Shown in pieces: positions 1 through 64,000 of a stretch of DNA of 64,000 nucleotides. The stretch is taken from contig NZ_UNRE01000001.1 in assembly GCF_900537085.1 (NCBI RefSeq), positions 687,163-751,162 on the forward strand. The letters are read 5' to 3'. Every line of letters starts with the position of its first letter. The stretch's first letter is position 1. The notes below the pieces were generated by a model, which worked only from the letters and a program-made list of their open reading frames with translations, did not search any database and was not told where the DNA came from. Position numbers and translations under genes: made by a program. This DNA comes from Agarivorans sp. Alg241-V36. Its GTDB lineage: Bacteria > Pseudomonadota > Gammaproteobacteria > Enterobacterales > Celerinatantimonadaceae.

Positions 1-380
1 ACTTCACGTCTCAGTGATTCATTGCCTCGATAAACACATCGCTTCTTGGCAGTAGACTTTTCTCCGTTTAATTCGATGAGTTCCTCATCTCCAAAATTTC
101 GTAGTACAGTCTCGATATTTTTATTTAGCCGATCGAGCTTGTTTAATAGTTCTTCATCATCAATTTCGGTAGATTGAGGACGAGTTTTTCTTACTTCATT
201 AACTCTTTTAAGCAATCGGTCGCCATTAGGAAATATAGAAAAGCACTCCTCTAGCTTTTCATCACCAATATTCCATATATCAAAATGAAGAGCATAATCA
301 TCTCTGATATCAGGCATTGAATCAGTGGGCTCTCCTAAAGCCGCTCTCCACTTCCTTTGCCATTCTTGTTTAATGCTCAT
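1..380 (-). CDS. Hypothetical protein, C-terminus beyond the left edge (probable integron cassette gene)
   Basis: Read leftward, an uninterrupted frame runs from an ATG at 380 to the window edge, giving at least 126 residues. The start MSIKQEWQRKWRAALGEP is charged and Trp-rich, with no signal peptide or membrane segment; a later stretch (EELLNKLDRLNKNIETVL) looks helical. I do not recognise the family. An earlier ATG nearer the attC-like site stops after six codons, so 380 is the best start; the upstream GGA is a weak ribosome site. It begins only 12 bases after the attC-like site at 393-490, which is the usual position for an integron cassette gene. The reading frame itself is clear; the role is unknown. 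Confidence 0.6.
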   Translation of the reverse strand, partial: MSIKQEWQRKWRAALGEPTDSMPDIRDDYALHFDIWNIGDEKLEECFSIFPNGDRLLKRVNEVRKTRPQSTEIDDEELLNKLDRLNKNIETVLRNFGDEELIELNGEKSTAKKRCVYRGNESLRRE

Positions 381-392
381 ATCTATCCATGC

Positions 393-490
393 TTCTAACG
401 CCTCAAACACCGACTTGGTGAAGTTGGCGGCTTTTTTGGAACAAAAAAGGTGACAGCTTTACCAAGTCCGCGTGCTTTGACTTGTTAACT
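393..490 (-). other. attC-like integron recombination site
   Basis: Read leftward, the 98 bases start with GTTAAC and end with GGCGTTAGAA, which resembles an attC R' box. The two ends pair imperfectly: TAAC-aag-TCAAA-gcacgcg-GACTTGGT on one side matches the complement of ACCAAGTC-ggtg-TTTGA-ggc-GTTA on the other. The blocks are conserved and the spacers unequal, which mirrors the R/L box design and extrahelical bases of attC sites. The centre holds a small TTTTTTG/CAAAAAA palindrome. It overlaps the last codons' flank of the gene at 491-1078 and precedes the next leftward gene by 12 bases. Length fits the attC range. No intI gene is present in the window. Confidence 0.65.
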
Positions 491-1078
491 CTACTCACTC
501 CAGTAACCTTCACGAAAAATAGAAACCTGCTGAAAATGTTTGGAATTTTCGATATCTTCTAACATCCACTCTTTATCATTTTCGTCAGCATCCTCTAGTT
601 CACTTAGCAAGTCTTCTGTTATTGACTCTCGCCAAAAACATATTCCTAATTCTGGGAAATTGAACGAATAACCAAGCTCACTATCATTTTCATCGAGTTT
701 TCCGCGCCTTTTGCTATGGGCAACGACTTCATTTACCTCAGTATCAAATAGATCAACACCGTTAAAAAGTAACTTAAAGGGGATGTTGTCATTGAAACCA
801 ATCCAATCTACTAAGCCAGTTGTAGGATCGTAAGTCACTTGAATCGCACTTTCTAAAAAGTAGTCACTCTCAGGAAACTCTATTCCAGAATTGGTATGAG
901 CAGGGATATTGTCCGGAGGACTACCAACGGCAGCTCTCAAGTCATTTTGATTCATGCCTAACTTTATTTTACCAACCCCATTAAAAGGGATGATTTCTAA
1001 TTCATTCATAGGAGTTAACAGGTTATTAAGAGGAAAATTTCCTTGTTTAAACAAGGAAGTTTTCCTCATTTCACTCAT
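491..1078 (-). CDS. Hypothetical protein, probable integron cassette gene
   Basis: This 195-residue acidic protein has no signal peptide or membrane helix. Around residues 30-45 is a motif PFNGVGKIKLGM, followed by an Asp/Glu-rich C-terminal half (EDADENDKEW). Short acidic proteins with an opening like this occur among polymorphic-toxin immunity proteins, but I cannot name a family, so that comparison is a guess. The start may be an internal ATG at residue 24, just before the motif. Its stop codon touches the attC-like site at 393-490, so gene plus site have the form of one cassette transcribed leftward. Base composition is AT-richer than the housekeeping genes to the right, in keeping with acquired DNA. 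Confidence 0.65.
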   Translation of the reverse strand: MSEMRKTSLFKQGNFPLNNLLTPMNELEIIPFNGVGKIKLGMNQNDLRAAVGSPPDNIPAHTNSGIEFPESDYFLESAIQVTYDPTTGLVDWIGFNDNIPFKLLFNGVDLFDTEVNEVVAHSKRRGKLDENDSELGYSFNFPELGICFWRESITEDLLSELEDADENDKEWMLEDIENSKHFQQVSIFREGYWSE

Positions 1079-1261
1079 TTGATTAAACCAAGGCTATCAC
1101 CTTTCCCAAGCTACATCAGCCATCTAGCTCGAAAAGTAACAAAAATGTCAGCATGAAAGTATGCAATCACTTGTAGAAAGTAGGAATCACAGGTTCCTGT
1201 ATATCATCACAGTGTTTTTACCCAGCCAAAAATAGAAAAGTCATGGGCAGATAGGTAGGTT

Positions 1262-1423
1262 ATGCCAATCACACTAAGTAAGTGATCAGAGATAATGCAG
1301 GAAAAATACTCGAGAAAAAGGCAGAATTTTTCGATAAGTAGTTATTCTACAATCAAAAATTCTAACGCAGTTATCGAGTATTTTAACCAGATAGAATGAA
1401 CAATTATTTAGTACGATTGGTAT
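1262..1423 (+). repeat. 162-bp terminal-inverted-repeat element, copy A
   Basis: One of three same-length copies in the window (others 27466-27627 and 59163-59324, the last inverted). The ends are ATGCCAATCACACTAAGTAA and the complement of TTATTTAGTACGATTGGTAT, an imperfect 20-bp terminal inverted repeat. The copies align without gaps, roughly 85-90% identical by eye. It has no reading frame of note, so it is a MITE-like intergenic repeat. It sits in a 475-base gap between the cassette gene and yfhL. I see nothing else firm in that gap apart from AT-rich sequence. Confidence 0.85.
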
Positions 1424-1553
1424 TAGTTGAGCCTTGTAACAGATTAAGGGCTGAAGTGTTTACGCGATTCTATCGCCTGCTTTGTGTAGTTGATAAACAA
1501 AAGCCGCAGTATGTGGCTGCGGCTTGTTAGTTTTAGCTTCGAGCTTTAAAGTG

Positions 1554-1826
1554 CTAAGCAGAGCCTTTGGCAATGAGCATGTCGCCATGTAAGGCGACAA
1601 ACTTATCGTAAAGTTGCTCTTCGCTTTCTTTATGAGCCGGGTCTACTGCAATGCAATCAATTGGGCATACATCTATGCAGGTTGGGCGCTCGTAGTGGCC
1701 TTTGCATTCGGTGCAGCGCTCTGGGTCTATCACCGTGATAATGCCGTCGTAAGAGATAGCTTGGTTAGGGCACTCTGGTTCGCACATATCGCAGTTAATA
1801 CACTTTTTGCTAATTAGCAGCGCCAT
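1554..1826 (-). CDS. yfhL: YfhL-family 2[4Fe-4S] ferredoxin
   Basis: This 90-residue protein carries two cluster motifs, CINCDMCEPECP near the N-terminus and CTECKGHYERPTCIDVCP at about 38-55. The second has the loop insertion typical of the YfhL/Allochromatium-type bacterial ferredoxins. It acts as a cytoplasmic electron carrier. The ATG lies two bases after the trhP stop and its AAGG ribosome site falls inside the end of trhP, so the two are probably co-translated. From memory, E. coli YfhL has been linked to TrhP-dependent tRNA hydroxylation; the tight pairing here fits that. Identification is secure; the functional link is inference. Confidence 0.93.
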   Translation of the reverse strand: MALLISKKCINCDMCEPECPNQAISYDGIITVIDPERCTECKGHYERPTCIDVCPIDCIAVDPAHKESEEQLYDKFVALHGDMLIAKGSA

Positions 1827-1828
1827 GT

Positions 1829-3196
1829 TTAAGCCTTAACTTCGCCAGCTTGATGCGGGTTACGGGTATCTTGGCCAGATTGTAGGTTACGCATTATAAG
1901 TGCGTGGTTTAAGTCTACATTTTCTGGCACCGGTAAGAATACCGTGTGGCCGCTGCCTTTAGCATCGTCTATTAGTTCACCCTTTTTGTTCTCTAGGTGC
2001 TCTAATTTGAAGTTAAGGTTACCTTGAGGCGTCATCAGCTCCAGCGTATCACCCAATACAAATTTGTTTTTAACGGTGACTTCGGCAAGGCCAGCCGCGT
2101 TGCGGCCAGCTACTTCACCGACAAACTGCTGGGTATCGCTTACCGAGTAGCCGTAGTCGTAGTTTTGGTACTCGTCGTGAGTATGGCGGCGTAAGAACCC
2201 TTCGGTATAACCACGGTGAGCAAGGTTTTCTAGCGTACCCATTAAGCTTGGGTCGAAGGGCTTGCCGGCTACTGCGTCGTTAATCGCTTGGCGATAAACT
2301 TGGGCAGTACGCGCACAATAGTAGAAAGACTTAGTACGGCCTTCAATTTTAAGCGAGTGCACACCCATTTTAGTTAAGCGTTCTACGTGTTGAATAGCTC
2401 GTAGGTCTTTTGAGTTCATGATGTAAGTGCCGTGCTCGTCTTCAAAGGCTGGCATGTACTCGTTAGGGCGACCTTGTTCTTGCAGTAAGAATACTTGGTC
2501 GCTTGGCGCGCCTGCACCCAAAGTAGGTTCAACCACTTGTGGCTGAGCTGCGATAATATCACCCACTTCGTTTTCTTTGGCTTCGTGTGCGTTGTACTTC
2601 CAACGGCAAGAGTTGGTACAAGTACCTTGGTTTGGATCGCGCTTATTAATGTAGCCCGATAACAAACAGCGGCCAGAGTAGGCCATACATAATGCGCCAT
2701 GTACAAATACTTCAAGCTCCATTTCTGGCACTTGCATACGAATCTCTTCGATTTCGTCTAGCGACAGTTCGCGCGACAAAATCACACGCTCTACACCTTG
2801 TTGGTGCCAAAACTTAACGGTAGCCCAGTTAATCGCGTTGGCTTGAACCGACAAGTGAATAGTTTGATCTGGGAAGGCTTCGCGCACCATCATAATCATG
2901 CCAGGATCAGACATGATTAAGGCGTCTGGTTTCATGGCAATAATTGGCTCAATATCGCGTAGGTAGGTTTTTAGCTTGGCATTGTGCGGGGCAATGTTGC
3001 TTACCATGTAGAGCTTTTTGTTTTGCGCGTGGGCTTCGTTTATCGCTAGCTGAAGGTTCTCGGCATTAAATTCGTTGTTACGAACACGCAATGAGTAACG
3101 AGGCTGGCCAGCGTATACCGCATCTGCGCCATAGGCAAAAGCGTAACGCATATTCTTAAGGCTGCCAGCGGGTGACAGTAATTCTGGTGTAAACAT
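1829..3196 (-). CDS. trhP: TrhP (YegQ), peptidase-U32-type tRNA uridine 5-hydroxylation protein
   Basis: The protein opens MFTPELLSPAGSLKN and continues with the YegQ-like U32 core (AYGADAVYAGQPRYSLR). The Cys-rich block GRCLLSGYINKRDPNQGTC is at about 165-185, where U32 proteins bind a cluster. TrhP makes 5-hydroxyuridine at the wobble position of certain tRNAs using prephenate. I chose the ATG at 3196, which has GGAG seven bases upstream and matches the family start, giving 455 residues; an in-frame ATG at 3247 would add 17 residues that do not look like the family. It is followed directly by yfhL. Its usual annotation as a peptidase is misleading. Confidence 0.93.
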   Translation of the reverse strand: MFTPELLSPAGSLKNMRYAFAYGADAVYAGQPRYSLRVRNNEFNAENLQLAINEAHAQNKKLYMVSNIAPHNAKLKTYLRDIEPIIAMKPDALIMSDPGMIMMVREAFPDQTIHLSVQANAINWATVKFWHQQGVERVILSRELSLDEIEEIRMQVPEMELEVFVHGALCMAYSGRCLLSGYINKRDPNQGTCTNSCRWKYNAHEAKENEVGDIIAAQPQVVEPTLGAGAPSDQVFLLQEQGRPNEYMPAFEDEHGTYIMNSKDLRAIQHVERLTKMGVHSLKIEGRTKSFYYCARTAQVYRQAINDAVAGKPFDPSLMGTLENLAHRGYTEGFLRRHTHDEYQNYDYGYSVSDTQQFVGEVAGRNAAGLAEVTVKNKFVLGDTLELMTPQGNLNFKLEHLENKKGELIDDAKGSGHTVFLPVPENVDLNHALIMRNLQSGQDTRNPHQAGEVKA

Positions 3197-3303
3197 CAAA
3201 GCTCCGGGTCTGAGTCGAATCATTGAGGAAGGCTGCGAGCAGCACAATAAGGGCGCGCATTTTACGCTTAGCGAGCGGGGCTTGCAATGGTTTTGCTTAA
3301 AAA

Positions 3304-3349
3304 ATCACCAACCTTAAGCAAGTATCTAATACTATGTTAATGGTTGGTG
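3304..3349. promoter_or_regulatory. Inverted repeat between rdgC and trhP
   Basis: TCACCAACC and GGTTGGTGA are exact inverted arms separated by 28 bases, lying in the short gap between rdgC and trhP, which read in the same direction. They could be an operator or an RNA hairpin after rdgC. There is no T-run beside either arm, so a simple intrinsic terminator is unlikely. Confidence 0.25.
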
Positions 3350-3373
3350 AAATAGGTAAGTAACTGTGAGGAC

Positions 3374-4282
3374 TTAGCTGGTTAATTCGCCGCCTAAGGC
3401 TGCGATAAGATCAGGGATCATTTTGGTTAGTTCGCCGCTGGCTAGCGCGAAGTCTGCGTCGAAGCGCGCCGCTACATCACTTTTCTCAATGTCTTCGTTT
3501 TGTTCGGTGATGGTATCGGTGAACTTAACGCCTTTAATGCTCATGTCTTCGCTAATTAAGAAACGAATCGAATCCGCCCAAGTAAGCTCTAGCTTGGTCA
3601 CAAACTTGTCGGCATCTAGGTGCACTTTAATTTCGTCGCTGAACAGGTCTTGTTCTTTACAACGAATAATACCGCCGCCTTCAAGCGCGCTGCGTAGTTC
3701 GGCTTCTTCACCTAATTCAAAATTGGCTGGAATGGCTTTTTCGTTTAGCCAGTCAGTCATGGTTACGTCGGCTTGATTAGCTAGTTTAATGGGTGTAACA
3801 GGCAGGCTGCCTAAAGATTTACGTAATAAAGAAATCACTTCTTCAGCTTTTTTAGCGCTACCGGCATCAACCGCAATAAGGTTGTTGTCTGGGCTTACCC
3901 ATGCGTAAGTTAGGCTAGTACGTGAAAATGCACGAGGCAGAAGAGTCATCACTATCTCTTCTTTAAGGGCATCTTTCTCGGCTTTTTTAAGCGGACGTTG
4001 TTGCTCTTGCTCAATCAGCTCGATTTTATCGGCTAAGGTATCGCGAATTACCGATGCAGGTAGCATCTTCTCTTCTTTTTTAGCACATACCAAGTATTCG
4101 TTACCAATCACATGCGTAAGGCTTTGACCAAATTTGCCCATTGGGGTTACCCAGCCAAATTTGCTTAAGTCTTGGCTTCCGCAAGGGGTAAAGCTTAGCT
4201 CGCCTAAAGTAGCGTCTAGCTTCTCTGGCTCGAGCTCTAGCTCTTTGGTAATGCGAAACAACATTAGATTTTTAAACCACAT
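3374..4282 (-). CDS. rdgC: RdgC, recombination-associated DNA-binding protein
   Basis: At 302 residues this matches the full length of RdgC. The N-terminal MWFKNLMLFRITKELELEPE and the following LGELSFTPCGSQDLSKFGW are diagnostic. RdgC forms a ring-shaped dimer around double-stranded DNA, is nucleoid-associated and restrains RecA filament formation. No truncation is visible. The gene stands alone, leftward, with a 280-base upstream gap holding no other gene. The start ATG is the family start, although its ribosome site is weak (GAGC). Confidence 0.95.
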   Translation of the reverse strand: MWFKNLMLFRITKELELEPEKLDATLGELSFTPCGSQDLSKFGWVTPMGKFGQSLTHVIGNEYLVCAKKEEKMLPASVIRDTLADKIELIEQEQQRPLKKAEKDALKEEIVMTLLPRAFSRTSLTYAWVSPDNNLIAVDAGSAKKAEEVISLLRKSLGSLPVTPIKLANQADVTMTDWLNEKAIPANFELGEEAELRSALEGGGIIRCKEQDLFSDEIKVHLDADKFVTKLELTWADSIRFLISEDMSIKGVKFTDTITEQNEDIEKSDVAARFDADFALASGELTKMIPDLIAALGGELTS

Positions 4283-4562
4283 AACGGAATAGCTCTTTAA
4301 TAAATTTGGGGCGCTATTCTACCAAAACTGATTGACTTGTCAGGTTGCAATGTCGGTTTTTTTGCATCGCTTTGTGAATACAACATTTGATCTTGATAAT
4401 TGAGAAAAGCAAGGCGAATAGTGGCGAAGTAGTCGAATTAGTTCGAGCTGAAAATGCATCAATGCCGATTGGTTTGGGATGTCGTTAATCTGCTGGTGCT
4501 TGGTATGAACGATACTTCCCAGCTAAGCTAGTGAAAATTGAAGCGAAAAACGGTAAGCATGC

Positions 4563-5543
4563 ATGAACACTAAATCACCTTTGGCGATGACTCTTTCTTC
4601 AGTATTTCTTATTGCAACGCTTGCTTTACCTTTATCGGTTGCCTCAGCTAACGGCACTAGCAATTACAGTGGCTCGGGTACAATAACCCAAGGCCTAGCG
4701 AAAACCATTGAAGCGAACCTTTTTGAGTGCAAAAACGGCCGAAGCCGAGTGGCTGGTATCGGTGAAGTTACTGATTCAGCAGATAAGAAATGGACGGTTC
4801 CGGCTAGCAATAACTATGCTACTGCTGCAAAGGCTGTCGACTTATATGAAGAATGTGCAAACGTTACTCCTAGTAGCATCGCAGAGGTCGACCAAAATTC
4901 CACTCCTGTGGTGGTGGTTGACTCTGAGGGAGAAGAAATAACCGGCTACATTTTTGCCGACAACTACTTTGAGCTCTACATCAATGGCACACTAATCGCG
5001 GTTGATAGCGTGCCTTTCACACCATTTAACTCCAGTATCGTGAAATTTAAGGTCAGCAGACCTTATACCATTGCGGTTAAAGTGATTGATTGGGAAGAGA
5101 ACCTAGGGCTAGGTTCTGAGAATAACCGAGGCAAAGACTTTCACCCTGGTGATGGAGGCTTTATTGCTAGCTTTAGTGACGGAACCGTTACCAATGCAGA
5201 CTGGCTAGCTCAAAACTATTACACATCGCCGATTTATGATCTTAACTGTTTACATGAAGTAGCAGGAAAGCGCTTGTCTGATAGCTGCACAACCCAAGGT
5301 ACTGATGAAGGGCAAGATGCTTACGCGGTGCATTGGGAAACGCCAAGCAACTGGATGGCGCAAGCCTTTGACGCTAGTGCTTGGCCACTGGCGAGCTTAT
5401 ACACAGAAGCTGAAATTGGTGTAAATAACAAAAAAGCCTATATGAACTTTATAGATAAGTTCAGTGGGGCAGGGGCAAGCTTTATTTGGTCAACAAATGT
5501 GGTGCTCGATAATCAAGTGCTTCTGCGGTACCAAGTTAAGTAG
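4563..5543 (+). CDS. Secreted protein of unknown function
   Basis: This 326-residue protein has a clear signal peptide (MTLSSVFLIATLALPLSVASA, cleavage near residue 29). The middle contains a beta-rich segment with FADNYFELYINGT followed by a Trp-containing VIDWEENLGLG stretch, reminiscent of jelly-roll, lectin-like domains in large secreted bacterial proteins. Cysteines at about 56, 98, 230 and 242 could form disulfides. No catalytic signature is evident, and I do not recognise a named family. It stands alone after a 280-base gap and is followed by a convergent HxlR gene. Confidence 0.85.
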   Translation: MNTKSPLAMTLSSVFLIATLALPLSVASANGTSNYSGSGTITQGLAKTIEANLFECKNGRSRVAGIGEVTDSADKKWTVPASNNYATAAKAVDLYEECANVTPSSIAEVDQNSTPVVVVDSEGEEITGYIFADNYFELYINGTLIAVDSVPFTPFNSSIVKFKVSRPYTIAVKVIDWEENLGLGSENNRGKDFHPGDGGFIASFSDGTVTNADWLAQNYYTSPIYDLNCLHEVAGKRLSDSCTTQGTDEGQDAYAVHWETPSNWMAQAFDASAWPLASLYTEAEIGVNNKKAYMNFIDKFSGAGASFIWSTNVVLDNQVLLRYQVK

Positions 5544-5655
5544 ATCCTGATATGAAAGTAGCTAGAGTTGGCCGGCGCATATAGCGCTGGCGGTATTCTT
5601 TGCGATGTTTAGTCATTTAGTTTGGCTTGATTCAGAAGAATTTATCTAGGTAATA

Positions 5656-6045
5656 CTAGCTTTTCTCATCATATTCTTTTCTCGCCCGGTTAATCTCTTC
5701 TTGATGCTGGTCAGCCCAAGATACCAGCTGGTACAAGGGCTTCACGAGATCTTTTCCCATTTCTTTCAGCGCATACTCTACGCGTACTGGTACTTCGGGA
5801 TACACCGTTCTGATTACGTAACCTTCTCGCTCTAAATCTCGAAGAGTTTGGGTCAACATGCGTTGAGAAATACCTTCCACTCTTGATTTGAGAGCATTGA
5901 AGCGCTCTGGTCCATCTACTAATGCGAAGAGAATGAGCAGCGACCATTTGTCACCTATTTGAGCCACAACGTTGCGTACTGGACAGCTCGCATCGTTGTA
6001 AAAAATACGTCTTGTTGATGTTGTTTTTTCTGCCACTTTAATCAT
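5656..6045 (-). CDS. HxlR-family winged-helix transcriptional regulator
   Basis: This is a 129-residue protein with the HxlR layout. CPVRNVVAQIGDKWSLLILF leads into the winged helix, then FNALKSRVEGISQRMLTQTLRDLE forms the recognition region and ends in a wing with YPEVPVRVEY. The N-terminal Cys before PVRN is where redox- or electrophile-sensing family members react, so oxidative control is possible. The gene is divergent from the SnoaL-like gene at 6189, its likely target. A GGTTAC/ATTACC imperfect palindrome lies between them. The start is supported by AGGCAGGA directly upstream. Confidence 0.9.
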   Translation of the reverse strand: MIKVAEKTTSTRRIFYNDASCPVRNVVAQIGDKWSLLILFALVDGPERFNALKSRVEGISQRMLTQTLRDLEREGYVIRTVYPEVPVRVEYALKEMGKDLVKPLYQLVSWADQHQEEINRARKEYDEKS

Positions 6046-6122
6046 TCCTGCCTATTTGGGGAATCTAGATACCGGTTACCAAAAACTGCCTAACTAAGCA
6101 TTTTGTGCCTTCTTGTTTTGTA

Positions 6123-6158
6123 GGTTACTAATAATTACCATGGTTATCAATGTATACT
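6123..6158. promoter_or_regulatory. Candidate HxlR operator and promoter
   Basis: GGTTACTAATAATTACC (6123-6139) is a near-palindrome in the intergenic region between the HxlR gene and its divergent neighbour. A perfect TATACT -10-like hexamer follows at 6153-6158. No good -35 exists at normal spacing, so a bound regulator may substitute for it. This is inference from position and symmetry only. Confidence 0.35.
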
Positions 6159-6188
6159 TAATTGGCACAACAGCTACTGGAGTCACCT

Positions 6189-6731
6189 ATGTTTAAAGTA
6201 CTTACCTCGTTTATTCTGCTATTCATGAGCACAATGGTATTTGCCCAGCCAAAAGACACCTTGGTCATTGATTTATCTTCTCTCAAGAAAGCTAGTTGGA
6301 CGGAACAAGAACTCGCCAATGCAGAGTTAATAACTGACTTCGTTCAAAACCTCATGAACAATCACGATTTCGACTACGTTAAGCAACACTACAACGACAG
6401 TGCTTACGTGCAGCACAATAGAAACTTACCTGACAAAGTAACCGGTTTGGTTAGCTTCCTTGAGGAGTTTGTCGAAGATTATCCCGAATACACCTACGAC
6501 GTTAAACACATCTACGTTGACGGTGATTACGTGATTTTCCACTCTCACGCCACCTTAGAAAGAGAAGACAGAGGAAACGACCAAAAAGGGATGAACATAA
6601 TCGATACTTGGCGCATTGAAGAGGGACGAATTGTTGAGCACTGGGATTCGATTCAAGCGCTCGACTTCTCTATGCGGGTATATTCCCTGATTAGCGGCGG
6701 CGATATTGAAAACTCAAATGGTGTTTTTTAA
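6189..6731 (+). CDS. Exported SnoaL-like (NTF2-fold) protein
   Basis: The mature region has the NTF2/SnoaL pattern: a helix with DFVQNLMNNHDFDYVKQHYN, then YVQHNRNLPDKVTG, and a beta sheet ending VDTWRIEEGRIVEHWD-like (here IIDTWRIEEGRIVEHWDSIQ). Relatives are uncharacterised or cyclase-like. I set the start at 6189: GGAG lies seven bases upstream and the protein then starts with a signal peptide (FILLFMSTMVFAQ). An earlier in-frame ATG at 6162 lacks both. The size is 180 residues. Divergence from an HxlR gene suggests induction by the same signal. The substrate is unknown. Confidence 0.82.
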   Translation: MFKVLTSFILLFMSTMVFAQPKDTLVIDLSSLKKASWTEQELANAELITDFVQNLMNNHDFDYVKQHYNDSAYVQHNRNLPDKVTGLVSFLEEFVEDYPEYTYDVKHIYVDGDYVIFHSHATLEREDRGNDQKGMNIIDTWRIEEGRIVEHWDSIQALDFSMRVYSLISGGDIENSNGVF

Positions 6732-6917
6732 CTAAAAACTGGAGGCGTTGAGGGGCTTGTTCTTTATCGGTAGCGCTTAACTCAAATTGGCCGCTTATCG
6801 GTTTTAGACTCAAGCTCTTTAGCCATCCAAGGCATAAAAACACTTCCCCAAAAAAATAAGTATCCTTTTGCCGCTTCATGCGTGTTGTTAATAGAGGTGT
6901 ATTTTTTAGGGCTGGTT

Positions 6918-7901
6918 ATGTTCGACATTTTCACACAATTAGCAGATAGCTTGGTATTTTCGCTTATGGGCTTAGAACCAGGCTCTCCGCTAGCTATTGG
7001 CATCCATTTTTTTATTGAAGACACTACAAAGATTCTGAGTCTTTTAGTGGTGCTAATTTATTTCATTTCGTTTATCCGCGCCGCGCTTAGTACCGAAAAA
7101 GTTCGAGATTACCTAAAAGGTAAAAATAGGGGAGTCGGCTACGTTCTAGGGGCGATGTTTGGCGCTATTACGCCTTTTTGTTCTTGTAGTTCTATTCCAC
7201 TTTTTATGGGCTTTGTGTCTGCCCGCATTCCTATCGGTATCACCATCGCGTTCTTGATCACTTCTCCTTTAATCAATGAGGTTGTAGTTATTATGCTAGG
7301 AAGCATTCTTGGGCTTAGATTTACGGTGATGTATATCGTTATAGGTTTAGCATTGGGAATTTTGGCCGGCCTATTGCTGGATATGCTTAGAGCCCACCGT
7401 TGGTTACAGCCGTTTCTTGCCAAAGCCTATTTGCAAGATGAGAGCAGTTGCCCAAACAACACCAACAACAGTTATGTTGAATTGAATTTCCAGCAACGCC
7501 ATCAATTTGCGGTGAATGAAACAAGCACAATCGTAAAACGTATTTGGAAGTGGGTGATTATAGGTGTTGGCATTGGCGCTTTTATTCACGGATTTGTACC
7601 CGCCCAATGGTTTGAGCAAAACCTAGCAGAGGGGCAGTGGTGGACAGTACCGTTGGCAACTCTTAGTGCCATTCCTATTTACACCAACGCTTCTGGTGTG
7701 GTGCCGATAATGGCCTCATTGATTGATAAAGGCATGCCTTTAGGTACTACTTTGGCTTTTTGTATGGGCGCGGTCGCGGTGAGTTTGCCCGAATTTATGA
7801 TGCTCAAGCAAGTGATGGAATACCGCTTACTTGCTTGGATAACCGGATATTTATTTGTTGCTATCTCAATAGTGGGGTGGCTATTTAATGCTTATTATTA
7901 A
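6918..7901 (+). CDS. COG0701-type permease (DUF318, ArsP-like)
   Basis: This is an integral membrane protein of about 327 residues with eight or so hydrophobic helices. The family signature TPFCSCSSIPLFMGF is at about 80-94, and a second related half carries PIYTNASGVVPIM. Family members include the organoarsenical exporter ArsP, but most have no known substrate. I prefer the ATG at 6918 (AGGG eight bases upstream) over a GTG at 6882. A thioredoxin-like gene begins 18 bases downstream and a sigma factor follows, suggesting one operon. The Cys-Ser-Cys motif and redox partner point to a thiophilic metal or metalloid; that is inference. Confidence 0.88.
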   Translation: MFDIFTQLADSLVFSLMGLEPGSPLAIGIHFFIEDTTKILSLLVVLIYFISFIRAALSTEKVRDYLKGKNRGVGYVLGAMFGAITPFCSCSSIPLFMGFVSARIPIGITIAFLITSPLINEVVVIMLGSILGLRFTVMYIVIGLALGILAGLLLDMLRAHRWLQPFLAKAYLQDESSCPNNTNNSYVELNFQQRHQFAVNETSTIVKRIWKWVIIGVGIGAFIHGFVPAQWFEQNLAEGQWWTVPLATLSAIPIYTNASGVVPIMASLIDKGMPLGTTLAFCMGAVAVSLPEFMMLKQVMEYRLLAWITGYLFVAISIVGWLFNAYY

Positions 7902-7919
7902 CAACATATTGGGTGGAAA

Positions 7920-8153
7920 ATGAAAACAGTGCAAGTATATGGGACCGGGTGCAAAAACTGTGTAGTGACTGCAGAACGCATTACACAAGTCGCTGAAGAA
8001 CTTGGCTTACAGGTTGAAGTTGAAAAGGTGACAGGGCTTGAAGATATTATGAAGGCAGGGGTAATGAGTACTCCGGGGCTAGCTGTGAATGGTAGGATAG
8101 TACACTCAGGTTCGGTTCCTACAATTGAGCAGGTTCAACAGTTACTGGCCTAA
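7920..8153 (+). CDS. Small thioredoxin-like protein (redox-active disulfide protein 2 family)
   Basis: At 77 residues it is a minimal thioredoxin fold. It opens MKTVQVYGTGCKNC with the active-site pair spaced CKNC and ends with a cis-Pro loop at STPGLAVNG. These small proteins are usually found beside COG0701 permeases, as here, with an 18-base gap. It may reduce or carry a substrate thiol for the permease. GGTGGAAA just upstream gives a good ribosome site. Confidence 0.9.
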   Translation: MKTVQVYGTGCKNCVVTAERITQVAEELGLQVEVEKVTGLEDIMKAGVMSTPGLAVNGRIVHSGSVPTIEQVQQLLA

Positions 8154-8221
8154 TATTGAATTCGAGATTACACCGTTTTAAACGGGTGGCTAGCCTAGTG
8201 TTTTACTCCTAAGGTTTAAAA

Positions 8222-8740
8222 ATGAAATGCTTAATGAAAGCGTGGGATGAATCTGAATCCCTGCTCTATAACTGGTTGTTGAAGCAGACACAAAATCAGC
8301 ATGAAACTGAAGATGTAATGCAAGAGGTTTTCCTTAAAGCAATGCGTAATAGCGAGCGCTTTTGCTCGCTAAAGGATGGCAAGTCTTGGCTGTTTAAAGT
8401 GACTAAAAATCAATTTATTGACCACTGGCGTCGCAAGATTGACATTGAAGATATTGATGACTTAGAAGCCATAGACAACAGCTTGCCGGTAATGGAACAG
8501 CTGCAAAGCTGTTTGCCTCGAATTTTGCCAAAACTCTCCAGCCATCACCGGCATGTTATCGAGTTCTGCGACTTAAATGGCATGGCGCAAGCACAATACG
8601 CCAAGCAAAATGGCTTGAGCTTAACGGCAACTAAAGCACGACTTAGGCGAGCTAGGATAGAGCTAAAACAGATCTTAGTGACAGAGTGTCAGGTCTCGCA
8701 AAACACGACAGGCGTATGTCATTTTAAACGCGCTCAATAA
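8222..8740 (+). CDS. ECF-type RNA polymerase sigma factor, SigZ-like
   Basis: This 172-residue protein has the sigma region 2 pattern (DVMQEVFLKAMRN, then SWLFKVTKNQFIDHWRRK). Region 4 follows, with SHHRHVIEFCDLNGMAQAQYA and a helix-turn-helix SLTATKARLRRARIELKQIL. The tail holds two cysteines (CQVSQNTTGVC), as in SigZ-type sigma factors, and could bind metal or form a disulfide. It lies 68 bases after the thioredoxin-like gene with no anti-sigma gene nearby. It may control the permease cluster. Family assignment is firm; the SigZ subgroup is likely. Confidence 0.85.
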   Translation: MKCLMKAWDESESLLYNWLLKQTQNQHETEDVMQEVFLKAMRNSERFCSLKDGKSWLFKVTKNQFIDHWRRKIDIEDIDDLEAIDNSLPVMEQLQSCLPRILPKLSSHHRHVIEFCDLNGMAQAQYAKQNGLSLTATKARLRRARIELKQILVTECQVSQNTTGVCHFKRAQ

Positions 8741-9096
8741 ACCGAAGCTTGCACGCGTTAGCTTTTAATTGTTGATCAGTGTTGGTGCGGGGAAATGTTG
8801 GCTGTTGAGCAGGAGTGCTTTGCTGCTAGTTGCTCCATCTTTCATAATTAATTGACTTATAAGTAATTAATTTTCATTTGCCTTCGTTTTAATCAGTATT
8901 ATGGGTATTTTGTCGTTAGAGCTTTAGTCTGCTGTATTTGTCTTGCTAAGAATTATTGATTAGTTAATGCGCAATTTTTGTTAGTAGGCTGTGATCTTCA
9001 TCGTTTATAAGCGTACAAAATTCGATCTAATTCACACCGAGATTCTGTGTTAGTTACCATACTGTTGGTCTGGATTAACTGTAATGGTTTTACTCA
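8741..9096. other. AT-rich intergenic stretch with no gene
   Basis: These 356 bases between the sigma factor and the acetyltransferase are AT-rich and broken by stops in all frames. I see no hairpin with a T-run, no repeat and no convincing operator. Confidence 0.5.
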
Positions 9097-9588
9097 TTGA
9101 ACTCTTTTACTAATGCTGCAGGTTTAACCCTGAGAAAAGCAGAGCAGAACGATTACGAAGATATAGGCGAGATTTGGCTGTCTGCCAGTTTACGTGCCCA
9201 CGATTTTTTACCCAGCAAATATTGGTGGGAGCGCCAAGATGCCTTGCAACGTTTGTATCAATTTAAATCAGAGGTGTGGGTGGCTGAAGTCGCAGGTGAG
9301 GTGTGTGGCTTTTTAGCTTTAATGGAAGAAAAACTCGTTGCCTTGTTTGTTGCGCCACAATGGCAGCGTAAAGGAATTGGCACTCAATTATTGGAGTTGG
9401 CGAAAAGCTTGCGTTCTCACTTGGTGTTGCATTTGTTTGCTGACAACTCCCAAGCTTTTAGTTTTTATTTACGCCACCGATTTCAAGTGGTGTGGCAGAG
9501 ACCAGAGCGTTATACCGGCTACTCGCTTGTTCACATGGGGTTCAATCTTCAACCGGCTATGGTGGAGGAGCCTGTGCCAGCGTCTTAA
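9097..9588 (+). CDS. GNAT-family N-acetyltransferase
   Basis: This 163-residue protein has the GNAT fold. Beta strand 4 is VALFVAPQWQRKGIGTQLL with the acetyl-CoA loop QRKGIG, and the C-terminal motif is FYLRHRFQVVWQRPERYTGY. It resembles the YjaB/PhnO-like group; the acceptor is unknown. The only in-frame start is a TTG at 9097, directly preceded by a stop, with no visible Shine-Dalgarno, so expression may be low. It converges on galU, and an inverted repeat spans its stop codon. Confidence 0.83.
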   Translation: MNSFTNAAGLTLRKAEQNDYEDIGEIWLSASLRAHDFLPSKYWWERQDALQRLYQFKSEVWVAEVAGEVCGFLALMEEKLVALFVAPQWQRKGIGTQLLELAKSLRSHLVLHLFADNSQAFSFYLRHRFQVVWQRPERYTGYSLVHMGFNLQPAMVEEPVPAS

Positions 9589-9598
9589 CGCTGGCACA
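9573..9598. terminator. Stem-loop spanning the acetyltransferase stop, between convergent genes
   Basis: TGTGCCAGCGT and ACGCTGGCACA are perfect 11-bp arms around a CTTA loop that contains the stop codon. It lies between the convergent GNAT and galU genes and may end transcription from both sides, though T-runs are missing. Confidence 0.45.
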
Positions 9599-9608
9599 GT
9601 TATTGGTG

Positions 9609-10439
9609 TTACTTACCGTATAAGTTTTCAAAACAGTAGTTGGTAGCTTCAACAAAACCTTCAACACTACCGCAGTCAAATCGCTTACCTTTAAATTTGT
9701 AGGCCATTACACAGCCGTTTTGGGCTTGAGTAAGGAGTGCGTCGGTAAGTTGAATTTCGCCATTTTTACCTGGTTTAGTATCACGAATTAGGCTGAAAAT
9801 ATCCGGCGTTAGAATGTAGCGACCAATAACCGCTAAGTTTGATGGCTCTTCACCTTTGGCGGGTTTTTCTACCATTGAGGTTACTCGGAATAAGTCATCA
9901 CGCAGCGCTTCGCCTTCGATAACCCCGTATTTGTGGGCTTCTTCTCGAGGTACTTCCATCACAGCAATAATCGAGCAGCGGAACTGTTCGTAAAGCTTGG
10001 TCATTTGCGCTAGTACGCCGCCGTCATCACCAAAACACAAGTCATCGGCTAACACTACACCAAAGGGTTCTTGGCCAATTAAGGTTTCGCCACACAATAC
10101 TGCGTGACCAAGTCCCATCATTTTCTTCTGGCGAGTAAAGGTACAGTCTACATTGTCGACTAAATGACGAATTTCTTTTAAGTAGGCTTCTTTGCTGGTG
10201 CCAGCAATTTCGTTTTCGAGCTCATAACTAATATCAAAGTGGTCGGCAATTGCGCGTTTACCCCGGCCGGTAATAAAGGCCATGTCACTCATGTCTGCAG
10301 CTACTGCCTCTTCTACACCGTATTGAACCAGAGGTTTGTTTACGATGGGCAACATTTCTTTAGGCATAGACTTGGTAGCGGGTAGAAAGCGGGTGCCATA
10401 GCCTGCAACTGGAAATAAACATTTCTTAATCATGGTCAT
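9609..10439 (-). CDS. galU: UTP-glucose-1-phosphate uridylyltransferase GalU
   Basis: GalU makes UDP-glucose from UTP and glucose-1-phosphate. The 276 residues contain the nucleotidyltransferase motif FPVAGYGTRFLPATKSMPKE at 9-28, then KPLVQYGVEEA and, later, VEKPAKGEEPSNLAVIGRYI, all typical. AGGAG sits just ahead of the ATG. UDP-glucose is a possible donor for the GpgS enzyme at 18467-19678, and glucose-1-phosphate would be released by the phosphorylase next door, so the placement makes metabolic sense. Confidence 0.95.
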   Translation of the reverse strand: MTMIKKCLFPVAGYGTRFLPATKSMPKEMLPIVNKPLVQYGVEEAVAADMSDMAFITGRGKRAIADHFDISYELENEIAGTSKEAYLKEIRHLVDNVDCTFTRQKKMMGLGHAVLCGETLIGQEPFGVVLADDLCFGDDGGVLAQMTKLYEQFRCSIIAVMEVPREEAHKYGVIEGEALRDDLFRVTSMVEKPAKGEEPSNLAVIGRYILTPDIFSLIRDTKPGKNGEIQLTDALLTQAQNGCVMAYKFKGKRFDCGSVEGFVEATNYCFENLYGK

Positions 10440-10853
10440 TGGAACTCCTTGTAACCGTACAATCTTGTTGAGTGTTGGTTGGTTAGTATCTGTATTTACT
10501 AGAGCAAGAGCGATGCCGTGAATGAATATAAAGTTTCTAAATTGTTGTTTTGTTTATAAATAATCGTTTTATTTTTGATTTGGCTAAGTCTGAACATGAT
10601 TGCTGGCGCACCTTGATGGTGCAAATCTAGAGGACCTAGCTTAATGCTGCGTTAAAATGGCACATAGCTGCTTAGCTATTTTTGCAGCACTTAGTGGCTG
10701 GCTAAACATAGCTGGGATTTATTTTACTATTTTTTCATATAAAACAAATGCTTAATTTAATGGTGTTTAGGGCGCTGTTGTTAACGAGCCTTGGCACAGT
10801 TATTGGAAACACTTAATTAATAGAAAGCTAAGCAAGCCATGGTGGGAGCCTTT
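10440..10853. other. Divergent promoter region between galU and the GH13_18 gene
   Basis: These 414 bases serve as upstream region for both divergent genes. I see a small GCACC/GGTGC hairpin near 10607 and a TGGCAC-N8-TG element near 10792 that is an imperfect sigma-54 match. Nothing here reaches a firm call. Confidence 0.4.
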
Positions 10854-12566
10854 ATGGAAGAACTCGAGTTATTACTTAAGCTAGTATATGGAACATCCTT
10901 AGACCCCAATTTAAGCCAAGACATCATCCAAAAAATTGAACAAAGCAAAGCTGGCTTTCCTCGTTATCAAGCTTGGTCTGAACAAGACGTAATATTAATT
11001 ACTTACGGCGATAGCGTATTAAGTGATGAGTTGATGCCGCTACAAAGCTTGCATCAGTTTTTACGCGAGTACTTATCGGGTTTGGTGAGTTCGGTGCATA
11101 TTCTGCCCTTTTTCCCCTTTAGCTCCGATGATGGCTTCTCGGTGATTGACTACTATCAAGTGAATTACAGCCTTGGTGACTGGACCGATGTAGCCAAGCT
11201 AAATCAAGATTTTGAGTTGATGTTTGATTTGGTGATGAATCACTGCTCGCGCCAAAGCCTTTGGTTTAACGATTTTGTAAATGGCTCTGGAGAGGGGCAA
11301 GATTACTTTGTTGAATCTGATCCTTCGCTTGATTACAGCGCAGTAACCCGCCCACGAACTAGCCCGCTTATTGTTGATGTATATACCCGCCAAGGCTTGA
11401 AGCATGTTTGGGCCACCTTTAGCGATGATCAAATAGATTTAAATTTTGCTAACCCTAAAGTGCTGTTAGCTTTTGTGGATATTTTCTTGTTCTACTTAAA
11501 GCATGGTGCGCGTTTTATTCGCCTAGATGCCGTGGCTTTTGTATGGAAGATACTGGGCACTAACTGTATTCACCTGCCACAAACTCACGCCATTGTTAAA
11601 CTGCTACGTTGGGTGATGGAACAGCTAGACCCGAATATGGTGTTAATCACCGAAACCAACGTGCCTCACCAGGAAAACATTAGTTATTTTGGCGAAGGCG
11701 ACGAAGCTCACATGGTCTATCAATTTGCGCTACCACCTTTGCTGCTACATGCCTTAAACCGTGGTAATGGCCATTACTTAACGGCTTGGGCGAGGGATTT
11801 AGTGGCTTTACCAAAGGGCTGTAACTACTTCAACTTTGTTGCTTCGCATGATGGCATTGGAGTGAGGGCGGTAGAACAGATTATTCCCAAACACGAAATT
11901 GCAGACTTGGCAGAGTCGGTACACAACTTTGGTGGCTTTGTGAGTATGAAGTCTAATGGAGACGGCACACAAAACCCTTACGAACTAAACATCTCCTTAT
12001 TTGATGCGCTGCAGGGTACACGTACCGGATCTGACCAATGGCAAGTTGAGCGCTTTTTATGTAGCCAAAAACTGTTGTTGAGCTTGCAAGGTATTCCGGG
12101 CATTTATATTCATAGTTTAACCGCTACCGAAAACGACCAGTTGCTGGTTGAGCAAACTGGCCGTACTCGCTCGATTAACCGCCACCGCTGGGATCGCCAA
12201 GATTTTGAGAAACTCTTGGCCCAAGAGCATAGCTCGCAAGCCCTTGTTTTTCAGCGCTATCGCGATTTACTGGCCTTACGTAAAACCATCACTGCTTTTC
12301 ATCCGGAGTCTGCCCAGCGAGTTTACGACTGCGGTGATGCTCTGTTTGTATTGCAGCGAGGCGATGCACCAAGAGGTACGAGTAATTCCAGTCGAGACGG
12401 ACTACTAGCGGTATTTAACCTGACTAAGTACCCACAACAAGTTGAGCATTTTGCTCAGCTGCCGCAGGCATATCAATCTGAATGTGAAGACTTACTCAGT
12501 GATGAGCAAGTGACTTTGGCGGACTACAAGCTTAAGCCTTATCAGGTGTTGTGGTTGGTGCCTTAA
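10854..12566 (+). CDS. GH13_18 glycoside phosphorylase, probable glucosylglycerate phosphorylase (YcjM-like)
   Basis: This 570-residue protein is a GH13 subfamily 18 retaining phosphorylase. Motifs are LPFFPFSSDDGFSVIDY near 85-100, FDLVMNHCS, the nucleophile region FIRLDAVAFVWK, the acid/base region LITETNVPHQENISYFG, and FVASHDGIG. These follow E. coli YcjM, a glucosylglycerate phosphorylase, more closely than classical sucrose phosphorylase. It would release glucose-1-phosphate and glycerate. I chose the ATG at 10854 (GGGAG six bases upstream) over 10839. The gpgS-gpgP genes nearby make glucosylglycerate, supporting the specificity; sucrose or glucosylglycerol remain alternatives. Confidence 0.82.
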   Translation: MEELELLLKLVYGTSLDPNLSQDIIQKIEQSKAGFPRYQAWSEQDVILITYGDSVLSDELMPLQSLHQFLREYLSGLVSSVHILPFFPFSSDDGFSVIDYYQVNYSLGDWTDVAKLNQDFELMFDLVMNHCSRQSLWFNDFVNGSGEGQDYFVESDPSLDYSAVTRPRTSPLIVDVYTRQGLKHVWATFSDDQIDLNFANPKVLLAFVDIFLFYLKHGARFIRLDAVAFVWKILGTNCIHLPQTHAIVKLLRWVMEQLDPNMVLITETNVPHQENISYFGEGDEAHMVYQFALPPLLLHALNRGNGHYLTAWARDLVALPKGCNYFNFVASHDGIGVRAVEQIIPKHEIADLAESVHNFGGFVSMKSNGDGTQNPYELNISLFDALQGTRTGSDQWQVERFLCSQKLLLSLQGIPGIYIHSLTATENDQLLVEQTGRTRSINRHRWDRQDFEKLLAQEHSSQALVFQRYRDLLALRKTITAFHPESAQRVYDCGDALFVLQRGDAPRGTSNSSRDGLLAVFNLTKYPQQVEHFAQLPQAYQSECEDLLSDEQVTLADYKLKPYQVLWLVP

Positions 12567-12623
12567 ACACAGTTCGCATTAGCAGTTTGCTTGGTTAGTT
12601 TTGTGAATGGCCCAGCTAAGATA

Positions 12624-12651
12624 AAAAAACCAGCGCTTAGCGCTGGTTTTT
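12624..12651. terminator. Bidirectional intrinsic terminator
   Basis: CCAGCGC-TTA-GCGCTGG is flanked by seven A on the left and five T on the right. It separates the convergent phosphorylase and chemoreceptor genes. Confidence 0.85.
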
Positions 12652-12671
12652 GTTTATGGGGTGAGGCTTGC

Positions 12672-14795
12672 TTATGCTGCTTTGGTTACTTCAAAGCGCT
12701 CAACCAATTGATGCAGGCGAATAATAGAGTTTTTCACTAACGTAGTTCGGCGAGTTAATTGCTGCGATGATAACTCCAAGGAAGAAGTCGTTACTTGAGC
12801 CTGCTCAGCCGTTTCGCTGTGGCGTTCACTGTTGCCGGCAATCATGTTAATGGTGGTAAACATGCTTTCTACTGCTTGTTGTAGTTCGTCGCTGCGGCTG
12901 CCAGAGTCCAGCAGGGCAGAGCTTTGGTCTACGTTTTTAACACCTTGCTCCATGTAATCTACCGCTGTTTCGGTTTTTACACGTAGTTTACCCATGGTGT
13001 TGCCAATGTGCTTGGCCGCCTCTGAGGTTCGCGTGGCTAGGTTTCTTACTTCGTCGGCGACTACCGAGAAGCCACGGCCATGTTCACCGGCTCGGGCAGC
13101 TTCAATGGCTGCATTTAACGCCAATAAGTTGGTTTGCTCGGTAATCTCAGTAATTAACTTCACAATGTCTTCAATTTGCTTCATTTCATCATTAACTTGG
13201 TTAACGCTTTTGGCTGAAGCTTCAACAATGCGTTTGATTTCTTGAGTATTTTCTACGGCATGCTGGTATTCGGTTTCGGCATTTTCCACCATGTCGGTCA
13301 TTACTTGCTGTAGGTTTTCGGCAGATTGCGTCGCTTTAACAATGTCGGTTTGTTGGTGTTGCGCTAAGTTGAGCAGCGAGTCGATGGAGTTAGAGGTTTG
13401 TTGGGTACAATTATCAACCACTCCGCAGCGGCGTAACATAGAACTACTCACCTGCTTAACCTCGTTAGACGCGTAAATAATACCGCCAACTACGCCTTCT
13501 AGGTTATCAATAAAGCTGTTAATCCAGCGTCCTAAATCGCCGGTTTCATCTGGTTTAAACTTATTGGCATCTAAGCGGCGTTTTAAGTCGCCATCGCCCT
13601 CTGCAATGGTTTGAATCACGCCGCTCATGTTTTCTAAACGCCTAGCCAATGGCTTGGCCACGATTTGTTTAAAGCCAAAAAAGCTGAGGGCTGCAAATAA
13701 CACCAGCAAACCAGCAAGCTGATTAATGCTAAGCTCAAATTGTTGAGCAATAACTAAGGGAGGCACTAGGCTAAATAGCGAGCTGGCTAAGTATTTGTTG
13801 CTCAGCTTATGACTTAGTGAGCGATGGCGATATACCTCTTCAAGATCGGCTTCACACATCATGCCCCAGCGATCAAGCGAGCCTCGTAGCTGAAAGGTGA
13901 TGCCTTTGCCAATTACCGGAATGTGTCGGTAATCAGAATAACCGGGGTAATCGATAAACAGGTTACTGCCATTTTTAATGGTTTCTCTCACACCTGGGTG
14001 TAGCTCATTAGTGGCTGGGTCAGTAAACCTAATTTCAAACTCTGTATGCTTGGCAACTTTTACGGTGCCCCAATCTGTGCTTACTCCAGACTTTAAGTTT
14101 TCTCCATGAGAAAAGGTATTGTCTTCAAAGCGTGAGCGAGACAATGCGGTGCCTGGTTTAATAGTTTGGTCGAAATTGGCATCCACCATAAAGATGTAAT
14201 TGTCGCCCGACTCACTATAAATGTGGCCAGCTTCGCGCTGAATTAAGTCACCCAAAACATCGTTAGGCACTCGGCCACATAAGCAACCCACCACTTCGCT
14301 GTTTACCTCTAAAGGTTGGTAGAACATGAGCGTGACTTGGTCATGAAATTTTGAGCTAGATGGGCCAGGCGCAAGGGTGCGCGGATCTTGGTAAGGACCG
14401 TGCAAAAATTGCTGACTAAGACCTTGTTGCAAGGCTTGCTTACTGGCAGCTACTTGCCCGGTATGTGGCTTATAGCTGCTGGCGCTCACTTTGCCTTGTA
14501 AATCTACAATAAATAATTCTGAGAAGTCATTATTGCGGCTTAGTAATTGGGACAGCATTTCTGGTTGCTGTTCTAAGGGTTTGGTCGCGAGATAAAACAT
14601 CGCATCTTGAAGAAAGTCCCATTGGGTATTTGCCCAGCCTTGTAAAAGCTTTACCCGTGTATTGGAAATGCTTTCGAAGGTTTGTTCAAGTTGTGGTTTT
14701 CGTTTGCGGTTTAACCAGCAGGCTTTACGCATAGCCAGTTTTCCGCTGTTACCAAAAATAGGTAGCCAGTGTTTTTCTTGTTGTGTGAGTTGCAT
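12672..14795 (-). CDS. Methyl-accepting chemotaxis protein with a non-exported N-terminal sensor
   Basis: The C-terminal half has the signalling hairpin with tip [13 protein letters not shown], preceded by a HAMP-like segment beginning [14 protein letters not shown]. The N-terminal 330 residues look Cache/PAS-like ([16 protein letters not shown]-type strand, YIFMVDANF). Unusually there is no N-terminal membrane helix; hydrophobic segments occur only at about 340-380, and may form a helical hairpin. So the sensor is probably cytoplasmic. I prefer the ATG at 14795 (AGG five bases upstream) to the one at 14810. About 707 residues. The ligand is unknown. Confidence 0.87.
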
Positions 14796-15006
14796 AGAGC
14801 CTAAGTCCATTTATATTATTTTTGCATGTTTAAGCAAGAATAATGCCTTTGCATGGATATGGGGCTCTATGCTGGTGCTATGTATATTAACCAGGCTTTT
14901 CAACATGCTTATGATTTTTTTCATGGAGTAAAATGGTGCAAATGTATTATGTTGGTGCGACTTGTCTGGTTTTAGGGCTGGTACAAGGAAAACAACATAA
15001 GCTGAC

Positions 15007-15714
15007 TTATTGCATATAAATACCAGATTCAAAACCCGTGTTTTGGCAATTGGGGCTGCTGAGCAAAATAATAGCCTGCTGATCGATTAAATACTCTTGA
15101 ACGCATTGAGTGTTGGGAGCAGGAAGGCTTAAGAACCCACTAGATAATAACTCGGCTTTATCACCATATATGTTGCGAAGACTTGTTTGAGTTAGTTCTA
15201 AACTTTCACCAGCAGCATGATAAATTGTTACGGGGTAGTCGGTTGTTAGCTGATTCACTACGGTGCTTTCTGAAAGCTGCTTTAGGTAGAACCTTGCGTC
15301 GCCGCAAGATGTATTGAAACGAAGTGTATTACTGGTTTTAGTAAAACTATAGGCGTGGCTTAAGTGAGTTCCGTTGTAAGCTATCATACAGTTGTTTTCT
15401 TCATAATATTCAGTGTTGAGGCTTGCTCGTCTTTGTACCAAAGCTCGTTGTTCCAGCTCTCGGTCTGTTGCATAGTTATCCCAGAAAAGCACTCTACCAT
15501 TTTGGTCTATTGTTGCTACATGGTCATTTGCTTGGTCACGATAGATCCCCGCAGTAGATAAGCTAGAACTGTCAGGAATGTTAGGTTTTTTTCCGCCGTG
15601 GTTGGCGCAATTACCAGTACACTTAGTATTTAGATTAACGCCACTTTCTGGGTCGCAGCCGGATAAAACGGTAAGACTGATAAGAGCGATAAGTAGTTTT
15701 AAGTATGAATTCAT
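15007..15714 (-). CDS. Lipoprotein of unknown function
   Basis: This 235-residue protein starts with a lipoprotein signal ending in the lipobox LSGC, Cys at position 20; the residue after it is Asp, which in enterobacteria favours retention in the inner membrane. The mature part has six or so cysteines (such as CTGNCANHGG) and a repeated hydrophilic beta pattern. No domain is recognised. GGGAG sits seven bases upstream of the ATG. It follows the C45-like gene in the same direction after a 53-base gap, so they may share a transcript. Confidence 0.83.
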   Translation of the reverse strand: MNSYLKLLIALISLTVLSGCDPESGVNLNTKCTGNCANHGGKKPNIPDSSSLSTAGIYRDQANDHVATIDQNGRVLFWDNYATDRELEQRALVQRRASLNTEYYEENNCMIAYNGTHLSHAYSFTKTSNTLRFNTSCGDARFYLKQLSESTVVNQLTTDYPVTIYHAAGESLELTQTSLRNIYGDKAELLSSGFLSLPAPNTQCVQEYLIDQQAIILLSSPNCQNTGFESGIYMQ

Positions 15715-15767
15715 GATTTTCTCCCAAGGTGGATAAAGCGCACTAAGTCGTGCGCTAGTAGCTGAAG

Positions 15768-16910
15768 TTAGAAACAGGTTTTGCTGTAGTCAGTGAAGCG
15801 TGGGTTATCGCCCGATACATAGGCGCAACCATTTTTCACATCGAAGACCATCGCTTCTACCGTGACGAAGTCTTTACCTTGATACTTAGAAAGGTTGATA
15901 GGCTTTTTGTTGAACAGCCATTGCATAGACTCAACCGTGAGCTCGGGTGAGTAATCTAAGAATGAGTACACCGCTTGTTCGCGAGCGAAGGTATTAAAGA
16001 AGGCTTGGTTTGCTTGAAAAGCTTCCATTTTCTCCAGCATATTTTGCTTAAAGCCTTCGGTATGGTTGGCGTGGCCGACCCCTCGCGTGTGGCCACTTAT
16101 TAGTTCGGTACCGTCGGCATGGATGCGAAATGCAGCATGATTGCCTTGGTCGTCAGCTAGTGTGAAATTGAGCGGCGTTATGGTGCTATAGCCTTCAATC
16201 TTATTAATGAAATCTTGGATTGATTTGGCGCTGGTGGCCGCTGCAAATACCGCATCAGTTGAGACCAAGTTGCTGCTACCTAGGCCATCATCACCTGCAG
16301 TTATGCCTAAGAAATTAATTACAATGCCTACATGTTTTCCCATGCCTTGAAAGTGGGCACCATCAGTAGGTAAAAACATGGCGCTGTCGGTTTTTACTAT
16401 GGTGGTATTGTCGCTTAACGCGTTAATCGACAAGTCGTTGGTTTGACCAACAATGCCGTTATTAAATGCCACCGTGGTACAGCCATTCAACTCTTCAACT
16501 GCTTGATTTTGCTGCATTGATTTGATGATTTTTTGGTTTACTGACCAATCGGTAACACTGGCTTCGGCAAATAGTTGTTCAACAGGAACCTGGCGAATAG
16601 CCGCTTGATGCTCCATCATTTCAGTATATTCAGGAGCTATCTTGCGATTGTTCTCAGTTGCCACTTTAAATGCTTCAACAATCTCTTTAGGTGCTTGTTG
16701 GCGTGGTATGGTGGCCAAATAGGCAGCCAGTTCTTGGCTTGAGCTAGTGCTAAAATCTAGTACTTCAACATTTTTTTGAACCGTTTGTCGTTGAGCGTCA
16801 AAATAAGGCAGGTTATCGCCCACTTGATTAGCCGCGAAAGAAAAACCGCTAGTTGAAATTAGTAAACAAAGAGTGGTCGTTTTTAACGTAAATAGTGAAG
16901 TTTTACTCAT
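15768..16910 (-). CDS. Exported C45-like Ntn hydrolase (acyl-CoA:6-APA acyltransferase-like)
   Basis: After a signal peptide (cleaved near FSFAAN, about 27) comes a long pro-region. At about residue 143 is GCTTVAFNNGIVGQTNDL, the pattern of the penicillin acyltransferase-like Ntn hydrolases (peptidase C45). There autocleavage exposes a catalytic N-terminal Cys, followed by the G-Q-x-x-D motif. Members act on linear amides or acyl transfer; the substrate here is unknown. The length of 380 is normal for exported members. AAGGGG precedes the ATG. It is divergent from an XRE-type regulator, with an inverted repeat between them. Confidence 0.78.
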   Translation of the reverse strand: MSKTSLFTLKTTTLCLLISTSGFSFAANQVGDNLPYFDAQRQTVQKNVEVLDFSTSSSQELAAYLATIPRQQAPKEIVEAFKVATENNRKIAPEYTEMMEHQAAIRQVPVEQLFAEASVTDWSVNQKIIKSMQQNQAVEELNGCTTVAFNNGIVGQTNDLSINALSDNTTIVKTDSAMFLPTDGAHFQGMGKHVGIVINFLGITAGDDGLGSSNLVSTDAVFAAATSAKSIQDFINKIEGYSTITPLNFTLADDQGNHAAFRIHADGTELISGHTRGVGHANHTEGFKQNMLEKMEAFQANQAFFNTFAREQAVYSFLDYSPELTVESMQWLFNKKPINLSKYQGKDFVTVEAMVFDVKNGCAYVSGDNPRFTDYSKTCF

Positions 16911-16948
16911 AGTATTCCCCTTAATTTTCTGCCCAAAAGGTGTGTATT

Positions 16949-16972
16949 TGTTAACTTGGATTTAGCTTAACA
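16949..16972. promoter_or_regulatory. Candidate operator between the C45-like gene and the XRE gene
   Basis: TGTTAA-N12-TTAACA is a perfect inverted repeat in the 115-base divergent promoter region. Its position suggests binding by the adjacent HTH regulator, possibly controlling both genes. No direct evidence. Confidence 0.4.
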
Positions 16973-17025
16973 AAGTAAATTTCTATATATTGGAAGCTTA
17001 AGAAGGGGAAATTACGGATTATGGA

Positions 17026-17424
17026 ATGCCAGAATTAGACTCTGAGGGCTATGAATTTTTTGGATTAAAGGATGCTGAGATTCGAGGAATGCTTATCGAG
17101 CGAATCGAATTTTTGATGGCTAACTTGTCGTGGTCGAAAAAAACCTTGGCTGATAAAGCCGGATTACCCTCTAGCTCCATGTATAGTAAATTAGATAGAG
17201 AGGGCAGTGGGCAACTAACCCTAATAGATATCTGTGCGATAGCAAAAGCTATGGATATCAGCGTGGTGCAATTACTACCTTTAACTGCCGCAGAGCGCAT
17301 TTTAGGCGGAAAGCCTCCTGCTAAAGCGTCAATGTTAAAAATGTGGGACGTGTTGCTTTCACGAAGTGCCGAAGAGTTAGAGGTAATCTACAACATCGAC
17401 AAAATACTGCACGACAAGAAATAG
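17026..17424 (+). CDS. XRE-family helix-turn-helix regulator
   Basis: Residues 25-85 of this 132-residue protein form a Cro/CI-type HTH: LSWSKKTLADKAGLPSSSMY contains the turn and recognition helix, followed by LTLIDICAIAKAMDISVVQL. The flanks are unassigned; the C-terminal 45 residues (SMLKMWDVLLSRSAEELEVI) may dimerise. An overlapping earlier ATG at 17021 stops within six codons. It is divergent from the C45-like hydrolase. Confidence 0.85.
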   Translation: MPELDSEGYEFFGLKDAEIRGMLIERIEFLMANLSWSKKTLADKAGLPSSSMYSKLDREGSGQLTLIDICAIAKAMDISVVQLLPLTAAERILGGKPPAKASMLKMWDVLLSRSAEELEVIYNIDKILHDKK

Positions 17425-17455
17425 CGCTTAAACGAATACTTGTCGTGAAAGATTA

Positions 17456-18166
17456 CTAGGCGGCAAGGCTGGGATGATTAAACATATTTAGCTTGCTAAA
17501 TACCGCTTTGAGCTGTTTGTTTGCTTCAAGTTGCACTCCAACCCGTAATTTGTCGCTGGTTTGCTGCTGGCTTTTGATTGTTCCGTTTAGCACTATCGGT
17601 TGTTCTGGGTTTAGGGGAAAACGTAAGACAATTTGTACAAACACCATGCTTAAGGTTTGAGATGGCGCTGCTAACTCAATGCGGCAGCCTCCTTCCGACA
17701 AATCTAGCACTACGCCTTCCAACATGTTGCTTGATGCTTCTTCAGCAGAAACACTGGCAGCTTGCTGTTCAGTTATCACTACCGGTAGGTGAGTATTGAT
17801 TCGGCTTTTATGGCGAAGCTGAATAAACTCGATCTGCTCCGGATACTCTACAAAAAGCATGATTTGTGGCTTTTTGTTTATGGTGATGAGCTTGGTTTTA
17901 AAAGCCACACACAGGCCAGCATCGCCTTCAACGATCATTCTTATTACACAGCTTTTACCTTCGAACATATGGTCTTTTTGCTGCGTGAAAATGTGTTGAG
18001 GCAATGAAAAAGCAAAGTAAGCACCTTCTTGATAGCCCACCAGTTTGGCTTTAATACGGTGCAGTTTATTTGAAGAAAACTGAATATCGACCATTGCGCC
18101 AGGGCTTAACTTAGTAAGAGTATTTACAATGGTTGTTCTATCACTGGTGATTTGATGTTTACTCAA
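17456..18166 (-). CDS. PilZ-domain c-di-GMP-binding protein, YcgR-like
   Basis: The 236 residues divide into an N-terminal YcgR-like domain (about 1-115) and a PilZ domain. The two c-di-GMP contacts are present: RHKSR (R-x3-R) near 118-122 and DLSEGGCRI (D-x-S-x2-G) near 155-163. YcgR acts as a flagellar brake; no flagellar genes are nearby, so the target is open. The start is a TTG with AGGG nine bases upstream. A short hydrophobic ORF lies 39 bases upstream in the same direction. Confidence 0.88.
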   Translation of the reverse strand: MSKHQITSDRTTIVNTLTKLSPGAMVDIQFSSNKLHRIKAKLVGYQEGAYFAFSLPQHIFTQQKDHMFEGKSCVIRMIVEGDAGLCVAFKTKLITINKKPQIMLFVEYPEQIEFIQLRHKSRINTHLPVVITEQQAASVSAEEASSNMLEGVVLDLSEGGCRIELAAPSQTLSMVFVQIVLRFPLNPEQPIVLNGTIKSQQQTSDKLRVGVQLEANKQLKAVFSKLNMFNHPSLAA

Positions 18167-18205
18167 GTTGTGAACCCTCTTGTTATCGCCCTGTGGCGTT
18201 TTACA

Positions 18206-18337
18206 TTACTGATTAGTTGTCATGTTTTGGCTACTGCGCGAGTCTAAAAGCTCTTCAGCCATAATCTCAAAATCTAGTGCTAATATTGTGGCCATAAAAA
18301 CGATCATTGCTGCCATACGTTTACGATTCATATCCAT
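18206..18337 (-). CDS. Possible small membrane protein upstream of the PilZ gene
   Basis: A 43-residue frame starts MDMNRKRMAAMIVFMATILA: a basic N-terminus, one hydrophobic segment of about 16 residues, then an acidic and polar tail ending TTNQ. It fills most of the gap between gpgS and the PilZ gene and reads toward the latter, 39 bases away. The ribosome site (AGAAG) is weak. No homologue is known to me. The charge distribution fits a small single-pass membrane protein, but chance cannot be excluded. Confidence 0.35.
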   Translation of the reverse strand: MDMNRKRMAAMIVFMATILALDFEIMAEELLDSRSSQNMTTNQ

Positions 18338-18416
18338 TGCTTCTGTTTGGTTTATCTGCAGTGATTGTAAGGAGGGCGACTTTAGTAAATTGACTTTTTA
18401 CGAATGAAGGGCAATA

Positions 18417-18445
18417 AAAAAGCTTGTTCTAAGAACAAGCTTTTT
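18417..18445. terminator. Bidirectional terminator after gpgS
   Basis: AAAAAGCTTGTTCT and AGAACAAGCTTTTT are perfect 14-bp arms around a single base. The A/T ends give U-runs in either direction. It lies 21 bases past the gpgS stop. Confidence 0.85.
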
Positions 18446-18466
18446 AGTGAGAGTTGTGGTGTAACG

Positions 18467-19678
18467 CTAGCAGTTATCGGCTTCCACTGCTTCGTATAAG
18501 CGTTCTAAAAAGTCTGGAGCTGCACTTTGTACGCGGTTCCAGCTTGGAATGAATGGCGTGGCAGAAGGATTTTCTAAGAAGGTTTCTCCCGCTTGCATTA
18601 CCGCTTTAGAAAACAGCTCTACAGCATCTTCTTCGGAGTGACGGTCTAGGGTTAAACCATTAATTAAGGCGTCTGCATGGTAGTTTTCAATGAAATCTAA
18701 GGCCATGCGGTAGTAGGTGGCTTTTAAGCTGCGTAATTTACCAGGGCTAAAAGTATGCCCTTGAGTAGCCAGTTTGCGAATTACAGCCTTACTAATGTCG
18801 GTGGCCATTTTGGCTAAGCCTGCATCAAGGTTATCTAGGCTTAAGTCTTGGTGTTTATGGTCGTATACATCAGCGATGTCTACCTGACAAATTCGGTTGG
18901 TAGAATGGTTGCGGTAAATTTCTGACAATACCCCAATCTCTAATCCCCAGTCTGATGGAATGCGCAAGTCATTCAATACGTCTGACTGCATCGAAAACTC
19001 ACCCGCTAACGAGTAGCGGAAGCTATCAAGATATTCTAGGTAATCATCATAACCTTCAATTTTCTTCAAAGCTTTTAATAGTGGTGTTACCAATAAGCGC
19101 GCTACACGGCCATTTAATTTGCCATCGGCATGGCGGGCGTAAAAGCCTTTACAGAATTCGTAGTTAAATAGTGGGTTGGCTACTGGGTACATTAGGCGAG
19201 CCAGCATGCTTCGATCGTAGGTAATAATGTCACAGTCGTGCAAACCTACCGCTTTGCTTTTACCAGATGCCAAGGCATAACCAAAACAATACCATACGTT
19301 TCTGCCTTTACCGGGCTCTTTAGGCGCAAGGTTATGCTCTGCTAGTTGAGCGTCTAAGGCGCGCAGGCGAGGGCCGTCGTTCCATAAAATACGTACGTGC
19401 TGTGGCAAACCCGAGAAGTATTCTTTAGCGTAAGCAAATTGCTCCTCGGTGGCGCAATCTAAACCAATGATGATTTCGCTTAGGTAAGGTACCTTGGCTA
19501 ACTCTTCAACAATGGTGGCTAATGCTGGGCGCTCTAGCTCCGAAAATAACGAAGGTAGAACTAAACTCATAGGTCTAACTTTTGAAAACGCTATGAGCTC
19601 CTGTTCTAACTCTTCGAGTGGGCGATCAGTTAAGTTATGTAAGGTCGTCACAATACCGTTTTGATAAAAATCAGCCAT
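18467..19678 (-). CDS. gpgS: Glucosyl-3-phosphoglycerate synthase GpgS (GT81)
   Basis: At 403 residues this has the GpgS layout. An N-terminal GT-A domain contains PYLSEIIIGLDCATEEQF, the acceptor/donor loop GPRLRALDAQLAEH and PGKGRNVWYCFGYAL. A metal-binding GLHDCDIITYDRSML follows near 140, and the C-terminal half carries DWGLEIGVLSEIYR and DVYDHKHQ. It transfers glucose from an NDP-glucose to 3-phosphoglycerate, giving glucosyl-3-phosphoglycerate, the first step to the compatible solute glucosylglycerate. The gpgP stop is two bases upstream and GGAG lies in the overlap, so the genes are coupled. Osmotic or nitrogen control is likely but no site is visible. Confidence 0.9.
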   Translation of the reverse strand: MADFYQNGIVTTLHNLTDRPLEELEQELIAFSKVRPMSLVLPSLFSELERPALATIVEELAKVPYLSEIIIGLDCATEEQFAYAKEYFSGLPQHVRILWNDGPRLRALDAQLAEHNLAPKEPGKGRNVWYCFGYALASGKSKAVGLHDCDIITYDRSMLARLMYPVANPLFNYEFCKGFYARHADGKLNGRVARLLVTPLLKALKKIEGYDDYLEYLDSFRYSLAGEFSMQSDVLNDLRIPSDWGLEIGVLSEIYRNHSTNRICQVDIADVYDHKHQDLSLDNLDAGLAKMATDISKAVIRKLATQGHTFSPGKLRSLKATYYRMALDFIENYHADALINGLTLDRHSEEDAVELFSKAVMQAGETFLENPSATPFIPSWNRVQSAAPDFLERLYEAVEADNC

Positions 19679-19680
19679 GG

Positions 19681-20562
19681 TTATGCTCCATTAAGTAAGG
19701 AATGTAAAATTTGTTGCATCGATTGATGCCAGCCATGCGGACCGGGGTGGGGCGCTTGGCAAGAATTGGGGTGGTTTATTACCAGTGCTGGTGAGTGTTT
19801 GCGTGGAATTACCACCGGGATGTCGGCTTGTTCCAGCATGCTTAAATCGTTATCGCTATCACCCAGGGCAATGTTGGTAAAACTGCGCTGAAAATGGTCT
19901 TTATATACCTTGTTAAGCCAGTGCATGGCGTCGGCTTTATCGAACTTAGCTTTTACATGATAAAAGCGACCACCTTTTACTACCGCTAGGTTGTGTTCGG
20001 CCAGCTTCTCGGTAAATACTTTTAATTGCGCATCGCTGTCGTTCCAAAGTAGCGGCTCTGAGGCCATTCTTTGTTTGGCCAATTGTGCATCGTATTTTGC
20101 TAAACCGGTATTAAGCTCTACTTCGCTTAGATTCATGTCATTAAACCCTTGGAAGCGAAAGTGATGCTGTTGGCGTAACACACTTAGGTATTGGCAAATG
20201 TCGGGATAGCTCGGGCCAAAGGTCTTTATTTTCCAATGTTGTTTGCCCACATTAATAGGGCTTAGTTGCTCATGTTGTATTGGGCTGTCGGCTGGAATGC
20301 AAACGGCTGAGCCGTTTTCAATGGCAAAAGGTTGTTGCAAGGCCATTTTTTTCTGTAGCTCTAATACTTCCATAAAGGTTTTACTGGTATTAAAGATAAC
20401 CGGCACTTTTAACAGCTTTAGCTGGTTTAAACTGGGTAAGGCAGCCTCGAAACTATAACTATCATGATCTAACAAGGTGCCATCTAAATCCGTAAATACC
20501 AGTAAGCTACTGGCAGTGGTGTATAGCTCTGTTGGCGATAGTTGCTTAGCGAAATACTGCAT
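19681..20562 (-). CDS. gpgP: Glucosyl-3-phosphoglycerate phosphatase GpgP (HAD-IIB, MpgP-like)
   Basis: HAD motif I is FTDLDGTLLDHDSYSFEAAL near residue 25 and motif IV is NIALGDSDNDLSML near 245, with the IIB cap between. This is the mannosyl-3-phosphoglycerate phosphatase family, whose members also remove phosphate from the glucosyl compound. Beside gpgS the glucosyl substrate is expected. I use the ATG at 20562 (AGGGG six bases upstream), giving 293 residues; 20619 would add 19 unusual residues. The 250-base region upstream is shared with divergent phoB. Confidence 0.88.
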   Translation of the reverse strand: MQYFAKQLSPTELYTTASSLLVFTDLDGTLLDHDSYSFEAALPSLNQLKLLKVPVIFNTSKTFMEVLELQKKMALQQPFAIENGSAVCIPADSPIQHEQLSPINVGKQHWKIKTFGPSYPDICQYLSVLRQQHHFRFQGFNDMNLSEVELNTGLAKYDAQLAKQRMASEPLLWNDSDAQLKVFTEKLAEHNLAVVKGGRFYHVKAKFDKADAMHWLNKVYKDHFQRSFTNIALGDSDNDLSMLEQADIPVVIPRKHSPALVINHPNSCQAPHPGPHGWHQSMQQILHSLLNGA

Positions 20563-20814
20563 GCTGCCCCTAAATTTAACGTAATGAGTTTCTACAAGAC
20601 GAAGCACGAGCAATGCCACAAAGGCAAAAAACTTTTATCTACACTTGGTAATTCTCATATTTATCAATAGCTTGTTAAGGATTTAATATTCATTGGTTTA
20701 ACTGTGTAAGGCGGAATGCTTGAACCTAAGTGGTGCAGGCTGAACAATATACTCTAGCTTTGCACCAAAATGGCTAGTGCTATATTTACTTAAGCCTTTG
20801 ATTTACACTGAGTG

Positions 20815-20832
20815 CTGTAATAAATCTGTCAT
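20815..20832 (+). promoter_or_regulatory. Pho box upstream of phoB
   Basis: CTGTAATAAATCTGTCAT differs from the consensus CTGTCATAWAWCTGTCAY at one base. It ends 47 bases before the phoB start, indicating autoregulation by PhoB. Confidence 0.85.
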
Positions 20833-20879
20833 TAATACGTCGCATAATTGCCACAGTTTCTTAGATTGAGATGAATGTG

Positions 20880-21572
20880 ATGCCCAGGAAGATACTCGTT
20901 GTAGAAGATGAAGCTCCAATCCGCGAAATGCTATGTTTTGTATTAGAACAGCATGGCTATGAGCCGATTGAAGCCGCCGACTATGACCAAGCTTTAGCTA
21001 AGCTAACAGAACCTTACCCAGAGTTAGCACTGTTAGATTGGATGTTGCCAGGTGGCAGTGGGATTTCAATTATTAAGCACATGCGTCGCCACGATCTTAC
21101 TCGTCAAATCCCAGTTATTATGCTAACCGCTAAAGGCGAAGAAGAAGACAAGGTTCAAGGTTTAGAAGCCGGTGCAGATGATTATTTAACTAAGCCATTT
21201 TCACCGAAAGAATTAATGGCGCGGGTTAAAGCAGTAATTCGCCGTATATCACCAACTTCTTTAGAAGAAACCATTGAAGTACAAGGCTTACGCCTTGATC
21301 CGGTTTCTCACCGCGTGAGCGTTGAAAATGAACCCTTGGATATGGGGCCAACAGAGTTTAAGCTACTGCACTTCTTTATGACTCATCCTGAGCGTGTTTA
21401 TAGTCGTGAGCAGTTGCTCAACAACGTTTGGGGTACTAACGTGTATGTGGAAGACCGTACAGTAGATGTGCATATTCGTCGCTTACGTAAAGCGATTGGC
21501 CTTCAAGGATATGACCGTTTAATTCAAACTGTACGAGGTTCCGGTTACCGTTTTTCAACTAGGGTGAAGTAA
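20880..21572 (+). CDS. phoB: Phosphate regulon response regulator PhoB
   Basis: About 230 residues: a receiver domain ([19 protein letters not shown], phospho-acceptor Asp in [10 protein letters not shown] near 53, Lys in DYLTKPFSP) and an OmpR-type winged helix ([20 protein letters not shown], then [14 protein letters not shown]). It closely follows E. coli PhoB. The ATG at 20880 matches the family start better than the one at 20871. PhoR follows after six bases. The Pho box upstream shows autoregulation. Confidence 0.97.
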
Positions 21573-21578
21573 ATACGG

Positions 21579-22877
21579 ATGTTTGTGCCTTTCTCTTGGC
21601 AACGAGTATTGTGGCGAGTGGCCTTGGTGTACTCGCCTTTATTTGTTCTGGGTATGTTTACCGGCTATACCCTAGAAATGTGTTTGTTGGCCGCTGTCAT
21701 TCATATTGTTTGGATGTACACCCAACAGCACAAATTACTCGACTGGTTATATAACCAACGAAAACTCTCCCCGCCCCATGGCTCGGGCAGCTGGGAACCA
21801 GTATTTCACGGTATTTACAACATGCTAAAGCGCCGTTTAGGCCGCGAGCGTGAATTAGCCCAATTAATGAAATACTTTCGTTTGGGCGCTGAAGCTTTGC
21901 CTGATGCCATTGTAGTGATTAATCAAGATGGCGCCATTTTATGGTGTAACCAGTTAGCGCAAGGCATGCTCGGTTTAAAATGGCCTGCTGATGCTGGGCA
22001 ACACCTAACTAACCTCGTTCGTACTCCCAAGTTTGTTAACTACCTTCGTAAAGCTCGCTTTGACCAACCCTTAGAAATTATTAGCCCAGTGCAAAGCAAT
22101 GTGTGGTTAGAATTTCGTGCCATGCCCTATAGCCAACAACAGTTGCTATTGGTGATTCGTGATGTGAGCCAGTTACGTAAGCTAGAAAAAATGCGCAAAC
22201 GCTTTGTATCCAATGTTAGCCATGAGTTACGCACACCATTAACAGTAATGCGCGGCTATTTAGAAATGCTCGATCAAGATGAAGTTGACCCAATGATTTG
22301 GGGCAAGGCGCGCAATACCATGCTGGACCAAAGTAGCCGCATGGAGAACTTGGTTAATCAGTTACTTACCTTGGCTAAAATCGAATCTGCCTCAGCGGAA
22401 GATAATCAAGAGACCATCAACTTCTCAAGCATGGTGGGTAATCTAGAGGCAGAAGTAGCCGGTTTAGCAAAAGGTAAACAATTAAGTTTTAGTTTTGATA
22501 TTACCCCTGATATAGAGATAAAAGGTGACCGTGAACAGTTACGTAGTGCTTACGGCAACCTAGTGAGCAATGCCATTAAGTACTGTGGTCAACCCGGTGA
22601 GATCCATGTGAGTTTATCGCTGATTCCACAGGGCGCGTTGTTTTTGGTTAAAGACTCTGGCCCAGGTATTGAGCGTAAGCACCTACAACGCCTTACCGAA
22701 CGATTCTATCGCGTTGATAAAGCTCGCTCGCGTGATACCGGTGGCGCTGGCCTTGGTTTATCTATTGTTAAGCATGCGCTACAACACCATGATAGCCAGC
22801 TTAAAATAAAGAGTAGTGTGAGCAAAGGCAGTACCTTTAGTTTTATCATTCCCAGAAAATTGTTTATCCAGCAATAA
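21579..22877 (+). CDS. phoR: Phosphate regulon sensor histidine kinase PhoR
   Basis: The 432 residues start with two hydrophobic segments (about 8-45) and a short basic linker. A PAS domain follows (ALPDAIVVINQDGAILWCNQLA), then the HisKA box FVSNVSHELRTPLTVMRGYL with the phospho-His, and an HATPase with N box NLVSNAIKYC and G boxes DSGPGIERKHL and GGAGLGLSIV. There is little periplasmic domain, as usual for PhoR, which senses phosphate through PstSCAB and PhoU. It is co-transcribed with phoB. Confidence 0.96.
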   Translation: MFVPFSWQRVLWRVALVYSPLFVLGMFTGYTLEMCLLAAVIHIVWMYTQQHKLLDWLYNQRKLSPPHGSGSWEPVFHGIYNMLKRRLGRERELAQLMKYFRLGAEALPDAIVVINQDGAILWCNQLAQGMLGLKWPADAGQHLTNLVRTPKFVNYLRKARFDQPLEIISPVQSNVWLEFRAMPYSQQQLLLVIRDVSQLRKLEKMRKRFVSNVSHELRTPLTVMRGYLEMLDQDEVDPMIWGKARNTMLDQSSRMENLVNQLLTLAKIESASAEDNQETINFSSMVGNLEAEVAGLAKGKQLSFSFDITPDIEIKGDREQLRSAYGNLVSNAIKYCGQPGEIHVSLSLIPQGALFLVKDSGPGIERKHLQRLTERFYRVDKARSRDTGGAGLGLSIVKHALQHHDSQLKIKSSVSKGSTFSFIIPRKLFIQQ

Positions 22878-22969
22878 TCCTTGTTGTGAAGCTGCTAAGT
22901 CGCCTAGCTTCACAGCTTTCAACTCTGATGATATTTTTTAGACAATCCAGTTTATACTGAAGTATAAGT

Positions 22970-24457
22970 TTGATTTTTAATGGTATTCCTTTGAAGCTAC
23001 AAGGTCTTTGTTCTAACAGTATTTTATTGCTAGCCATGCTTTGGCTTTGCTTTTTGGCTTTGCCCAGCGCAGCTGTTGAAGACGAAGTAGAGCTTCCAGA
23101 GAGCAGTGATTTACTGCAATTCCCCTTTTATATTCGCGAACCTTTTGTTGGCGATCTAGCCGAAATTAAACAGCGAAAAATTATTCGTGCCTTGGTCACC
23201 TACGGAAAGTCAGATTTTCACTTAGCCGACGGTCGTCCTCTTGGTATACAAATCGAATTGCTGCATTTGTACGAGAAGTTTCTTAACCAAGGCATTAGGC
23301 GTGATGTAGAAAAAACCAAAGTCAAAATTGTGCCAGTCCATTTTGATCAGCTAATTCCCGCCTTAGAAGCTGGGCGAGGGGACGTGGTTGCCGCATTCTT
23401 AACTGCAACTCCAGAGCGTAAAAAGCAGCTGCGTTTTGCACTGGGCAATGCCGAAGGCGTGAATGAAGTGTTGGTTAGCCACAAAGATGCTCCAGCGGTG
23501 GAAAGCTGGAAGCAGCTAGCGGGCAAAAAAGTTTATGTGATGGATGGAAGTAGCTACGCAGAGCATTTAAAGGCGCTCAACTTCACCTTAAAGCTGCGCG
23601 GCGTAAAACCGATTGAGGTGGTGGAAGCTGATGGTAACTTGCTGTCTGAGGATATCTTGGAACTGGTGAATGCAGGCGTGATGCCTTATACCATTATCGA
23701 TGATTACAAAGCGCATTTATGGGAAAAGGTGTTTAAAGATATTCGAATAAACAAGCAGCTCACTACCAGTCGCGATCAAAGCTTGGGTTGGGCGGTACGT
23801 AAAACTAACCCTAAGTTACAAGAGAACTTGCAAGAGTTTGTTAATAAGCAAGTTAAGCAAGGCAGCTTACTCGGCAATACTTTGCTTAATCGCTATTTCG
23901 ACCACACCGCGTGGATCAATCGTTTAGCCAATTCTGAAGACCGAATGCGCTTTAATCGTTATGTGCCTTTCTTTAAAAAATATGCCAATGAATATGACTT
24001 TGATTACCTAGCAATTGTTGCTCAAGGTTATCAAGAATCAGGCTTAGACAATACCAAGGTGAGCCATCGCGGAGCGCGTGGCATTATGCAACTGCTGCCC
24101 TCTACCGCTAAACAAATGGGTTACAGCGATTTAAGCGATCCCGAACAAAACATCGCGGCAGGAATCAAATACTTGGCTTGGTTGCGTAAACATTACATCA
24201 ACGAAGAAGGCATCGAGGATAGCGAACGCATGGCCCTCATTTGGGCGGCCTACAATGCTGGGCCCACTAAAATGAACCAAATGCGTCGGCTTACTAAAGA
24301 AATGAATCTAGATCCTAATCTTTGGTTTGGTAACGTAGAAATAGCAGCGGGGCGTATTATTGGCAGAGAAACCGTGCGTTATGTCTCCAATGTTTACAAG
24401 TATTACATTGCCTATACCCTAGCCTTAGATTTGCAGGGCGATAGGGAAGAAGACTAA
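22970..24457 (+). CDS. MltF-like lytic transglycosylase with a solute-binding domain
   Basis: After a signal sequence (LLLAMLWLCFLALPSAA) comes a bacterial type-3 solute-binding domain (about 55-300), then an SLT domain. The SLT motifs are VAQGYQESGLD with catalytic Glu near 350, RGARGIMQLLPSTAKQMG, and ALIWAAYNAGPTKM. This is the MltF architecture: non-hydrolytic cleavage of peptidoglycan at the outer membrane, modulated by ligand. MltF proper is often elsewhere in such genomes, so this may be a paralogue. The start is uncertain: TTG codons at 22970 and 22991 are the options. 495 residues from the first. Confidence 0.87.
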   Translation: MIFNGIPLKLQGLCSNSILLLAMLWLCFLALPSAAVEDEVELPESSDLLQFPFYIREPFVGDLAEIKQRKIIRALVTYGKSDFHLADGRPLGIQIELLHLYEKFLNQGIRRDVEKTKVKIVPVHFDQLIPALEAGRGDVVAAFLTATPERKKQLRFALGNAEGVNEVLVSHKDAPAVESWKQLAGKKVYVMDGSSYAEHLKALNFTLKLRGVKPIEVVEADGNLLSEDILELVNAGVMPYTIIDDYKAHLWEKVFKDIRINKQLTTSRDQSLGWAVRKTNPKLQENLQEFVNKQVKQGSLLGNTLLNRYFDHTAWINRLANSEDRMRFNRYVPFFKKYANEYDFDYLAIVAQGYQESGLDNTKVSHRGARGIMQLLPSTAKQMGYSDLSDPEQNIAAGIKYLAWLRKHYINEEGIEDSERMALIWAAYNAGPTKMNQMRRLTKEMNLDPNLWFGNVEIAAGRIIGRETVRYVSNVYKYYIAYTLALDLQGDREED

Positions 24458-24495
24458 GCCCGGCTTTGGTTTTTCTGGGTGAGTTGTGTACATAG

Positions 24496-24523
24496 AAAGC
24501 GAGCAGAAATGCTCGCTTTTTTT
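24496..24523 (+). terminator. Intrinsic terminator after the MltF-like gene
   Basis: AAAGCGAGCA-GAAA-TGCTCGCTTT followed by further T, a textbook hairpin 38 bases past the stop. Confidence 0.9.
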
Positions 24524-24587
24524 AGCTAGTTCACAAGCTGAATATTTGCTTTAGCGAGTCGATTGCCAAGTTAATCGCATAAATATA

Positions 24588-24599
24588 GTATTGTAATAC
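24588..24599. promoter_or_regulatory. Short palindrome upstream of the alginate lyase
   Basis: GTATT-GT-AATAC is a symmetrical element 30 bases ahead of the lyase ATG, inside a TATAGTATT promoter-like stretch. It may be a regulator site; specificity unknown. Confidence 0.25.
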
Positions 24600-24628
24600 A
24601 TTTAAAGTTGTTATGGACAATACTTACT

Positions 24629-26101
24629 ATGAAGTTGATTGGAAAGCCCCTTGGCTTGTTATTGCTGTTATCTTTAGCGGGTTGTGGCGGTTCATCTGAA
24701 ACCGCTGGAGTGGCTGATCCTGGCAATGAACCTAGTACGCCCGAAGAACCTACTACTCCCGAAGAGCCTACAAATCCAGATCAGCCAACAGAGCCAAGTT
24801 GCCTTAGCCCAAAACTGTTGAGCATTAGCCAAGCCAGTGATGATGGAAATCATAAAGTGGGCTATGGGCCAGAGAACTCTATCGACGGCAGCTTTGACAG
24901 TGAATCGCGTTGGTCATCAGAAGGAATTGGTAAGCAAATAACCTATAACCTAAGCAGTCCCTCAATTGTGACGGGTATAAGCCTTTACTGGCTAAACAAT
25001 ACCAATCGCTTTGCCTATTATGATCTGGCTATATCTACTGACAATCAGCAATGGCAGGAAGTTGTCACAGGCGGAATGTCCGACATAGCCACTGGCAGTG
25101 CAGAAGTGATTACCCTAACAGATGAGTTAATTGAAAACGTTCAATACCTACGTTTAACCGCTAACGGCAACTCCGAAAGTGATTGGAACAGCGTTATCGA
25201 GCTAACCGCAGAGGGCTGTAACGATGAAGAGGTTACCGAGCCGGTTGAAGATCTAAACCCTTCTTTACCGCCATCAGACAACTTTGACTTACAAGACTGG
25301 TATTTGAGCATACCCACTGATACCGATGGTTCCGGCACTGCTGATTCGATTAAAGAATCAGAGTTAAACAATGGTTATGAGAATAGCGACTATTTTTATA
25401 CCGGCGTAGATGGCGGCATGGTGTTTAAAAGCCCTATCTATGGCTACAAAACCTCTAGCAATACCACTTATGTTCGCACCGAGTTGCGTGAAATGCTGCG
25501 ACGAGGCGATACCAGCATCAGCACTCAAGGAGTGAATAAAAACAACTGGGTATTTTCTAGTGCGCCTAGCAGCGCTCAAAATAATGCTGGTGGGGTGAAC
25601 GGTGAATTGTTTGCTAAATTAGCGGTAAACCACGTGACTAGCACCGGAGAGGATTATCAGATTGGGCGGGTAATCATTGGTCAAATCCATGCTAACGACG
25701 ACGAGCCGGTTCGTCTTTATTACCGTAAGTTGCCTAACAACGATAAGGGAGCCATATATTTTGCTCACGAATCGCGAAATCAATCTGATGATGATTGGGT
25801 GGAGATGATTGGCAGCCGAAGTAATACCGCGAGTAACCCTTCTGATGGTATCGCTTTAGATGAGAAGTTTAGTTACCGCATTAAAGTAGTGGCTAACACC
25901 CTAACCGTTACCATTATTCGTGAGGGTAAAGCCGATGTTACTGCTAGCTACGATATGAGTGACAGCGCCTACGACGACCCAGACCAATACATGTACTTTA
26001 AAGCTGGGGTGTATAATCAAAATAAATCTGGCGATGCAGATGACTACGTACAAGCTACTTTTTACGCACTAAGCAATACCCACCAAGGTTACAATCCTTA
26101 A
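24629..26101 (+). CDS. PL7 alginate lyase lipoprotein with an F5/8-type carbohydrate-binding domain
   Basis: The lipobox LAGC (Cys 19) is followed by a Pro/Glu/Thr linker with repeated TTPEEP-like units, then a discoidin/CBM32-like domain (about 60-205, with VGYGPENSIDGSFDSESRWS). The PL7 catalytic domain fills 225-490. PL7 hallmarks are YVRTELREM near 280, IIGQIHAND near 350 and YFKAGVYNQ near 455, holding the Arg, Gln/His and Tyr used in beta-elimination. It would be anchored to the cell surface or outer membrane and depolymerise alginate. A TTG at 24608 is an alternative start. No other alginate gene is close. Confidence 0.93.
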   Translation: MKLIGKPLGLLLLLSLAGCGGSSETAGVADPGNEPSTPEEPTTPEEPTNPDQPTEPSCLSPKLLSISQASDDGNHKVGYGPENSIDGSFDSESRWSSEGIGKQITYNLSSPSIVTGISLYWLNNTNRFAYYDLAISTDNQQWQEVVTGGMSDIATGSAEVITLTDELIENVQYLRLTANGNSESDWNSVIELTAEGCNDEEVTEPVEDLNPSLPPSDNFDLQDWYLSIPTDTDGSGTADSIKESELNNGYENSDYFYTGVDGGMVFKSPIYGYKTSSNTTYVRTELREMLRRGDTSISTQGVNKNNWVFSSAPSSAQNNAGGVNGELFAKLAVNHVTSTGEDYQIGRVIIGQIHANDDEPVRLYYRKLPNNDKGAIYFAHESRNQSDDDWVEMIGSRSNTASNPSDGIALDEKFSYRIKVVANTLTVTIIREGKADVTASYDMSDSAYDDPDQYMYFKAGVYNQNKSGDADDYVQATFYALSNTHQGYNP

Positions 26102-26250
26102 AAATATAAAGCTCGGTAGACTATCTGCCGAGCTTTTCCAGTTATTGTCTCAAATAATCACGATTTATTCCCAGGTTTAATCATCAATTAATTCAATGCT
26201 TTAGGTTTTCGCTTTAGTGAAAAAGACAGTTTTTTTACGAAAATAAGAGA

Positions 26251-26284
26251 CTGACACATAACTGTCACACAGTAGAAATATAAT
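26251..26284 (+). promoter_or_regulatory. Pho box and -10 of pstS
   Basis: CTGACACATAACTGTCAC (26251-26268) matches the Pho box with two differences. TATAAT follows ten bases later at 26279-26284, the expected distance when PhoB replaces a -35. Confidence 0.8.
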
Positions 26285-26348
26285 TGTCATCGAATTCACC
26301 AATACTACATGACGAAAATAACTCAACGCGTCATTTATGGAGATAAAG

Positions 26349-27323
26349 ATGACATTTAAAAAATTGCTTAGTGCAGTAGCTATTTCTGCCTCATTGGTAT
26401 CAACTACCGTACTTGCAGCTGGCTTGGATGCCACACTTCCTGAATACAAGAAAACAACTGGTGTTTCAGGTAATCTTTCATCTGTAGGTTCTGATACTTT
26501 AGCCAACATGATGACTTTGTGGGCTGAAGAGTTTAAGCGTGAATACCCTAACGTAAACGTACAAATTCAAGCTGCTGGTTCTTCTACTGCTCCACCAGCA
26601 CTAACTGAAGGTACTTCTCAGTTCGGCCCAATGAGCCGTCAAATGAAGAGCAAAGAAATTGAAGCTTTTGAAAAGCGCTTCGGTTACAAGCCAACTCCTG
26701 TTCGCGTAGCTATTGACGCATTGGCTGTATTTGTTCATAAAGACAACCCAATTGAAGGTTTAAGCCTAGCGCAAGTAGACGCTATCTTCTCTTCTACCCT
26801 TAAGTGTGGTGAGAACGGCGTAGCTGACCGCTGGAGCCAAGTTGGCCTAGAAGGTTCTTGGGCTGATAAAGACATTCAATTGTTCGGCCGTAACTCAGTA
26901 TCTGGTACTTACGGTTACTTCAAGAAGAAAGCACTTTGTAAAGGTGACTTCAAGAACACTGTAAACGAACAGCCTGGTTCTGCTTCAGTTGTTCAATCAG
27001 TATCTTCTTCTTTGAACGCAATCGGTTACTCAGGTATCGGTTACAAAACTTCTGGTGTTAAAGCAGTTGCTCTAGCTAAGAAAGGTAACGACTACATAGA
27101 AGCTACTTTAGATAACGCTGCTACTGGTAAGTACCCACTATCTCGCTTCTTATACGTTTACGTTAACAAGCACCCTAACAAGCCATTAGCACCAATGGAG
27201 CGCGAGTTCCTAAAAATGATTCTGTCTAAAACAGGTCAAACAATTGTTGCTAAAGACGGTTACGTTCCACTACCTTCAAAAGTAGTTATGGCTGACCTAG
27301 AAAAATTAGGTATCTCTCTATAA
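26349..27323 (+). CDS. pstS: PstS-family phosphate-binding protein
   Basis: The 324-residue protein has a signal peptide ending TTVLAAG. The binding domain shows [40 protein letters not shown] and [16 protein letters not shown], the phosphate-contact loops of PstS-like proteins. It hands phosphate to PstCA in the inner membrane. The ATG at 26349 has GGAG eight bases upstream. Codon use is strongly biased, suggesting high expression. It is separated from pstCAB by some 20 kb but has its own Pho box. Confidence 0.93.
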
Positions 27324-27342
27324 TCTGAGAATAGCTAATGAT

Positions 27343-27368
27343 AAAACCTCGCTGCGGCGGGGTTTTTT
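27343..27368 (+). terminator. Intrinsic terminator after pstS
   Basis: AAAACC and GGTTTT arms enclose a GC-rich inner stem (CGC-TGC-GGCG) and are followed by T, 20 bases past the pstS stop. Confidence 0.75.
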
Positions 27369-27465
27369 GCTTTTAAAGCCTCCAGAATACTAGCCCACCA
27401 GCATTACTTCCTCACCACTCTATGAACTTGTTAAGCCTTGTCGCCGTACTTTAGGTACATCTCTA

Positions 27466-27627
27466 ATACCAATCACACTAAGTAAGTGATCAGAAATAGC
27501 GCAGGAAAAATACTCGAGAACAAGGCAGGACTTTTCGATAAGTAGTTATTTTACAATCAAAAAATCTAAGTCAGTTATCGAGTTTTTGAACCAGATAAAC
27601 TGACCAGCTATTTAGTACGATGGGTAC
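27466..27627 (+). repeat. 162-bp terminal-inverted-repeat element, copy B
   Basis: Same length and orientation as copy A. It starts ATACCAATCACACTAAGTAA and ends TTTAGTACGATGGGTAC. About 20 differences from copy A by eye, no gaps. It ends 17 bases before the ATG of the TPR gene, so that gene's leader and perhaps its promoter come from the element. It fills most of the 321-base gap after pstS; the remainder holds only the pstS terminator. Confidence 0.85.
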
Positions 27628-27644
27628 AAAATAAGGAAATAGCT

Positions 27645-28091
27645 ATGAAACTTGTTACCTTGCTGCTTAGCCTGTTAATGGCCTTACATGTGCACGCTGC
27701 TGGAAGTGGCCGTTATGAAACTCAACAGACTAGTTCACCACTCAGCGCGGCTGAAGACATGCTTAGCGAGCAAAACTATCTTGAAGCCAGTGTATGGCTT
27801 AGTGATTATCTGCAAAGCAAAAAGGGTCGCCGCTCTGCCGATGCTTGGAATCTGCTGGGCTTTAGCTTGCGTAAGCAAGGTCACTACCCGCAGGCTTTAT
27901 ATGCCTACCAACAAGCCTTATCTATCAAACCTTCTCACCTTGGTGCCTTGGAGTATTCAGGGGAGTTGTATTTGAGTTTGCAAGAGCTAGCGCGCGCCGA
28001 GCAAAACCTAGTGCGATTGGAACAATATTGTGGAAATTGCCAAGAGCAACAACAGTTAAAAATGGCGATTTCTCGCTATCTTGCTGAATAA
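27645..28091 (+). CDS. Exported TPR-repeat protein
   Basis: After a signal peptide (LLLSLLMALHVHA, about 18) come three TPR-like units: AEDMLSEQNYLEASVWLSDY, ADAWNLLGFSLRKQGHYPQA and LGALEYSGELYLSLQELARA. Two cysteines (CGNC) near 129 may form a disulfide. Such 148-residue periplasmic TPR proteins act as scaffolds; the partner is unknown. AAGGAAA precedes the ATG. The 162-bp repeat abuts its ribosome site. Confidence 0.85.
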   Translation: MKLVTLLLSLLMALHVHAAGSGRYETQQTSSPLSAAEDMLSEQNYLEASVWLSDYLQSKKGRRSADAWNLLGFSLRKQGHYPQALYAYQQALSIKPSHLGALEYSGELYLSLQELARAEQNLVRLEQYCGNCQEQQQLKMAISRYLAE

Positions 28092-28246
28092 TATGAATTT
28101 TGTCGTCAATCGGCGACGATCGCTGTTTAGTGTTAAATCTCGGTATCTAGGCTTATTTAGTGATTTGTAAGGCTATGGCTTGAGTGAAACTCTTTTCAAC
28201 AACATATCTTGGTGAACTTCGGTTTTAACCTAATTGTCACTTGAAA

Positions 28247-28290
28247 TGTGATTCGTGTCACACTAAATTATAGGTGTGACTTGGATCACG
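28247..28290 (+). promoter_or_regulatory. Two CRP-like sites ahead of the first small ORF
   Basis: TGTGATTCGTGTCACA (28247-28262) has both perfect half-sites of the CRP consensus TGTGA-N6-TCACA. TGTGACTTGGATCACG (28275-28290) differs at one arm base. Centres are 28 bases apart. The second small ORF has the same pair. Confidence 0.7.
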
Positions 28291-28335
28291 TTTGATTTGA
28301 GACACTAATGATTTTAAATACTTAGGAGAAAGATT

Positions 28336-28434
28336 ATGTTTGATTATTTTGGTGCACTTTACTCGTCGTATTATTTTACTAAAGCTGATGATTACAACTT
28401 TTATTGCGAAACTCGCAAAGATATTCACCGTTAA
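28336..28434 (+). CDS. Small aromatic-rich protein, first paralogue (32 residues)
   Basis: The frame begins MFDYFGALYSSYYFTKADDY and ends with DIHR before TAA. A strong AGGAGA ribosome site lies seven bases upstream. It is paralogous to the ORF at 28753: 16 of the first 20 residues agree, and many codon differences are silent third-position changes (TAT/TAC, TTT/TTC), which indicates selection on the protein. It is Tyr/Phe-rich with no membrane segment. A longer overlapping frame at 28340-28525 lacks this conservation and is a shadow. Two CRP-like sites lie upstream and a terminator downstream. Family and function are unknown to me. Confidence 0.75.
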   Translation: MFDYFGALYSSYYFTKADDYNFYCETRKDIHR

Positions 28435-28454
28435 AATTAGCTATAGGTGGATAT

Positions 28455-28541
28455 ATGGTTCTTCATCCGATCATTGGTTCAGCATTATCAACTTATGTTC
28501 GTTTCGGGTGCTTAGAGCAAGGTAAACGACAGCAGAGATAA
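28455..28541 (+). CDS. Possible second small ORF in the first unit
   Basis: ATG at 28455 opens a 28-residue frame starting MVLHPIIGSALSTYVRFG and ending GKRQQR, with AGGTGG five bases ahead of the ATG. It lies between the first small ORF and its terminator. The second unit has no clear equivalent, so coding is uncertain. Confidence 0.3.
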   Translation: MVLHPIIGSALSTYVRFGCLEQGKRQQR

Positions 28542-28566
28542 TAGTAATGAATCAACTTAACCCCAG

Positions 28567-28602
28567 TGCCTGAAACGAGCTCGCTCCTTCAGGCATTTTT
28601 TT
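28567..28602 (+). terminator. Terminator of the first small-protein unit
   Basis: TGCCTGAA and TTCAGGCA arms around an 11-base middle (acgagctcgct), followed by seven T. The stem sequence recurs in the second unit. Confidence 0.85.
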
Positions 28603-28680
28603 ATTCCTTTCCCGACGCTTTCCCTCTTGTTCGATTCTTGAACAAATTATTTTAGTAAAAACTTTAAAACAAACTTGCAA

Positions 28681-28725
28681 TGTGACGCGTGTCACACTAT
28701 TATCTGTTTCGTGAGCTGGTTCACG
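28681..28725 (+). promoter_or_regulatory. Two CRP-like sites ahead of the second small ORF
   Basis: TGTGACGCGTGTCACA (28681-28696) has both perfect half-sites. CGTGAGCTGGTTCACG (28710-28725) has one changed base in each arm. Centre spacing is 29 bases, against 28 in the first unit. Confidence 0.7.
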
Positions 28726-28752
28726 CTTTTATTGGTTTCTAGGAGAAACACT

Positions 28753-28845
28753 ATGTTTGATTACTTTGGTTCTTTATACACAACTTACTACTTCACTAAA
28801 GCTGCGGATTACAAAGCAACAGATTCTAACAACCTACACCGTTAA
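28753..28845 (+). CDS. Small aromatic-rich protein, second paralogue (30 residues)
   Basis: The frame opens MFDYFGSLYTTYYFTKAADY and ends NNLHR. AGGAGA lies seven bases upstream, in the same context as the first paralogue (AGGAGAAA/AGGAGAAA). Divergence between the two is mostly silent or at two or three positions near residues 7, 10, 11 and 18; the C-terminal third diverges but both end in HR. There is no signal peptide or membrane helix. The unit is complete: paired CRP-like sites, ORF, terminator. Function unknown; it could be a regulatory peptide or a dual-function RNA. Confidence 0.75.
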   Translation: MFDYFGSLYTTYYFTKAADYKATDSNNLHR

Positions 28846-28943
28846 TCCTCACATTTGAACATGTGGGCTTAGCACTTAGCCTTTCGCAATGCCGAGAGAG
28901 TGACAGTCAACTGAGCGAGAATACACTATGAGTCAAATGTTCT

Positions 28944-28979
28944 AAAATGCCTGATAGCTTAAAAGCATCAGGCATTTTT
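28944..28979 (+). terminator. Terminator of the second small-protein unit
   Basis: AAAATGCCTGAT and ATCAGGCATTTTT are long arms with an 11-base loop and a T-run. It shares the TGCCTGA/TCAGGCA core with the first unit. Confidence 0.88.
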
Positions 28980-29069
28980 CGTTTTAAAAAAATATTTACC
29001 CCGCATCAAATTACTTTCCGATAAAATTTCTTATACTGCTAGGCAGTGATTGTTAAATGAGAAACTTTT

Positions 29070-29951
29070 ATGTCGTTAGTTCAACCTCTTATTCTTAAGT
29101 CCCAACAGCATCATGCTAGTTTTTTGCGCTTTAGTCTTGTTGACCGTGAGGCCTTAGCTGATTGTTTAAGCCAAATCCAAAGGCTTTACCGAGCAGACGA
29201 TACGGTGATTGGCTTTGGCCAGCCATTGTTAGCCATGAATAACACGGTGGTAGAGGGTGTAAAGAGTGCTGAGAGCATTCAAGGCCCTAAGCGCACCAGC
29301 CCAGCCAATCAGGATGATTTATGGTTACGGGTGAGTGGCAGCGATCCGGGTGAAGTGATGTTACGTGTGCAAGAGTGGCTAGATGTATTAGTGCCAAGCT
29401 TTAGCATGAACGAGCAAGTGAATGGCTTTTGCCACCGAGAAGGGCGTGATCTTTCTGGTTATGTAGATGGTACAGAAAACCCAGAAGACAATGCCGAGGC
29501 CGTAGTCGCTAAAACTGGTGATAAGGGCATTGCTGGTTCAACTATGCTGGCAGTACAAAAATGGCAGCATCAGCTTAAGCATTTCAATAGCCTGCCTAGC
29601 AAACATCAAGATGACATTATTGGCCGTCGTAAAAGTGATAATGTTGAATTTCCTGAGTCGCCACCTTCGGCCCACGTTCGTCGCACAGCGCAGGAGAGCT
29701 TCACGCCAGAGGCCTTTATGCTTCGTCGCAGCCTGCCATGGGCTGAGCAGCAAGATTGCGGATTAAACTTTGTTTGTTTTGCCAATAGCTTTTATCCATT
29801 CGAAGCCCAGTTAAAGCGCATGCTGGGTTGTGAAGATGGCATTGAAGATGGTTTGTTTGAATTTAGCCGACCATTAAGCACTGCTTACTACTGGTGCCCA
29901 CCAGTAGAGGCCGATGGACAAGGTTTGGATTTAAGTGTGCTGCAGGCTTAA
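29070..29951 (+). CDS. DyP-type peroxidase, YfeX-like
   Basis: This 293-residue protein contains the DyP signature GYVDGTENPEDN (GxxDG) near 129, with the distal catalytic Asp. The proximal haem ligand is the His in SAHVRRTAQ near 201, and the distal Arg lies in MLRRSLPWAEQQ. There is no Tat signal, so it is cytoplasmic like YfeX. It uses hydrogen peroxide to oxidise organic substrates; a role in haem handling has been proposed for YfeX. Ribosome site GAGAAA. It lies alone, after the small-protein terminator. Confidence 0.93.
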   Translation: MSLVQPLILKSQQHHASFLRFSLVDREALADCLSQIQRLYRADDTVIGFGQPLLAMNNTVVEGVKSAESIQGPKRTSPANQDDLWLRVSGSDPGEVMLRVQEWLDVLVPSFSMNEQVNGFCHREGRDLSGYVDGTENPEDNAEAVVAKTGDKGIAGSTMLAVQKWQHQLKHFNSLPSKHQDDIIGRRKSDNVEFPESPPSAHVRRTAQESFTPEAFMLRRSLPWAEQQDCGLNFVCFANSFYPFEAQLKRMLGCEDGIEDGLFEFSRPLSTAYYWCPPVEADGQGLDLSVLQA

Positions 29952-30061
29952 GTTGAGAATATCGGATAAGGGCTAAGTGATATTAGCCCTTATCGCTTTG
30001 CCCATATCCCTTCGTCAATAGTGCTCAATAATGAGCGTGAAGATAAAAGCCTTTAATAGGC

Positions 30062-30547
30062 TTAATCTTCATGCTCAGTTTTATATAGCGCCATGCCTCG
30101 CGCTTTATAGTTAGCCAGCGCGGCAGGGTGGTCTAAATCACAAGTATGTACCCACACCCTGCTTGGATTCCACTGCCAAGCCCTTTGTATGCATTGGCTC
30201 AGCAAACCGCCACCAATCCCTTGACCATGAAAAGCTTTTGCCAAACCAAAGTAGGCTATTTCAACACTATTATCGGGATGTTTGTTTAGCTCAAAGTAAC
30301 CGACAAATTCTTGGTTAAGGTAAGCGGCAAAAGTGCGCAGCGAAGCGGGGGAGGCATATTCAAGCCATTGTTGCTCGGTCCATACTAGCTTATCTGTCCA
30401 TTGCCAATGCTTACCCACTTCAGTGTAAAACTGGCGACTAAGCTTGGCCTGGTTGGCTTCTATTTCTTCAATTCTTATTTGCTCAGGAAGCGGTTTAGCA
30501 TTGAGTTGTTCAAGCTGGGTTTGTTGCAGATAGTATATGGTTGCCAT
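30062..30547 (-). CDS. GNAT-family N-acetyltransferase
   Basis: The 161 residues show GNAT motif A as AYFGLAKAFHGQGIGGGLLS (acetyl-CoA loop HGQGIGGG). After it comes VWVHTCDLDHPAALANYKAR, whose YKARGM end is the usual motif B. The N-terminal 45 residues are poorly conserved. The substrate is unknown. The gene is convergent with the DyP peroxidase and stands alone. Confidence 0.87.
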   Translation of the reverse strand: MATIYYLQQTQLEQLNAKPLPEQIRIEEIEANQAKLSRQFYTEVGKHWQWTDKLVWTEQQWLEYASPASLRTFAAYLNQEFVGYFELNKHPDNSVEIAYFGLAKAFHGQGIGGGLLSQCIQRAWQWNPSRVWVHTCDLDHPAALANYKARGMALYKTEHED

Positions 30548-30845
30548 TGTTTGTTCGCTTGCTTGAGTTTTTCGCAGTGTAGCAATTTCATTCGACTCGC
30601 TCTATCTGAAATTGGCTACTAAGCGTTTGATTATTAGATAAAATTATCAGTGTAAAATAGTCATTACAAGTGTCTAAGTCTTTTACATGCTGATAGATTT
30701 ATTTTTTATCATTATTTTCAAGTTGCTGAAAATTTGATACTTCTAGCTACTGGCTTAGATTATGCTTTTATTAAAGTATCACTAATAATGGGACTTTATT
30801 GGTAGCGCTGTCAGTATGGGCTATACCAAAGAGAGCGTTAGTTTT

Positions 30846-31793
30846 ATGAAGAATTTGCCTATCGCGGCCGGTGTTTTTGCCATTCTATCTTCCTTCAACC
30901 TTTGGGCTACCCCTGTCACAAGCTTTGTGGTGGGCGGAGTGTGTGACCCTTCTAGCGCTACGCTAAATTCTATTATGGAATCGGGTGAGGCTAGCGAGTT
31001 GTTGGGAGGGGCCAATCCATCTTATTCGGCCAGCGCCTGTTTGGTGTTTGATGGAAATGATGATGGCAATGCCAACGATCCGCAGGTGAATATTGGCCAA
31101 AAAGACGATGGTCTGCTTAATACCAAGTATGGACCCGATGACTCATTGTTTTTTATTGAGCCAGAGGAGTTACAAAATCTTGATAACTTCCCTGCAGGAA
31201 TTGCCGATGATCCGGGTTGGATTCACTTAGCCAGTGTTGGCGGAGCTATTGGTCAAAATGATCAATTGTCGGTGAACTATGACCAAGCTGGGCCGGTTAC
31301 CAGTGGTGGATTATTCCTGGATATAGACGCTCTACTCAACATGACGTTTACCTGTGTAGATGATGATAACGGCGAATGTAAAGCGGTAGATTGGGTAATA
31401 GAAACCGATCCTAGTATTATCGATCAAGTATCCCAGCTGTTAGGTGAGGCCACCTTTGACCACCTTGTGTTCTCTATAAAAGCGGGTAACGGTTTTATAC
31501 TTTACGATTTCGACTTTATCGATATTTTTGCTCAGGAGTTGAGTGACTACCCTGCTTCAAGTTTAAACTTTAATACTCCTTATAAGCTGTCTGGTAGTTT
31601 AGATACCGGAGATTTTCTTAATCCTAATGGCAATAGTGCACAGGCTATATCACATTTAAATGTTTGGGCGCGAGACCCTTCCGATCCCTCTATCAAGCGT
31701 ATCAATGAACCAAGTACCTTTGGCATATTCATACTGGCGGTACTTGGGGTGATTAGTGCGCGACTAGCACGTAAAAATACCCAACTTTCTTAA
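30846..31793 (+). CDS. Exported protein with a PEP-CTERM-like sorting tail
   Basis: A signal peptide (IAAGVFAILSSFNLWA) opens this protein of about 315 residues. The C-terminus has the three-part sorting signal: NEPSTFGIF near 287, a hydrophobic helix (ILAVLGVISA) and a basic end (RLARKN). PEP-CTERM proteins are processed by an exosortase and linked to exopolysaccharide. The mature part is acidic, with calcium-binding-like repeats such as FDGNDDGNAND and four Cys. The ATG at 30846 starts a proper signal peptide, unlike the in-frame one at 30816. No exosortase gene is in the window. Confidence 0.8.
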   Translation: MKNLPIAAGVFAILSSFNLWATPVTSFVVGGVCDPSSATLNSIMESGEASELLGGANPSYSASACLVFDGNDDGNANDPQVNIGQKDDGLLNTKYGPDDSLFFIEPEELQNLDNFPAGIADDPGWIHLASVGGAIGQNDQLSVNYDQAGPVTSGGLFLDIDALLNMTFTCVDDDNGECKAVDWVIETDPSIIDQVSQLLGEATFDHLVFSIKAGNGFILYDFDFIDIFAQELSDYPASSLNFNTPYKLSGSLDTGDFLNPNGNSAQAISHLNVWARDPSDPSIKRINEPSTFGIFILAVLGVISARLARKNTQLS

Positions 31794-31865
31794 GTGCTTT
31801 AAGTTTTGCTCTTCTGTTAAATGAAATGTAACTACTGCCTAGTAGTTACATTTCATTTACTTTGT

Positions 31866-31878
31866 GTAAACGTTTTCC
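31866..31878. promoter_or_regulatory. LacI/GalR-type operator-like site upstream of the GH2 gene
   Basis: GTAAACGTTTTCC has the central CG and flanking A/T arms of LacI-family operators, 156 bases before the galactosidase start. No LacI-family gene is nearby. Confidence 0.4.
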
Positions 31879-31937
31879 TGCTTTCGTGATTCTGCTCTCA
31901 TTTTTGCCGAGATAGGCCAACTAAAATCAGCCAATAA

Positions 31938-35153
<3,216 letters not shown>

Positions 35154-35165
35154 AGGATAGTTGCC

Positions 35166-37280
35166 ATGAGCTTGATTCATTTATTCGGGCGCTGCAGCAG
35201 CCTGTTGTTAAAGCAAACCAACAGTTTGCCAGAAATCATCTATTGGGGTGCTAAGCTCGAAGGCCCCATTGATGAGCAATTATTAACGGCGCTTAGCCGC
35301 CCAGTGCCTGAAGCAAGCCTAGATGAAGATGTGCCGCTTAGCTTATGCCCAGAAGCTAGCGAAGGTTGGTTTTCTAGCCCAGGACTAGAGGGGAATAGAG
35401 CAGGTAAAGATTGGTGTCCAAGCTTTAGCGCGAAACTTAGCCTGCAAGGACACAAATGCTTAACTGTAGAAGCGCTGGATAGCCGAGCTGAGCTCGGGCT
35501 GACTGTGAGTTTGAGCCTAGATGAGGCCAGCGATGTACTTACTATGCAAAGCACGGTGACCAACCATGGTGAGCATGAATACAACTTACAACGCTTGGCG
35601 CTTACTTTGCCGATGCCAGCGTATTGTGACGAACTCTTGTCATTACATGGTCGCTGGACTAAAGAGTTTCAGCAGCATCGCCAGCCGCTAGAGAGGGGCA
35701 TTATCAGCCAAGAGAATCGGCGCGGGCGCACCTCTCATCAATACTTTCCCGGAGCAGTTATTGGCAGCAAAGGTTTCTCACATCAAACGGGAGAGGTCTT
35801 TGGCTTTCACTTAGCCTGGAGCGGCAATCATCGTATTCAAAGCGGCGTAAAAACCGATGGGCGACGTTGGCTACAAGCCGAGGAACTGCTGCTTAGCGGC
35901 GAAGTGCGTTTGGCAAAAGGTCAGAGTTACCAAACGCCGCAGTTGATGGCGACCTATAGCCATTCTGGCTTAAATGCGATGAGTGCTAACTTTCATCACT
36001 ATGTGCGTAGTCACATCATCAATTTTCCAAACCCCAATAAAGCAAGGCCAGTGCACCTTAATACTTGGGAAGGGATCTACTTTGAACACGACCCAGCCTA
36101 CATTAAGAAAATGGCCAGCTTGGCCGCAGATATCGGCGTAGAGCGTTTCATTATTGATGATGGCTGGTTTATTGGCCGAGAGCACGACAAAGCAGGTTTA
36201 GGGGATTGGTTTTTAGATAACAAAAAATACCCTAAAGGCTTGGAAGAGGTGATAGATCTCGTACAAGACTTAGGCATGGAATTTGGTTTATGGTTTGAGC
36301 CTGAAATGGTAAACCCTGACTCTAATTTATACCGAGAACACCCAGAATGGGTATTAGGGCAAGAAGGCTATCAGCAAAAAACTGGCCGCTACCAATATGT
36401 GCTGGATTTGCAAAACCCGCAGGTGTTTGCTTATTTGCTAGAGCGCGTTGATAGCTTGTTAAGCCAGTACAACATTGCTTATATAAAATGGGATATGAAC
36501 CGCGAGCTGGTACAAGCCAGCCATTTAGGTGAAGCCGCGGTGCATGGTCAAACTTTGGCATTTTATGCGCTGGTGGATGAACTGGCTAAACGCCACCCTC
36601 AGCTGGAAATAGAAAGCTGCTCCTCTGGTGGCGGGCGAATCGATTACGAAGTGCTTAAGCGCAGTCATCGCTTCTGGCTTTCAGACAGTAACGACGCTTT
36701 AGAGCGGCAAATTATGCAGCCTGCGATGTTGTATTTCTTCCCACCAGAAGTCATGGGTTCGCATATTGGCCCTGCACACAGCCATACTACCTATCGCCAA
36801 CACAGCATCGGTTTTAGAGGCTTAACCGCTTTACTCGGCCATATGGGGGTAGAGTTAGACCCAGTGGCAGTAGACGCTAATGAGCGGGAACAATTCGCCC
36901 ATTATATTGCTTTGCATAAATCACTGCGTCCGCTGTTGCATAAAGGTGTTTTTCAGCAGTTGTTGGCCAGTGACAGTAGTTGGCAAGCCTACGGTGTATT
37001 AGATAAACAGCAGGGGGAGGGCGTTTACTGGGCGGTGCAATTGCGCATGCCAGCTTACACCTTACCTGGCCGTTTAAAGCTCATTGATCTAGAGCCTCAG
37101 GCAAGATATCTAGTAGAAGTATTAGACCAACCAGACTTTAAACATATTATGAAAAAGTGTCCTGATTGGCTTGAGCAAAGCGCTGTATTTACCGGCGAAC
37201 AGCTTATGAAGCTGGGTTTACAGCTGCCGATTATGGATCCCGAAACCGCCATGCTGATTAAAGTAAGCCGCCAAGCTTAA
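35166..37280 (+). CDS. GH36 alpha-galactosidase
   Basis: This 704-residue cytoplasmic enzyme has the GH36 motifs. FIIDDGWFIGREHDKAGLGD is near 333, and LWFEPEMVNPDSNLYREHP near 375. The nucleophile Asp is in YIKWDMNRE near 443 and the acid/base Asp in WLSDSNDALERQ near 506. CSSGGGRIDYEVL is also typical. It removes terminal alpha-galactosyl groups. It lies 12 bases after the GH2 gene with an AAAGGA ribosome site. Together the pair would degrade mixed alpha/beta-galactosides, but no transporter is adjacent. Confidence 0.95.
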   Translation: MSLIHLFGRCSSLLLKQTNSLPEIIYWGAKLEGPIDEQLLTALSRPVPEASLDEDVPLSLCPEASEGWFSSPGLEGNRAGKDWCPSFSAKLSLQGHKCLTVEALDSRAELGLTVSLSLDEASDVLTMQSTVTNHGEHEYNLQRLALTLPMPAYCDELLSLHGRWTKEFQQHRQPLERGIISQENRRGRTSHQYFPGAVIGSKGFSHQTGEVFGFHLAWSGNHRIQSGVKTDGRRWLQAEELLLSGEVRLAKGQSYQTPQLMATYSHSGLNAMSANFHHYVRSHIINFPNPNKARPVHLNTWEGIYFEHDPAYIKKMASLAADIGVERFIIDDGWFIGREHDKAGLGDWFLDNKKYPKGLEEVIDLVQDLGMEFGLWFEPEMVNPDSNLYREHPEWVLGQEGYQQKTGRYQYVLDLQNPQVFAYLLERVDSLLSQYNIAYIKWDMNRELVQASHLGEAAVHGQTLAFYALVDELAKRHPQLEIESCSSGGGRIDYEVLKRSHRFWLSDSNDALERQIMQPAMLYFFPPEVMGSHIGPAHSHTTYRQHSIGFRGLTALLGHMGVELDPVAVDANEREQFAHYIALHKSLRPLLHKGVFQQLLASDSSWQAYGVLDKQQGEGVYWAVQLRMPAYTLPGRLKLIDLEPQARYLVEVLDQPDFKHIMKKCPDWLEQSAVFTGEQLMKLGLQLPIMDPETAMLIKVSRQA

Positions 37281-37286
37281 GCTAAG

Positions 37287-38294
37287 TTAGTTGCTGTTTA
37301 GTTGTGAGTATTCTTGCTGGCTTAAATCAAAAGAGCTGAGCAGGGTTTGTTGTGCTTCAAACCACAAGGCACCTTGTTGATCGCTGGCCATCGCTAATAG
37401 CTTGGTTTTCAACTCATCAGCTGCAGGAATGCTACCACTATTAATGTTGTTTAGTATTGCCAGTTTGGTTGGCTCAGAGCTGTTGTACAACATGTCACTG
37501 GCAATGTCTGAGCGCTGCTGATTGTGGCTAAAGCGCATTAGCTGAGACAGTAATACTTCTGCTTCATCAGCACTGGCTGCTAGCACTTGCTGTTCTAATT
37601 CTCCAGTAATCTGCTCTCGCTCTGCCTCTGATATTTGATAGGGCTTTAATAAAGCTAAGGCTTCTACCCGCGTATAGGCATCGCTTTGTTGTTGGGTTGC
37701 TAGGTCTACTAATCCTTGAACTAGCAGCTGAGACTCAACTTCTGAAGTGCTGCTCAGCAGTGACAGAAACTTCTGCTGAGATTGGACATCACTGAGCATG
37801 GCATACTGTTCTGCTAAGCCAAGCAAAGCTTGATTGCTGTTTGGGTTCGCGGTGCTTTGAATTGCCGATAGCAGTAAATCAAAATCTGGGTCGTCTACCT
37901 TAAGCTGAGCAAGCTGATCGATTGAGGTCGCTAAGCTCGTAGGATCGGTTTGGATGGCCTGTTTTAGCGCATCAAACTGGGCTGCTTTGCTGTATTCAGC
38001 TTCATTTTGCACCTTGTTGCTTAAGGCTACGTTGACTGGAGTGTTTATCGCTTGAGTCAGCTCTTGTTGGCTAGCTGGATTGATGGTGAAAGTGGCATTT
38101 ACATGACTCTGTTCAGCCAAGGCATTTGTATTGTTAGTAATGCTGTTTGCAGTATTGGACTGCATGACTAAATCGGTTTGTGGGTTTTCATGGTAAAAAG
38201 CATCACGGCTTGGCTTAGGATGATAAATAACTGCCACTAGGTAGCCGGCGATAAAGGTGCCAGTTAAAGAAAGTACCAATCCATAAGTCTTCAT
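37287..38294 (-). CDS. Membrane-anchored helical-repeat protein of unknown function
   Basis: A single N-terminal hydrophobic segment (LVLSLTGTFIAGYLVAVIY) anchors an otherwise soluble 335-residue protein. A Asn/Ser-rich linker (40-75) is followed by alternating Leu/Ala/Gln helices to the end, such as ALLGLAEQYAMLSD and VEALALLKPYQISEAE, resembling HEAT-like repeats. No named domain is recognised. AGGAAG precedes the ATG. It lies close to the GH36 stop and convergent with it. Confidence 0.8.
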   Translation of the reverse strand: MKTYGLVLSLTGTFIAGYLVAVIYHPKPSRDAFYHENPQTDLVMQSNTANSITNNTNALAEQSHVNATFTINPASQQELTQAINTPVNVALSNKVQNEAEYSKAAQFDALKQAIQTDPTSLATSIDQLAQLKVDDPDFDLLLSAIQSTANPNSNQALLGLAEQYAMLSDVQSQQKFLSLLSSTSEVESQLLVQGLVDLATQQQSDAYTRVEALALLKPYQISEAEREQITGELEQQVLAASADEAEVLLSQLMRFSHNQQRSDIASDMLYNSSEPTKLAILNNINSGSIPAADELKTKLLAMASDQQGALWFEAQQTLLSSFDLSQQEYSQLNSN

Positions 38295-38369
38295 AATTGC
38301 TTCCTATCGAGAGCGTCAAAGCTAAGCGTTACTTAACGCTTAGCTTCGATTCAAGTGTTACTAATAGTG

Positions 38370-39179
38370 TTATCTAGGCCACAGTGAAAGGTCTACAGCA
38401 CCCTTATGATTGATATTAGCATCGCCAAATACCTCGATAGCTAAGATCTGGTAACCATTGCCTATACCATTTGCTTTAAAACCTAAATCTGAGTTATCCC
38501 AGCGATTTACGTGGGGGCCAAAATCTATGTTGTGATTTTGGCCTTTAGCTGTTGGCGAACGGCGAACGCTCCAAAACTGCTTGAAGCTTCGGTTATCACC
38601 GCTACCACAATATTGCGCACCATTACGGTCTACTAGGTATACATCGTAAGTGGCGTTATTAGCGTAAACGGTGCCCTTGCTTTGTGCTGGTGCGCCGGCG
38701 TTTTCGTCCCAAGGAACAAATTTACCTGGGCCTTTCCAGGTATCGACTACGTAGTACTCTTGCGATGTGCTGCCGCTACAAGACCAACCGTATAGCGCCA
38801 CTAAGGCTTTTTGAATATTAGAGTTGCTGGTGAGCTCGCCAACGTTGTAACCAATCTTGCGATATCTAGCACCGGTATTCCAACCTAGACCGCCAATGGC
38901 ATCTTCACCCCAAGATTTTGCCATATTCCATTCTGCGCGATAGTGGCGACCTGCATCGTTATAAAAACCAATTTTCACATCACAGGTTTTAATGTTGTTT
39001 TGGCTTAACTCAAACCAGGAGTAAAAGTGACCACCGTAGTAACCAGAGCCATAACCGTTGCCCGAATCTGCCGCTGGATCACAGATGGTTTTGCCAATGC
39101 TCGCTGCACTTACTGTGCTTGGAGCGGTTAATAGTAAAGAGCTAAGAGTTAATGTTAGCGCTAACATTGGAGTTTTCAT
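38370..39179 (-). CDS. GH11-family endo-beta-1,4-xylanase-like enzyme
   Basis: After a signal peptide (SLLLTAPSTVSAA) the 269-residue protein shows the GH11 jelly roll. It has YRAEWNMAKSWGEDAIGGLG with GWNTGA, then ALYGWSCSGSTSQEYYVVD with the nucleophile Glu at about 138. GYQILAIEVFGD contains the acid/base Glu at about 249 in the place of the usual ILATEGY. Six cysteines are more than normal for GH11, suggesting disulfides. The product should cleave xylan or related chains outside the cell. It stands alone; GGGA precedes the ATG. Substrate is inferred from family. Confidence 0.85.
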   Translation of the reverse strand: MKTPMLALTLTLSSLLLTAPSTVSAASIGKTICDPAADSGNGYGSGYYGGHFYSWFELSQNNIKTCDVKIGFYNDAGRHYRAEWNMAKSWGEDAIGGLGWNTGARYRKIGYNVGELTSNSNIQKALVALYGWSCSGSTSQEYYVVDTWKGPGKFVPWDENAGAPAQSKGTVYANNATYDVYLVDRNGAQYCGSGDNRSFKQFWSVRRSPTAKGQNHNIDFGPHVNRWDNSDLGFKANGIGNGYQILAIEVFGDANINHKGAVDLSLWPR

Positions 39180-39578
39180 TTAGGTGTCCCTATTCCGTTA
39201 AAGTTACCAACGAACTAATCACACCTAATTTTGCGCAGCGTGATTATACAACTCGTTAAAGAGCACGTTTAATAACGTGATTTTAATGTGTATTTTTTGT
39301 TACACCTTAGTATTGAATTGATATATTTTTCAGGTCAAATCGAATAGTGAAAACTCAAGAGCTGGTCAAGCTAAACGAAGAAATTCAATAACTTGCGATA
39401 TATCGAAATTGACATGTGAGAAAGTGTAAAGAAATTGTGTAATGTGGGCTTTAGCTGTGACTTGTAGCTTTATAAGCGATGGCTAGTGTTTGCTAGCAAT
39501 CGCTATGTTTCATGCTAGCTAGAGACGAATAGAAGGTGCTGAATCAAGCATTCCTTCTATTGCAATATTGTAGTTATA
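39180..39578. other. Upstream region of the GH11 gene
   Basis: These 399 bases contain CACGTT-TAAT-AACGTG (39264-39279), a perfect inverted repeat about 85 bases before the GH11 start that may be an operator. Toward 39530-39570 is an imperfect AATAGAAGG hairpin without a T-run. No gene is visible. Confidence 0.4.
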
Positions 39579-40079
39579 TTAGTCAACAGTAGCTAAAATT
39601 GCGTCCAGCTTTGCGTATTTTTTGTACAACTCTTGCTCTTCGGTTTCACTATAATTGTGACTTAACAGATCTATCTCTTTAAGTTGGATATCTCGCCATA
39701 GCTCCAAAGCTTGCAATTGTTCTTCGTTGCTTAAGTTTGCTAGGACATTTACCTTTATCAAATCAGTTTGGTTGTCAGCGAATAGCTGATCTAACTGCTG
39801 ATAAAGAGTATTAAAGGTGATATTTACTTTGAGTTTATCTTTGTTTTCAGCGCCTTCTAATTGGTGTTCTAGAGCGAGCATCTGCTTTCGCCAGTCTTTT
39901 GCCAGATCTTGTTTATCGGCAGGTAAGTAAGGGATAGACGCATCATAATCTACCACGACAAAGGGGTCGCTTAAGGTTTCTAGTTTATCAATTTGTTCCG
40001 CCTGCAAGCCCGAAAAATAGAATGCAAAAGCAAGAACTGGAGCGAACAGTCGTAGGTTTTGTTTGAGTCGGTAGTTCAT
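39579..40079 (-). CDS. Exported hypothetical protein
   Basis: This 166-residue protein has a signal peptide (LRLFAPVLAFAFYFSGLQA) and a mature part that looks all-helical and acidic: DKQDLAKDWRKQMLALEHQL, then LYQQLDQLFADNQTDLIKV and ETEEQELYKKYAKLD. No domain is recognised. AAGGAA precedes the ATG. It follows the XRE/DUF2975 genes by about 48 bases in the same direction and may belong to the same operon. Confidence 0.8.
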   Translation of the reverse strand: MNYRLKQNLRLFAPVLAFAFYFSGLQAEQIDKLETLSDPFVVVDYDASIPYLPADKQDLAKDWRKQMLALEHQLEGAENKDKLKVNITFNTLYQQLDQLFADNQTDLIKVNVLANLSNEEQLQALELWRDIQLKEIDLLSHNYSETEEQELYKKYAKLDAILATVD

Positions 40080-40127
40080 GTTTAATTCCTTGTGACTTTA
40101 CTGAATACTGAGATTTTTCTTATCGAA

Positions 40128-40346
40128 TTAGCCGGCATCTTGCTCCGGCTGATACTCAAGTAAATCGCCAGGTTGGCATTCTAAAACCTGACAAATTGCA
40201 CTTAGCGTTGAAAACCTAATGGCCTTGGCACGGCCTGTTTTCAAAATCGATAAGTTTTGAATTGATATGCCAACAGCGTCTGACAGATCGTTCAAACGCA
40301 TTTTTCTTTTGGCTAGCATTACGTCTAGATTAATTACTATCGTCAT
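40128..40346 (-). CDS. Short XRE-family HTH regulator (YozG-like), partner of DUF2975
   Basis: Almost all of the 72 residues are a Cro/CI HTH: LDVMLAKRKMRLNDLSDAVG, recognition helix SIQNLSILKTGRAKAIRFST, then LSAICQVLECQPGDLLEY. This YozG-type regulator regularly accompanies DUF2975 membrane proteins, and that gene lies 12 bases upstream in the same direction. AGGAG precedes the ATG. Its target is probably its own operon. Confidence 0.9.
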   Translation of the reverse strand: MTIVINLDVMLAKRKMRLNDLSDAVGISIQNLSILKTGRAKAIRFSTLSAICQVLECQPGDLLEYQPEQDAG

Positions 40347-40358
40347 TGCTCGCTCCTA

Positions 40359-41075
40359 CTAAATGGTTGCGTCAACATCGGCTTGAATTTGCATACCCAA
40401 CTTCATCACGTGGGCGACCATAATCATAAATAAGCCAGCTAAGAGTAGGGGAAAGTCTAACTGTATGTATTCCAAGCTTACCCATTCATGAGGTGGTGGT
40501 ATGAAGCCAAATAGATCTTCTGGAGGTGGCGGTGGCATAAAACCAAATAAATCTTCAGGAGGCGGCGGTGGGAAGGGCAAGCCATTTGGCATTTTCATAG
40601 GAAACATAAGCTGCTCAATAAGGTAGCTCGCTACGCTGTTTACGGTGAATAGGGCGACTAATGCCCAGCCTATATATTGAAAACTGCGAGTGGTTTCTTG
40701 AGTGAACACTTTGCCTTTACTGTAGGCTAAGAATAAACGGTCAATTTGCCAAATCAAAGAAGCCATAATAAGGCTAGTGGCGAAGAATATAGCCACTGCA
40801 ACAAGGCGCATAGTCAGTGATAGTGGCTCAGGGTGTGCAAAGTGCATGTCCTTGTCGATGAGTTGGCCATCCTCAAAGATAAGCTCGGGATAACCAAACA
40901 GCATTTCCATTACCGTGTGAAAACTAAATACCCAAGGGCTATGTTTCATCGGTTCAATATCTAAGCCCAGTTCACTAGGGAAGCCCACCAAGCAAATTAA
41001 AATTAAGGCAACTAAGCCCCACAGAATTAGCCGCATTCTTTTGCCAACGATGCTAATTGCTTCCAGTGACTGCAT
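40359..41075 (-). CDS. DUF2975 membrane protein with a proline-rich tandem repeat
   Basis: The 238-residue protein has four hydrophobic segments (about 15-33, 90-110, 130-148 and 205-225) and the DUF2975 motif YSKGKVFTQETTRSFQYIGW. In the loop before the last helix an 11-12 residue unit, PPPPPEDLFGF, occurs twice and is followed by IPPP, which is not usual for the family. The repeat is also visible in DNA, so it arose by duplication. It is paired with the YozG-like regulator. Function unknown; membrane-associated signalling is possible. Confidence 0.85.
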   Translation of the reverse strand: MQSLEAISIVGKRMRLILWGLVALILICLVGFPSELGLDIEPMKHSPWVFSFHTVMEMLFGYPELIFEDGQLIDKDMHFAHPEPLSLTMRLVAVAIFFATSLIMASLIWQIDRLFLAYSKGKVFTQETTRSFQYIGWALVALFTVNSVASYLIEQLMFPMKMPNGLPFPPPPPEDLFGFMPPPPPEDLFGFIPPPHEWVSLEYIQLDFPLLLAGLFMIMVAHVMKLGMQIQADVDATI

Positions 41076-41318
41076 ACCCTTGCTTCTCCATATAAAGCTT
41101 TTTTCCTGATAAAAGATATTTATTTATCGTTTATCATTAAATAATGAATGATAAAATTGTTAGTGTAAACACTTTTTGTGGGTTTAAATACGAAAACTTG
41201 AACGGGTTTTTACTTGCTTTAGTTATGATTAAGCCCCCAAAAAGTTTTGGCATCTTTTGACTCGAATTAGGCTTTGGGGTAGCTTACGCTGATTAGCTAA
41301 CCTGTTATTTTGAGCTTT

Positions 41319-41954
41319 ATGATTAAGCAATTAGAGATCCATTGCAGAGAGTTTTTACTGGGCCTGCAAACCAGTGATGCTGCCCACAACATCGACCATA
41401 TTGAGCGGGTAGTAAAATTGGCCAAATATCTGGGTAAACAGGAAGGCGGCCAGATTGAGGTAGTGGTTCCAGCTGCATGGTTGCACGATTGTGTTTCACT
41501 GCCAAAGAATCACCCGCAGCGCAGTTTGGTCTCTAGCTTAGCGGCAGATAAAGCCATTGATTTTCTTGGTTCAATTGCTTATCCAGCTGAGTATTTAGAT
41601 GAAATTCATCACGCGATTGAAGCCCATAGTTACAGCGCAGATATTAAGCCAAGCAGTCTTGAAGCGAAGATCGTTCAAGATGCGGATAGAATTGATGCCT
41701 TAGGCGCGATAGGTATTAGTCGCTGTATTCAAGTGGGTACTAGCTTGCAGCGCCCACTTTATCATCGTGATGACCCAATGTGTGAATCAAGAGAACCTGA
41801 TGATAAGCAATTCACCATCGATCACTTTTATTCAAAGTTATTGCTAATCGAAGATACAGTGCACACTAAAGCTGCAAAACGAGAAGCACAAAAACGTAGC
41901 AATTTCATGCTGAGTTTTTTGGGGCAGTTAAGCAATGAAATTGGCGGGAAATAG
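41319..41954 (+). CDS. HD-domain phosphohydrolase, YedJ-like
   Basis: The 211-residue protein carries the HD fold: HNIDHIERVVKLAKYLG, then VPAAWLHDC with the metal-binding His-Asp, a mid-region HAIEAHSYSADIKPSSLEAK and DADRIDALGAIGISR with the final Asp. It resembles E. coli YedJ, of unknown substrate. The ATG at 41319 has GAG six bases ahead; a TTG at 41310 would add MSF. It is flanked downstream by a strong terminator. Confidence 0.88.
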   Translation: MIKQLEIHCREFLLGLQTSDAAHNIDHIERVVKLAKYLGKQEGGQIEVVVPAAWLHDCVSLPKNHPQRSLVSSLAADKAIDFLGSIAYPAEYLDEIHHAIEAHSYSADIKPSSLEAKIVQDADRIDALGAIGISRCIQVGTSLQRPLYHRDDPMCESREPDDKQFTIDHFYSKLLLIEDTVHTKAAKREAQKRSNFMLSFLGQLSNEIGGK

Positions 41955-41970
41955 CTGGTTGCTGTATGAC

Positions 41971-42010
41971 TGAACAAAGCATAAGCGGCTTAGCGCTTAT
42001 GCTTTGTTCA
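41971..42010. terminator. Bidirectional terminator, 16-bp perfect stem
   Basis: TGAACAAAGCATAAGC and its exact complement surround an eight-base loop. It ends transcription of the HD gene from the left and the porin-like gene from the right, 17 and 8 bases away. Confidence 0.8.
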
Positions 42011-42017
42011 GTAGGGC

Positions 42018-42887
42018 TTAGAAGCGGAAGTCGAAGCCGATGGTTCCTACAGTCTCTTCTGATTTCACACTACCTTGGCCTGATATCGGGTTGTATAAGG
42101 CACTATCTACCTGAAGCACGTCATATTTTACTTCTAGGTAGATGTTTAAAATATTGTCTCCTAAGTGAGTACGAATGCCTTGTAGCCACATCAAGTTAAC
42201 AACGTTCATCTCTACTCCGTCAAAAGACTTACCCATATTGGCATTTAACACTGTGTAGTGCGTTTCATTCCAGGGTTGTAATACGTAAAGATTGAGTGAG
42301 CTCATATGTGATTCATCGGATCCTAAAATCTTGGCTACGTTAGCACCATTAGCGCCACCAAAATCAGCAATACCTTTGCATAAGCCATTTTCTAAATCAC
42401 CATAATTCCGGCAGTTGGTGTTGATGTTGTCACTAATCCCTTCGACATCCCAGTCAACGTAGGTGTAGTTTACTGAGGGGAAGAACATAGTACCTTCAGC
42501 GGTTTTTAGCGGAAGCATGTAACCGGCAGTGTACATGTTAGTGAGATCCGTCAAGCGGTATAAGTCAGCGTAAACACCGCCAAAGCGCGCATCAAAGTGG
42601 GCTAAACGAAAACGGAAATTTTCGCTTTCAGTGTAGTATTCACCCAATAAGTTTGTTTGAGTTGTTGCTGAACCTTGGCCACCGCCAGCAGCCAATTTAA
42701 TCTGACCATTATGATCGGCCGCTATACCTCCGCGCCAGTTGCTGTTACGAGGGTCAGCATCATGAAACTCGCCTTCAGTGGCTTCATTGTCTATCACGGC
42801 ACTTTGGGCTTCTTCAGCAATACTTAATGGAGAAAGAAATGCGGTTAAGATGGCTGACGCAATTAAGGAATTTTTTAGCTTGAGCAT
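42018..42887 (-). CDS. Outer-membrane beta-barrel protein
   Basis: This 289-residue protein has a signal peptide (ILTAFLSPLSIAEEA) and then alternating amphipathic strands such as FRFRLAHFDARFGGVYADLY, NYTYVDWDVEG and NLYVLQPWNETHYTVLNANM. It ends with the aromatic C-terminal residue (GFDFRF) required for barrel insertion. It does not match a porin family I can name with confidence; strand number fits 10-14. It lies 81 bases downstream of a LysR gene in the same direction, which may control it. Confidence 0.8.
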   Translation of the reverse strand: MLKLKNSLIASAILTAFLSPLSIAEEAQSAVIDNEATEGEFHDADPRNSNWRGGIAADHNGQIKLAAGGGQGSATTQTNLLGEYYTESENFRFRLAHFDARFGGVYADLYRLTDLTNMYTAGYMLPLKTAEGTMFFPSVNYTYVDWDVEGISDNINTNCRNYGDLENGLCKGIADFGGANGANVAKILGSDESHMSSLNLYVLQPWNETHYTVLNANMGKSFDGVEMNVVNLMWLQGIRTHLGDNILNIYLEVKYDVLQVDSALYNPISGQGSVKSEETVGTIGFDFRF

Positions 42888-42968
42888 TTACACTACTTGG
42901 TCATTTGTTTGAATATCCACATAATACAAATAAGCCTGTTTTTGCAAAATACGCAGTAGTGACTTTAA

Positions 42969-43901
42969 CTAATTCGATATCTGACTTGGGTTTGTTATAG
43001 AGCTTATGATCTTCATTATCCATACGTTTAGTGGATTGTTTTTATTCTGTTGGGCTGAGCATACTACGATGTCTTGTACGCCTTTGGCCACATCGTCCCA
43101 GTTTTTCGGTAACTCAATACTTACCAATGTGGTTTTCTCTGGCTGCATTAATCGACTTGCAGTTAGTACTCCATTGCTTTGTTCACAAGCATTCATTGCC
43201 AATAAAAAGTTATCTGTTTTTAGGCTAATTTGTGGCTCAACTTTTAAGTTGTTTACCACCATGTCAAAGTGTGCGCTTAGGTCAAGCCAGTTGCTGGCAT
43301 TCCAAATAATAAGTGGCCAATGGAAGATGTTGTCTAAAGTTTTTGGTGGTGATAGAACCAAAGGGTGATTAGGATTAACTAATAAAATAAATTCATCTTG
43401 AGCGATAGTTTTTTGGCTTATGGATTTAGTCAGAAATCGATTAAAGAAATTTAGGCCTAGGCACGCTCTTCCTTGAAGCAGCTTTTCCGTGCTTGACTCC
43501 CCCCATTCTTCTAAACACCAAGTAACATTGGGCGCAGCTTGAGAGAGGGCTTTGTATAAGCGAGTGCCATAAACTGATATTAATGGGCGATTTAGAATAA
43601 CCACTCGTTCACCTTCGAGAAGCAATGGGTCGAGCTGTTTATCACTTTGCAAGGCTTGCCGCGCTGAATGTAGTAATCCTGGAATATGTTCAACAATTTG
43701 CTTTAAGTAGCTAGTGGGTTCTAAACGATTTCCAGAGCGGATTAGTAAGCGATCATCCAAAATATCGCGTGCCTTTGCCAAGTGACGAACGACTTTGGAT
43801 TGCGAGAGTTGCAAGCGATCTGCTGTTTTATAGGTGTTTTGAGTTTGATGTAAATCGAGCAATACTCGAAGTGTGCCTAACTCCAACTCATCTAGTCTCA
43901 T
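42969..43901 (-). CDS. LysR-family transcriptional regulator
   Basis: The N-terminal HTH (ELELGTLRVLLDLHQTQNTYK, TADRLQLSQSKVVRHLAKAR) is followed by the effector domain with FFNRFLTKSISQ and ILLVNPNHPLVL. 310 residues, full length. The HTH is shifted from the usual LysR consensus (QSKVVRHL for QSAVSRHL). Target unknown; the barrel gene downstream is a candidate. Confidence 0.87.
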   Translation of the reverse strand: MRLDELELGTLRVLLDLHQTQNTYKTADRLQLSQSKVVRHLAKARDILDDRLLIRSGNRLEPTSYLKQIVEHIPGLLHSARQALQSDKQLDPLLLEGERVVILNRPLISVYGTRLYKALSQAAPNVTWCLEEWGESSTEKLLQGRACLGLNFFNRFLTKSISQKTIAQDEFILLVNPNHPLVLSPPKTLDNIFHWPLIIWNASNWLDLSAHFDMVVNNLKVEPQISLKTDNFLLAMNACEQSNGVLTASRLMQPEKTTLVSIELPKNWDDVAKGVQDIVVCSAQQNKNNPLNVWIMKIISSITNPSQISN

Positions 43902-44024
43902 GCTTTATAATCCAAAAAATCACTACTTAAGTCTTAATTATAAGTGACTTTAAGTATTTTATTTTGACTAAGGCACTGGAGTTGCTGAAAAATAATAAGC
44001 GTTACAGTGTGATATCTAAGCTCT

Positions 44025-44057
44025 AAATAATCCGACGTTATAAACGTCGGATTATTT
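44025..44057. terminator. Bidirectional terminator after ppk1
   Basis: AAATAATCCGACGTT-ATA-AACGTCGGATTATTT, a 15-bp perfect stem eight bases past the ppk1 stop. Confidence 0.88.
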
Positions 44058-44064
44058 GTCTATT

Positions 44065-46158
44065 TTAGGTTTTAGAAGGTTCACCACTGGTCACAATGCG
44101 GCGCGGCTTAGACTCAATCGCTTTTAGGTAATCATGAGTCCACACTTGCGAGCGGATCTTGCGGCGATTACCGCGTCGGACATACAAGTTTTGCTGCTTA
44201 GCATCGATAATTCGCGCCTTGGTGGTATCAGCAAATTGGAGGTCCATTAAATCAATCACCCGCTGTTTAAGCTCGTCATTGTAAATAGGAACACCAACTT
44301 CAACACGCTCTTCGATGTTGCGGGTCATCCAATCGAAAGAGGCAATATAAACCTGATCTTCGCCGCTATGATGGAAGTGGAATACCCTCGGGTGCTCTAA
44401 GAAGCGATCGACAATACTGATAATTTTTATGTTGTCATTATTGCCTTCAAGCCCAGGTACTAAAGAACACATACCACGAATAATCATGCGGATTTTAACT
44501 CCCGCTTTGCTGGCCGCATACAAGCGAGTGACTACGCCTTTATCCACCAAATTATTCACTTTAATGGTGATTGCCGCGGGGTTGCCAGCGTTGGCTTGAT
44601 TGATTTCATAATCGATTAAGCTAAACAAACGTCTGCGCGTATCGTTGGGCGAAACAATTAGGTGTTGGAATTTAAAGCGTCGATAAGGCTTTTGAATGAA
44701 GCTAAATACGTTTTCTACTTCTTGACCAATTTCTTGGTTTTTGGTGAACAACGCAAAGTCGGTGTAAATTTTGGCCGTTTTCTCGTGGAAGTTGCCAGTG
44801 CCAATGTGGCTGTAATACACCCTTTGGTCGTCTTCTTTGCGGGTGATTAAAAGGAGCTTTGAGTGTACTTTTAGCGAAGGTACACCAAATACTACTTTTA
44901 CCCCGGCATCGGTAAGCATTTGCGCCCAACCAATATTAGCGCCTTCGTCAAAACGAGCACGCAGTTCAATCACTACCGTTACTCGCTTGCCATTGTTGGC
45001 GGCATCAATCAGCGAGTTCATCAGGTGAGATTTTTTCGCTACCCGGTAGATATTGATTTTTATGCTGGTGACTTTAGGGTCAAAAGACGCTTGGCGCACA
45101 AACTCCGAGATGTAGCGGAATTTGTGATAAGGGTAGTAGAGAAGAATATCTCGCGCGCTAATTGCGCTAAACACCGTATCAAAGCTGTCGAAGTCTCGGC
45201 AGTTTAGGGCAGGGAGTTTAGGGTTTTCTAAGTATTTCCTGCCGACATTGGGAAAACCAATGAAGTCTTTAAAATTGTGGTAGCGGCTGCCACTGACACT
45301 GTGGTCAAGTTTAGAGATATGCAGCATCTTACTTAAACGCTTTATCATGCTGTTAGGCATTTCTCTGTCGTACACAAAGCGCACTGGCTCAGCGGTTAAA
45401 CGTTGCTTAATGCCCTCAGACATTTTCTCTAGCAGGCCTTGGTCTACTTCATCGGTGAGGTCGTATTCGGCATCTCGGGTCATTTTAACTGAATAAGCAG
45501 ACACGGAGTCGTATTCGTAAAATCCTGTTAACAAATCATCTAAACAGAAGCGAATGATGTTATCTAGTATGATTAAGGTTTTACGGGTTTTTGAGCCATC
45601 GGGCGGCAGTACCACAAAGCGCGGTAAGCTGTCGGTGGGGATCTCAATTAGTAGGTGACTTTCATCATCGCCCTTTTTCACTTCTACCGCGAGGTAGGTG
45701 TATTCGTCTTTTAAAAAGCGAACCAAGTCGGTACGTTTGGTTAATACGATTGGCGTAATATGACGCAATACCTTGTCTTTAAAGTATTTTCTTACCCAGT
45801 TTTGATGGTTGTCGCTCAGTTGATCTTCGTTAATCAAAAAGATATTACGGCGCGCTAGGGTAAGAATAATCTCGCGATAGGTATCGTCGAAGTCTTGCTG
45901 CAGCTCTGCTAGCTTGGCTTGTACGTCGTTGAGTAGTTGTATTGAGCCATCGTCTTTAGATTTAAGCTCATTAAGGATAATTCGGCGTTTAAGCGCGGCA
46001 ACCCGTACTTTATAAAATTCATCTTGGTTGTTGGAAAAAATACCTAAAAATCGAACTCGCTCGATAATCGGTACTGAATGGTCTTGCGCTTCTTGCAAAA
46101 CCCGTTGATTAAACGAAAGCCAGCTTAACTCTTTCTCTATATATAGACTGTCGCTCAT
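44065..46158 (-). CDS. ppk1: Polyphosphate kinase 1
   Basis: At 697 residues it is a full PPK1. ELSWLSFNQRVLQEA opens the N-domain, and DRDEFYKVR-like NNQDEFYKVRVAALKRR and SIKINIYRVAKKSHLMNSLI follow. The catalytic phospho-His lies in VKVVFGVPSLKVHSKLLLI near 430, and GTGNFHEKTAKIYTDF and RDIEERVEV-like NIEERVEVGVPI complete the active site. It makes inorganic polyphosphate reversibly from ATP. It follows the GcvR-like gene by 36 bases, in a unit divergent from pstC. AAAGG precedes the ATG. Confidence 0.96.
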   Translation of the reverse strand: MSDSLYIEKELSWLSFNQRVLQEAQDHSVPIIERVRFLGIFSNNQDEFYKVRVAALKRRIILNELKSKDDGSIQLLNDVQAKLAELQQDFDDTYREIILTLARRNIFLINEDQLSDNHQNWVRKYFKDKVLRHITPIVLTKRTDLVRFLKDEYTYLAVEVKKGDDESHLLIEIPTDSLPRFVVLPPDGSKTRKTLIILDNIIRFCLDDLLTGFYEYDSVSAYSVKMTRDAEYDLTDEVDQGLLEKMSEGIKQRLTAEPVRFVYDREMPNSMIKRLSKMLHISKLDHSVSGSRYHNFKDFIGFPNVGRKYLENPKLPALNCRDFDSFDTVFSAISARDILLYYPYHKFRYISEFVRQASFDPKVTSIKINIYRVAKKSHLMNSLIDAANNGKRVTVVIELRARFDEGANIGWAQMLTDAGVKVVFGVPSLKVHSKLLLITRKEDDQRVYYSHIGTGNFHEKTAKIYTDFALFTKNQEIGQEVENVFSFIQKPYRRFKFQHLIVSPNDTRRRLFSLIDYEINQANAGNPAAITIKVNNLVDKGVVTRLYAASKAGVKIRMIIRGMCSLVPGLEGNNDNIKIISIVDRFLEHPRVFHFHHSGEDQVYIASFDWMTRNIEERVEVGVPIYNDELKQRVIDLMDLQFADTTKARIIDAKQQNLYVRRGNRRKIRSQVWTHDYLKAIESKPRRIVTSGEPSKT

Positions 46159-46194
46159 TGTTCACCTTTGATACTTACTTATTAAAGTGGGGAA

Positions 46195-46698
46195 TTAGTC
46201 TTGTTCAATATCTACCATTAGATCGTCGGCTAATGATTCCAAAGACTCTTGAATTGCGCCCAATTGTTCATCGTTGGCACATGGCACACTGAGCTTAGCG
46301 GTGAATATAAGGCCTCCCCAGTTGGGGGCGCTGGCTACATGGGTATTAATTTCGCTTAAACTTACACCCAGCGCATTAAGTGCTTGGGTCACCTCTTGTA
46401 CAATCCCTACGCGGTCATTGGCGGTCACGGTAATGGCTACTTGCTGGTGGTCATCATTATTACTGCTATCGCCTTCGGCAATATTCACCAGTAGATTTTG
46501 TTGATTAAGTAGATCATGGCTTAGGGCTTCAAGGTGTTGCTCGTCTACTTCTAAGTGCAGAATACCAGCAAATTGGCCAGCGAGCTCTGTTAGGCTGCTA
46601 GCTAACCAGTTGCCTTTGTGCTGAACGACTAATGAGGATAATTGGTCAACGATGCCTGGTCGATCTTTACCAATGACACTTACCACGAGCTGTTTCAT
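46195..46698 (-). CDS. gcvR: GcvR-like double-ACT-domain regulator
   Basis: The 167 residues contain two ACT domains: MKQLVVSVIGKDRPGIVDQL at the start and QVAITVTANDRVGIVQEVTQ at about 87-106. This is the layout of GcvR, the glycine cleavage repressor that works through GcvA. Its usual neighbour genes are absent. It is upstream of ppk1 in the same direction (36-base gap), so control of phosphate metabolism is an alternative. GGAG precedes the ATG. Confidence 0.75.
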   Translation of the reverse strand: MKQLVVSVIGKDRPGIVDQLSSLVVQHKGNWLASSLTELAGQFAGILHLEVDEQHLEALSHDLLNQQNLLVNIAEGDSSNNDDHQQVAITVTANDRVGIVQEVTQALNALGVSLSEINTHVASAPNWGGLIFTAKLSVPCANDEQLGAIQESLESLADDLMVDIEQD

Positions 46699-46955
46699 CT
46701 TGTTACTCCATAGCCTTGCGCCATTAGTTTTATTACAGCAAACTAATAGCGATGTTTCTGAGGGTTTAAAGTATGCATAGCTTTTAAGTAATTAGGAAGA
46801 TACTTAAAGCCCTGCTTGGACAAAAAGCCAGCCAAGCATGCAATATAATTTCTTTGTAATATTAGGTACATACAAATGTAACACATACCTGATAATCATA
46901 GTTGGTGAACGTTTTTTATCCCACCAAATCGTGACATTTTTTTTAGTATTTCACC

Positions 46956-46989
46956 CTGTAACAATACTGTCATAAAACTGCCATATACT
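46956..46989 (+). promoter_or_regulatory. Pho box array and -10 of pstC
   Basis: Three consecutive 11-base repeats start at 46956, 46967 and 46978: CTGTAACAATA, CTGTCATAAAA and CTGCCATATAC. The first two form an 18-base Pho box (46956-46973), and TATACT at 46984-46989 lies ten bases after it. The rest of the 322-base gap between gcvR and pstC holds no gene. Confidence 0.85.
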
Positions 46990-47020
46990 TTCGCCAGACC
47001 TATTAAATTGTGAGGGATAT

Positions 47021-49231
47021 ATGACGCAGTCAGTGTCATTTAATAGTAGTGCTCAGCGGCTAATTAAGGACCGACTAACCCGCTACAGCGTAAGTGCTGG
47101 CGGGATTGTTGTTCTATTAGCACTGATCTTAATTTTCTTCTATTTATTGTATGTAGTTGCACCTATTTTCTACGGCGCGAGTTTAGAAAAATCTAAAACC
47201 ATTCCGTTACAAGATAGCAGTGCCACAGTGGCTATTGGTGTTGAAGAGCAAAACGAAATTGCTTATCGCTTCAATCAAGACGGGCAGTTAAGCTTTTTCA
47301 ACTTAATTGATAGCCAACGCGAGTTTCAAGACTATCAAGTTGAAGCAGAGATTACTGCGTCTGACCGCACAGTGCCAAACCAAGGCATGGTGGCTTACGG
47401 TACCAGTGATGGCTTGGCTTACATCGTTTCACCTAAATTTGGTATTAGCTACCCTAACGACAAGCGTTTAATTACGCCAGGCATTGCTTACCCAATGGGT
47501 GAACAGGCCTTGATTATTGACCCACAAGGACAAGCAATTGAACAGCTTGCCTTTGAGCGTCAAGAAGAGTCAGCAGTGGTAGCAGCAGTAACCGCCGATG
47601 GCCGAGGCTTGTTGGTTCGTTACGAAGCTGAAGAAGACATGTTTAGCGAGTCTTTGGAATGGCTGCCTGAAACGGCCTACATCCCAAGCTTGCCAAGCAA
47701 AATTGACCAAATTTTGGTAACGCCAGACTTACGCCGTTTATATATTCGTAACGGTAACCAGTTAGCTAACTACAATATCTCTGATATTGATAACGTGCGC
47801 TTAAACTCAGTGGACTTTATTAATAGCACCGACACCAATGTTACAGACATTGCCTTACTAACCGGTGCTAGCTCTCTTATTGTGGCAAACGACAATGGCA
47901 AAATTAGCCAGTGGTTTGACGTAGCAAAGGATGGAGTGCGTAAGCTTACGCAAATTCGTGAGTTTGATGCAGGCGCTAAAGTAAACGAAATTGGTGTTGA
48001 GTACTTCCGCAAAGGCTTTGCAGTAAGTGGGGAAGATGGTTCTATTACCTTATTTCACACCACTGGTGGTGGCCGTTTAGTCCGTGAGATGACCGACACT
48101 AAAGCCTTTAGTTTAGCCTTCTCTCCACGAGCTAGTGGCCTACTAACTGAAACCGAAAACGGCCTTGAGTTCTACCATGTAGATAACGAGCACCCAGAAG
48201 TCACTTGGCGCGCCTTGTGGAGCAAAATCTGGTACGAAGGTTACCCTGAGCCGCAATATGTGTGGCAATCAACCTCGGCCAGTGATGACTTTGAGCCCAA
48301 GCTAAGCTTAGTGCCAATTTCTTTTGGTACCATTAAAGCCGCTTTTTACGCCATGTTATTTGCCGCGCCTATTGCTTTAGCAGGTGCTATTTACACCGCT
48401 TACTTTATGTCTGCGCCGCTGCGTAAAGTAGTTAAGCCTACCGTAGAAATTATGGAAGCTTTACCAACGGTAATTTTGGGCTTCTTGGCGGGTTTATGGT
48501 TAGCGCCATTAATTGAAGATAACTTGCCTGGCGTAATTGCCATTATGTTGTTGCTCCCCGTAGGCTTTTTGCTAACTGCTTTTGCTTGGTCAAAAATGCC
48601 CAAGAAAGTGCGCCAAATGCTGCCTGAAGGTTGGGACGCAATTGTACTTATTCCGGTTGTATTGTTTATTGGCTGGGGCTGTATTCAAATTAGCCCAGCG
48701 CTTGAGCAATGGATGTTTGACGGTGATGCGCGTTTATACCTAACCAATGAGCTAGGCATTAACTTCGACCAACGTAACTCTATGGTGGTTGGTTTAGCCA
48801 TGGGCTTTGCAGTTATTCCTACGATTTTCTCTATTGCAGAAGACGCTATTTTCTCGGTGCCTAAGCACTTGAGTAATGGCTCTTTAGCATTGGGTGCTAC
48901 GCCTTGGCAAACGCTAACTAAAGTAGTGATTTTAACTGCTAGCCCCGGTATTTTCTCGGCGGTAATGATGGGCCTAGGCCGAGCAGTAGGTGAAACCATG
49001 ATTGTACTTATGGCTACCGGTAATACACCAGTGATGGATTGGAGTATCTTCCAAGGTATGCGTACCTTATCGGCAAACATTGCGGTAGAAATGCCAGAGT
49101 CTGAAGTGGGAAGCTCTCACTACCGAGTGCTGTTCTTAGCAGCCTTTGTATTGTTTGTATTTACCTTTGCATTTAACACCATTGCTGAATTTGTGCGCCA
49201 ACGTCTGCGCGACAAATATAGCTCGCTGTAA
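47021..49231 (+). CDS. pstC: Phosphate ABC transporter permease PstC, enlarged type
   Basis: The 736 residues are over twice the E. coli PstC length. A first helix (about 28-50) is followed by roughly 380 extra residues with repeated beta-strand blocks resembling WD-like units (DLRRLYIRNGNQLANYNISD and SLIVANDNGKISQWFD). The real permease begins near 430 (IKAAFYAMLFAAPIALAGAI). The coupling loop is AIFSVPKHLSNGSLALGATPW, and VGETMIVLMATGNTPVMDWS is typical. The extra domain probably faces the periplasm. A strong Pho box precedes it; GAGGG precedes the ATG. Confidence 0.94.
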   Translation: MTQSVSFNSSAQRLIKDRLTRYSVSAGGIVVLLALILIFFYLLYVVAPIFYGASLEKSKTIPLQDSSATVAIGVEEQNEIAYRFNQDGQLSFFNLIDSQREFQDYQVEAEITASDRTVPNQGMVAYGTSDGLAYIVSPKFGISYPNDKRLITPGIAYPMGEQALIIDPQGQAIEQLAFERQEESAVVAAVTADGRGLLVRYEAEEDMFSESLEWLPETAYIPSLPSKIDQILVTPDLRRLYIRNGNQLANYNISDIDNVRLNSVDFINSTDTNVTDIALLTGASSLIVANDNGKISQWFDVAKDGVRKLTQIREFDAGAKVNEIGVEYFRKGFAVSGEDGSITLFHTTGGGRLVREMTDTKAFSLAFSPRASGLLTETENGLEFYHVDNEHPEVTWRALWSKIWYEGYPEPQYVWQSTSASDDFEPKLSLVPISFGTIKAAFYAMLFAAPIALAGAIYTAYFMSAPLRKVVKPTVEIMEALPTVILGFLAGLWLAPLIEDNLPGVIAIMLLLPVGFLLTAFAWSKMPKKVRQMLPEGWDAIVLIPVVLFIGWGCIQISPALEQWMFDGDARLYLTNELGINFDQRNSMVVGLAMGFAVIPTIFSIAEDAIFSVPKHLSNGSLALGATPWQTLTKVVILTASPGIFSAVMMGLGRAVGETMIVLMATGNTPVMDWSIFQGMRTLSANIAVEMPESEVGSSHYRVLFLAAFVLFVFTFAFNTIAEFVRQRLRDKYSSL

Positions 49232-49253
49232 ATAGGGATATGGGAACTAACCG

Positions 49254-50909
49254 ATGAATAAGTGGTTTAAATCAGGTAACCCGTGGATTTGGATGACGGC
49301 CGGTGCGGTAAGCATAAGCTTGGTAGCAGTAATTGGTTTGCTGTTACTGATCGCCGCACGTGGTTTGGTCTATTTCTGGCCAAGTCCTGTACTTGAAATG
49401 GAAGTCAAACAGTTTGGTGAAACCAAAACTGTGATTGGCGAACTGTATGATACTGAGCTTGTACCAATTGAGCGCCTAAAGGCCTCTGGTGCAAATTTAG
49501 AAGGCTTAGACGGCGACTTTGTAGAGCGCTTTTTGATTAAGACCGGTAACCGTGAATACGTAAATCTAGATTTTCGTTGGTTAACCGAGAATGAAATCTT
49601 ATCCAAGAAGCAGCCTCAAGGCATTGCGGTAGTTGAGCGTCGCACTAATGGTAACTTTTATGGTTACGTTGAAGGCATTGTTAAAGGTGATACCACCATT
49701 AATGCTGCTGATGACGCTGACCACGAAAAGCTGTTTGAGTTGTTAGAACGCTCTAATGGCATTATTGATCAAGCCGACTCGTTGCAGCGTCACGACATTG
49801 GTGGCATTAACTACAGCCTAGAGCGTTTACGTTTAAAGCAGCGTAAGTATGAGCTTGCAGATGAACTAACCCCTGAACGCTTAGCAAGTATTGAAGCCGA
49901 TGCCAAGCAATTGCATCAAGACTACTTGGTACTTGAGAAGCAGTTATTTGCTTATCGTGATGAAGCGCGCCGTGACCAACTAATTATTCGCGATATGCGC
50001 GGTGAGTTGGTGACTATTCCAATGGATAATGTATTGGATGTGTTCTTCCCAAATGAAATGAACTGGTTCCAAAAACTAGGGCATTGGGGACATCAAGCGG
50101 TTAAGTTTATTGTTTCTGAACCACGTGAAGCCAATACCGAGGGCGGGGTATTCCCAGCTATCTTTGGTACGGTATTCATGGTGATGTTAATGGCCGTTAT
50201 TGTTACGCCACTAGGTGTTGTAGCCGCCATTTACTTGCACGAATATGCAGGCAATAACAGCTTTACCCGTTTAATTCGAATTGCGGTCATTAACTTGGCG
50301 GGTGTTCCCTCTATTGTTTACGGTGTATTTGGCTTAGGGTTCTTTGTTTACATGTTAGGTGGCAGTATTGACTCCTTGTTCTATCAAGAGTCACTACCTA
50401 CGCCAACCTTTGGCTCACCAGGTGTGATTTGGGCAGCCCTTACCTTGGCAATTCTTACTTTGCCAGTGGTGATTGTATCTACCGAAGAAGGTTTGTCGCG
50501 TATACCTAGCGCAGTGCGCCAAGGCTCACTAGCCTTAGGTGCGACTAAAGCAGAAACATTGTGGCGTATTGTTATTCCAATGGCGAGCCCAGCCATTATG
50601 ACCGGCCTTATTTTGGCGGTAGCACGTGCTGCTGGTGAGGTTGCACCATTAATGCTGGTAGGTGTTGTGAAACTAGCACCAACCTTACCGCTTGATGGTA
50701 ACTTCCCGTTCATTCACCTAGAGCGCAAGTTCATGCACTTAGGCTTCCACATTTATGATGTAGGTTTCCAAAGCCCGAACGTAGAAGCGGCTCGACCTTT
50801 GGTGTACGCCACGGCATTTTTATTGGTAACGGTTATTATTGGCTTAAACTTAGCAGCCATCCAAATCCGTAACCGTTTACGCGAAAAGTTTAAAACGTTA
50901 GACCAATAA
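49254..50909 (+). CDS. pstA: Phosphate ABC transporter permease PstA, enlarged type
   Basis: At 551 residues PstA is likewise enlarged. After helix 1 (about 15-40) there are roughly 255 extra residues, including a likely coiled coil (SLERLRLKQRKYELADEL, RDEARRDQLIIRDM) near 180-240. The permease core begins near 297 (FGTVFMVMLMAVIVTPLGVV). The coupling loop is SRIPSAVRQGSLALGATK and GEVAPLMLVGVVKLAPTLP is characteristic. It starts 22 bases after pstC. Both enlarged subunits presumably interact in the periplasm, which is inference. Confidence 0.94.
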   Translation: MNKWFKSGNPWIWMTAGAVSISLVAVIGLLLLIAARGLVYFWPSPVLEMEVKQFGETKTVIGELYDTELVPIERLKASGANLEGLDGDFVERFLIKTGNREYVNLDFRWLTENEILSKKQPQGIAVVERRTNGNFYGYVEGIVKGDTTINAADDADHEKLFELLERSNGIIDQADSLQRHDIGGINYSLERLRLKQRKYELADELTPERLASIEADAKQLHQDYLVLEKQLFAYRDEARRDQLIIRDMRGELVTIPMDNVLDVFFPNEMNWFQKLGHWGHQAVKFIVSEPREANTEGGVFPAIFGTVFMVMLMAVIVTPLGVVAAIYLHEYAGNNSFTRLIRIAVINLAGVPSIVYGVFGLGFFVYMLGGSIDSLFYQESLPTPTFGSPGVIWAALTLAILTLPVVIVSTEEGLSRIPSAVRQGSLALGATKAETLWRIVIPMASPAIMTGLILAVARAAGEVAPLMLVGVVKLAPTLPLDGNFPFIHLERKFMHLGFHIYDVGFQSPNVEAARPLVYATAFLLVTVIIGLNLAAIQIRNRLREKFKTLDQ

Positions 50910-50935
50910 GCTAACGGCAATTTGTAGGAAAAAAA

Positions 50936-51754
50936 ATGATTTCTTTGAATACAGAAAATAGTCGAGATACTAAATTAGATTTGGCTAACTTAACGGCAGA
51001 GCAAACTGCATTAGAAGTAAAGAACTTAGATCTTTACTACGGCAGCAAACAAGCCTTGTTTGATGTGTCGATGAAGATCCCTAAAGGGCAAGTAACCGCA
51101 TTTATTGGCCCATCGGGTTGTGGTAAATCAACCTTATTGCGTTGTATTAACCGCATGAACGACTTGGTTGATATTTGTAAAATTAGCGGTGAGATTTTGC
51201 TGCACGGACAAAACATCTACGATAAAAGCGTAGATGTAGCTGCGCTGCGTCGCAACGTAGGCATGGTGTTTCAGCGTCCAAACCCATTCCCTAAGTCTAT
51301 TTACGAGAATGTAGTATATGGTTTACGCCTGCAAGGAATTAAAGATCGCCGCGTATTAGATGAAGCGGTAGAGCGCTCTTTACGTGGTGCAGCCCTGTGG
51401 GAAGAGGTAAAAGACCGTTTGCAAGAGAATGCCTTTGGCTTATCTGGCGGTCAGCAACAGCGTTTGGTAATTGCCCGCGCCATTGCGATTGAGCCTGAAG
51501 TGCTATTATTGGATGAACCTACATCAGCACTTGACCCAATTTCTACATTGACGATTGAAGAGTTGATTAACGACCTTAAGAGTCGTTACACCGTGGTGAT
51601 TGTAACTCACAACATGCAACAAGCGGCGCGAGTATCAGACCAAACAGCCTTTATGTATATGGGCGACATGGTGGAATATGCTGATACCAATACCTTGTTT
51701 ACAACACCAGCGAAGAAGCAAACCGAAGATTACATTACAGGCCGTTACGGTTAA
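50936..51754 (+). CDS. pstB: Phosphate ABC transporter ATPase PstB
   Basis: 272 residues with Walker [13 protein letters not shown]-loop [14 protein letters not shown], signature [14 protein letters not shown], Walker [14 protein letters not shown] and switch His in [14 protein letters not shown]. The NPFPKS and [10 protein letters not shown] stretches are PstB-specific. The first 25 residues before [11 protein letters not shown] are an ordinary N-terminal extension. AGGA precedes the ATG, 26 bases after pstA. Confidence 0.97.
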
Positions 51755-51778
51755 CCCAACCGTCGCTGAGGAAAAGAT

Positions 51779-52483
51779 ATGGATAAGTTAAACATGAACA
51801 AACACATATCTGGTCAGTTTAATGCTGAACTGGATCATGTGCGCAATCAAATTATGGCAATGGGTGGTTTAGTTGAGCAGCAACTGATAGATGCCCTTAG
51901 CCTGTTAAGCCGACCAGACGCAGAGTTGGTGAGCAAGGTGATTAGCACCGACAGCAAAGTAAATTCTTTTGAAGTTGCTATTGATGAAGAGTGCACGCGC
52001 ATTATTGCTAAGCGCCAACCTGCTGCGAGTGACTTACGCATAGTAATGGCGATCATTAAAACAATTGCCGATTTAGAGCGTATTGGTGATGCAGCAGAAA
52101 GCATTGCTCGCATGGTTGAGCGTAACATGGATAAGCCGTTCAAAGCGTCTTTAAGTAGCTTAGAGCACTTAGGCCAGCATACAGCTAAAATGTTGCACGA
52201 CGTGTTAGATGGTTTTGCTCGTATGGACGTAGATATGGCGTGGAGCGTTCACCAAGAAGACAAAAAGGTGGATAAAGAGTACGAGCGTCTTATTCGTGAG
52301 TTGATGACTTACATGATGGAAGACCCGCGTTCTATTCCTCAAGTGCTAGATGCTTTAAATGCTGCACGTGCTATTGAGCGAGTGGGTGACCGTTGTCAAA
52401 ACATCGCCGAGTACATTATCTACTTCGTAAGAGGTAAAGATATTCGCCATTTAGCCGGTGATGAAGTGGAAAAGCTGCTTTAA
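51779..52483 (+). CDS. phoU: Phosphate signalling protein PhoU
   Basis: This 234-residue all-helical protein repeats the PhoU metal-binding motif: [19 protein letters not shown] near 98-117 and [20 protein letters not shown] near 195-215 (E/D-x-x-R-x-x-D). It links transporter state to PhoR and prevents excess phosphate uptake. GAGGA lies six bases ahead of the ATG and 25 bases separate it from pstB. A terminator follows. Confidence 0.97.
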
Positions 52484-52503
52484 GCTTAAAATTTTCGAGC
52501 GAT

Positions 52504-52530
52504 AAAAGCTGGCGATTGGCCAGCTTTTTT
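52504..52530 (+). terminator. Intrinsic terminator after phoU
   Basis: AAAAGCTGGC and GCCAGCTTTT arms with a short loop and six T, 20 bases past the phoU stop. Confidence 0.9.
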
Positions 52531-53428
52531 GTTTTTAGAGAAAAATATCTAAAATTTTTTTCACTTTTCTGGTCTGATCTCTTCAAAAAAGCATTTCTGT
52601 TTAATAACAACTTTTCCGGGTTTTGTATCTTTGGTCTCTTAGCTGGCGAATATTTCACTGTTAACTCAATTTTAAACTGTTGTTTAAAACAGGCTGTAAG
52701 TGCTTATTTAATATGATGTAACTTTCGTCTAATTGTCCTTTTTGGAGCCTTAGTTAACGAAATTCCCTTTACGTAAACGTCAATCTATTGTGGGCGTTTG
52801 ACTAACTCTAGCGTCAATCGGTTCTTTAATTACGTAATTAAATTTCTTTTTGCGACAAAGGTAGTAAACGAAAGGTTGCCTATTTGTTAATTAATTAGAG
52901 TTAATACTTTAAATAAAGCTTTGCTTTTGTTTTTGTCGGTGTTATAAAAAACAGGGTCTTGGGAGGGTTTTTAAACGGTTGTTTAATTTATTTTCCAGGT
53001 AAAGACAAGGTTTGGTGTTTACCGTTGAGGCTGTTTTATTCTTGTAACTGTAGTTACAACTACGTAAAAGCTACATGTTTGGGTCGCAATTTACGTTAAA
53101 TACAGTGGCAATCAATAAACAGGTGAACACTTAACTAAATAAAGCCGACCAGGTTAATAAGCAGTGGCCAACAAGCTTAATAACAAGGCTAGACACGGAG
53201 CAAAAGCCACAGTCAAAAGCAACAATAATGCTGATACGGCGCTCCAAACTTAGCTCGGTACTTTTAGACAACAAAAACAAAAGTTAAAAGTATCGAGTTG
53301 TATTTTCCAAGCCAGTGTTGCTTGGCATTAATTAAAGAGTAACCGCATAAATAGCGGTACCAAAAAACTACGTGAATGAGTGATACAAGCTACTTGTATC
53401 GAGGAATAGAGTCTAAGAGGGATTGAAC
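52531..53428 (+). promoter_or_regulatory. Long AT-rich control region upstream of aceA
   Basis: About 900 bases with no plausible gene. TTTAATTACGTAATTAAA (52825-52842) is a perfect 18-bp palindrome. TTGTAACTGTAGTTACAA (53042-53059) is palindromic except for its two central bases. TACGTRA-type steps recur near 52765, 52833, 53060 and 53369. Close to the gene, ACCGC/GCGGT (about 53342-53357) and GATACAAG-CTA-CTTGTATC (53382-53400) can form hairpins just before two purine-rich ribosome-site candidates. An extensive leader or multi-regulator promoter is likely. The operator call is inference. Confidence 0.5.
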
Positions 53429-54739
53429 ATGACATTAACAAGAGAACAGCAAATTCAAGCATTAGAAAAAGACTGGGCAGAGAACCCTCGCTGGAAAGGC
53501 GTTAAGCGTCCTTATACTGCTGAAGAGGTAGTAAAACTGCGTGGTTCGATTATTCCTGAAAATACCATTGCTCGACGTGGCGCTGAGAAGTTATGGACCT
53601 TGGTAAACGGCCAAGCCAAAAAAGGCTATGTTAACTGTTTAGGCGCCTTAACTGGTGGCCAAGCGGTTCAACAAGCTAAAGCGGGCATCGAAGCCATTTA
53701 CTTATCTGGTTGGCAGGTTGCCGCCGATAATAATTCTGCCTCTAGCATGTACCCTGATCAATCGCTATATCCTGTAGATTCTGTGCCTAAAGTGGTAGAG
53801 CGTATTAACAACTCATTTCAACGCGCCGACCAAATTCAATGGGCCAACGGTCTTTCTCCTGCCAACGGTGGCTTAGACTACTTCCTACCAATTGTTGCTG
53901 ACGCCGAAGCGGGTTTTGGTGGAGTGTTAAATGCCTTTGAGTTAATGAAGAACATGATCAAAGCAGGCGCTGCCGGTGTTCACTTTGAAGATCAGCTTGC
54001 TTCAGTTAAAAAATGTGGTCACATGGGCGGTAAGGTACTGGTTCCAACCCAAGAAGCGGTACAAAAACTGGTTGCAGCACGCTTTGCGGCTGACGTTGCC
54101 GATGTTCCTACCTTGGTGATTGCTCGTACCGATGCGAACGCCGCGGACTTGCTAACCTCTGATGTAGACCCATACGACGCTGAGTTTGTAGAAGGTGAAC
54201 GTACCGCAGAAGGTTTCTACAAGGTGCGTGCTGGTATCGATCAAGCAATTAGCCGAGGCCTAGCTTATGCTGAGTACGCCGATTTAATTTGGTGTGAAAC
54301 TGCAACACCTTGTTTGGAAGAGGCTCGCAAATTTGCTGAAGCTATTCATGCTAAACACCCAGGGCAGTTGTTAGCTTATAACTGTTCACCATCGTTTAAC
54401 TGGCGTAAGAACCTAGATGACGAAACCATTGCCAAGTTCCAACAAGAGCTTAGCGACATGGGTTATAAGTACCAGTTCATCACTTTAGCCGGTATTCATA
54501 ACATGTGGTACAACATGTTTGACCTTGCCCACAACTATGCGCAAGGCGAGGGCATGAAGCACTACGTGAACATGGTGCAAGAGAAAGAATTCCAAGCGGC
54601 TGACCGAGGCTACACCTTCGTGGCTCATCAACAAGAGGTGGGTACAGGCTACTTTGACCAAGTAACCAACGTGATTCAAGGTGGTAAATCTTCAGTAACT
54701 GCACTAACCGGTTCTACTGAAGAAGAGCAATTTAGTTAA
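53429..54739 (+). CDS. aceA: Isocitrate lyase
   Basis: The 436 residues match Ace[53 protein letters not shown] and the catalytic loop [15 protein letters not shown] near 191-205. It cleaves isocitrate to succinate and glyoxylate in the glyoxylate shunt. The ATG at 53429 has AGGG eight bases upstream; an in-frame TTG at 53423 is less likely. Malate synthase is not adjacent, so the shunt genes are split here. The long upstream region suggests heavy regulation. Confidence 0.96.
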
Positions 54740-54788
54740 GGTTTAATACTTAGACAACAATAATAAAAACGCTATGTAACACTTATTC

Positions 54789-54815
54789 GAGCAGCCCAAG
54801 GGCTGCTCTTTTTCT
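54789..54815 (+). terminator. Intrinsic terminator after aceA
   Basis: GAGCAGCCC-AA-GGGCTGCTC followed by five T. It overlaps the last bases of the convergent acpH gene. Confidence 0.9.
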
Positions 54816-55404
54816 ATTTGCTTGGCGGATAGTTGCTAAGAAATTCTTGAGCGTGCAGAAGCACCTTGGGGTATAGCGCTAAAAATGCTGCTTCAAGTTC
54901 ATTAGAGTGGCAAAGTATATCCTCGTACAGTAGCTCTAGCTTCACTGGGCGGCGCAGGCGCCGGCTGATAGCGCGTAAGGTGCCGGCAACACTGTCTTGG
55001 TGCTGGTATTGTTCTAACCAATCATATTCCCGCATATGGTTGGCGGTGTGCATTGCTTTGTCGGGTAATGGGAAGTGCTGGAGTTGTTGATAACAGTGGC
55101 TGATAAAGTTAGAGCGGGAGCTTTGCGAGAATTGCTGCCAATGCAAACTCAGCAAATAGTCAAAGTACACATCAAGGGCAATGCCTGAGTAGCGTCTTAA
55201 ATCAGCTTGGAAGTAGTGAGTTAACCCCAGTTGATTGACTTGCTGATCGGTAAAACTATCTATTTTACGGTGCAGCTTTATACCGAGTTGTACCTCGTCA
55301 TGGTAGCTTTGCCAATGGTTTCCTTTTACAAAGTCACCCAGAAAAGCCCCTACAACAGAGGTGTTAGTATGCTGGGCAATGTGAAAGTGAGCTAAATAGT
55401 TCAT
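54814..55404 (-). CDS. acpH: Acyl carrier protein phosphodiesterase AcpH
   Basis: The 196 residues begin MNYLAHFHIAQHTNTSVVGA, followed by GDFVKGNHWQSYHDEVQLGI with conserved His/Asp, KLHRKIDSFTDQQ and IALDVYFDYLLSLHW: all the AcpH/HD-like hallmarks. AcpH removes the phosphopantetheine group from acyl carrier protein. The ribosome site is weak. It lies convergent with aceA and next to an alpha/beta hydrolase. Confidence 0.92.
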   Translation of the reverse strand: MNYLAHFHIAQHTNTSVVGAFLGDFVKGNHWQSYHDEVQLGIKLHRKIDSFTDQQVNQLGLTHYFQADLRRYSGIALDVYFDYLLSLHWQQFSQSSRSNFISHCYQQLQHFPLPDKAMHTANHMREYDWLEQYQHQDSVAGTLRAISRRLRRPVKLELLYEDILCHSNELEAAFLALYPKVLLHAQEFLSNYPPSK

Positions 55405-55446
55405 TCAATAAGCATATCTTAGACTGCAGCACTTAGGCAGCTTTCG

Positions 55447-56283
55447 CTACATCAAATCCAGTTGTTGCATGTATTGCTTGAAGCCTTCAAGCCAGAAATC
55501 ACTATATTCATAAAAAAGCGCGTGCCCGTTTGCCGAGGAGCCTAAGGAGTAAAAGTGAAAATCTAGTTGTCCGCCAGCGTCTTCAAAAGTTTGAGCGTAG
55601 CTCTCTATTTCAGTATTCGAGTAATAAGGATCGTTACGACCATACATAAATAGGTGGGGTAGTGGGTTGTTTTTGGCGGCCTTGCTGAACAAACCTTGGT
55701 TGCTGGCAAGAGGAGTATTTATTTGGCATTCGTCACCCATCCAACCGCCAGAGAAGTTAACTACGCCCTTAAACCACTGTGGATGTTTAGCAGCGTAAAC
55801 TACCGATAACAAACCTCCTCGAGAGTGACCACTAATCACGATGTTGTTTTGGTCTAACCACGTTTGCTGTTGTAAGTATTGCATGGTGGCATCTAAGCTT
55901 TGTGAAGCGTAGTTAATACCAGACTCAACGCTATTTACGCTGCAATTGTAAGATTCATTATAACTACCTTGCGATGCGCCTCTGCCGCGTCGCATCGGTA
56001 TCAGCAAGGCAATATTGTGCTTGTTTAAGTAAGTCCCAAATCCCCAAGGGTTAATGGTAAGCGTATTGGCTATAATGCCTGGGCCAGTTGAACCATGGTT
56101 AAAAATGACCAGCGGAAAAGGGCCATCGCCAGCGGGTTTATATAAGGTTGCTTCTAGTTGTATTTGCTTGTCCCATAGCAGGCCTTGTTCGGTCATTGGG
56201 ATTGAGATGGTTTCGCCACGATCAAGGGCTTGGGCGGAAACGCTAATCAATGTGAGTAAGCTTAGCGCGAAGCGAAACATCAT
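55447..56283 (-). CDS. Exported alpha/beta-hydrolase (dienelactone-hydrolase-like)
   Basis: A signal peptide (MFRFALSLLTLISVSAQA) leads a 278-residue alpha/beta fold: oxyanion region FPLVIFNHGSTGPGII, nucleophile elbow ISGHSRGGLLSVVY with Ser near 150, Asp in MYGRNDPYYSN and His in SANGHALFYEY. The pattern RRGRGASQGSYNESY is common in uncharacterised secreted hydrolases of this group. The substrate is unknown. Two adjacent ATG codons make the start ambiguous by one residue. AAGGA precedes it. Confidence 0.87.
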   Translation of the reverse strand: MMFRFALSLLTLISVSAQALDRGETISIPMTEQGLLWDKQIQLEATLYKPAGDGPFPLVIFNHGSTGPGIIANTLTINPWGFGTYLNKHNIALLIPMRRGRGASQGSYNESYNCSVNSVESGINYASQSLDATMQYLQQQTWLDQNNIVISGHSRGGLLSVVYAAKHPQWFKGVVNFSGGWMGDECQINTPLASNQGLFSKAAKNNPLPHLFMYGRNDPYYSNTEIESYAQTFEDAGGQLDFHFYSLGSSANGHALFYEYSDFWLEGFKQYMQQLDLM

Positions 56284-56316
56284 GGCTGTTTATCCTTAAG
56301 CAGTTTTGTAGTGGAG

Positions 56317-56733
56317 TTATTGCTCTGTGTTTTCTTGCCAAAAAGCCTTACAGCTGTCGCATTTAAAACCATGTTGGTAAAAGAATAAGGGAAAGCCAGC
56401 TAAAAGGAATACCAAAAAAGCTGACCGTTTACCTTTAGTGAAAGCGCGTATATTTTCACTGCCACAATTAGGGCAAGTCATAATCGTCTGCTCTGGGAAC
56501 AATTCTTCTACATCAGTTGAGTAGTCTTGTTGAAGTATTTGCCAGGCTTGCTCTGCGTCACTCTCTTTTACCATCAGCCTGATTCCGCCAACCGCATCGG
56601 AATATAACCACTGCATGTTTATAGTATGTTCATCATTAAGCGCACAAGGGATATTAGCACTGAGTAAACTCGCTTTCGCTATTTGTGCTTCATGTGGATA
56701 AGAGTATCGCGCAACCACTACCCATTGGCTCAT
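56317..56733 (-). CDS. DUF2007-type protein with a zinc-ribbon tail
   Basis: The N-terminal 65 residues are a DUF2007 signal-transducing-like domain (VVVARYSYPHEAQIAKASLL, then LYSDAVGGIRLMVKESDAEQA). A C-terminal zinc ribbon follows, with CPNCGSENI and, after a hydrophobic segment (SAFLVFLLAGFPLFFYQ), CDSCKAFW. About 138 residues from the ATG at 56733, which has AGGA seven bases upstream. The role is unknown; membrane association seems likely from the hydrophobic stretch. Confidence 0.85.
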   Translation of the reverse strand: MSQWVVVARYSYPHEAQIAKASLLSANIPCALNDEHTINMQWLYSDAVGGIRLMVKESDAEQAWQILQQDYSTDVEELFPEQTIMTCPNCGSENIRAFTKGKRSAFLVFLLAGFPLFFYQHGFKCDSCKAFWQENTEQ

Positions 56734-56855
56734 ATACAATTCCTACAAATAAAGTGTTCTTTTTCATTATTTTAACATTGCTAGACTAGATTTTCTTTAA
56801 GCTCATCTAAGCGAGGATGTTTAGTCAATAGCAGTTTGAGGGATGAATTTTAGGC

Positions 56856-56880
56856 AAAAAAAATCCAGCTCTAGGCTGGA
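56856..56880 (-). terminator. Leftward intrinsic terminator
   Basis: Read on the minus strand, TCCAGC-CTAGA-GCTGGA is followed by eight T. It lies 268 bases past the CBS gene stop, so it ends either a long CBS 3' end or a separate RNA. Confidence 0.75.
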
Positions 56881-57090
56881 CAAAAAAACATAAGGAATGA
56901 CTAATACGCGCTATCGCTAAGAGCACAATAGCAGGGGCGATTAGTGGCCCCATAAATCGACAAATTCAGTATCGGCTGAATGCGGTGCCATAGGATGAGA
57001 GCACCAAGCAATTTATGGATTAATCTTAGCGTGACGGAGTTCACAAAACAACCTGTTTTTGTAATTTATTTACTAAAATATACAAGTTTT
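56881..57090 (-). ncRNA. Possible small RNA between the CBS gene and a leftward terminator
   Basis: The 408-base gap between the DUF2007 and CBS genes has no reading frame of note but is structured. On the minus strand, a TATATT-like -10 lies near 57080, TGTGAACTCCGTCACG (a CRP-like site, 57030-57045) follows, then a GGGGCCACTAATCGCCCC hairpin near 56935-56953 and the terminator at 56856-56880. This could be a stand-alone transcript or simply the CBS 3' end. Without expression data I rate it low. Confidence 0.25.
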
Positions 57091-57147
57091 TTCTAATTTA
57101 CTTAGTTGTGTGTCACGCTAATAGTGAAATGTTGTTGTAATATTACT

Positions 57148-57597
57148 CTATATGTCAGGGGTCAATGGTTCCTGTTCTGCGAGCATTTCTAGCAAAGATA
57201 TTGCTACACCTACAAAATCTGTATCAGTGATAATGCCGATCAGCTTCTTGCCTTCTACTACCGGCAAGCAGCCAATACGATGCCGTTCGATGTGTTTAGC
57301 GGCTTGTCCAACTCCTGCTGCAGAATCTACCGTATGCAACTTCGTCAACATAATGTGTTTGAGCATTATTTGTTGTTCATGAGCACGACGTTGCGCCTCA
57401 CTGGTTTTACTAAGGTTTGATTCTTGCGCGGCGAGTAGGGTTCGCTCGCTCACTAAACCAATAAGGTGTTGCTGGCTATCGACGATGGGGAGGTGGCGAA
57501 TTTTGTGTTCGTTACACAGGCTAATGGCTTCTTCAAGCGTGGTCTGCTCAAACGCAGTATGTGGGTTAGTGGTCATGATGTCTGCTACTTTAATCAT
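57148..57597 (-). CDS. Tandem CBS-domain protein
   Basis: Two CBS domains fill the 149 residues: VADIMTTNPHTAFEQTTLEE with HKIRHLPIVDSQQHLIGLVS, and LKHIMLTKLHTVDSAAGVGQ with HRIGCLPVVEGKKLIGIITD. Such stand-alone pairs bind adenosyl nucleotides and act as energy sensors. The C-terminal FVGVAISLLEMLAEQ is helical. AGAGG precedes the ATG. The partner is unknown. It is followed leftward by the structured gap described above. Confidence 0.88.
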   Translation of the reverse strand: MIKVADIMTTNPHTAFEQTTLEEAISLCNEHKIRHLPIVDSQQHLIGLVSERTLLAAQESNLSKTSEAQRRAHEQQIMLKHIMLTKLHTVDSAAGVGQAAKHIERHRIGCLPVVEGKKLIGIITDTDFVGVAISLLEMLAEQEPLTPDI

Positions 57598-57839
57598 AAC
57601 GATACCTCTTGTTGTTTTCTCTCCTTTAAATTTAGTGTGTTAGCCAGAAAAGAGCTTGATGGAAATCAAGCTAATTAACGCTTTATTAACTGTGTGTGAA
57701 AGTTGTTGTCTAGCTAGAAAAACTAACAAAAAATCGCTATATTTTTTGCAATGTAAGCGATCTTCTGCTGCAAGTGATGCTAGTGACATATTAGATATAC
57801 TGAGAATCATTGGGCTGTTTCAAACTACGCTGGCTGTGA

Positions 57840-59141
57840 CTAAAAAAGTGTTTGAAATAAACGGTTTGCGTAGTCGTCTGTCATTCCCGCGATGTAGTCT
57901 GCAATCACTCTGGCTTGACTCTCATTTTCTTCGCCAGCTTGTAGCCAACGGCTACGAGTATTGAGTGGCAATAAACGCTCAGGATCGCTGGCAAAAGCTT
58001 GAAATAACTCCATAACCACTTGCTGGCCCTTAAAACGAACCATTTCTATCTCAGGTGTTTGAATCACATAGTGCAATACAAAGCGCTTTAATACATCTAG
58101 CGCTTGCGCCATGGGAGGATCCATTTTGGCTTGATAGTCTAATTGAGGTTCGTCAAACCTTGCTTGCGCTTGTAAGCTAATGGCAGTGATAAACCCATTC
58201 ACAAGGCTGCCAATAGCATCTTTTTGATCATAATGGTGGCGACTAAATAACTTAACCGACAGCCCACCTATTTCATCGGCCAGCCAGCAATCTTTTATGT
58301 CGGCAATGGCAGAGGCAACTTGCTCTTGCCAGTCATGGCGGCTCACTATACCCATCACTATGGCGTCTTCTAAATCATGCACCCCATAAGCAATGTCATC
58401 AGCCAGCTCCATTATTGAGCAATCTAAGGATTTATAGTTACTTTTACGGTGATGGGCCTCGCCAAGGCTACGACTTTCAACAAAGGTGGTTCTGTCCCTT
58501 TCGCTTAAACTCTCAAGCACCCAATTGTAGAGTTGCTTGTCATCATCATAAATGCCTTTGGCTGGCGCCCAATCTGCCACTTTTAACTGACGAAAGCTTT
58601 TAGCCACAGGCGGGAGAGGGTGTCTTTGTAATTGGCTGAGCAAGCAAGGGTATTTCATTATGCCTAGCAGAGTTCGCCGGGTAAGGTTCATACCATTGGC
58701 GCGAGTATAAGGCTCAAGCTTGGTGAGAATGCGAAAGGTTTGCGCGTTGCCTTCAAAGCCACCATCGTCACGCATCATGTAATTGAGCGCTACTTCGCCG
58801 CCGTGGCCAAAGGGCGGATGACCAATGTCGTGAGCTAAACATAGGCTCTCGATAAGATTAAGCTCCGGCAATAGCCTGTTTTGCGGCTGATTGTTAGCAC
58901 TAATGTGGCCAACAATGCCGGTACCAATTTGCGCCACTTCTAAGGAGTGGGTGAGGCGAGTGCGGTAGAAATCATTGTTGCCAATACTAAGCACTTGAGT
59001 CTTGTTTTGCAGGCGGCGAAAAGCCGCAGAATGCAAAATTCGCGCTCTGTCTCGCTGCCAAACGCTGCGATGATCGTTACGTCTCTGGTTTTGTTCTTCG
59101 GCGTATCTTGCTGTTCCAGCTTGTTGGCTTAGTTCACTCAT
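57840..59141 (-). CDS. dgt: Deoxyguanosine triphosphohydrolase-like protein (dGTPase family)
   Basis: The 433 residues show DRARILHSAAFRRLQNKTQV, THSLEVAQIG and the HD motif CLAHDIGHPPFGHGGEVALN near 105-124, then ELADDIAYGVHDLEDAI. It belongs to the shorter Dgt-like group that hydrolyses dNTPs to nucleosides and triphosphate. I chose the ATG at 59141 (GGGAG seven bases upstream) over 59156. The 162-bp repeat copy C ends 21 bases upstream of it, so its leader, and maybe its promoter, derive from the repeat. Confidence 0.92.
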   Translation of the reverse strand: MSELSQQAGTARYAEEQNQRRNDHRSVWQRDRARILHSAAFRRLQNKTQVLSIGNNDFYRTRLTHSLEVAQIGTGIVGHISANNQPQNRLLPELNLIESLCLAHDIGHPPFGHGGEVALNYMMRDDGGFEGNAQTFRILTKLEPYTRANGMNLTRRTLLGIMKYPCLLSQLQRHPLPPVAKSFRQLKVADWAPAKGIYDDDKQLYNWVLESLSERDRTTFVESRSLGEAHHRKSNYKSLDCSIMELADDIAYGVHDLEDAIVMGIVSRHDWQEQVASAIADIKDCWLADEIGGLSVKLFSRHHYDQKDAIGSLVNGFITAISLQAQARFDEPQLDYQAKMDPPMAQALDVLKRFVLHYVIQTPEIEMVRFKGQQVVMELFQAFASDPERLLPLNTRSRWLQAGEENESQARVIADYIAGMTDDYANRLFQTLF

Positions 59142-59162
59142 TGCATGCTCCCACATTGCTCA

Positions 59163-59324
59163 ATACCAATCGTACTAAGTAACTGTTCGTTCTATCTGGT
59201 TAAAACACTCGATAATTGCGTTAGAATTTTTGATAGTAGAATAACTGCTTATCGAAAAATCCAGCCTTATTCTCGAGCATTTTTCCTGCGTTATTTCTGA
59301 TCACTTACTTAGTGTGATTGGTAT
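59163..59324 (-). repeat. 162-bp terminal-inverted-repeat element, copy C (inverted)
   Basis: The reverse complement of this stretch aligns over its full length to copies A and B: ATACCAATCACACTAAGTAA at one end and TTACTTAGTACGATTGGTAT at the other. As in copy B, the TTAGTACGATTGG end faces the adjacent gene start (dgt). It fills most of the gap between dgt and alaA; the rest holds only the alaA terminator. Confidence 0.87.
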
Positions 59325-59397
59325 AAGCTCTACACTACAACAGATTTTCTAAAAATAACATGACCTTAAGCTGATGCTCTTGGCTGAATTGAGCGCA

Positions 59398-59425
59398 ATA
59401 AAAAAGGGTGCATAAAGCACCCTTG
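59398..59425 (-). terminator. Leftward terminator after alaA
   Basis: Read leftward, AAGGGTGC-TTTAT-GCACCCTT is followed by a U-run (A-run at 59400-59405 on the plus strand). Confidence 0.8.
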
Positions 59426-59451
59426 TTGAATAGTTTTAAAGCAAGCTGTTA

Positions 59452-60672
59452 TTAGTCGGCTTGACGATAACCGTCTAAGAACGTCGCTATGCGGCCAATG
59501 GCTTCACGCAATTCTTCTTCACGAGGCAAGAACACAATGCGGAAGTGATCTGGCTTGGTCCAATTAAACCCAGTACCTTGTACAACCAAGGTTTTTTCTT
59601 GTTGCAGCAAATCTAAGGCAAACTGTTGGTCGTCTTTGATGTTGAATTTTTTCACATCAAGTTTAGGGAACAAGTACATCGCGCCCTGCGGTTTCACACA
59701 GCTTACACCCGGAATGTCATTGAGTAGTTGCCAAGCTAGGTTGCGCTGCTCATATAAACGACCGCCAGGTACGATTAGCTCGTTAATGCTTTGGTAACCA
59801 CCTAGTGCAGTTTGAATGGCATGCTGAACTGGCACATTGGCGCACAAGCGCATTGAGGCGAGCATATCTAAGCCATCGATGTAGTCTTTAGCGCGATGTT
59901 TAGGGCCACTGACTAACATCCAACCCGAGCGGAAACCACATACCCGATAAGCCTTAGATAAACCGTTAAAGGTAAGGGTTAGTACGTCGTCTGACAAAGT
60001 AGACATCGGCACATGTAAGGCTTCATCGTAAATGACTTTTGAGTAGATCTCGTCGGCAAATAAAATCAGATTGTGCTGACGTGCTAACTCTACCAACTCT
60101 AGAAGTAATTCTTTGCTATAAACAGCGCCAGTAGGGTTGTTAGGGTTAATTACCACCAAGCCCTTGGTGCGAGGAGTAATTTTGCTGCGAATATCTTCGA
60201 TGTCTGGGAACCAGCCTGCTTGCTCATCACATTCGTAATGCACCGGGTTTCCGCCAGAGAGGGTTACTGCGGCTGTCCATAGGGGGTAATCGGGAGCTGG
60301 CACTAACATTTCGTCGCCATTATTAAGCAGCGCTTGCATGGCCATTACGATTAGCTCGCTCACTCCATTGCCTAAATAGATATCTTCTAGGGTAGTAGTG
60401 CGTAAACCTTGTAATTGATAGTGATGCATCACCGCTTTACGGGCAGAGAATAAACCTTTTGAGTCACAGTAGCCTTGGGCGGTAGGTAGGTTATGAATAA
60501 CATCTACCAGAATTTCTTCGGGGGCTTCAAAGTTAAATTCGGCGGTATTGCCAATATTTAATTTGATTACACGGTGGCCGTCTTCCTCGAGGCGTTTTGC
60601 TTGTTTCAGCACTGGACCACGAATGTCGTAACATACGTTGTCTAGCTTATGTGACTTCTCTATTTGATACAT
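59452..60672 (-). CDS. alaA: Alanine aminotransferase AlaA (YfbQ)
   Basis: This 406-residue class-I aminotransferase follows AlaA throughout: KSHKLDNVCYDIRGPVLKQA at the start, YCDSKGLFSARKAV, VINPNNPTGAVYSKEL, and the PLP lysine in LTFNGLSKAYRVCGFRSGWM near 240. It transfers the amino group of glutamate to pyruvate. It stands alone and is divergent from metR. The ribosome site AAGGG is rather distant (14 bases). Confidence 0.93.
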   Translation of the reverse strand: MYQIEKSHKLDNVCYDIRGPVLKQAKRLEEDGHRVIKLNIGNTAEFNFEAPEEILVDVIHNLPTAQGYCDSKGLFSARKAVMHHYQLQGLRTTTLEDIYLGNGVSELIVMAMQALLNNGDEMLVPAPDYPLWTAAVTLSGGNPVHYECDEQAGWFPDIEDIRSKITPRTKGLVVINPNNPTGAVYSKELLLELVELARQHNLILFADEIYSKVIYDEALHVPMSTLSDDVLTLTFNGLSKAYRVCGFRSGWMLVSGPKHRAKDYIDGLDMLASMRLCANVPVQHAIQTALGGYQSINELIVPGGRLYEQRNLAWQLLNDIPGVSCVKPQGAMYLFPKLDVKKFNIKDDQQFALDLLQQEKTLVVQGTGFNWTKPDHFRIVFLPREEELREAIGRIATFLDGYRQAD

Positions 60673-60841
60673 GATGATAATGGGTCCCTTTACAATAAAC
60701 GTATTAACTTATTTTTTGCGGTAGCTTGCAAGTGTTTAGATAAGCTAATTGCGCTTTTTCAGGATTTTTTATTAGCAAAGCGCAGAACCGCGCTAGATGG
60801 TGATAAACTGACAGCGCAACATAATTGACTACTGCGAGACT

Positions 60842-61780
60842 ATGTTAGAACTCAAACACTTAAAAACCCTGCAAGCCTTAAGAGAAACCGGCTCTTTGGT
60901 GGTGGCTGCGCAGCGTTTATGCTTAACCCAATCGGCTCTTTCTCATCAGCTTAAAGAATTAGAATCGCGTATTGGGGCGAAGCTGTTTGTGCGTAAAACT
61001 AAGCCACTGCGTTTTACTATGGCTGGCTTGCGAGTGTTGGAGTTAGCCGACAATGTACTAGAGCAAGTTCAACATACCGAACGTGAGTTAGCCCGTTTAG
61101 TCGGTGGGCAAGCAGGGCGTTTACACCTAGCCATTGAGTGTCATAGTTGCTTTAACTGGTTGATGCCAGCAATAGACAATTACCGAGGCCTATGGCCCGA
61201 CGTTGAATTAGATTTTAGCAGTGGTTTTAGTTTCGAGCCCTTACCTGAGCTTGCCCAAGGGCAGCTGGATTTGGTGATTACTTCCGATCCGCAACCCAGC
61301 GAAGGCATTGTATTTTCGCCGCTGTTTTCCTATCAGCCAACCTTGGCGTTAAGTCCTAATCATCCATTAGCAGAAAAGCCGGTAATTGAAGCGGAAGACT
61401 TTGCCAATCAGGTGCTTATTTCTTACCCGGTAGATACTCATCGTTTAGATCTGTTTAATCTGTTTTTAGACCCAGCTGGCGTTGAACCTTTGGCGGTTCG
61501 TAAAGTGGATATGACCATTATGATGATGCAGCTGGTGGCCAGTGGCCGCGGAGTAGCGGTATTGCCAAACTGGGCATTAACGGAATATGTAAACAAAGGT
61601 TACATTATGACGCGAGAATTAGGTGATGGGAAACTGTGGCAAAACTTGTATGCGGCGCGTCATGAAAGCCATCAAGACAGCGCCTATATTGAAGCGTTTT
61701 TAGATATTGCTCGGGAGCATTGTTTTAGTCACCTCGATGGCATTAAAGCCATCGGCGATAATCAGGCAGTGACTAAATAG
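60842..61780 (+). CDS. metR: LysR-family regulator MetR
   Basis: The 312 residues match MetR: MLELKHLKTLQALRETGSLV with the HTH AQRLCLTQSALSHQLKELES, then AIECHSCFNWLMPAIDNYR, the homocysteine-binding region, and ISYPVDTHRLDLFNLFL. MetR activates methionine synthesis genes with homocysteine as coactivator. Its stop overlaps the end of the convergent DUF3802 gene by eight bases. Divergent alaA may or may not be a target. Confidence 0.92.
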   Translation: MLELKHLKTLQALRETGSLVVAAQRLCLTQSALSHQLKELESRIGAKLFVRKTKPLRFTMAGLRVLELADNVLEQVQHTERELARLVGGQAGRLHLAIECHSCFNWLMPAIDNYRGLWPDVELDFSSGFSFEPLPELAQGQLDLVITSDPQPSEGIVFSPLFSYQPTLALSPNHPLAEKPVIEAEDFANQVLISYPVDTHRLDLFNLFLDPAGVEPLAVRKVDMTIMMMQLVASGRGVAVLPNWALTEYVNKGYIMTRELGDGKLWQNLYAARHESHQDSAYIEAFLDIAREHCFSHLDGIKAIGDNQAVTK

Positions 61781-62120
61781 GGTCAACAGCGATGAGTTGG
61801 TTATCAAACATGTTTTTGATTAAGCCAACAAATTCATCAATGAATTGCTGTTGCTGCTGAGTAGGGCTAGACATCCACACGCCGGAGAGTACTTGTTCAA
61901 GGTCGTTAACAATTGCGTCTATTTCGCGAATCACCGTAAAGCGGTGTTCACTCTCTAAATGCTCGTGTTGACGACATACTAACATCACGCTTTCTGATAG
62001 TTGCTCAGAGACATAGTCGCAAATAGTTAAGGGATTTTGCTGCGCTTGTGTATGCTCAAACAGCGCTAAGTTATCTGTTAAAAATCCAATTAACTGAATG
62101 TAACCTTCACTATCAGTTAC
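61773..62120 (-). CDS. DUF3802 family protein
   Basis: This small helical acidic protein (about 115 residues) begins MVTDSEGYIQLIGFLTDNLA and contains YVSEQLSESVMLVCRQHEHL and FIDEFVGLIKNMFDNQL, a pattern I associate with DUF3802 of Vibrio and Shewanella. The ATG at 62120 is preferred because the alternative start at 62144 is a TTG that lies inside the GAGAGGA ribosome site. The role is unknown. It overlaps metR tail to tail. Confidence 0.75.
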   Translation of the reverse strand, partial: VTDSEGYIQLIGFLTDNLALFEHTQAQQNPLTICDYVSEQLSESVMLVCRQHEHLESEHRFTVIREIDAIVNDLEQVLSGVWMSSPTQQQQQFIDEFVGLIKNMFDNQLIAVDPI

Positions 62121-62212
62121 CATCGTGCGTATATCCTCTCTCAAAAGTATTAGCCCTAGTGTATAACGAATAAGCGCGAATACAACATGCGCTAAGACAC
62201 ATTTGTTAACAC

Positions 62213-63085
62213 TTATAGGGTTTGGGTTAATTCAGCCGAGTGAATGTAGGCCTGTATGCAGTTGCTCGGTAGGTATAAACGCGGATTGGCTCGGCGCAAG
62301 TCGCGCAAATGGTATTCCAATAAGCGTTTATCTAGTGGCGTATTACTTTCGGTTTGTTGCAGCCACTGCACCAAGCTTTGGGTGTTTTTTTGGAAGCCCT
62401 GTTCTAAGCCCGTAATTTGTTGTTTGGTTTTAAGCATTTCTTCCACATTAAGCGGCGAACGTTGCACCATATTTATTAAGTAGGGCGTGAGTATGCTGGC
62501 CTGCTTCATATAACTGTCGTTCACCGGTACTGGCGACAACCGTAAGTTTTGTTGGCGCTCCAGTTGGCCACAAATATGGTTTGCTTTTAGCAGCGCGACG
62601 GTTTGCTGAATAATTTGGTTAGTATCAAAACCTTCACCATACATTTCATGAATGCCGGTGGCTAAATCGTGTTTCGCTAAACGTACCTTAGAAAAGGTGA
62701 GCTGCTCTCTGGTAAATAACCTAACCCGGCTAGGGGCTGCTGGACGGGGCACAATAATCGCTATTTGATTGCGTTTTTGCTCAAAGTACACATTGGCAAT
62801 AGCTTGCTGCTGCTCACTAATGCTGATGAGCTGGCCGCTAATCTGGCAGCCTACCGATTTAGGTACATCTCCCAAATGGCTAGCGCTTACATACTGGTGA
62901 GGGTAGTCGGGCAACGCTTGAATCTGGCCAAGTTGGCGCTGCATAAAGTGGGTAGCAATAGCGGCGCGACATATGGCATTTTCACTAAGAGCCGGTGGGT
63001 TAAACACCTTCCAAGTAATCAACACGGCAGTAAGCAGCAACAGGCTGCTACTAATTGCTATTAAAGGTTGGCGCCGAATGATCAT
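62213..63085 (-). CDS. Single-pass membrane protein of unknown function
   Basis: About 290 residues, opening with a hydrophobic anchor (PLIAISSSLLLLTAVLITW). The remainder is soluble, with Cys in SENAICRAAIATHFMQRQLG, a beta section (QISGQLISISEQQQAIANVY) and helical C-terminal half. I know no family. The ATG at 63085 has GAGG six bases upstream. It is expected to face the periplasm. It lies between DUF3802 and the yfaE-nrdB genes, which read in the same direction but end at a terminator first. Confidence 0.78.
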   Translation of the reverse strand: MIIRRQPLIAISSSLLLLTAVLITWKVFNPPALSENAICRAAIATHFMQRQLGQIQALPDYPHQYVSASHLGDVPKSVGCQISGQLISISEQQQAIANVYFEQKRNQIAIIVPRPAAPSRVRLFTREQLTFSKVRLAKHDLATGIHEMYGEGFDTNQIIQQTVALLKANHICGQLERQQNLRLSPVPVNDSYMKQASILTPYLINMVQRSPLNVEEMLKTKQQITGLEQGFQKNTQSLVQWLQQTESNTPLDKRLLEYHLRDLRRANPRLYLPSNCIQAYIHSAELTQTL

Positions 63086-63272
63086 GCTGGCCTCACAAGA
63101 CAAAGAAAAACACAGATAGTTAAGTTATCTGTTACTTGCCGAAAAACTAAAGAGATTATTGAAAGTATAGATCAAGCTCAGCTTAGATAAGTCTGATTTA
63201 GCTCCTTGTTCTACAGCGAGTTATCAATAAGTGAAACGCCTAACTCTTACTACATGGTTAAGCGGCATATAT

Positions 63273-63303
63273 AAAAATAGCGCTATCAATTAGCGCTATT
63301 TTT
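63273..63303. terminator. Bidirectional terminator after yfaE
   Basis: AAAAATAGCGCTA-TCAAT-TAGCGCTATTTTT, a 13-bp perfect stem, 22 bases past the yfaE stop. Confidence 0.9.
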
Positions 63304-63325
63304 AATACATAGTACGTGGTTGTAG

Positions 63326-63613
63326 CTAGGCAATTTGACGTTTGAAAGGTGGTTGCTCCGCCAGTTCAACGGTGCCTTTGGGCTTGCTACAACAGCTAAG
63401 GATTTGTCCTTTGGGAATGTTAGCTAAAGGCGTGTGGCTATATTCCACTTCGCCTTTTACTAGGGTGGTACGGCAGGCACCGCAAACACCTTCGCGGCAA
63501 TGATACTCGGGGGTAAAACCCGCTTGTTCATAAGCCTCTAAGATGCTTTTGTGGTGGCTATCAACCACCACTTCAATGCCGCCTGCTATTACGCGGCCTT
63601 CTTTTTGAGACAT
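63326..63613 (-). CDS. yfaE: 2Fe-2S ferredoxin YfaE, ribonucleotide reductase maintenance
   Basis: The 95-residue protein has the plant-type [2Fe-2S] pattern YHCREGVCGACRTTLVKG with the fourth Cys in LSCCSKPKG. YfaE donates electrons to maintain the NrdB diferric-tyrosyl radical cofactor. Its ATG overlaps the nrdB stop (TAATG), so translation is coupled. It is clearly an operon partner of nrdB. Confidence 0.95.
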   Translation of the reverse strand: MSQKEGRVIAGGIEVVVDSHHKSILEAYEQAGFTPEYHCREGVCGACRTTLVKGEVEYSHTPLANIPKGQILSCCSKPKGTVELAEQPPFKRQIA

Positions 63614-64000
63614 TACAGCTCAAAGTCCTCGAAGTCGTCAATGTCGATACTAGAGTCAATTTGGCCCACTAAGTAGGAGCTAATTTCCGCTTCTTGTGGC
63701 GCTACTTGCACGTTGTCTGACACTAACCAAGAGTTAATCCATGGAATTGGATTACTGCGGTCTTCAAAGCAAGGCAACAAACCGACCGCTTGCATACGAG
63801 TATTGGTAATGTATTCAACGTATTGGCAAAGAATATCTTCATTTAAACCAATCATCGAACCATCTTTGAATAGGTATTTTGCCCATTCTTTTTCTTGCTC
63901 GGCAGCATCGGTAAACATGCGCCATGCTTCTACTTCACACTCGGCAGCAATTTCGGCCATTTCTGGGTCGTCTTTGCCTTCGCGCATTAGGTTAATCATG
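63613..64000 (-). CDS. nrdB: Ribonucleotide reductase class Ia beta subunit NrdB, 3' part only
   Basis: The frame runs to the window edge, giving the C-terminal 128 or so residues of Nrd[53 protein letters not shown] and an acidic Phe-ending tail (DDFEDFEL), which in E. coli docks into NrdA. The radical Tyr and iron ligands lie upstream, outside the window. It makes deoxyribonucleotides with NrdA. The 1-base stop/start overlap ties it to yfaE. Confidence 0.94.

Follow-up and report, generated by a model that had tools for sequence, protein, structure and literature searches.

What kind of gene stands twice in a row between a TPR-protein gene and a Dyp-type peroxidase gene of Agarivorans, a marine bacterium that degrades seaweed, and when is it expressed? 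In the window (the whole 64-kb stretch of DNA analysed here), two consecutive and complete units, unit 1 (28241-28602) and unit 2 (28675-28979), are flanked on one side by the TPR-protein gene (27645-28091), located beside a pstS-like gene, and on the other by the Dyp-type peroxidase gene (29070-29951). Both units have a common plan: (i) a sigma70-type promoter; (ii) two CRP-like palindromes, spaced by 28 bp in unit 1 and 29 bp in unit 2; (iii) the sequence AGGAGA; (iv) a small ORF of 32 (unit 1) or 30 (unit 2) codons with the shared pattern MFDYFG...YYFTKA...HR; and (v) a TGCCTGA/TCAGGCA terminator. The preliminary description of this DNA had pointed out the shared layout of the two consecutive units; every part of it is present, and it is kept in 7/7 Agarivorans genomes. 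The best explanation as a whole (probability of about 0.6) is that each unit is an independent gene for a small protein that would act when preferred carbon is plentiful and would be repressed by CRP. The features of both units are as follows:

28241-28269 (+): unit 1 promoter core, -35 TTGAAA (28241-28246), 17-bp spacer, -10 TAAATT (28264-28269), predicted start at ~28276; promoter scan, arrangement common to all copies.
28247-28262 (+): unit 1 CRP-like site 1, TGTGATTCGTGTCACA, within the promoter spacer; exact consensus match, half-sites invariant in seven Agarivorans genomes.
28275-28290 (+): unit 1 CRP-like site 2, TGTGACTTGGATCACG, overlapping the predicted start; consensus search, kept in all genomes.
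28324-28329 (+): unit 1 ribosome-binding site AGGAGA; read directly, kept in relatives.
28336-28434 (+): unit 1 small protein, 32 aa, MFDYFGALYSSYYFTKADDYNFYCETRKDIHR; dN/dS 0.095 (seven genomes), homologues in three genera.
28452-28483 (+): unit 1 block of 32 nt, invariant in seven Agarivorans genomes; possible RNA-level function.
28455-28541 (+): unit 1 possible second ORF, MVLHPIIGSALSTYVRFGCLEQGKRQQR, after AGGTGG; open in seven genomes, pS 0.130 versus pN 0.043, silent sites suppressed.
28566-28602 (+): unit 1 intrinsic terminator, GTGCCTGA...TTCAGGCATTTTTTT (TGCCTGA ... TCAGGCA, T-run); read directly, stem predicted in the fold, skipped by the terminator scanner because its loop is >8 nt.
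28675-28703 (+): unit 2 promoter core, -35 TTGCAA (28675-28680), 17-bp spacer, -10 TATTAT (28698-28703), predicted start at ~28710; promoter scan, arrangement common to all copies.
28681-28696 (+): unit 2 CRP-like site 1, TGTGACGCGTGTCACA, within the promoter spacer; consensus search, conservation in relatives.
28710-28725 (+): unit 2 CRP-like site 2, CGTGAGCTGGTTCACG, with two departures from TGTGA-N6-TCACA; read directly, palindrome kept in relatives.
28741-28746 (+): unit 2 ribosome-binding site AGGAGA; read directly.
28753-28845 (+): unit 2 small protein, 30 aa, MFDYFGSLYTTYYFTKAADYKATDSNNLHR; dN/dS 0.043 (seven genomes).
28846-28880 (+): unit 2 near-invariant block after the stop codon, 34/35 nt, with a small hairpin CUCACAU-UUGAAC-AUGUGRG; alignment and fold.
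28948-28979 (+): unit 2 intrinsic terminator, TGCCTGA...TCAGGCATTTTT (TGCCTGA ... TCAGGCA, T-run); read directly, stem predicted in the fold.

Two further observations concern the window itself. The sequence ATGARTCAA is present just 5' of each terminator (28547-28555 and 28928-28936), and an ATG followed by A occupies the same pre-terminator place in the third copy of genome G006 (ATGAAACAA), in Alginatibacterium (ATGAACCAG, after GGAG) and in Aliagarivorans (ATGAGAAAT); ATGARTCAA could be the start of a mini-ORF of 4-8 codons or an RNA signal. Elsewhere, an ORF at 24608-26101 begins with a signal-like sequence, contains a linker rich in Thr, Pro and Glu, and has a putative alginate lyase-like region.

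Purifying selection acts on both small ORFs, which are therefore real genes. Among the orthologues of the seven Agarivorans genomes, dN/dS values are far below 1 (the 0.095 and 0.043 listed above) and the changes from orthologue to orthologue are overwhelmingly silent. The proposal of a selected, and presumably translated, small-protein family is thus borne out. The preliminary description had also stated that the two ORFs of the window differ largely at silent positions. Actually, that silent bias belongs to the comparison of orthologues: the peptides of units 1 and 2 have 60% protein identity, and, of the changes between their ORFs, 12.5 are silent (17.5 silent sites) and 17.5 are replacements (72.5 sites). 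In the alignment of 10 MFDYFG sequences, the pattern of conservation is MFDYFGxxYxxYYxxKAxxY...[DN][IL]HR. Units 1 and 2 of the different genomes each resemble their own kind and, in consequence, the duplication is older than the divergence of the examined Agarivorans genomes. Since the two copies retain different C-termini, they probably have separate partners or roles.

Neither peptide has a match in Pfam or NCBIfam, and a literature search found no description of the Agarivorans MFDYFG peptide family. The earlier claim that such a family had not been described can be kept for the peptide, which is without a library match, but not for the kind of gene: CRP-repressed RNAs for metabolic regulators of ~30 residues are already established, VcdRP and AzuCR being the examples (PMC8672173).

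The family has a restricted distribution. The peptide units were found in 6/6 other Agarivorans genomes searched, where two are placed side by side (three in G006); Alginatibacterium and each of two Aliagarivorans genomes have a single copy. Profile searches of 395 genomes from the order and 369 from the class gave no further significant hit. A scan of ~85,000 species for the start motif MFDYF[GF][SA][LTM], which depends on that motif and may miss strongly diverged relatives, yielded confirmed members only in the three genera Agarivorans, Aliagarivorans and Alginatibacterium. In the first two, the unit lies upstream of the Dyp gene; in Alginatibacterium it has a different neighbourhood and, therefore, the family is not tied to a neighbour gene. 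The search for homologous ORFs with CRP-like sites, which had been suggested as a check, found such homologues, and the sites are kept in every relative.

The second part of the question, i.e., when these genes are expressed, leads to the promoter. In the 64-kb window, TGTGA-N6-TCACA is matched with at most one mismatch four times (1.4 expected in shuffles), and three of these matches, including the only two exact ones, fall in units 1 and 2. All copies are built alike: the 17 bp that separate the -35 from the -10 box are taken up by the first palindrome, and the predicted start site lies under the second. Aliagarivorans conforms to this arrangement, with a -10 box that is weaker. The spacer site is thus found in every Agarivorans and Alginatibacterium copy, and in Aliagarivorans. 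The promoter calls are consensus matches, of which five were found versus 2.5 expected in shuffles. The pattern TTGMAATGTGANNNNNNTCACNYTADWWT (-35 box, spacer CRP site and -10 box), drawn from these units themselves, was matched 17 times across the 395 genomes of the order; copies of the units account for 16 of the matches, and the remaining one, in G185, is without an MFDYFG-type ORF downstream. The reversed control of this pattern gave no match in the genomes listed.

Relative to the predicted start, the CRP-like sites are centred near -21.5 and +6.5 to +7.5. As an activator, CRP binds at -61.5 (class I) or -41.5 (class II). Unit 2 leaves no space for another start that would turn these into activator sites, as site 2 and AGGAGA are just 15 nt apart. 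The CRP encoded in this genome has a 20-residue segment that matches the recognition helix of E. coli CRP. As the CRP-like sites lie within the promoter core, where they are suited to obstruct RNA polymerase, and off the activator positions, repression by CRP-cAMP is predicted, the sign of control being deduced from this geometry and from analogy with known systems. The units are, then, most likely CRP-repressed and active with plentiful preferred carbon. From the cAMP-responsive reading initially proposed, the association holds, as the CRP-like sites are kept together with the peptide in every relative; its sense is refined to a predicted repression, given the position of the sites inside the promoter core.

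According to this reading, each unit would work as a short independent gene with an RNA of roughly 270-325 nt. On poor carbon, CRP-cAMP would occupy the spacer palindrome and the start-site palindrome and block RNA polymerase; when cAMP falls, the block would be lifted and the RNA made. The strong ribosome-binding site would then direct synthesis of the MFDYFG peptide, which might bind and tune a protein involved in carbon uptake or central carbon metabolism. A metabolic target is a guess by analogy with VcdP and citrate synthase, or AzuC and GlpD.

Those analogies come from well-described RNAs. In Vibrio cholerae, VcdRP is a CRP-repressed dual-function RNA of 306 nt whose 29-aa peptide, VcdP, activates citrate synthase; in E. 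coli, AzuCR and Spot 42 are reported to be CRP-repressed and AzuC stimulates GlpD, while sgrST is activated by SgrR (PMC8672173). The peptide might not act alone, as in some of these systems. Actually, a full dual-function RNA pair, i.e., a peptide plus mRNA pairing through 28452-28483 and 28846-28880 as in VcdR, AzuR or SgrS, is a possibility that we entertain tentatively. Within Agarivorans, a near-invariant block follows each ORF and, therefore, base pairing is possible. In unit 1, the 32 nt are invariant across the seven genomes even at positions silent in the possible second ORF (28455-28541), and the unusual conservation of the silent sites of that ORF points to constraint on the RNA or an overlapping signal. 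In unit 2, the block directly after the stop codon is kept at 34/35 nt, and the single substitution, of G by A, leaves the hairpin paired, with A-U in place of G-U. Against this, units 1 and 2 have different 3' blocks, neither of which can be recognised in Aliagarivorans or Alginatibacterium, where the peptide is kept; whole-RNA folding of both units is no better than that of shuffles; and among the 25 places in the genome that match the unit 1 candidate seed complement GGATGAAGAA exactly, there is no convincing site at a translation start (one is the block itself, and most others are inside coding sequence, several of them in copies of one repeated gene). The dual-function option already raised in the preliminary description consequently keeps the near-invariant blocks in its favour, and has against it their loss in the sister genera and the lack of a target among those seed matches. 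As a separate observation, a gene containing MKKHPNLLKEEGLHDAEHVLVSDITYLESDQGVHYLSLVT is present at at least six places in genome G000 (e.g., L135, L142, L145, L150, L153, L155) and is probably a mobile-element transposase.

A more specific version, which we regard as rather unlikely, is a paralogous dual-function pair: one ancestral CRP-repressed gene would have been duplicated, and its peptides and pairing segments would have diverged to different targets. If true, such a split pair would let one follow, in nature, how the coding and the pairing portions of a single RNA diverge in evolution.

It is also conceivable that the units are divergent homologues of VcdRP or AzuCR, representing that gene in a different lineage, its peptide having evolved rapidly. 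They belong to the same size class, have CRP-like sites and place the peptide first and the terminator last. For the comparison, VcdP was located through its place next to pepD in two genomes, which were taken as Vibrio because of this position and of the features given in PMC8672173, and the AzuC, SgrT and SpfP sequences were taken from the E. coli record. The azuCR promoter of E. coli is similar: it reads TTGATT-TTTGTGATGGTTGTCA-TATTAT, its spacer contains a CRP-like site, and another palindrome lies 30 bp upstream, an arrangement kept in close relatives of azuCR. The azuCR gene is also short, with a 28-aa peptide. But while the second palindrome is upstream in azuCR, it is downstream in the Agarivorans units, which form tandem copies instead of the single copy of E. 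coli; in addition, base pairing is reported for AzuCR. Unit 1 alone aligns to AzuC (YNFYCETRKDI / FNNYCKTFKDV; 0/500 shuffles as high). Nevertheless, this AzuC-like stretch is missing from the relatives of unit 1, the core Y-x-x-T-[FY]-K-[DH]-V-P-P is absent from the MFDYFG peptides, and hhalign gives a probability of 0.4% to the comparison of a 12-sequence AzuC alignment with the 10-sequence MFDYFG one (43/200 column shuffles score as high). AzuC homology was rejected, as the pairwise similarity is confined to unit 1 and fails in the profile comparison.

VcdRP, for its part, has the kind of short transcript predicted for the units, in which an ORF of ~30 aa is followed by a 3' portion and by an intrinsic terminator. 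On the other hand, its CRP site is upstream of the -35 box and not in the spacer; its locus is between pepD and a divergent permease gene, versus pstS-like/TPR genes and the Dyp gene here; and VcdP is unrelated in sequence (MKGLPSATFWLNSSVYTSNFAYPTSFGYK in a relative), so VcdP homology was rejected for the peptides recovered beside pepD. A VcdP search found nothing in the Agarivorans lineage, and no vcdRP was found between pepD and the permease gene in Aliagarivorans, Alginatibacterium or Agarivorans G006. As for the conserved four-cytosine pairing site of VcdRP, unit 1 has a CCCC ahead of its terminator, but G005 carries ACCC and G006 CCTC at this position, and unit 2 lacks it. Homology with VcdRP or AzuCR is, in short, disfavoured and quite improbable: as far as sequence can tell, the Agarivorans units would work like both, yet appear to stand outside their families.

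Two more systems were compared. Spot 42 is also a CRP-repressed carbon-metabolism RNA that encodes a small protein, SpfP, in E. coli, but this genome has a separate Spot 42 gene elsewhere; the Rfam search gave no match inside the units, Spot 42 (RF00021) included, with only weak sub-threshold matches upstream. SgrST combines a small protein and an RNA and acts on sugar uptake, but it is SgrR-activated (PMC8672173), without CRP control in the promoter core. As peptide candidates, SpfP (15 aa) is not similar to the MFDYFG peptides and the similarity of SgrT to them is not significant; both were rejected.

VcdP-like ORFs beside pepD occur outside the genomes taken as Vibrio, with 46% (G044) and 45% (G020, weak) identity to VcdP, as well as in G056 (MPGSNSTYWFAPSLYTQGFSYPNPFVTRR, weak); the loci are L114, L115 and L116. 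This suggests that vcdRP is older than Vibrio. The AzuC family is broadened by diverged relatives (L176, L179, L180, L181, L183) that share 36-48% identity with E. coli AzuC and have TTTGTGATCTRSTTCAAA-like sites ahead of them; they define its core as Y-x-x-T-[FY]-K-x-V-P-P.

A Tyr/Phe-rich leader peptide that controls a downstream gene by attenuation, e.g., the Dyp-type peroxidase at 29070, would account for the 8-10 aromatic residues per peptide of 30-32 aa and, in Agarivorans and Aliagarivorans, for the position ahead of the Dyp gene. This role is highly improbable in view of (i) the other neighbourhood in Alginatibacterium; (ii) the tandem arrangement of two or three units that each possess a promoter and a terminator of their own; (iii) the C-terminal HR, as strongly conserved as the aromatic start; and (iv) the terminators located ~100-130 nt beyond the stop codon. 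Least credible of all is a type I toxin-antitoxin system (small toxic peptide, tandem copies, antisense RNA), for despite the small size, the tandem duplication and a single AlphaFold helix (residues 2-25, mean pLDDT 64.5, low confidence), the peptides are hydrophilic overall (GRAVY -0.59 to -0.77) without a membrane-spanning stretch, the ribosome-binding site is not strongly sequestered in local folds, and the promoter scan showed no convincing conserved antisense promoter.

The best reading is, in consequence, that of a new small-protein family of the CRP-repressed kind, unrelated to the VcdP, AzuC, SpfP and SgrT peptides. VcdRP and AzuCR encode unrelated peptides, and both are CRP-repressed and tune a central enzyme. 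A further unrelated case, with a CRP-like site in the spacer (as in azuCR) and tandem paralogues, would argue for the repeated evolution, in bacteria, of CRP-repressed small proteins that tune metabolism under conditions of plentiful sugar. Furthermore, the constant promoter layout offers a promoter-based search for such genes, which is useful because the sequence of a small protein is too short to be followed over distance.
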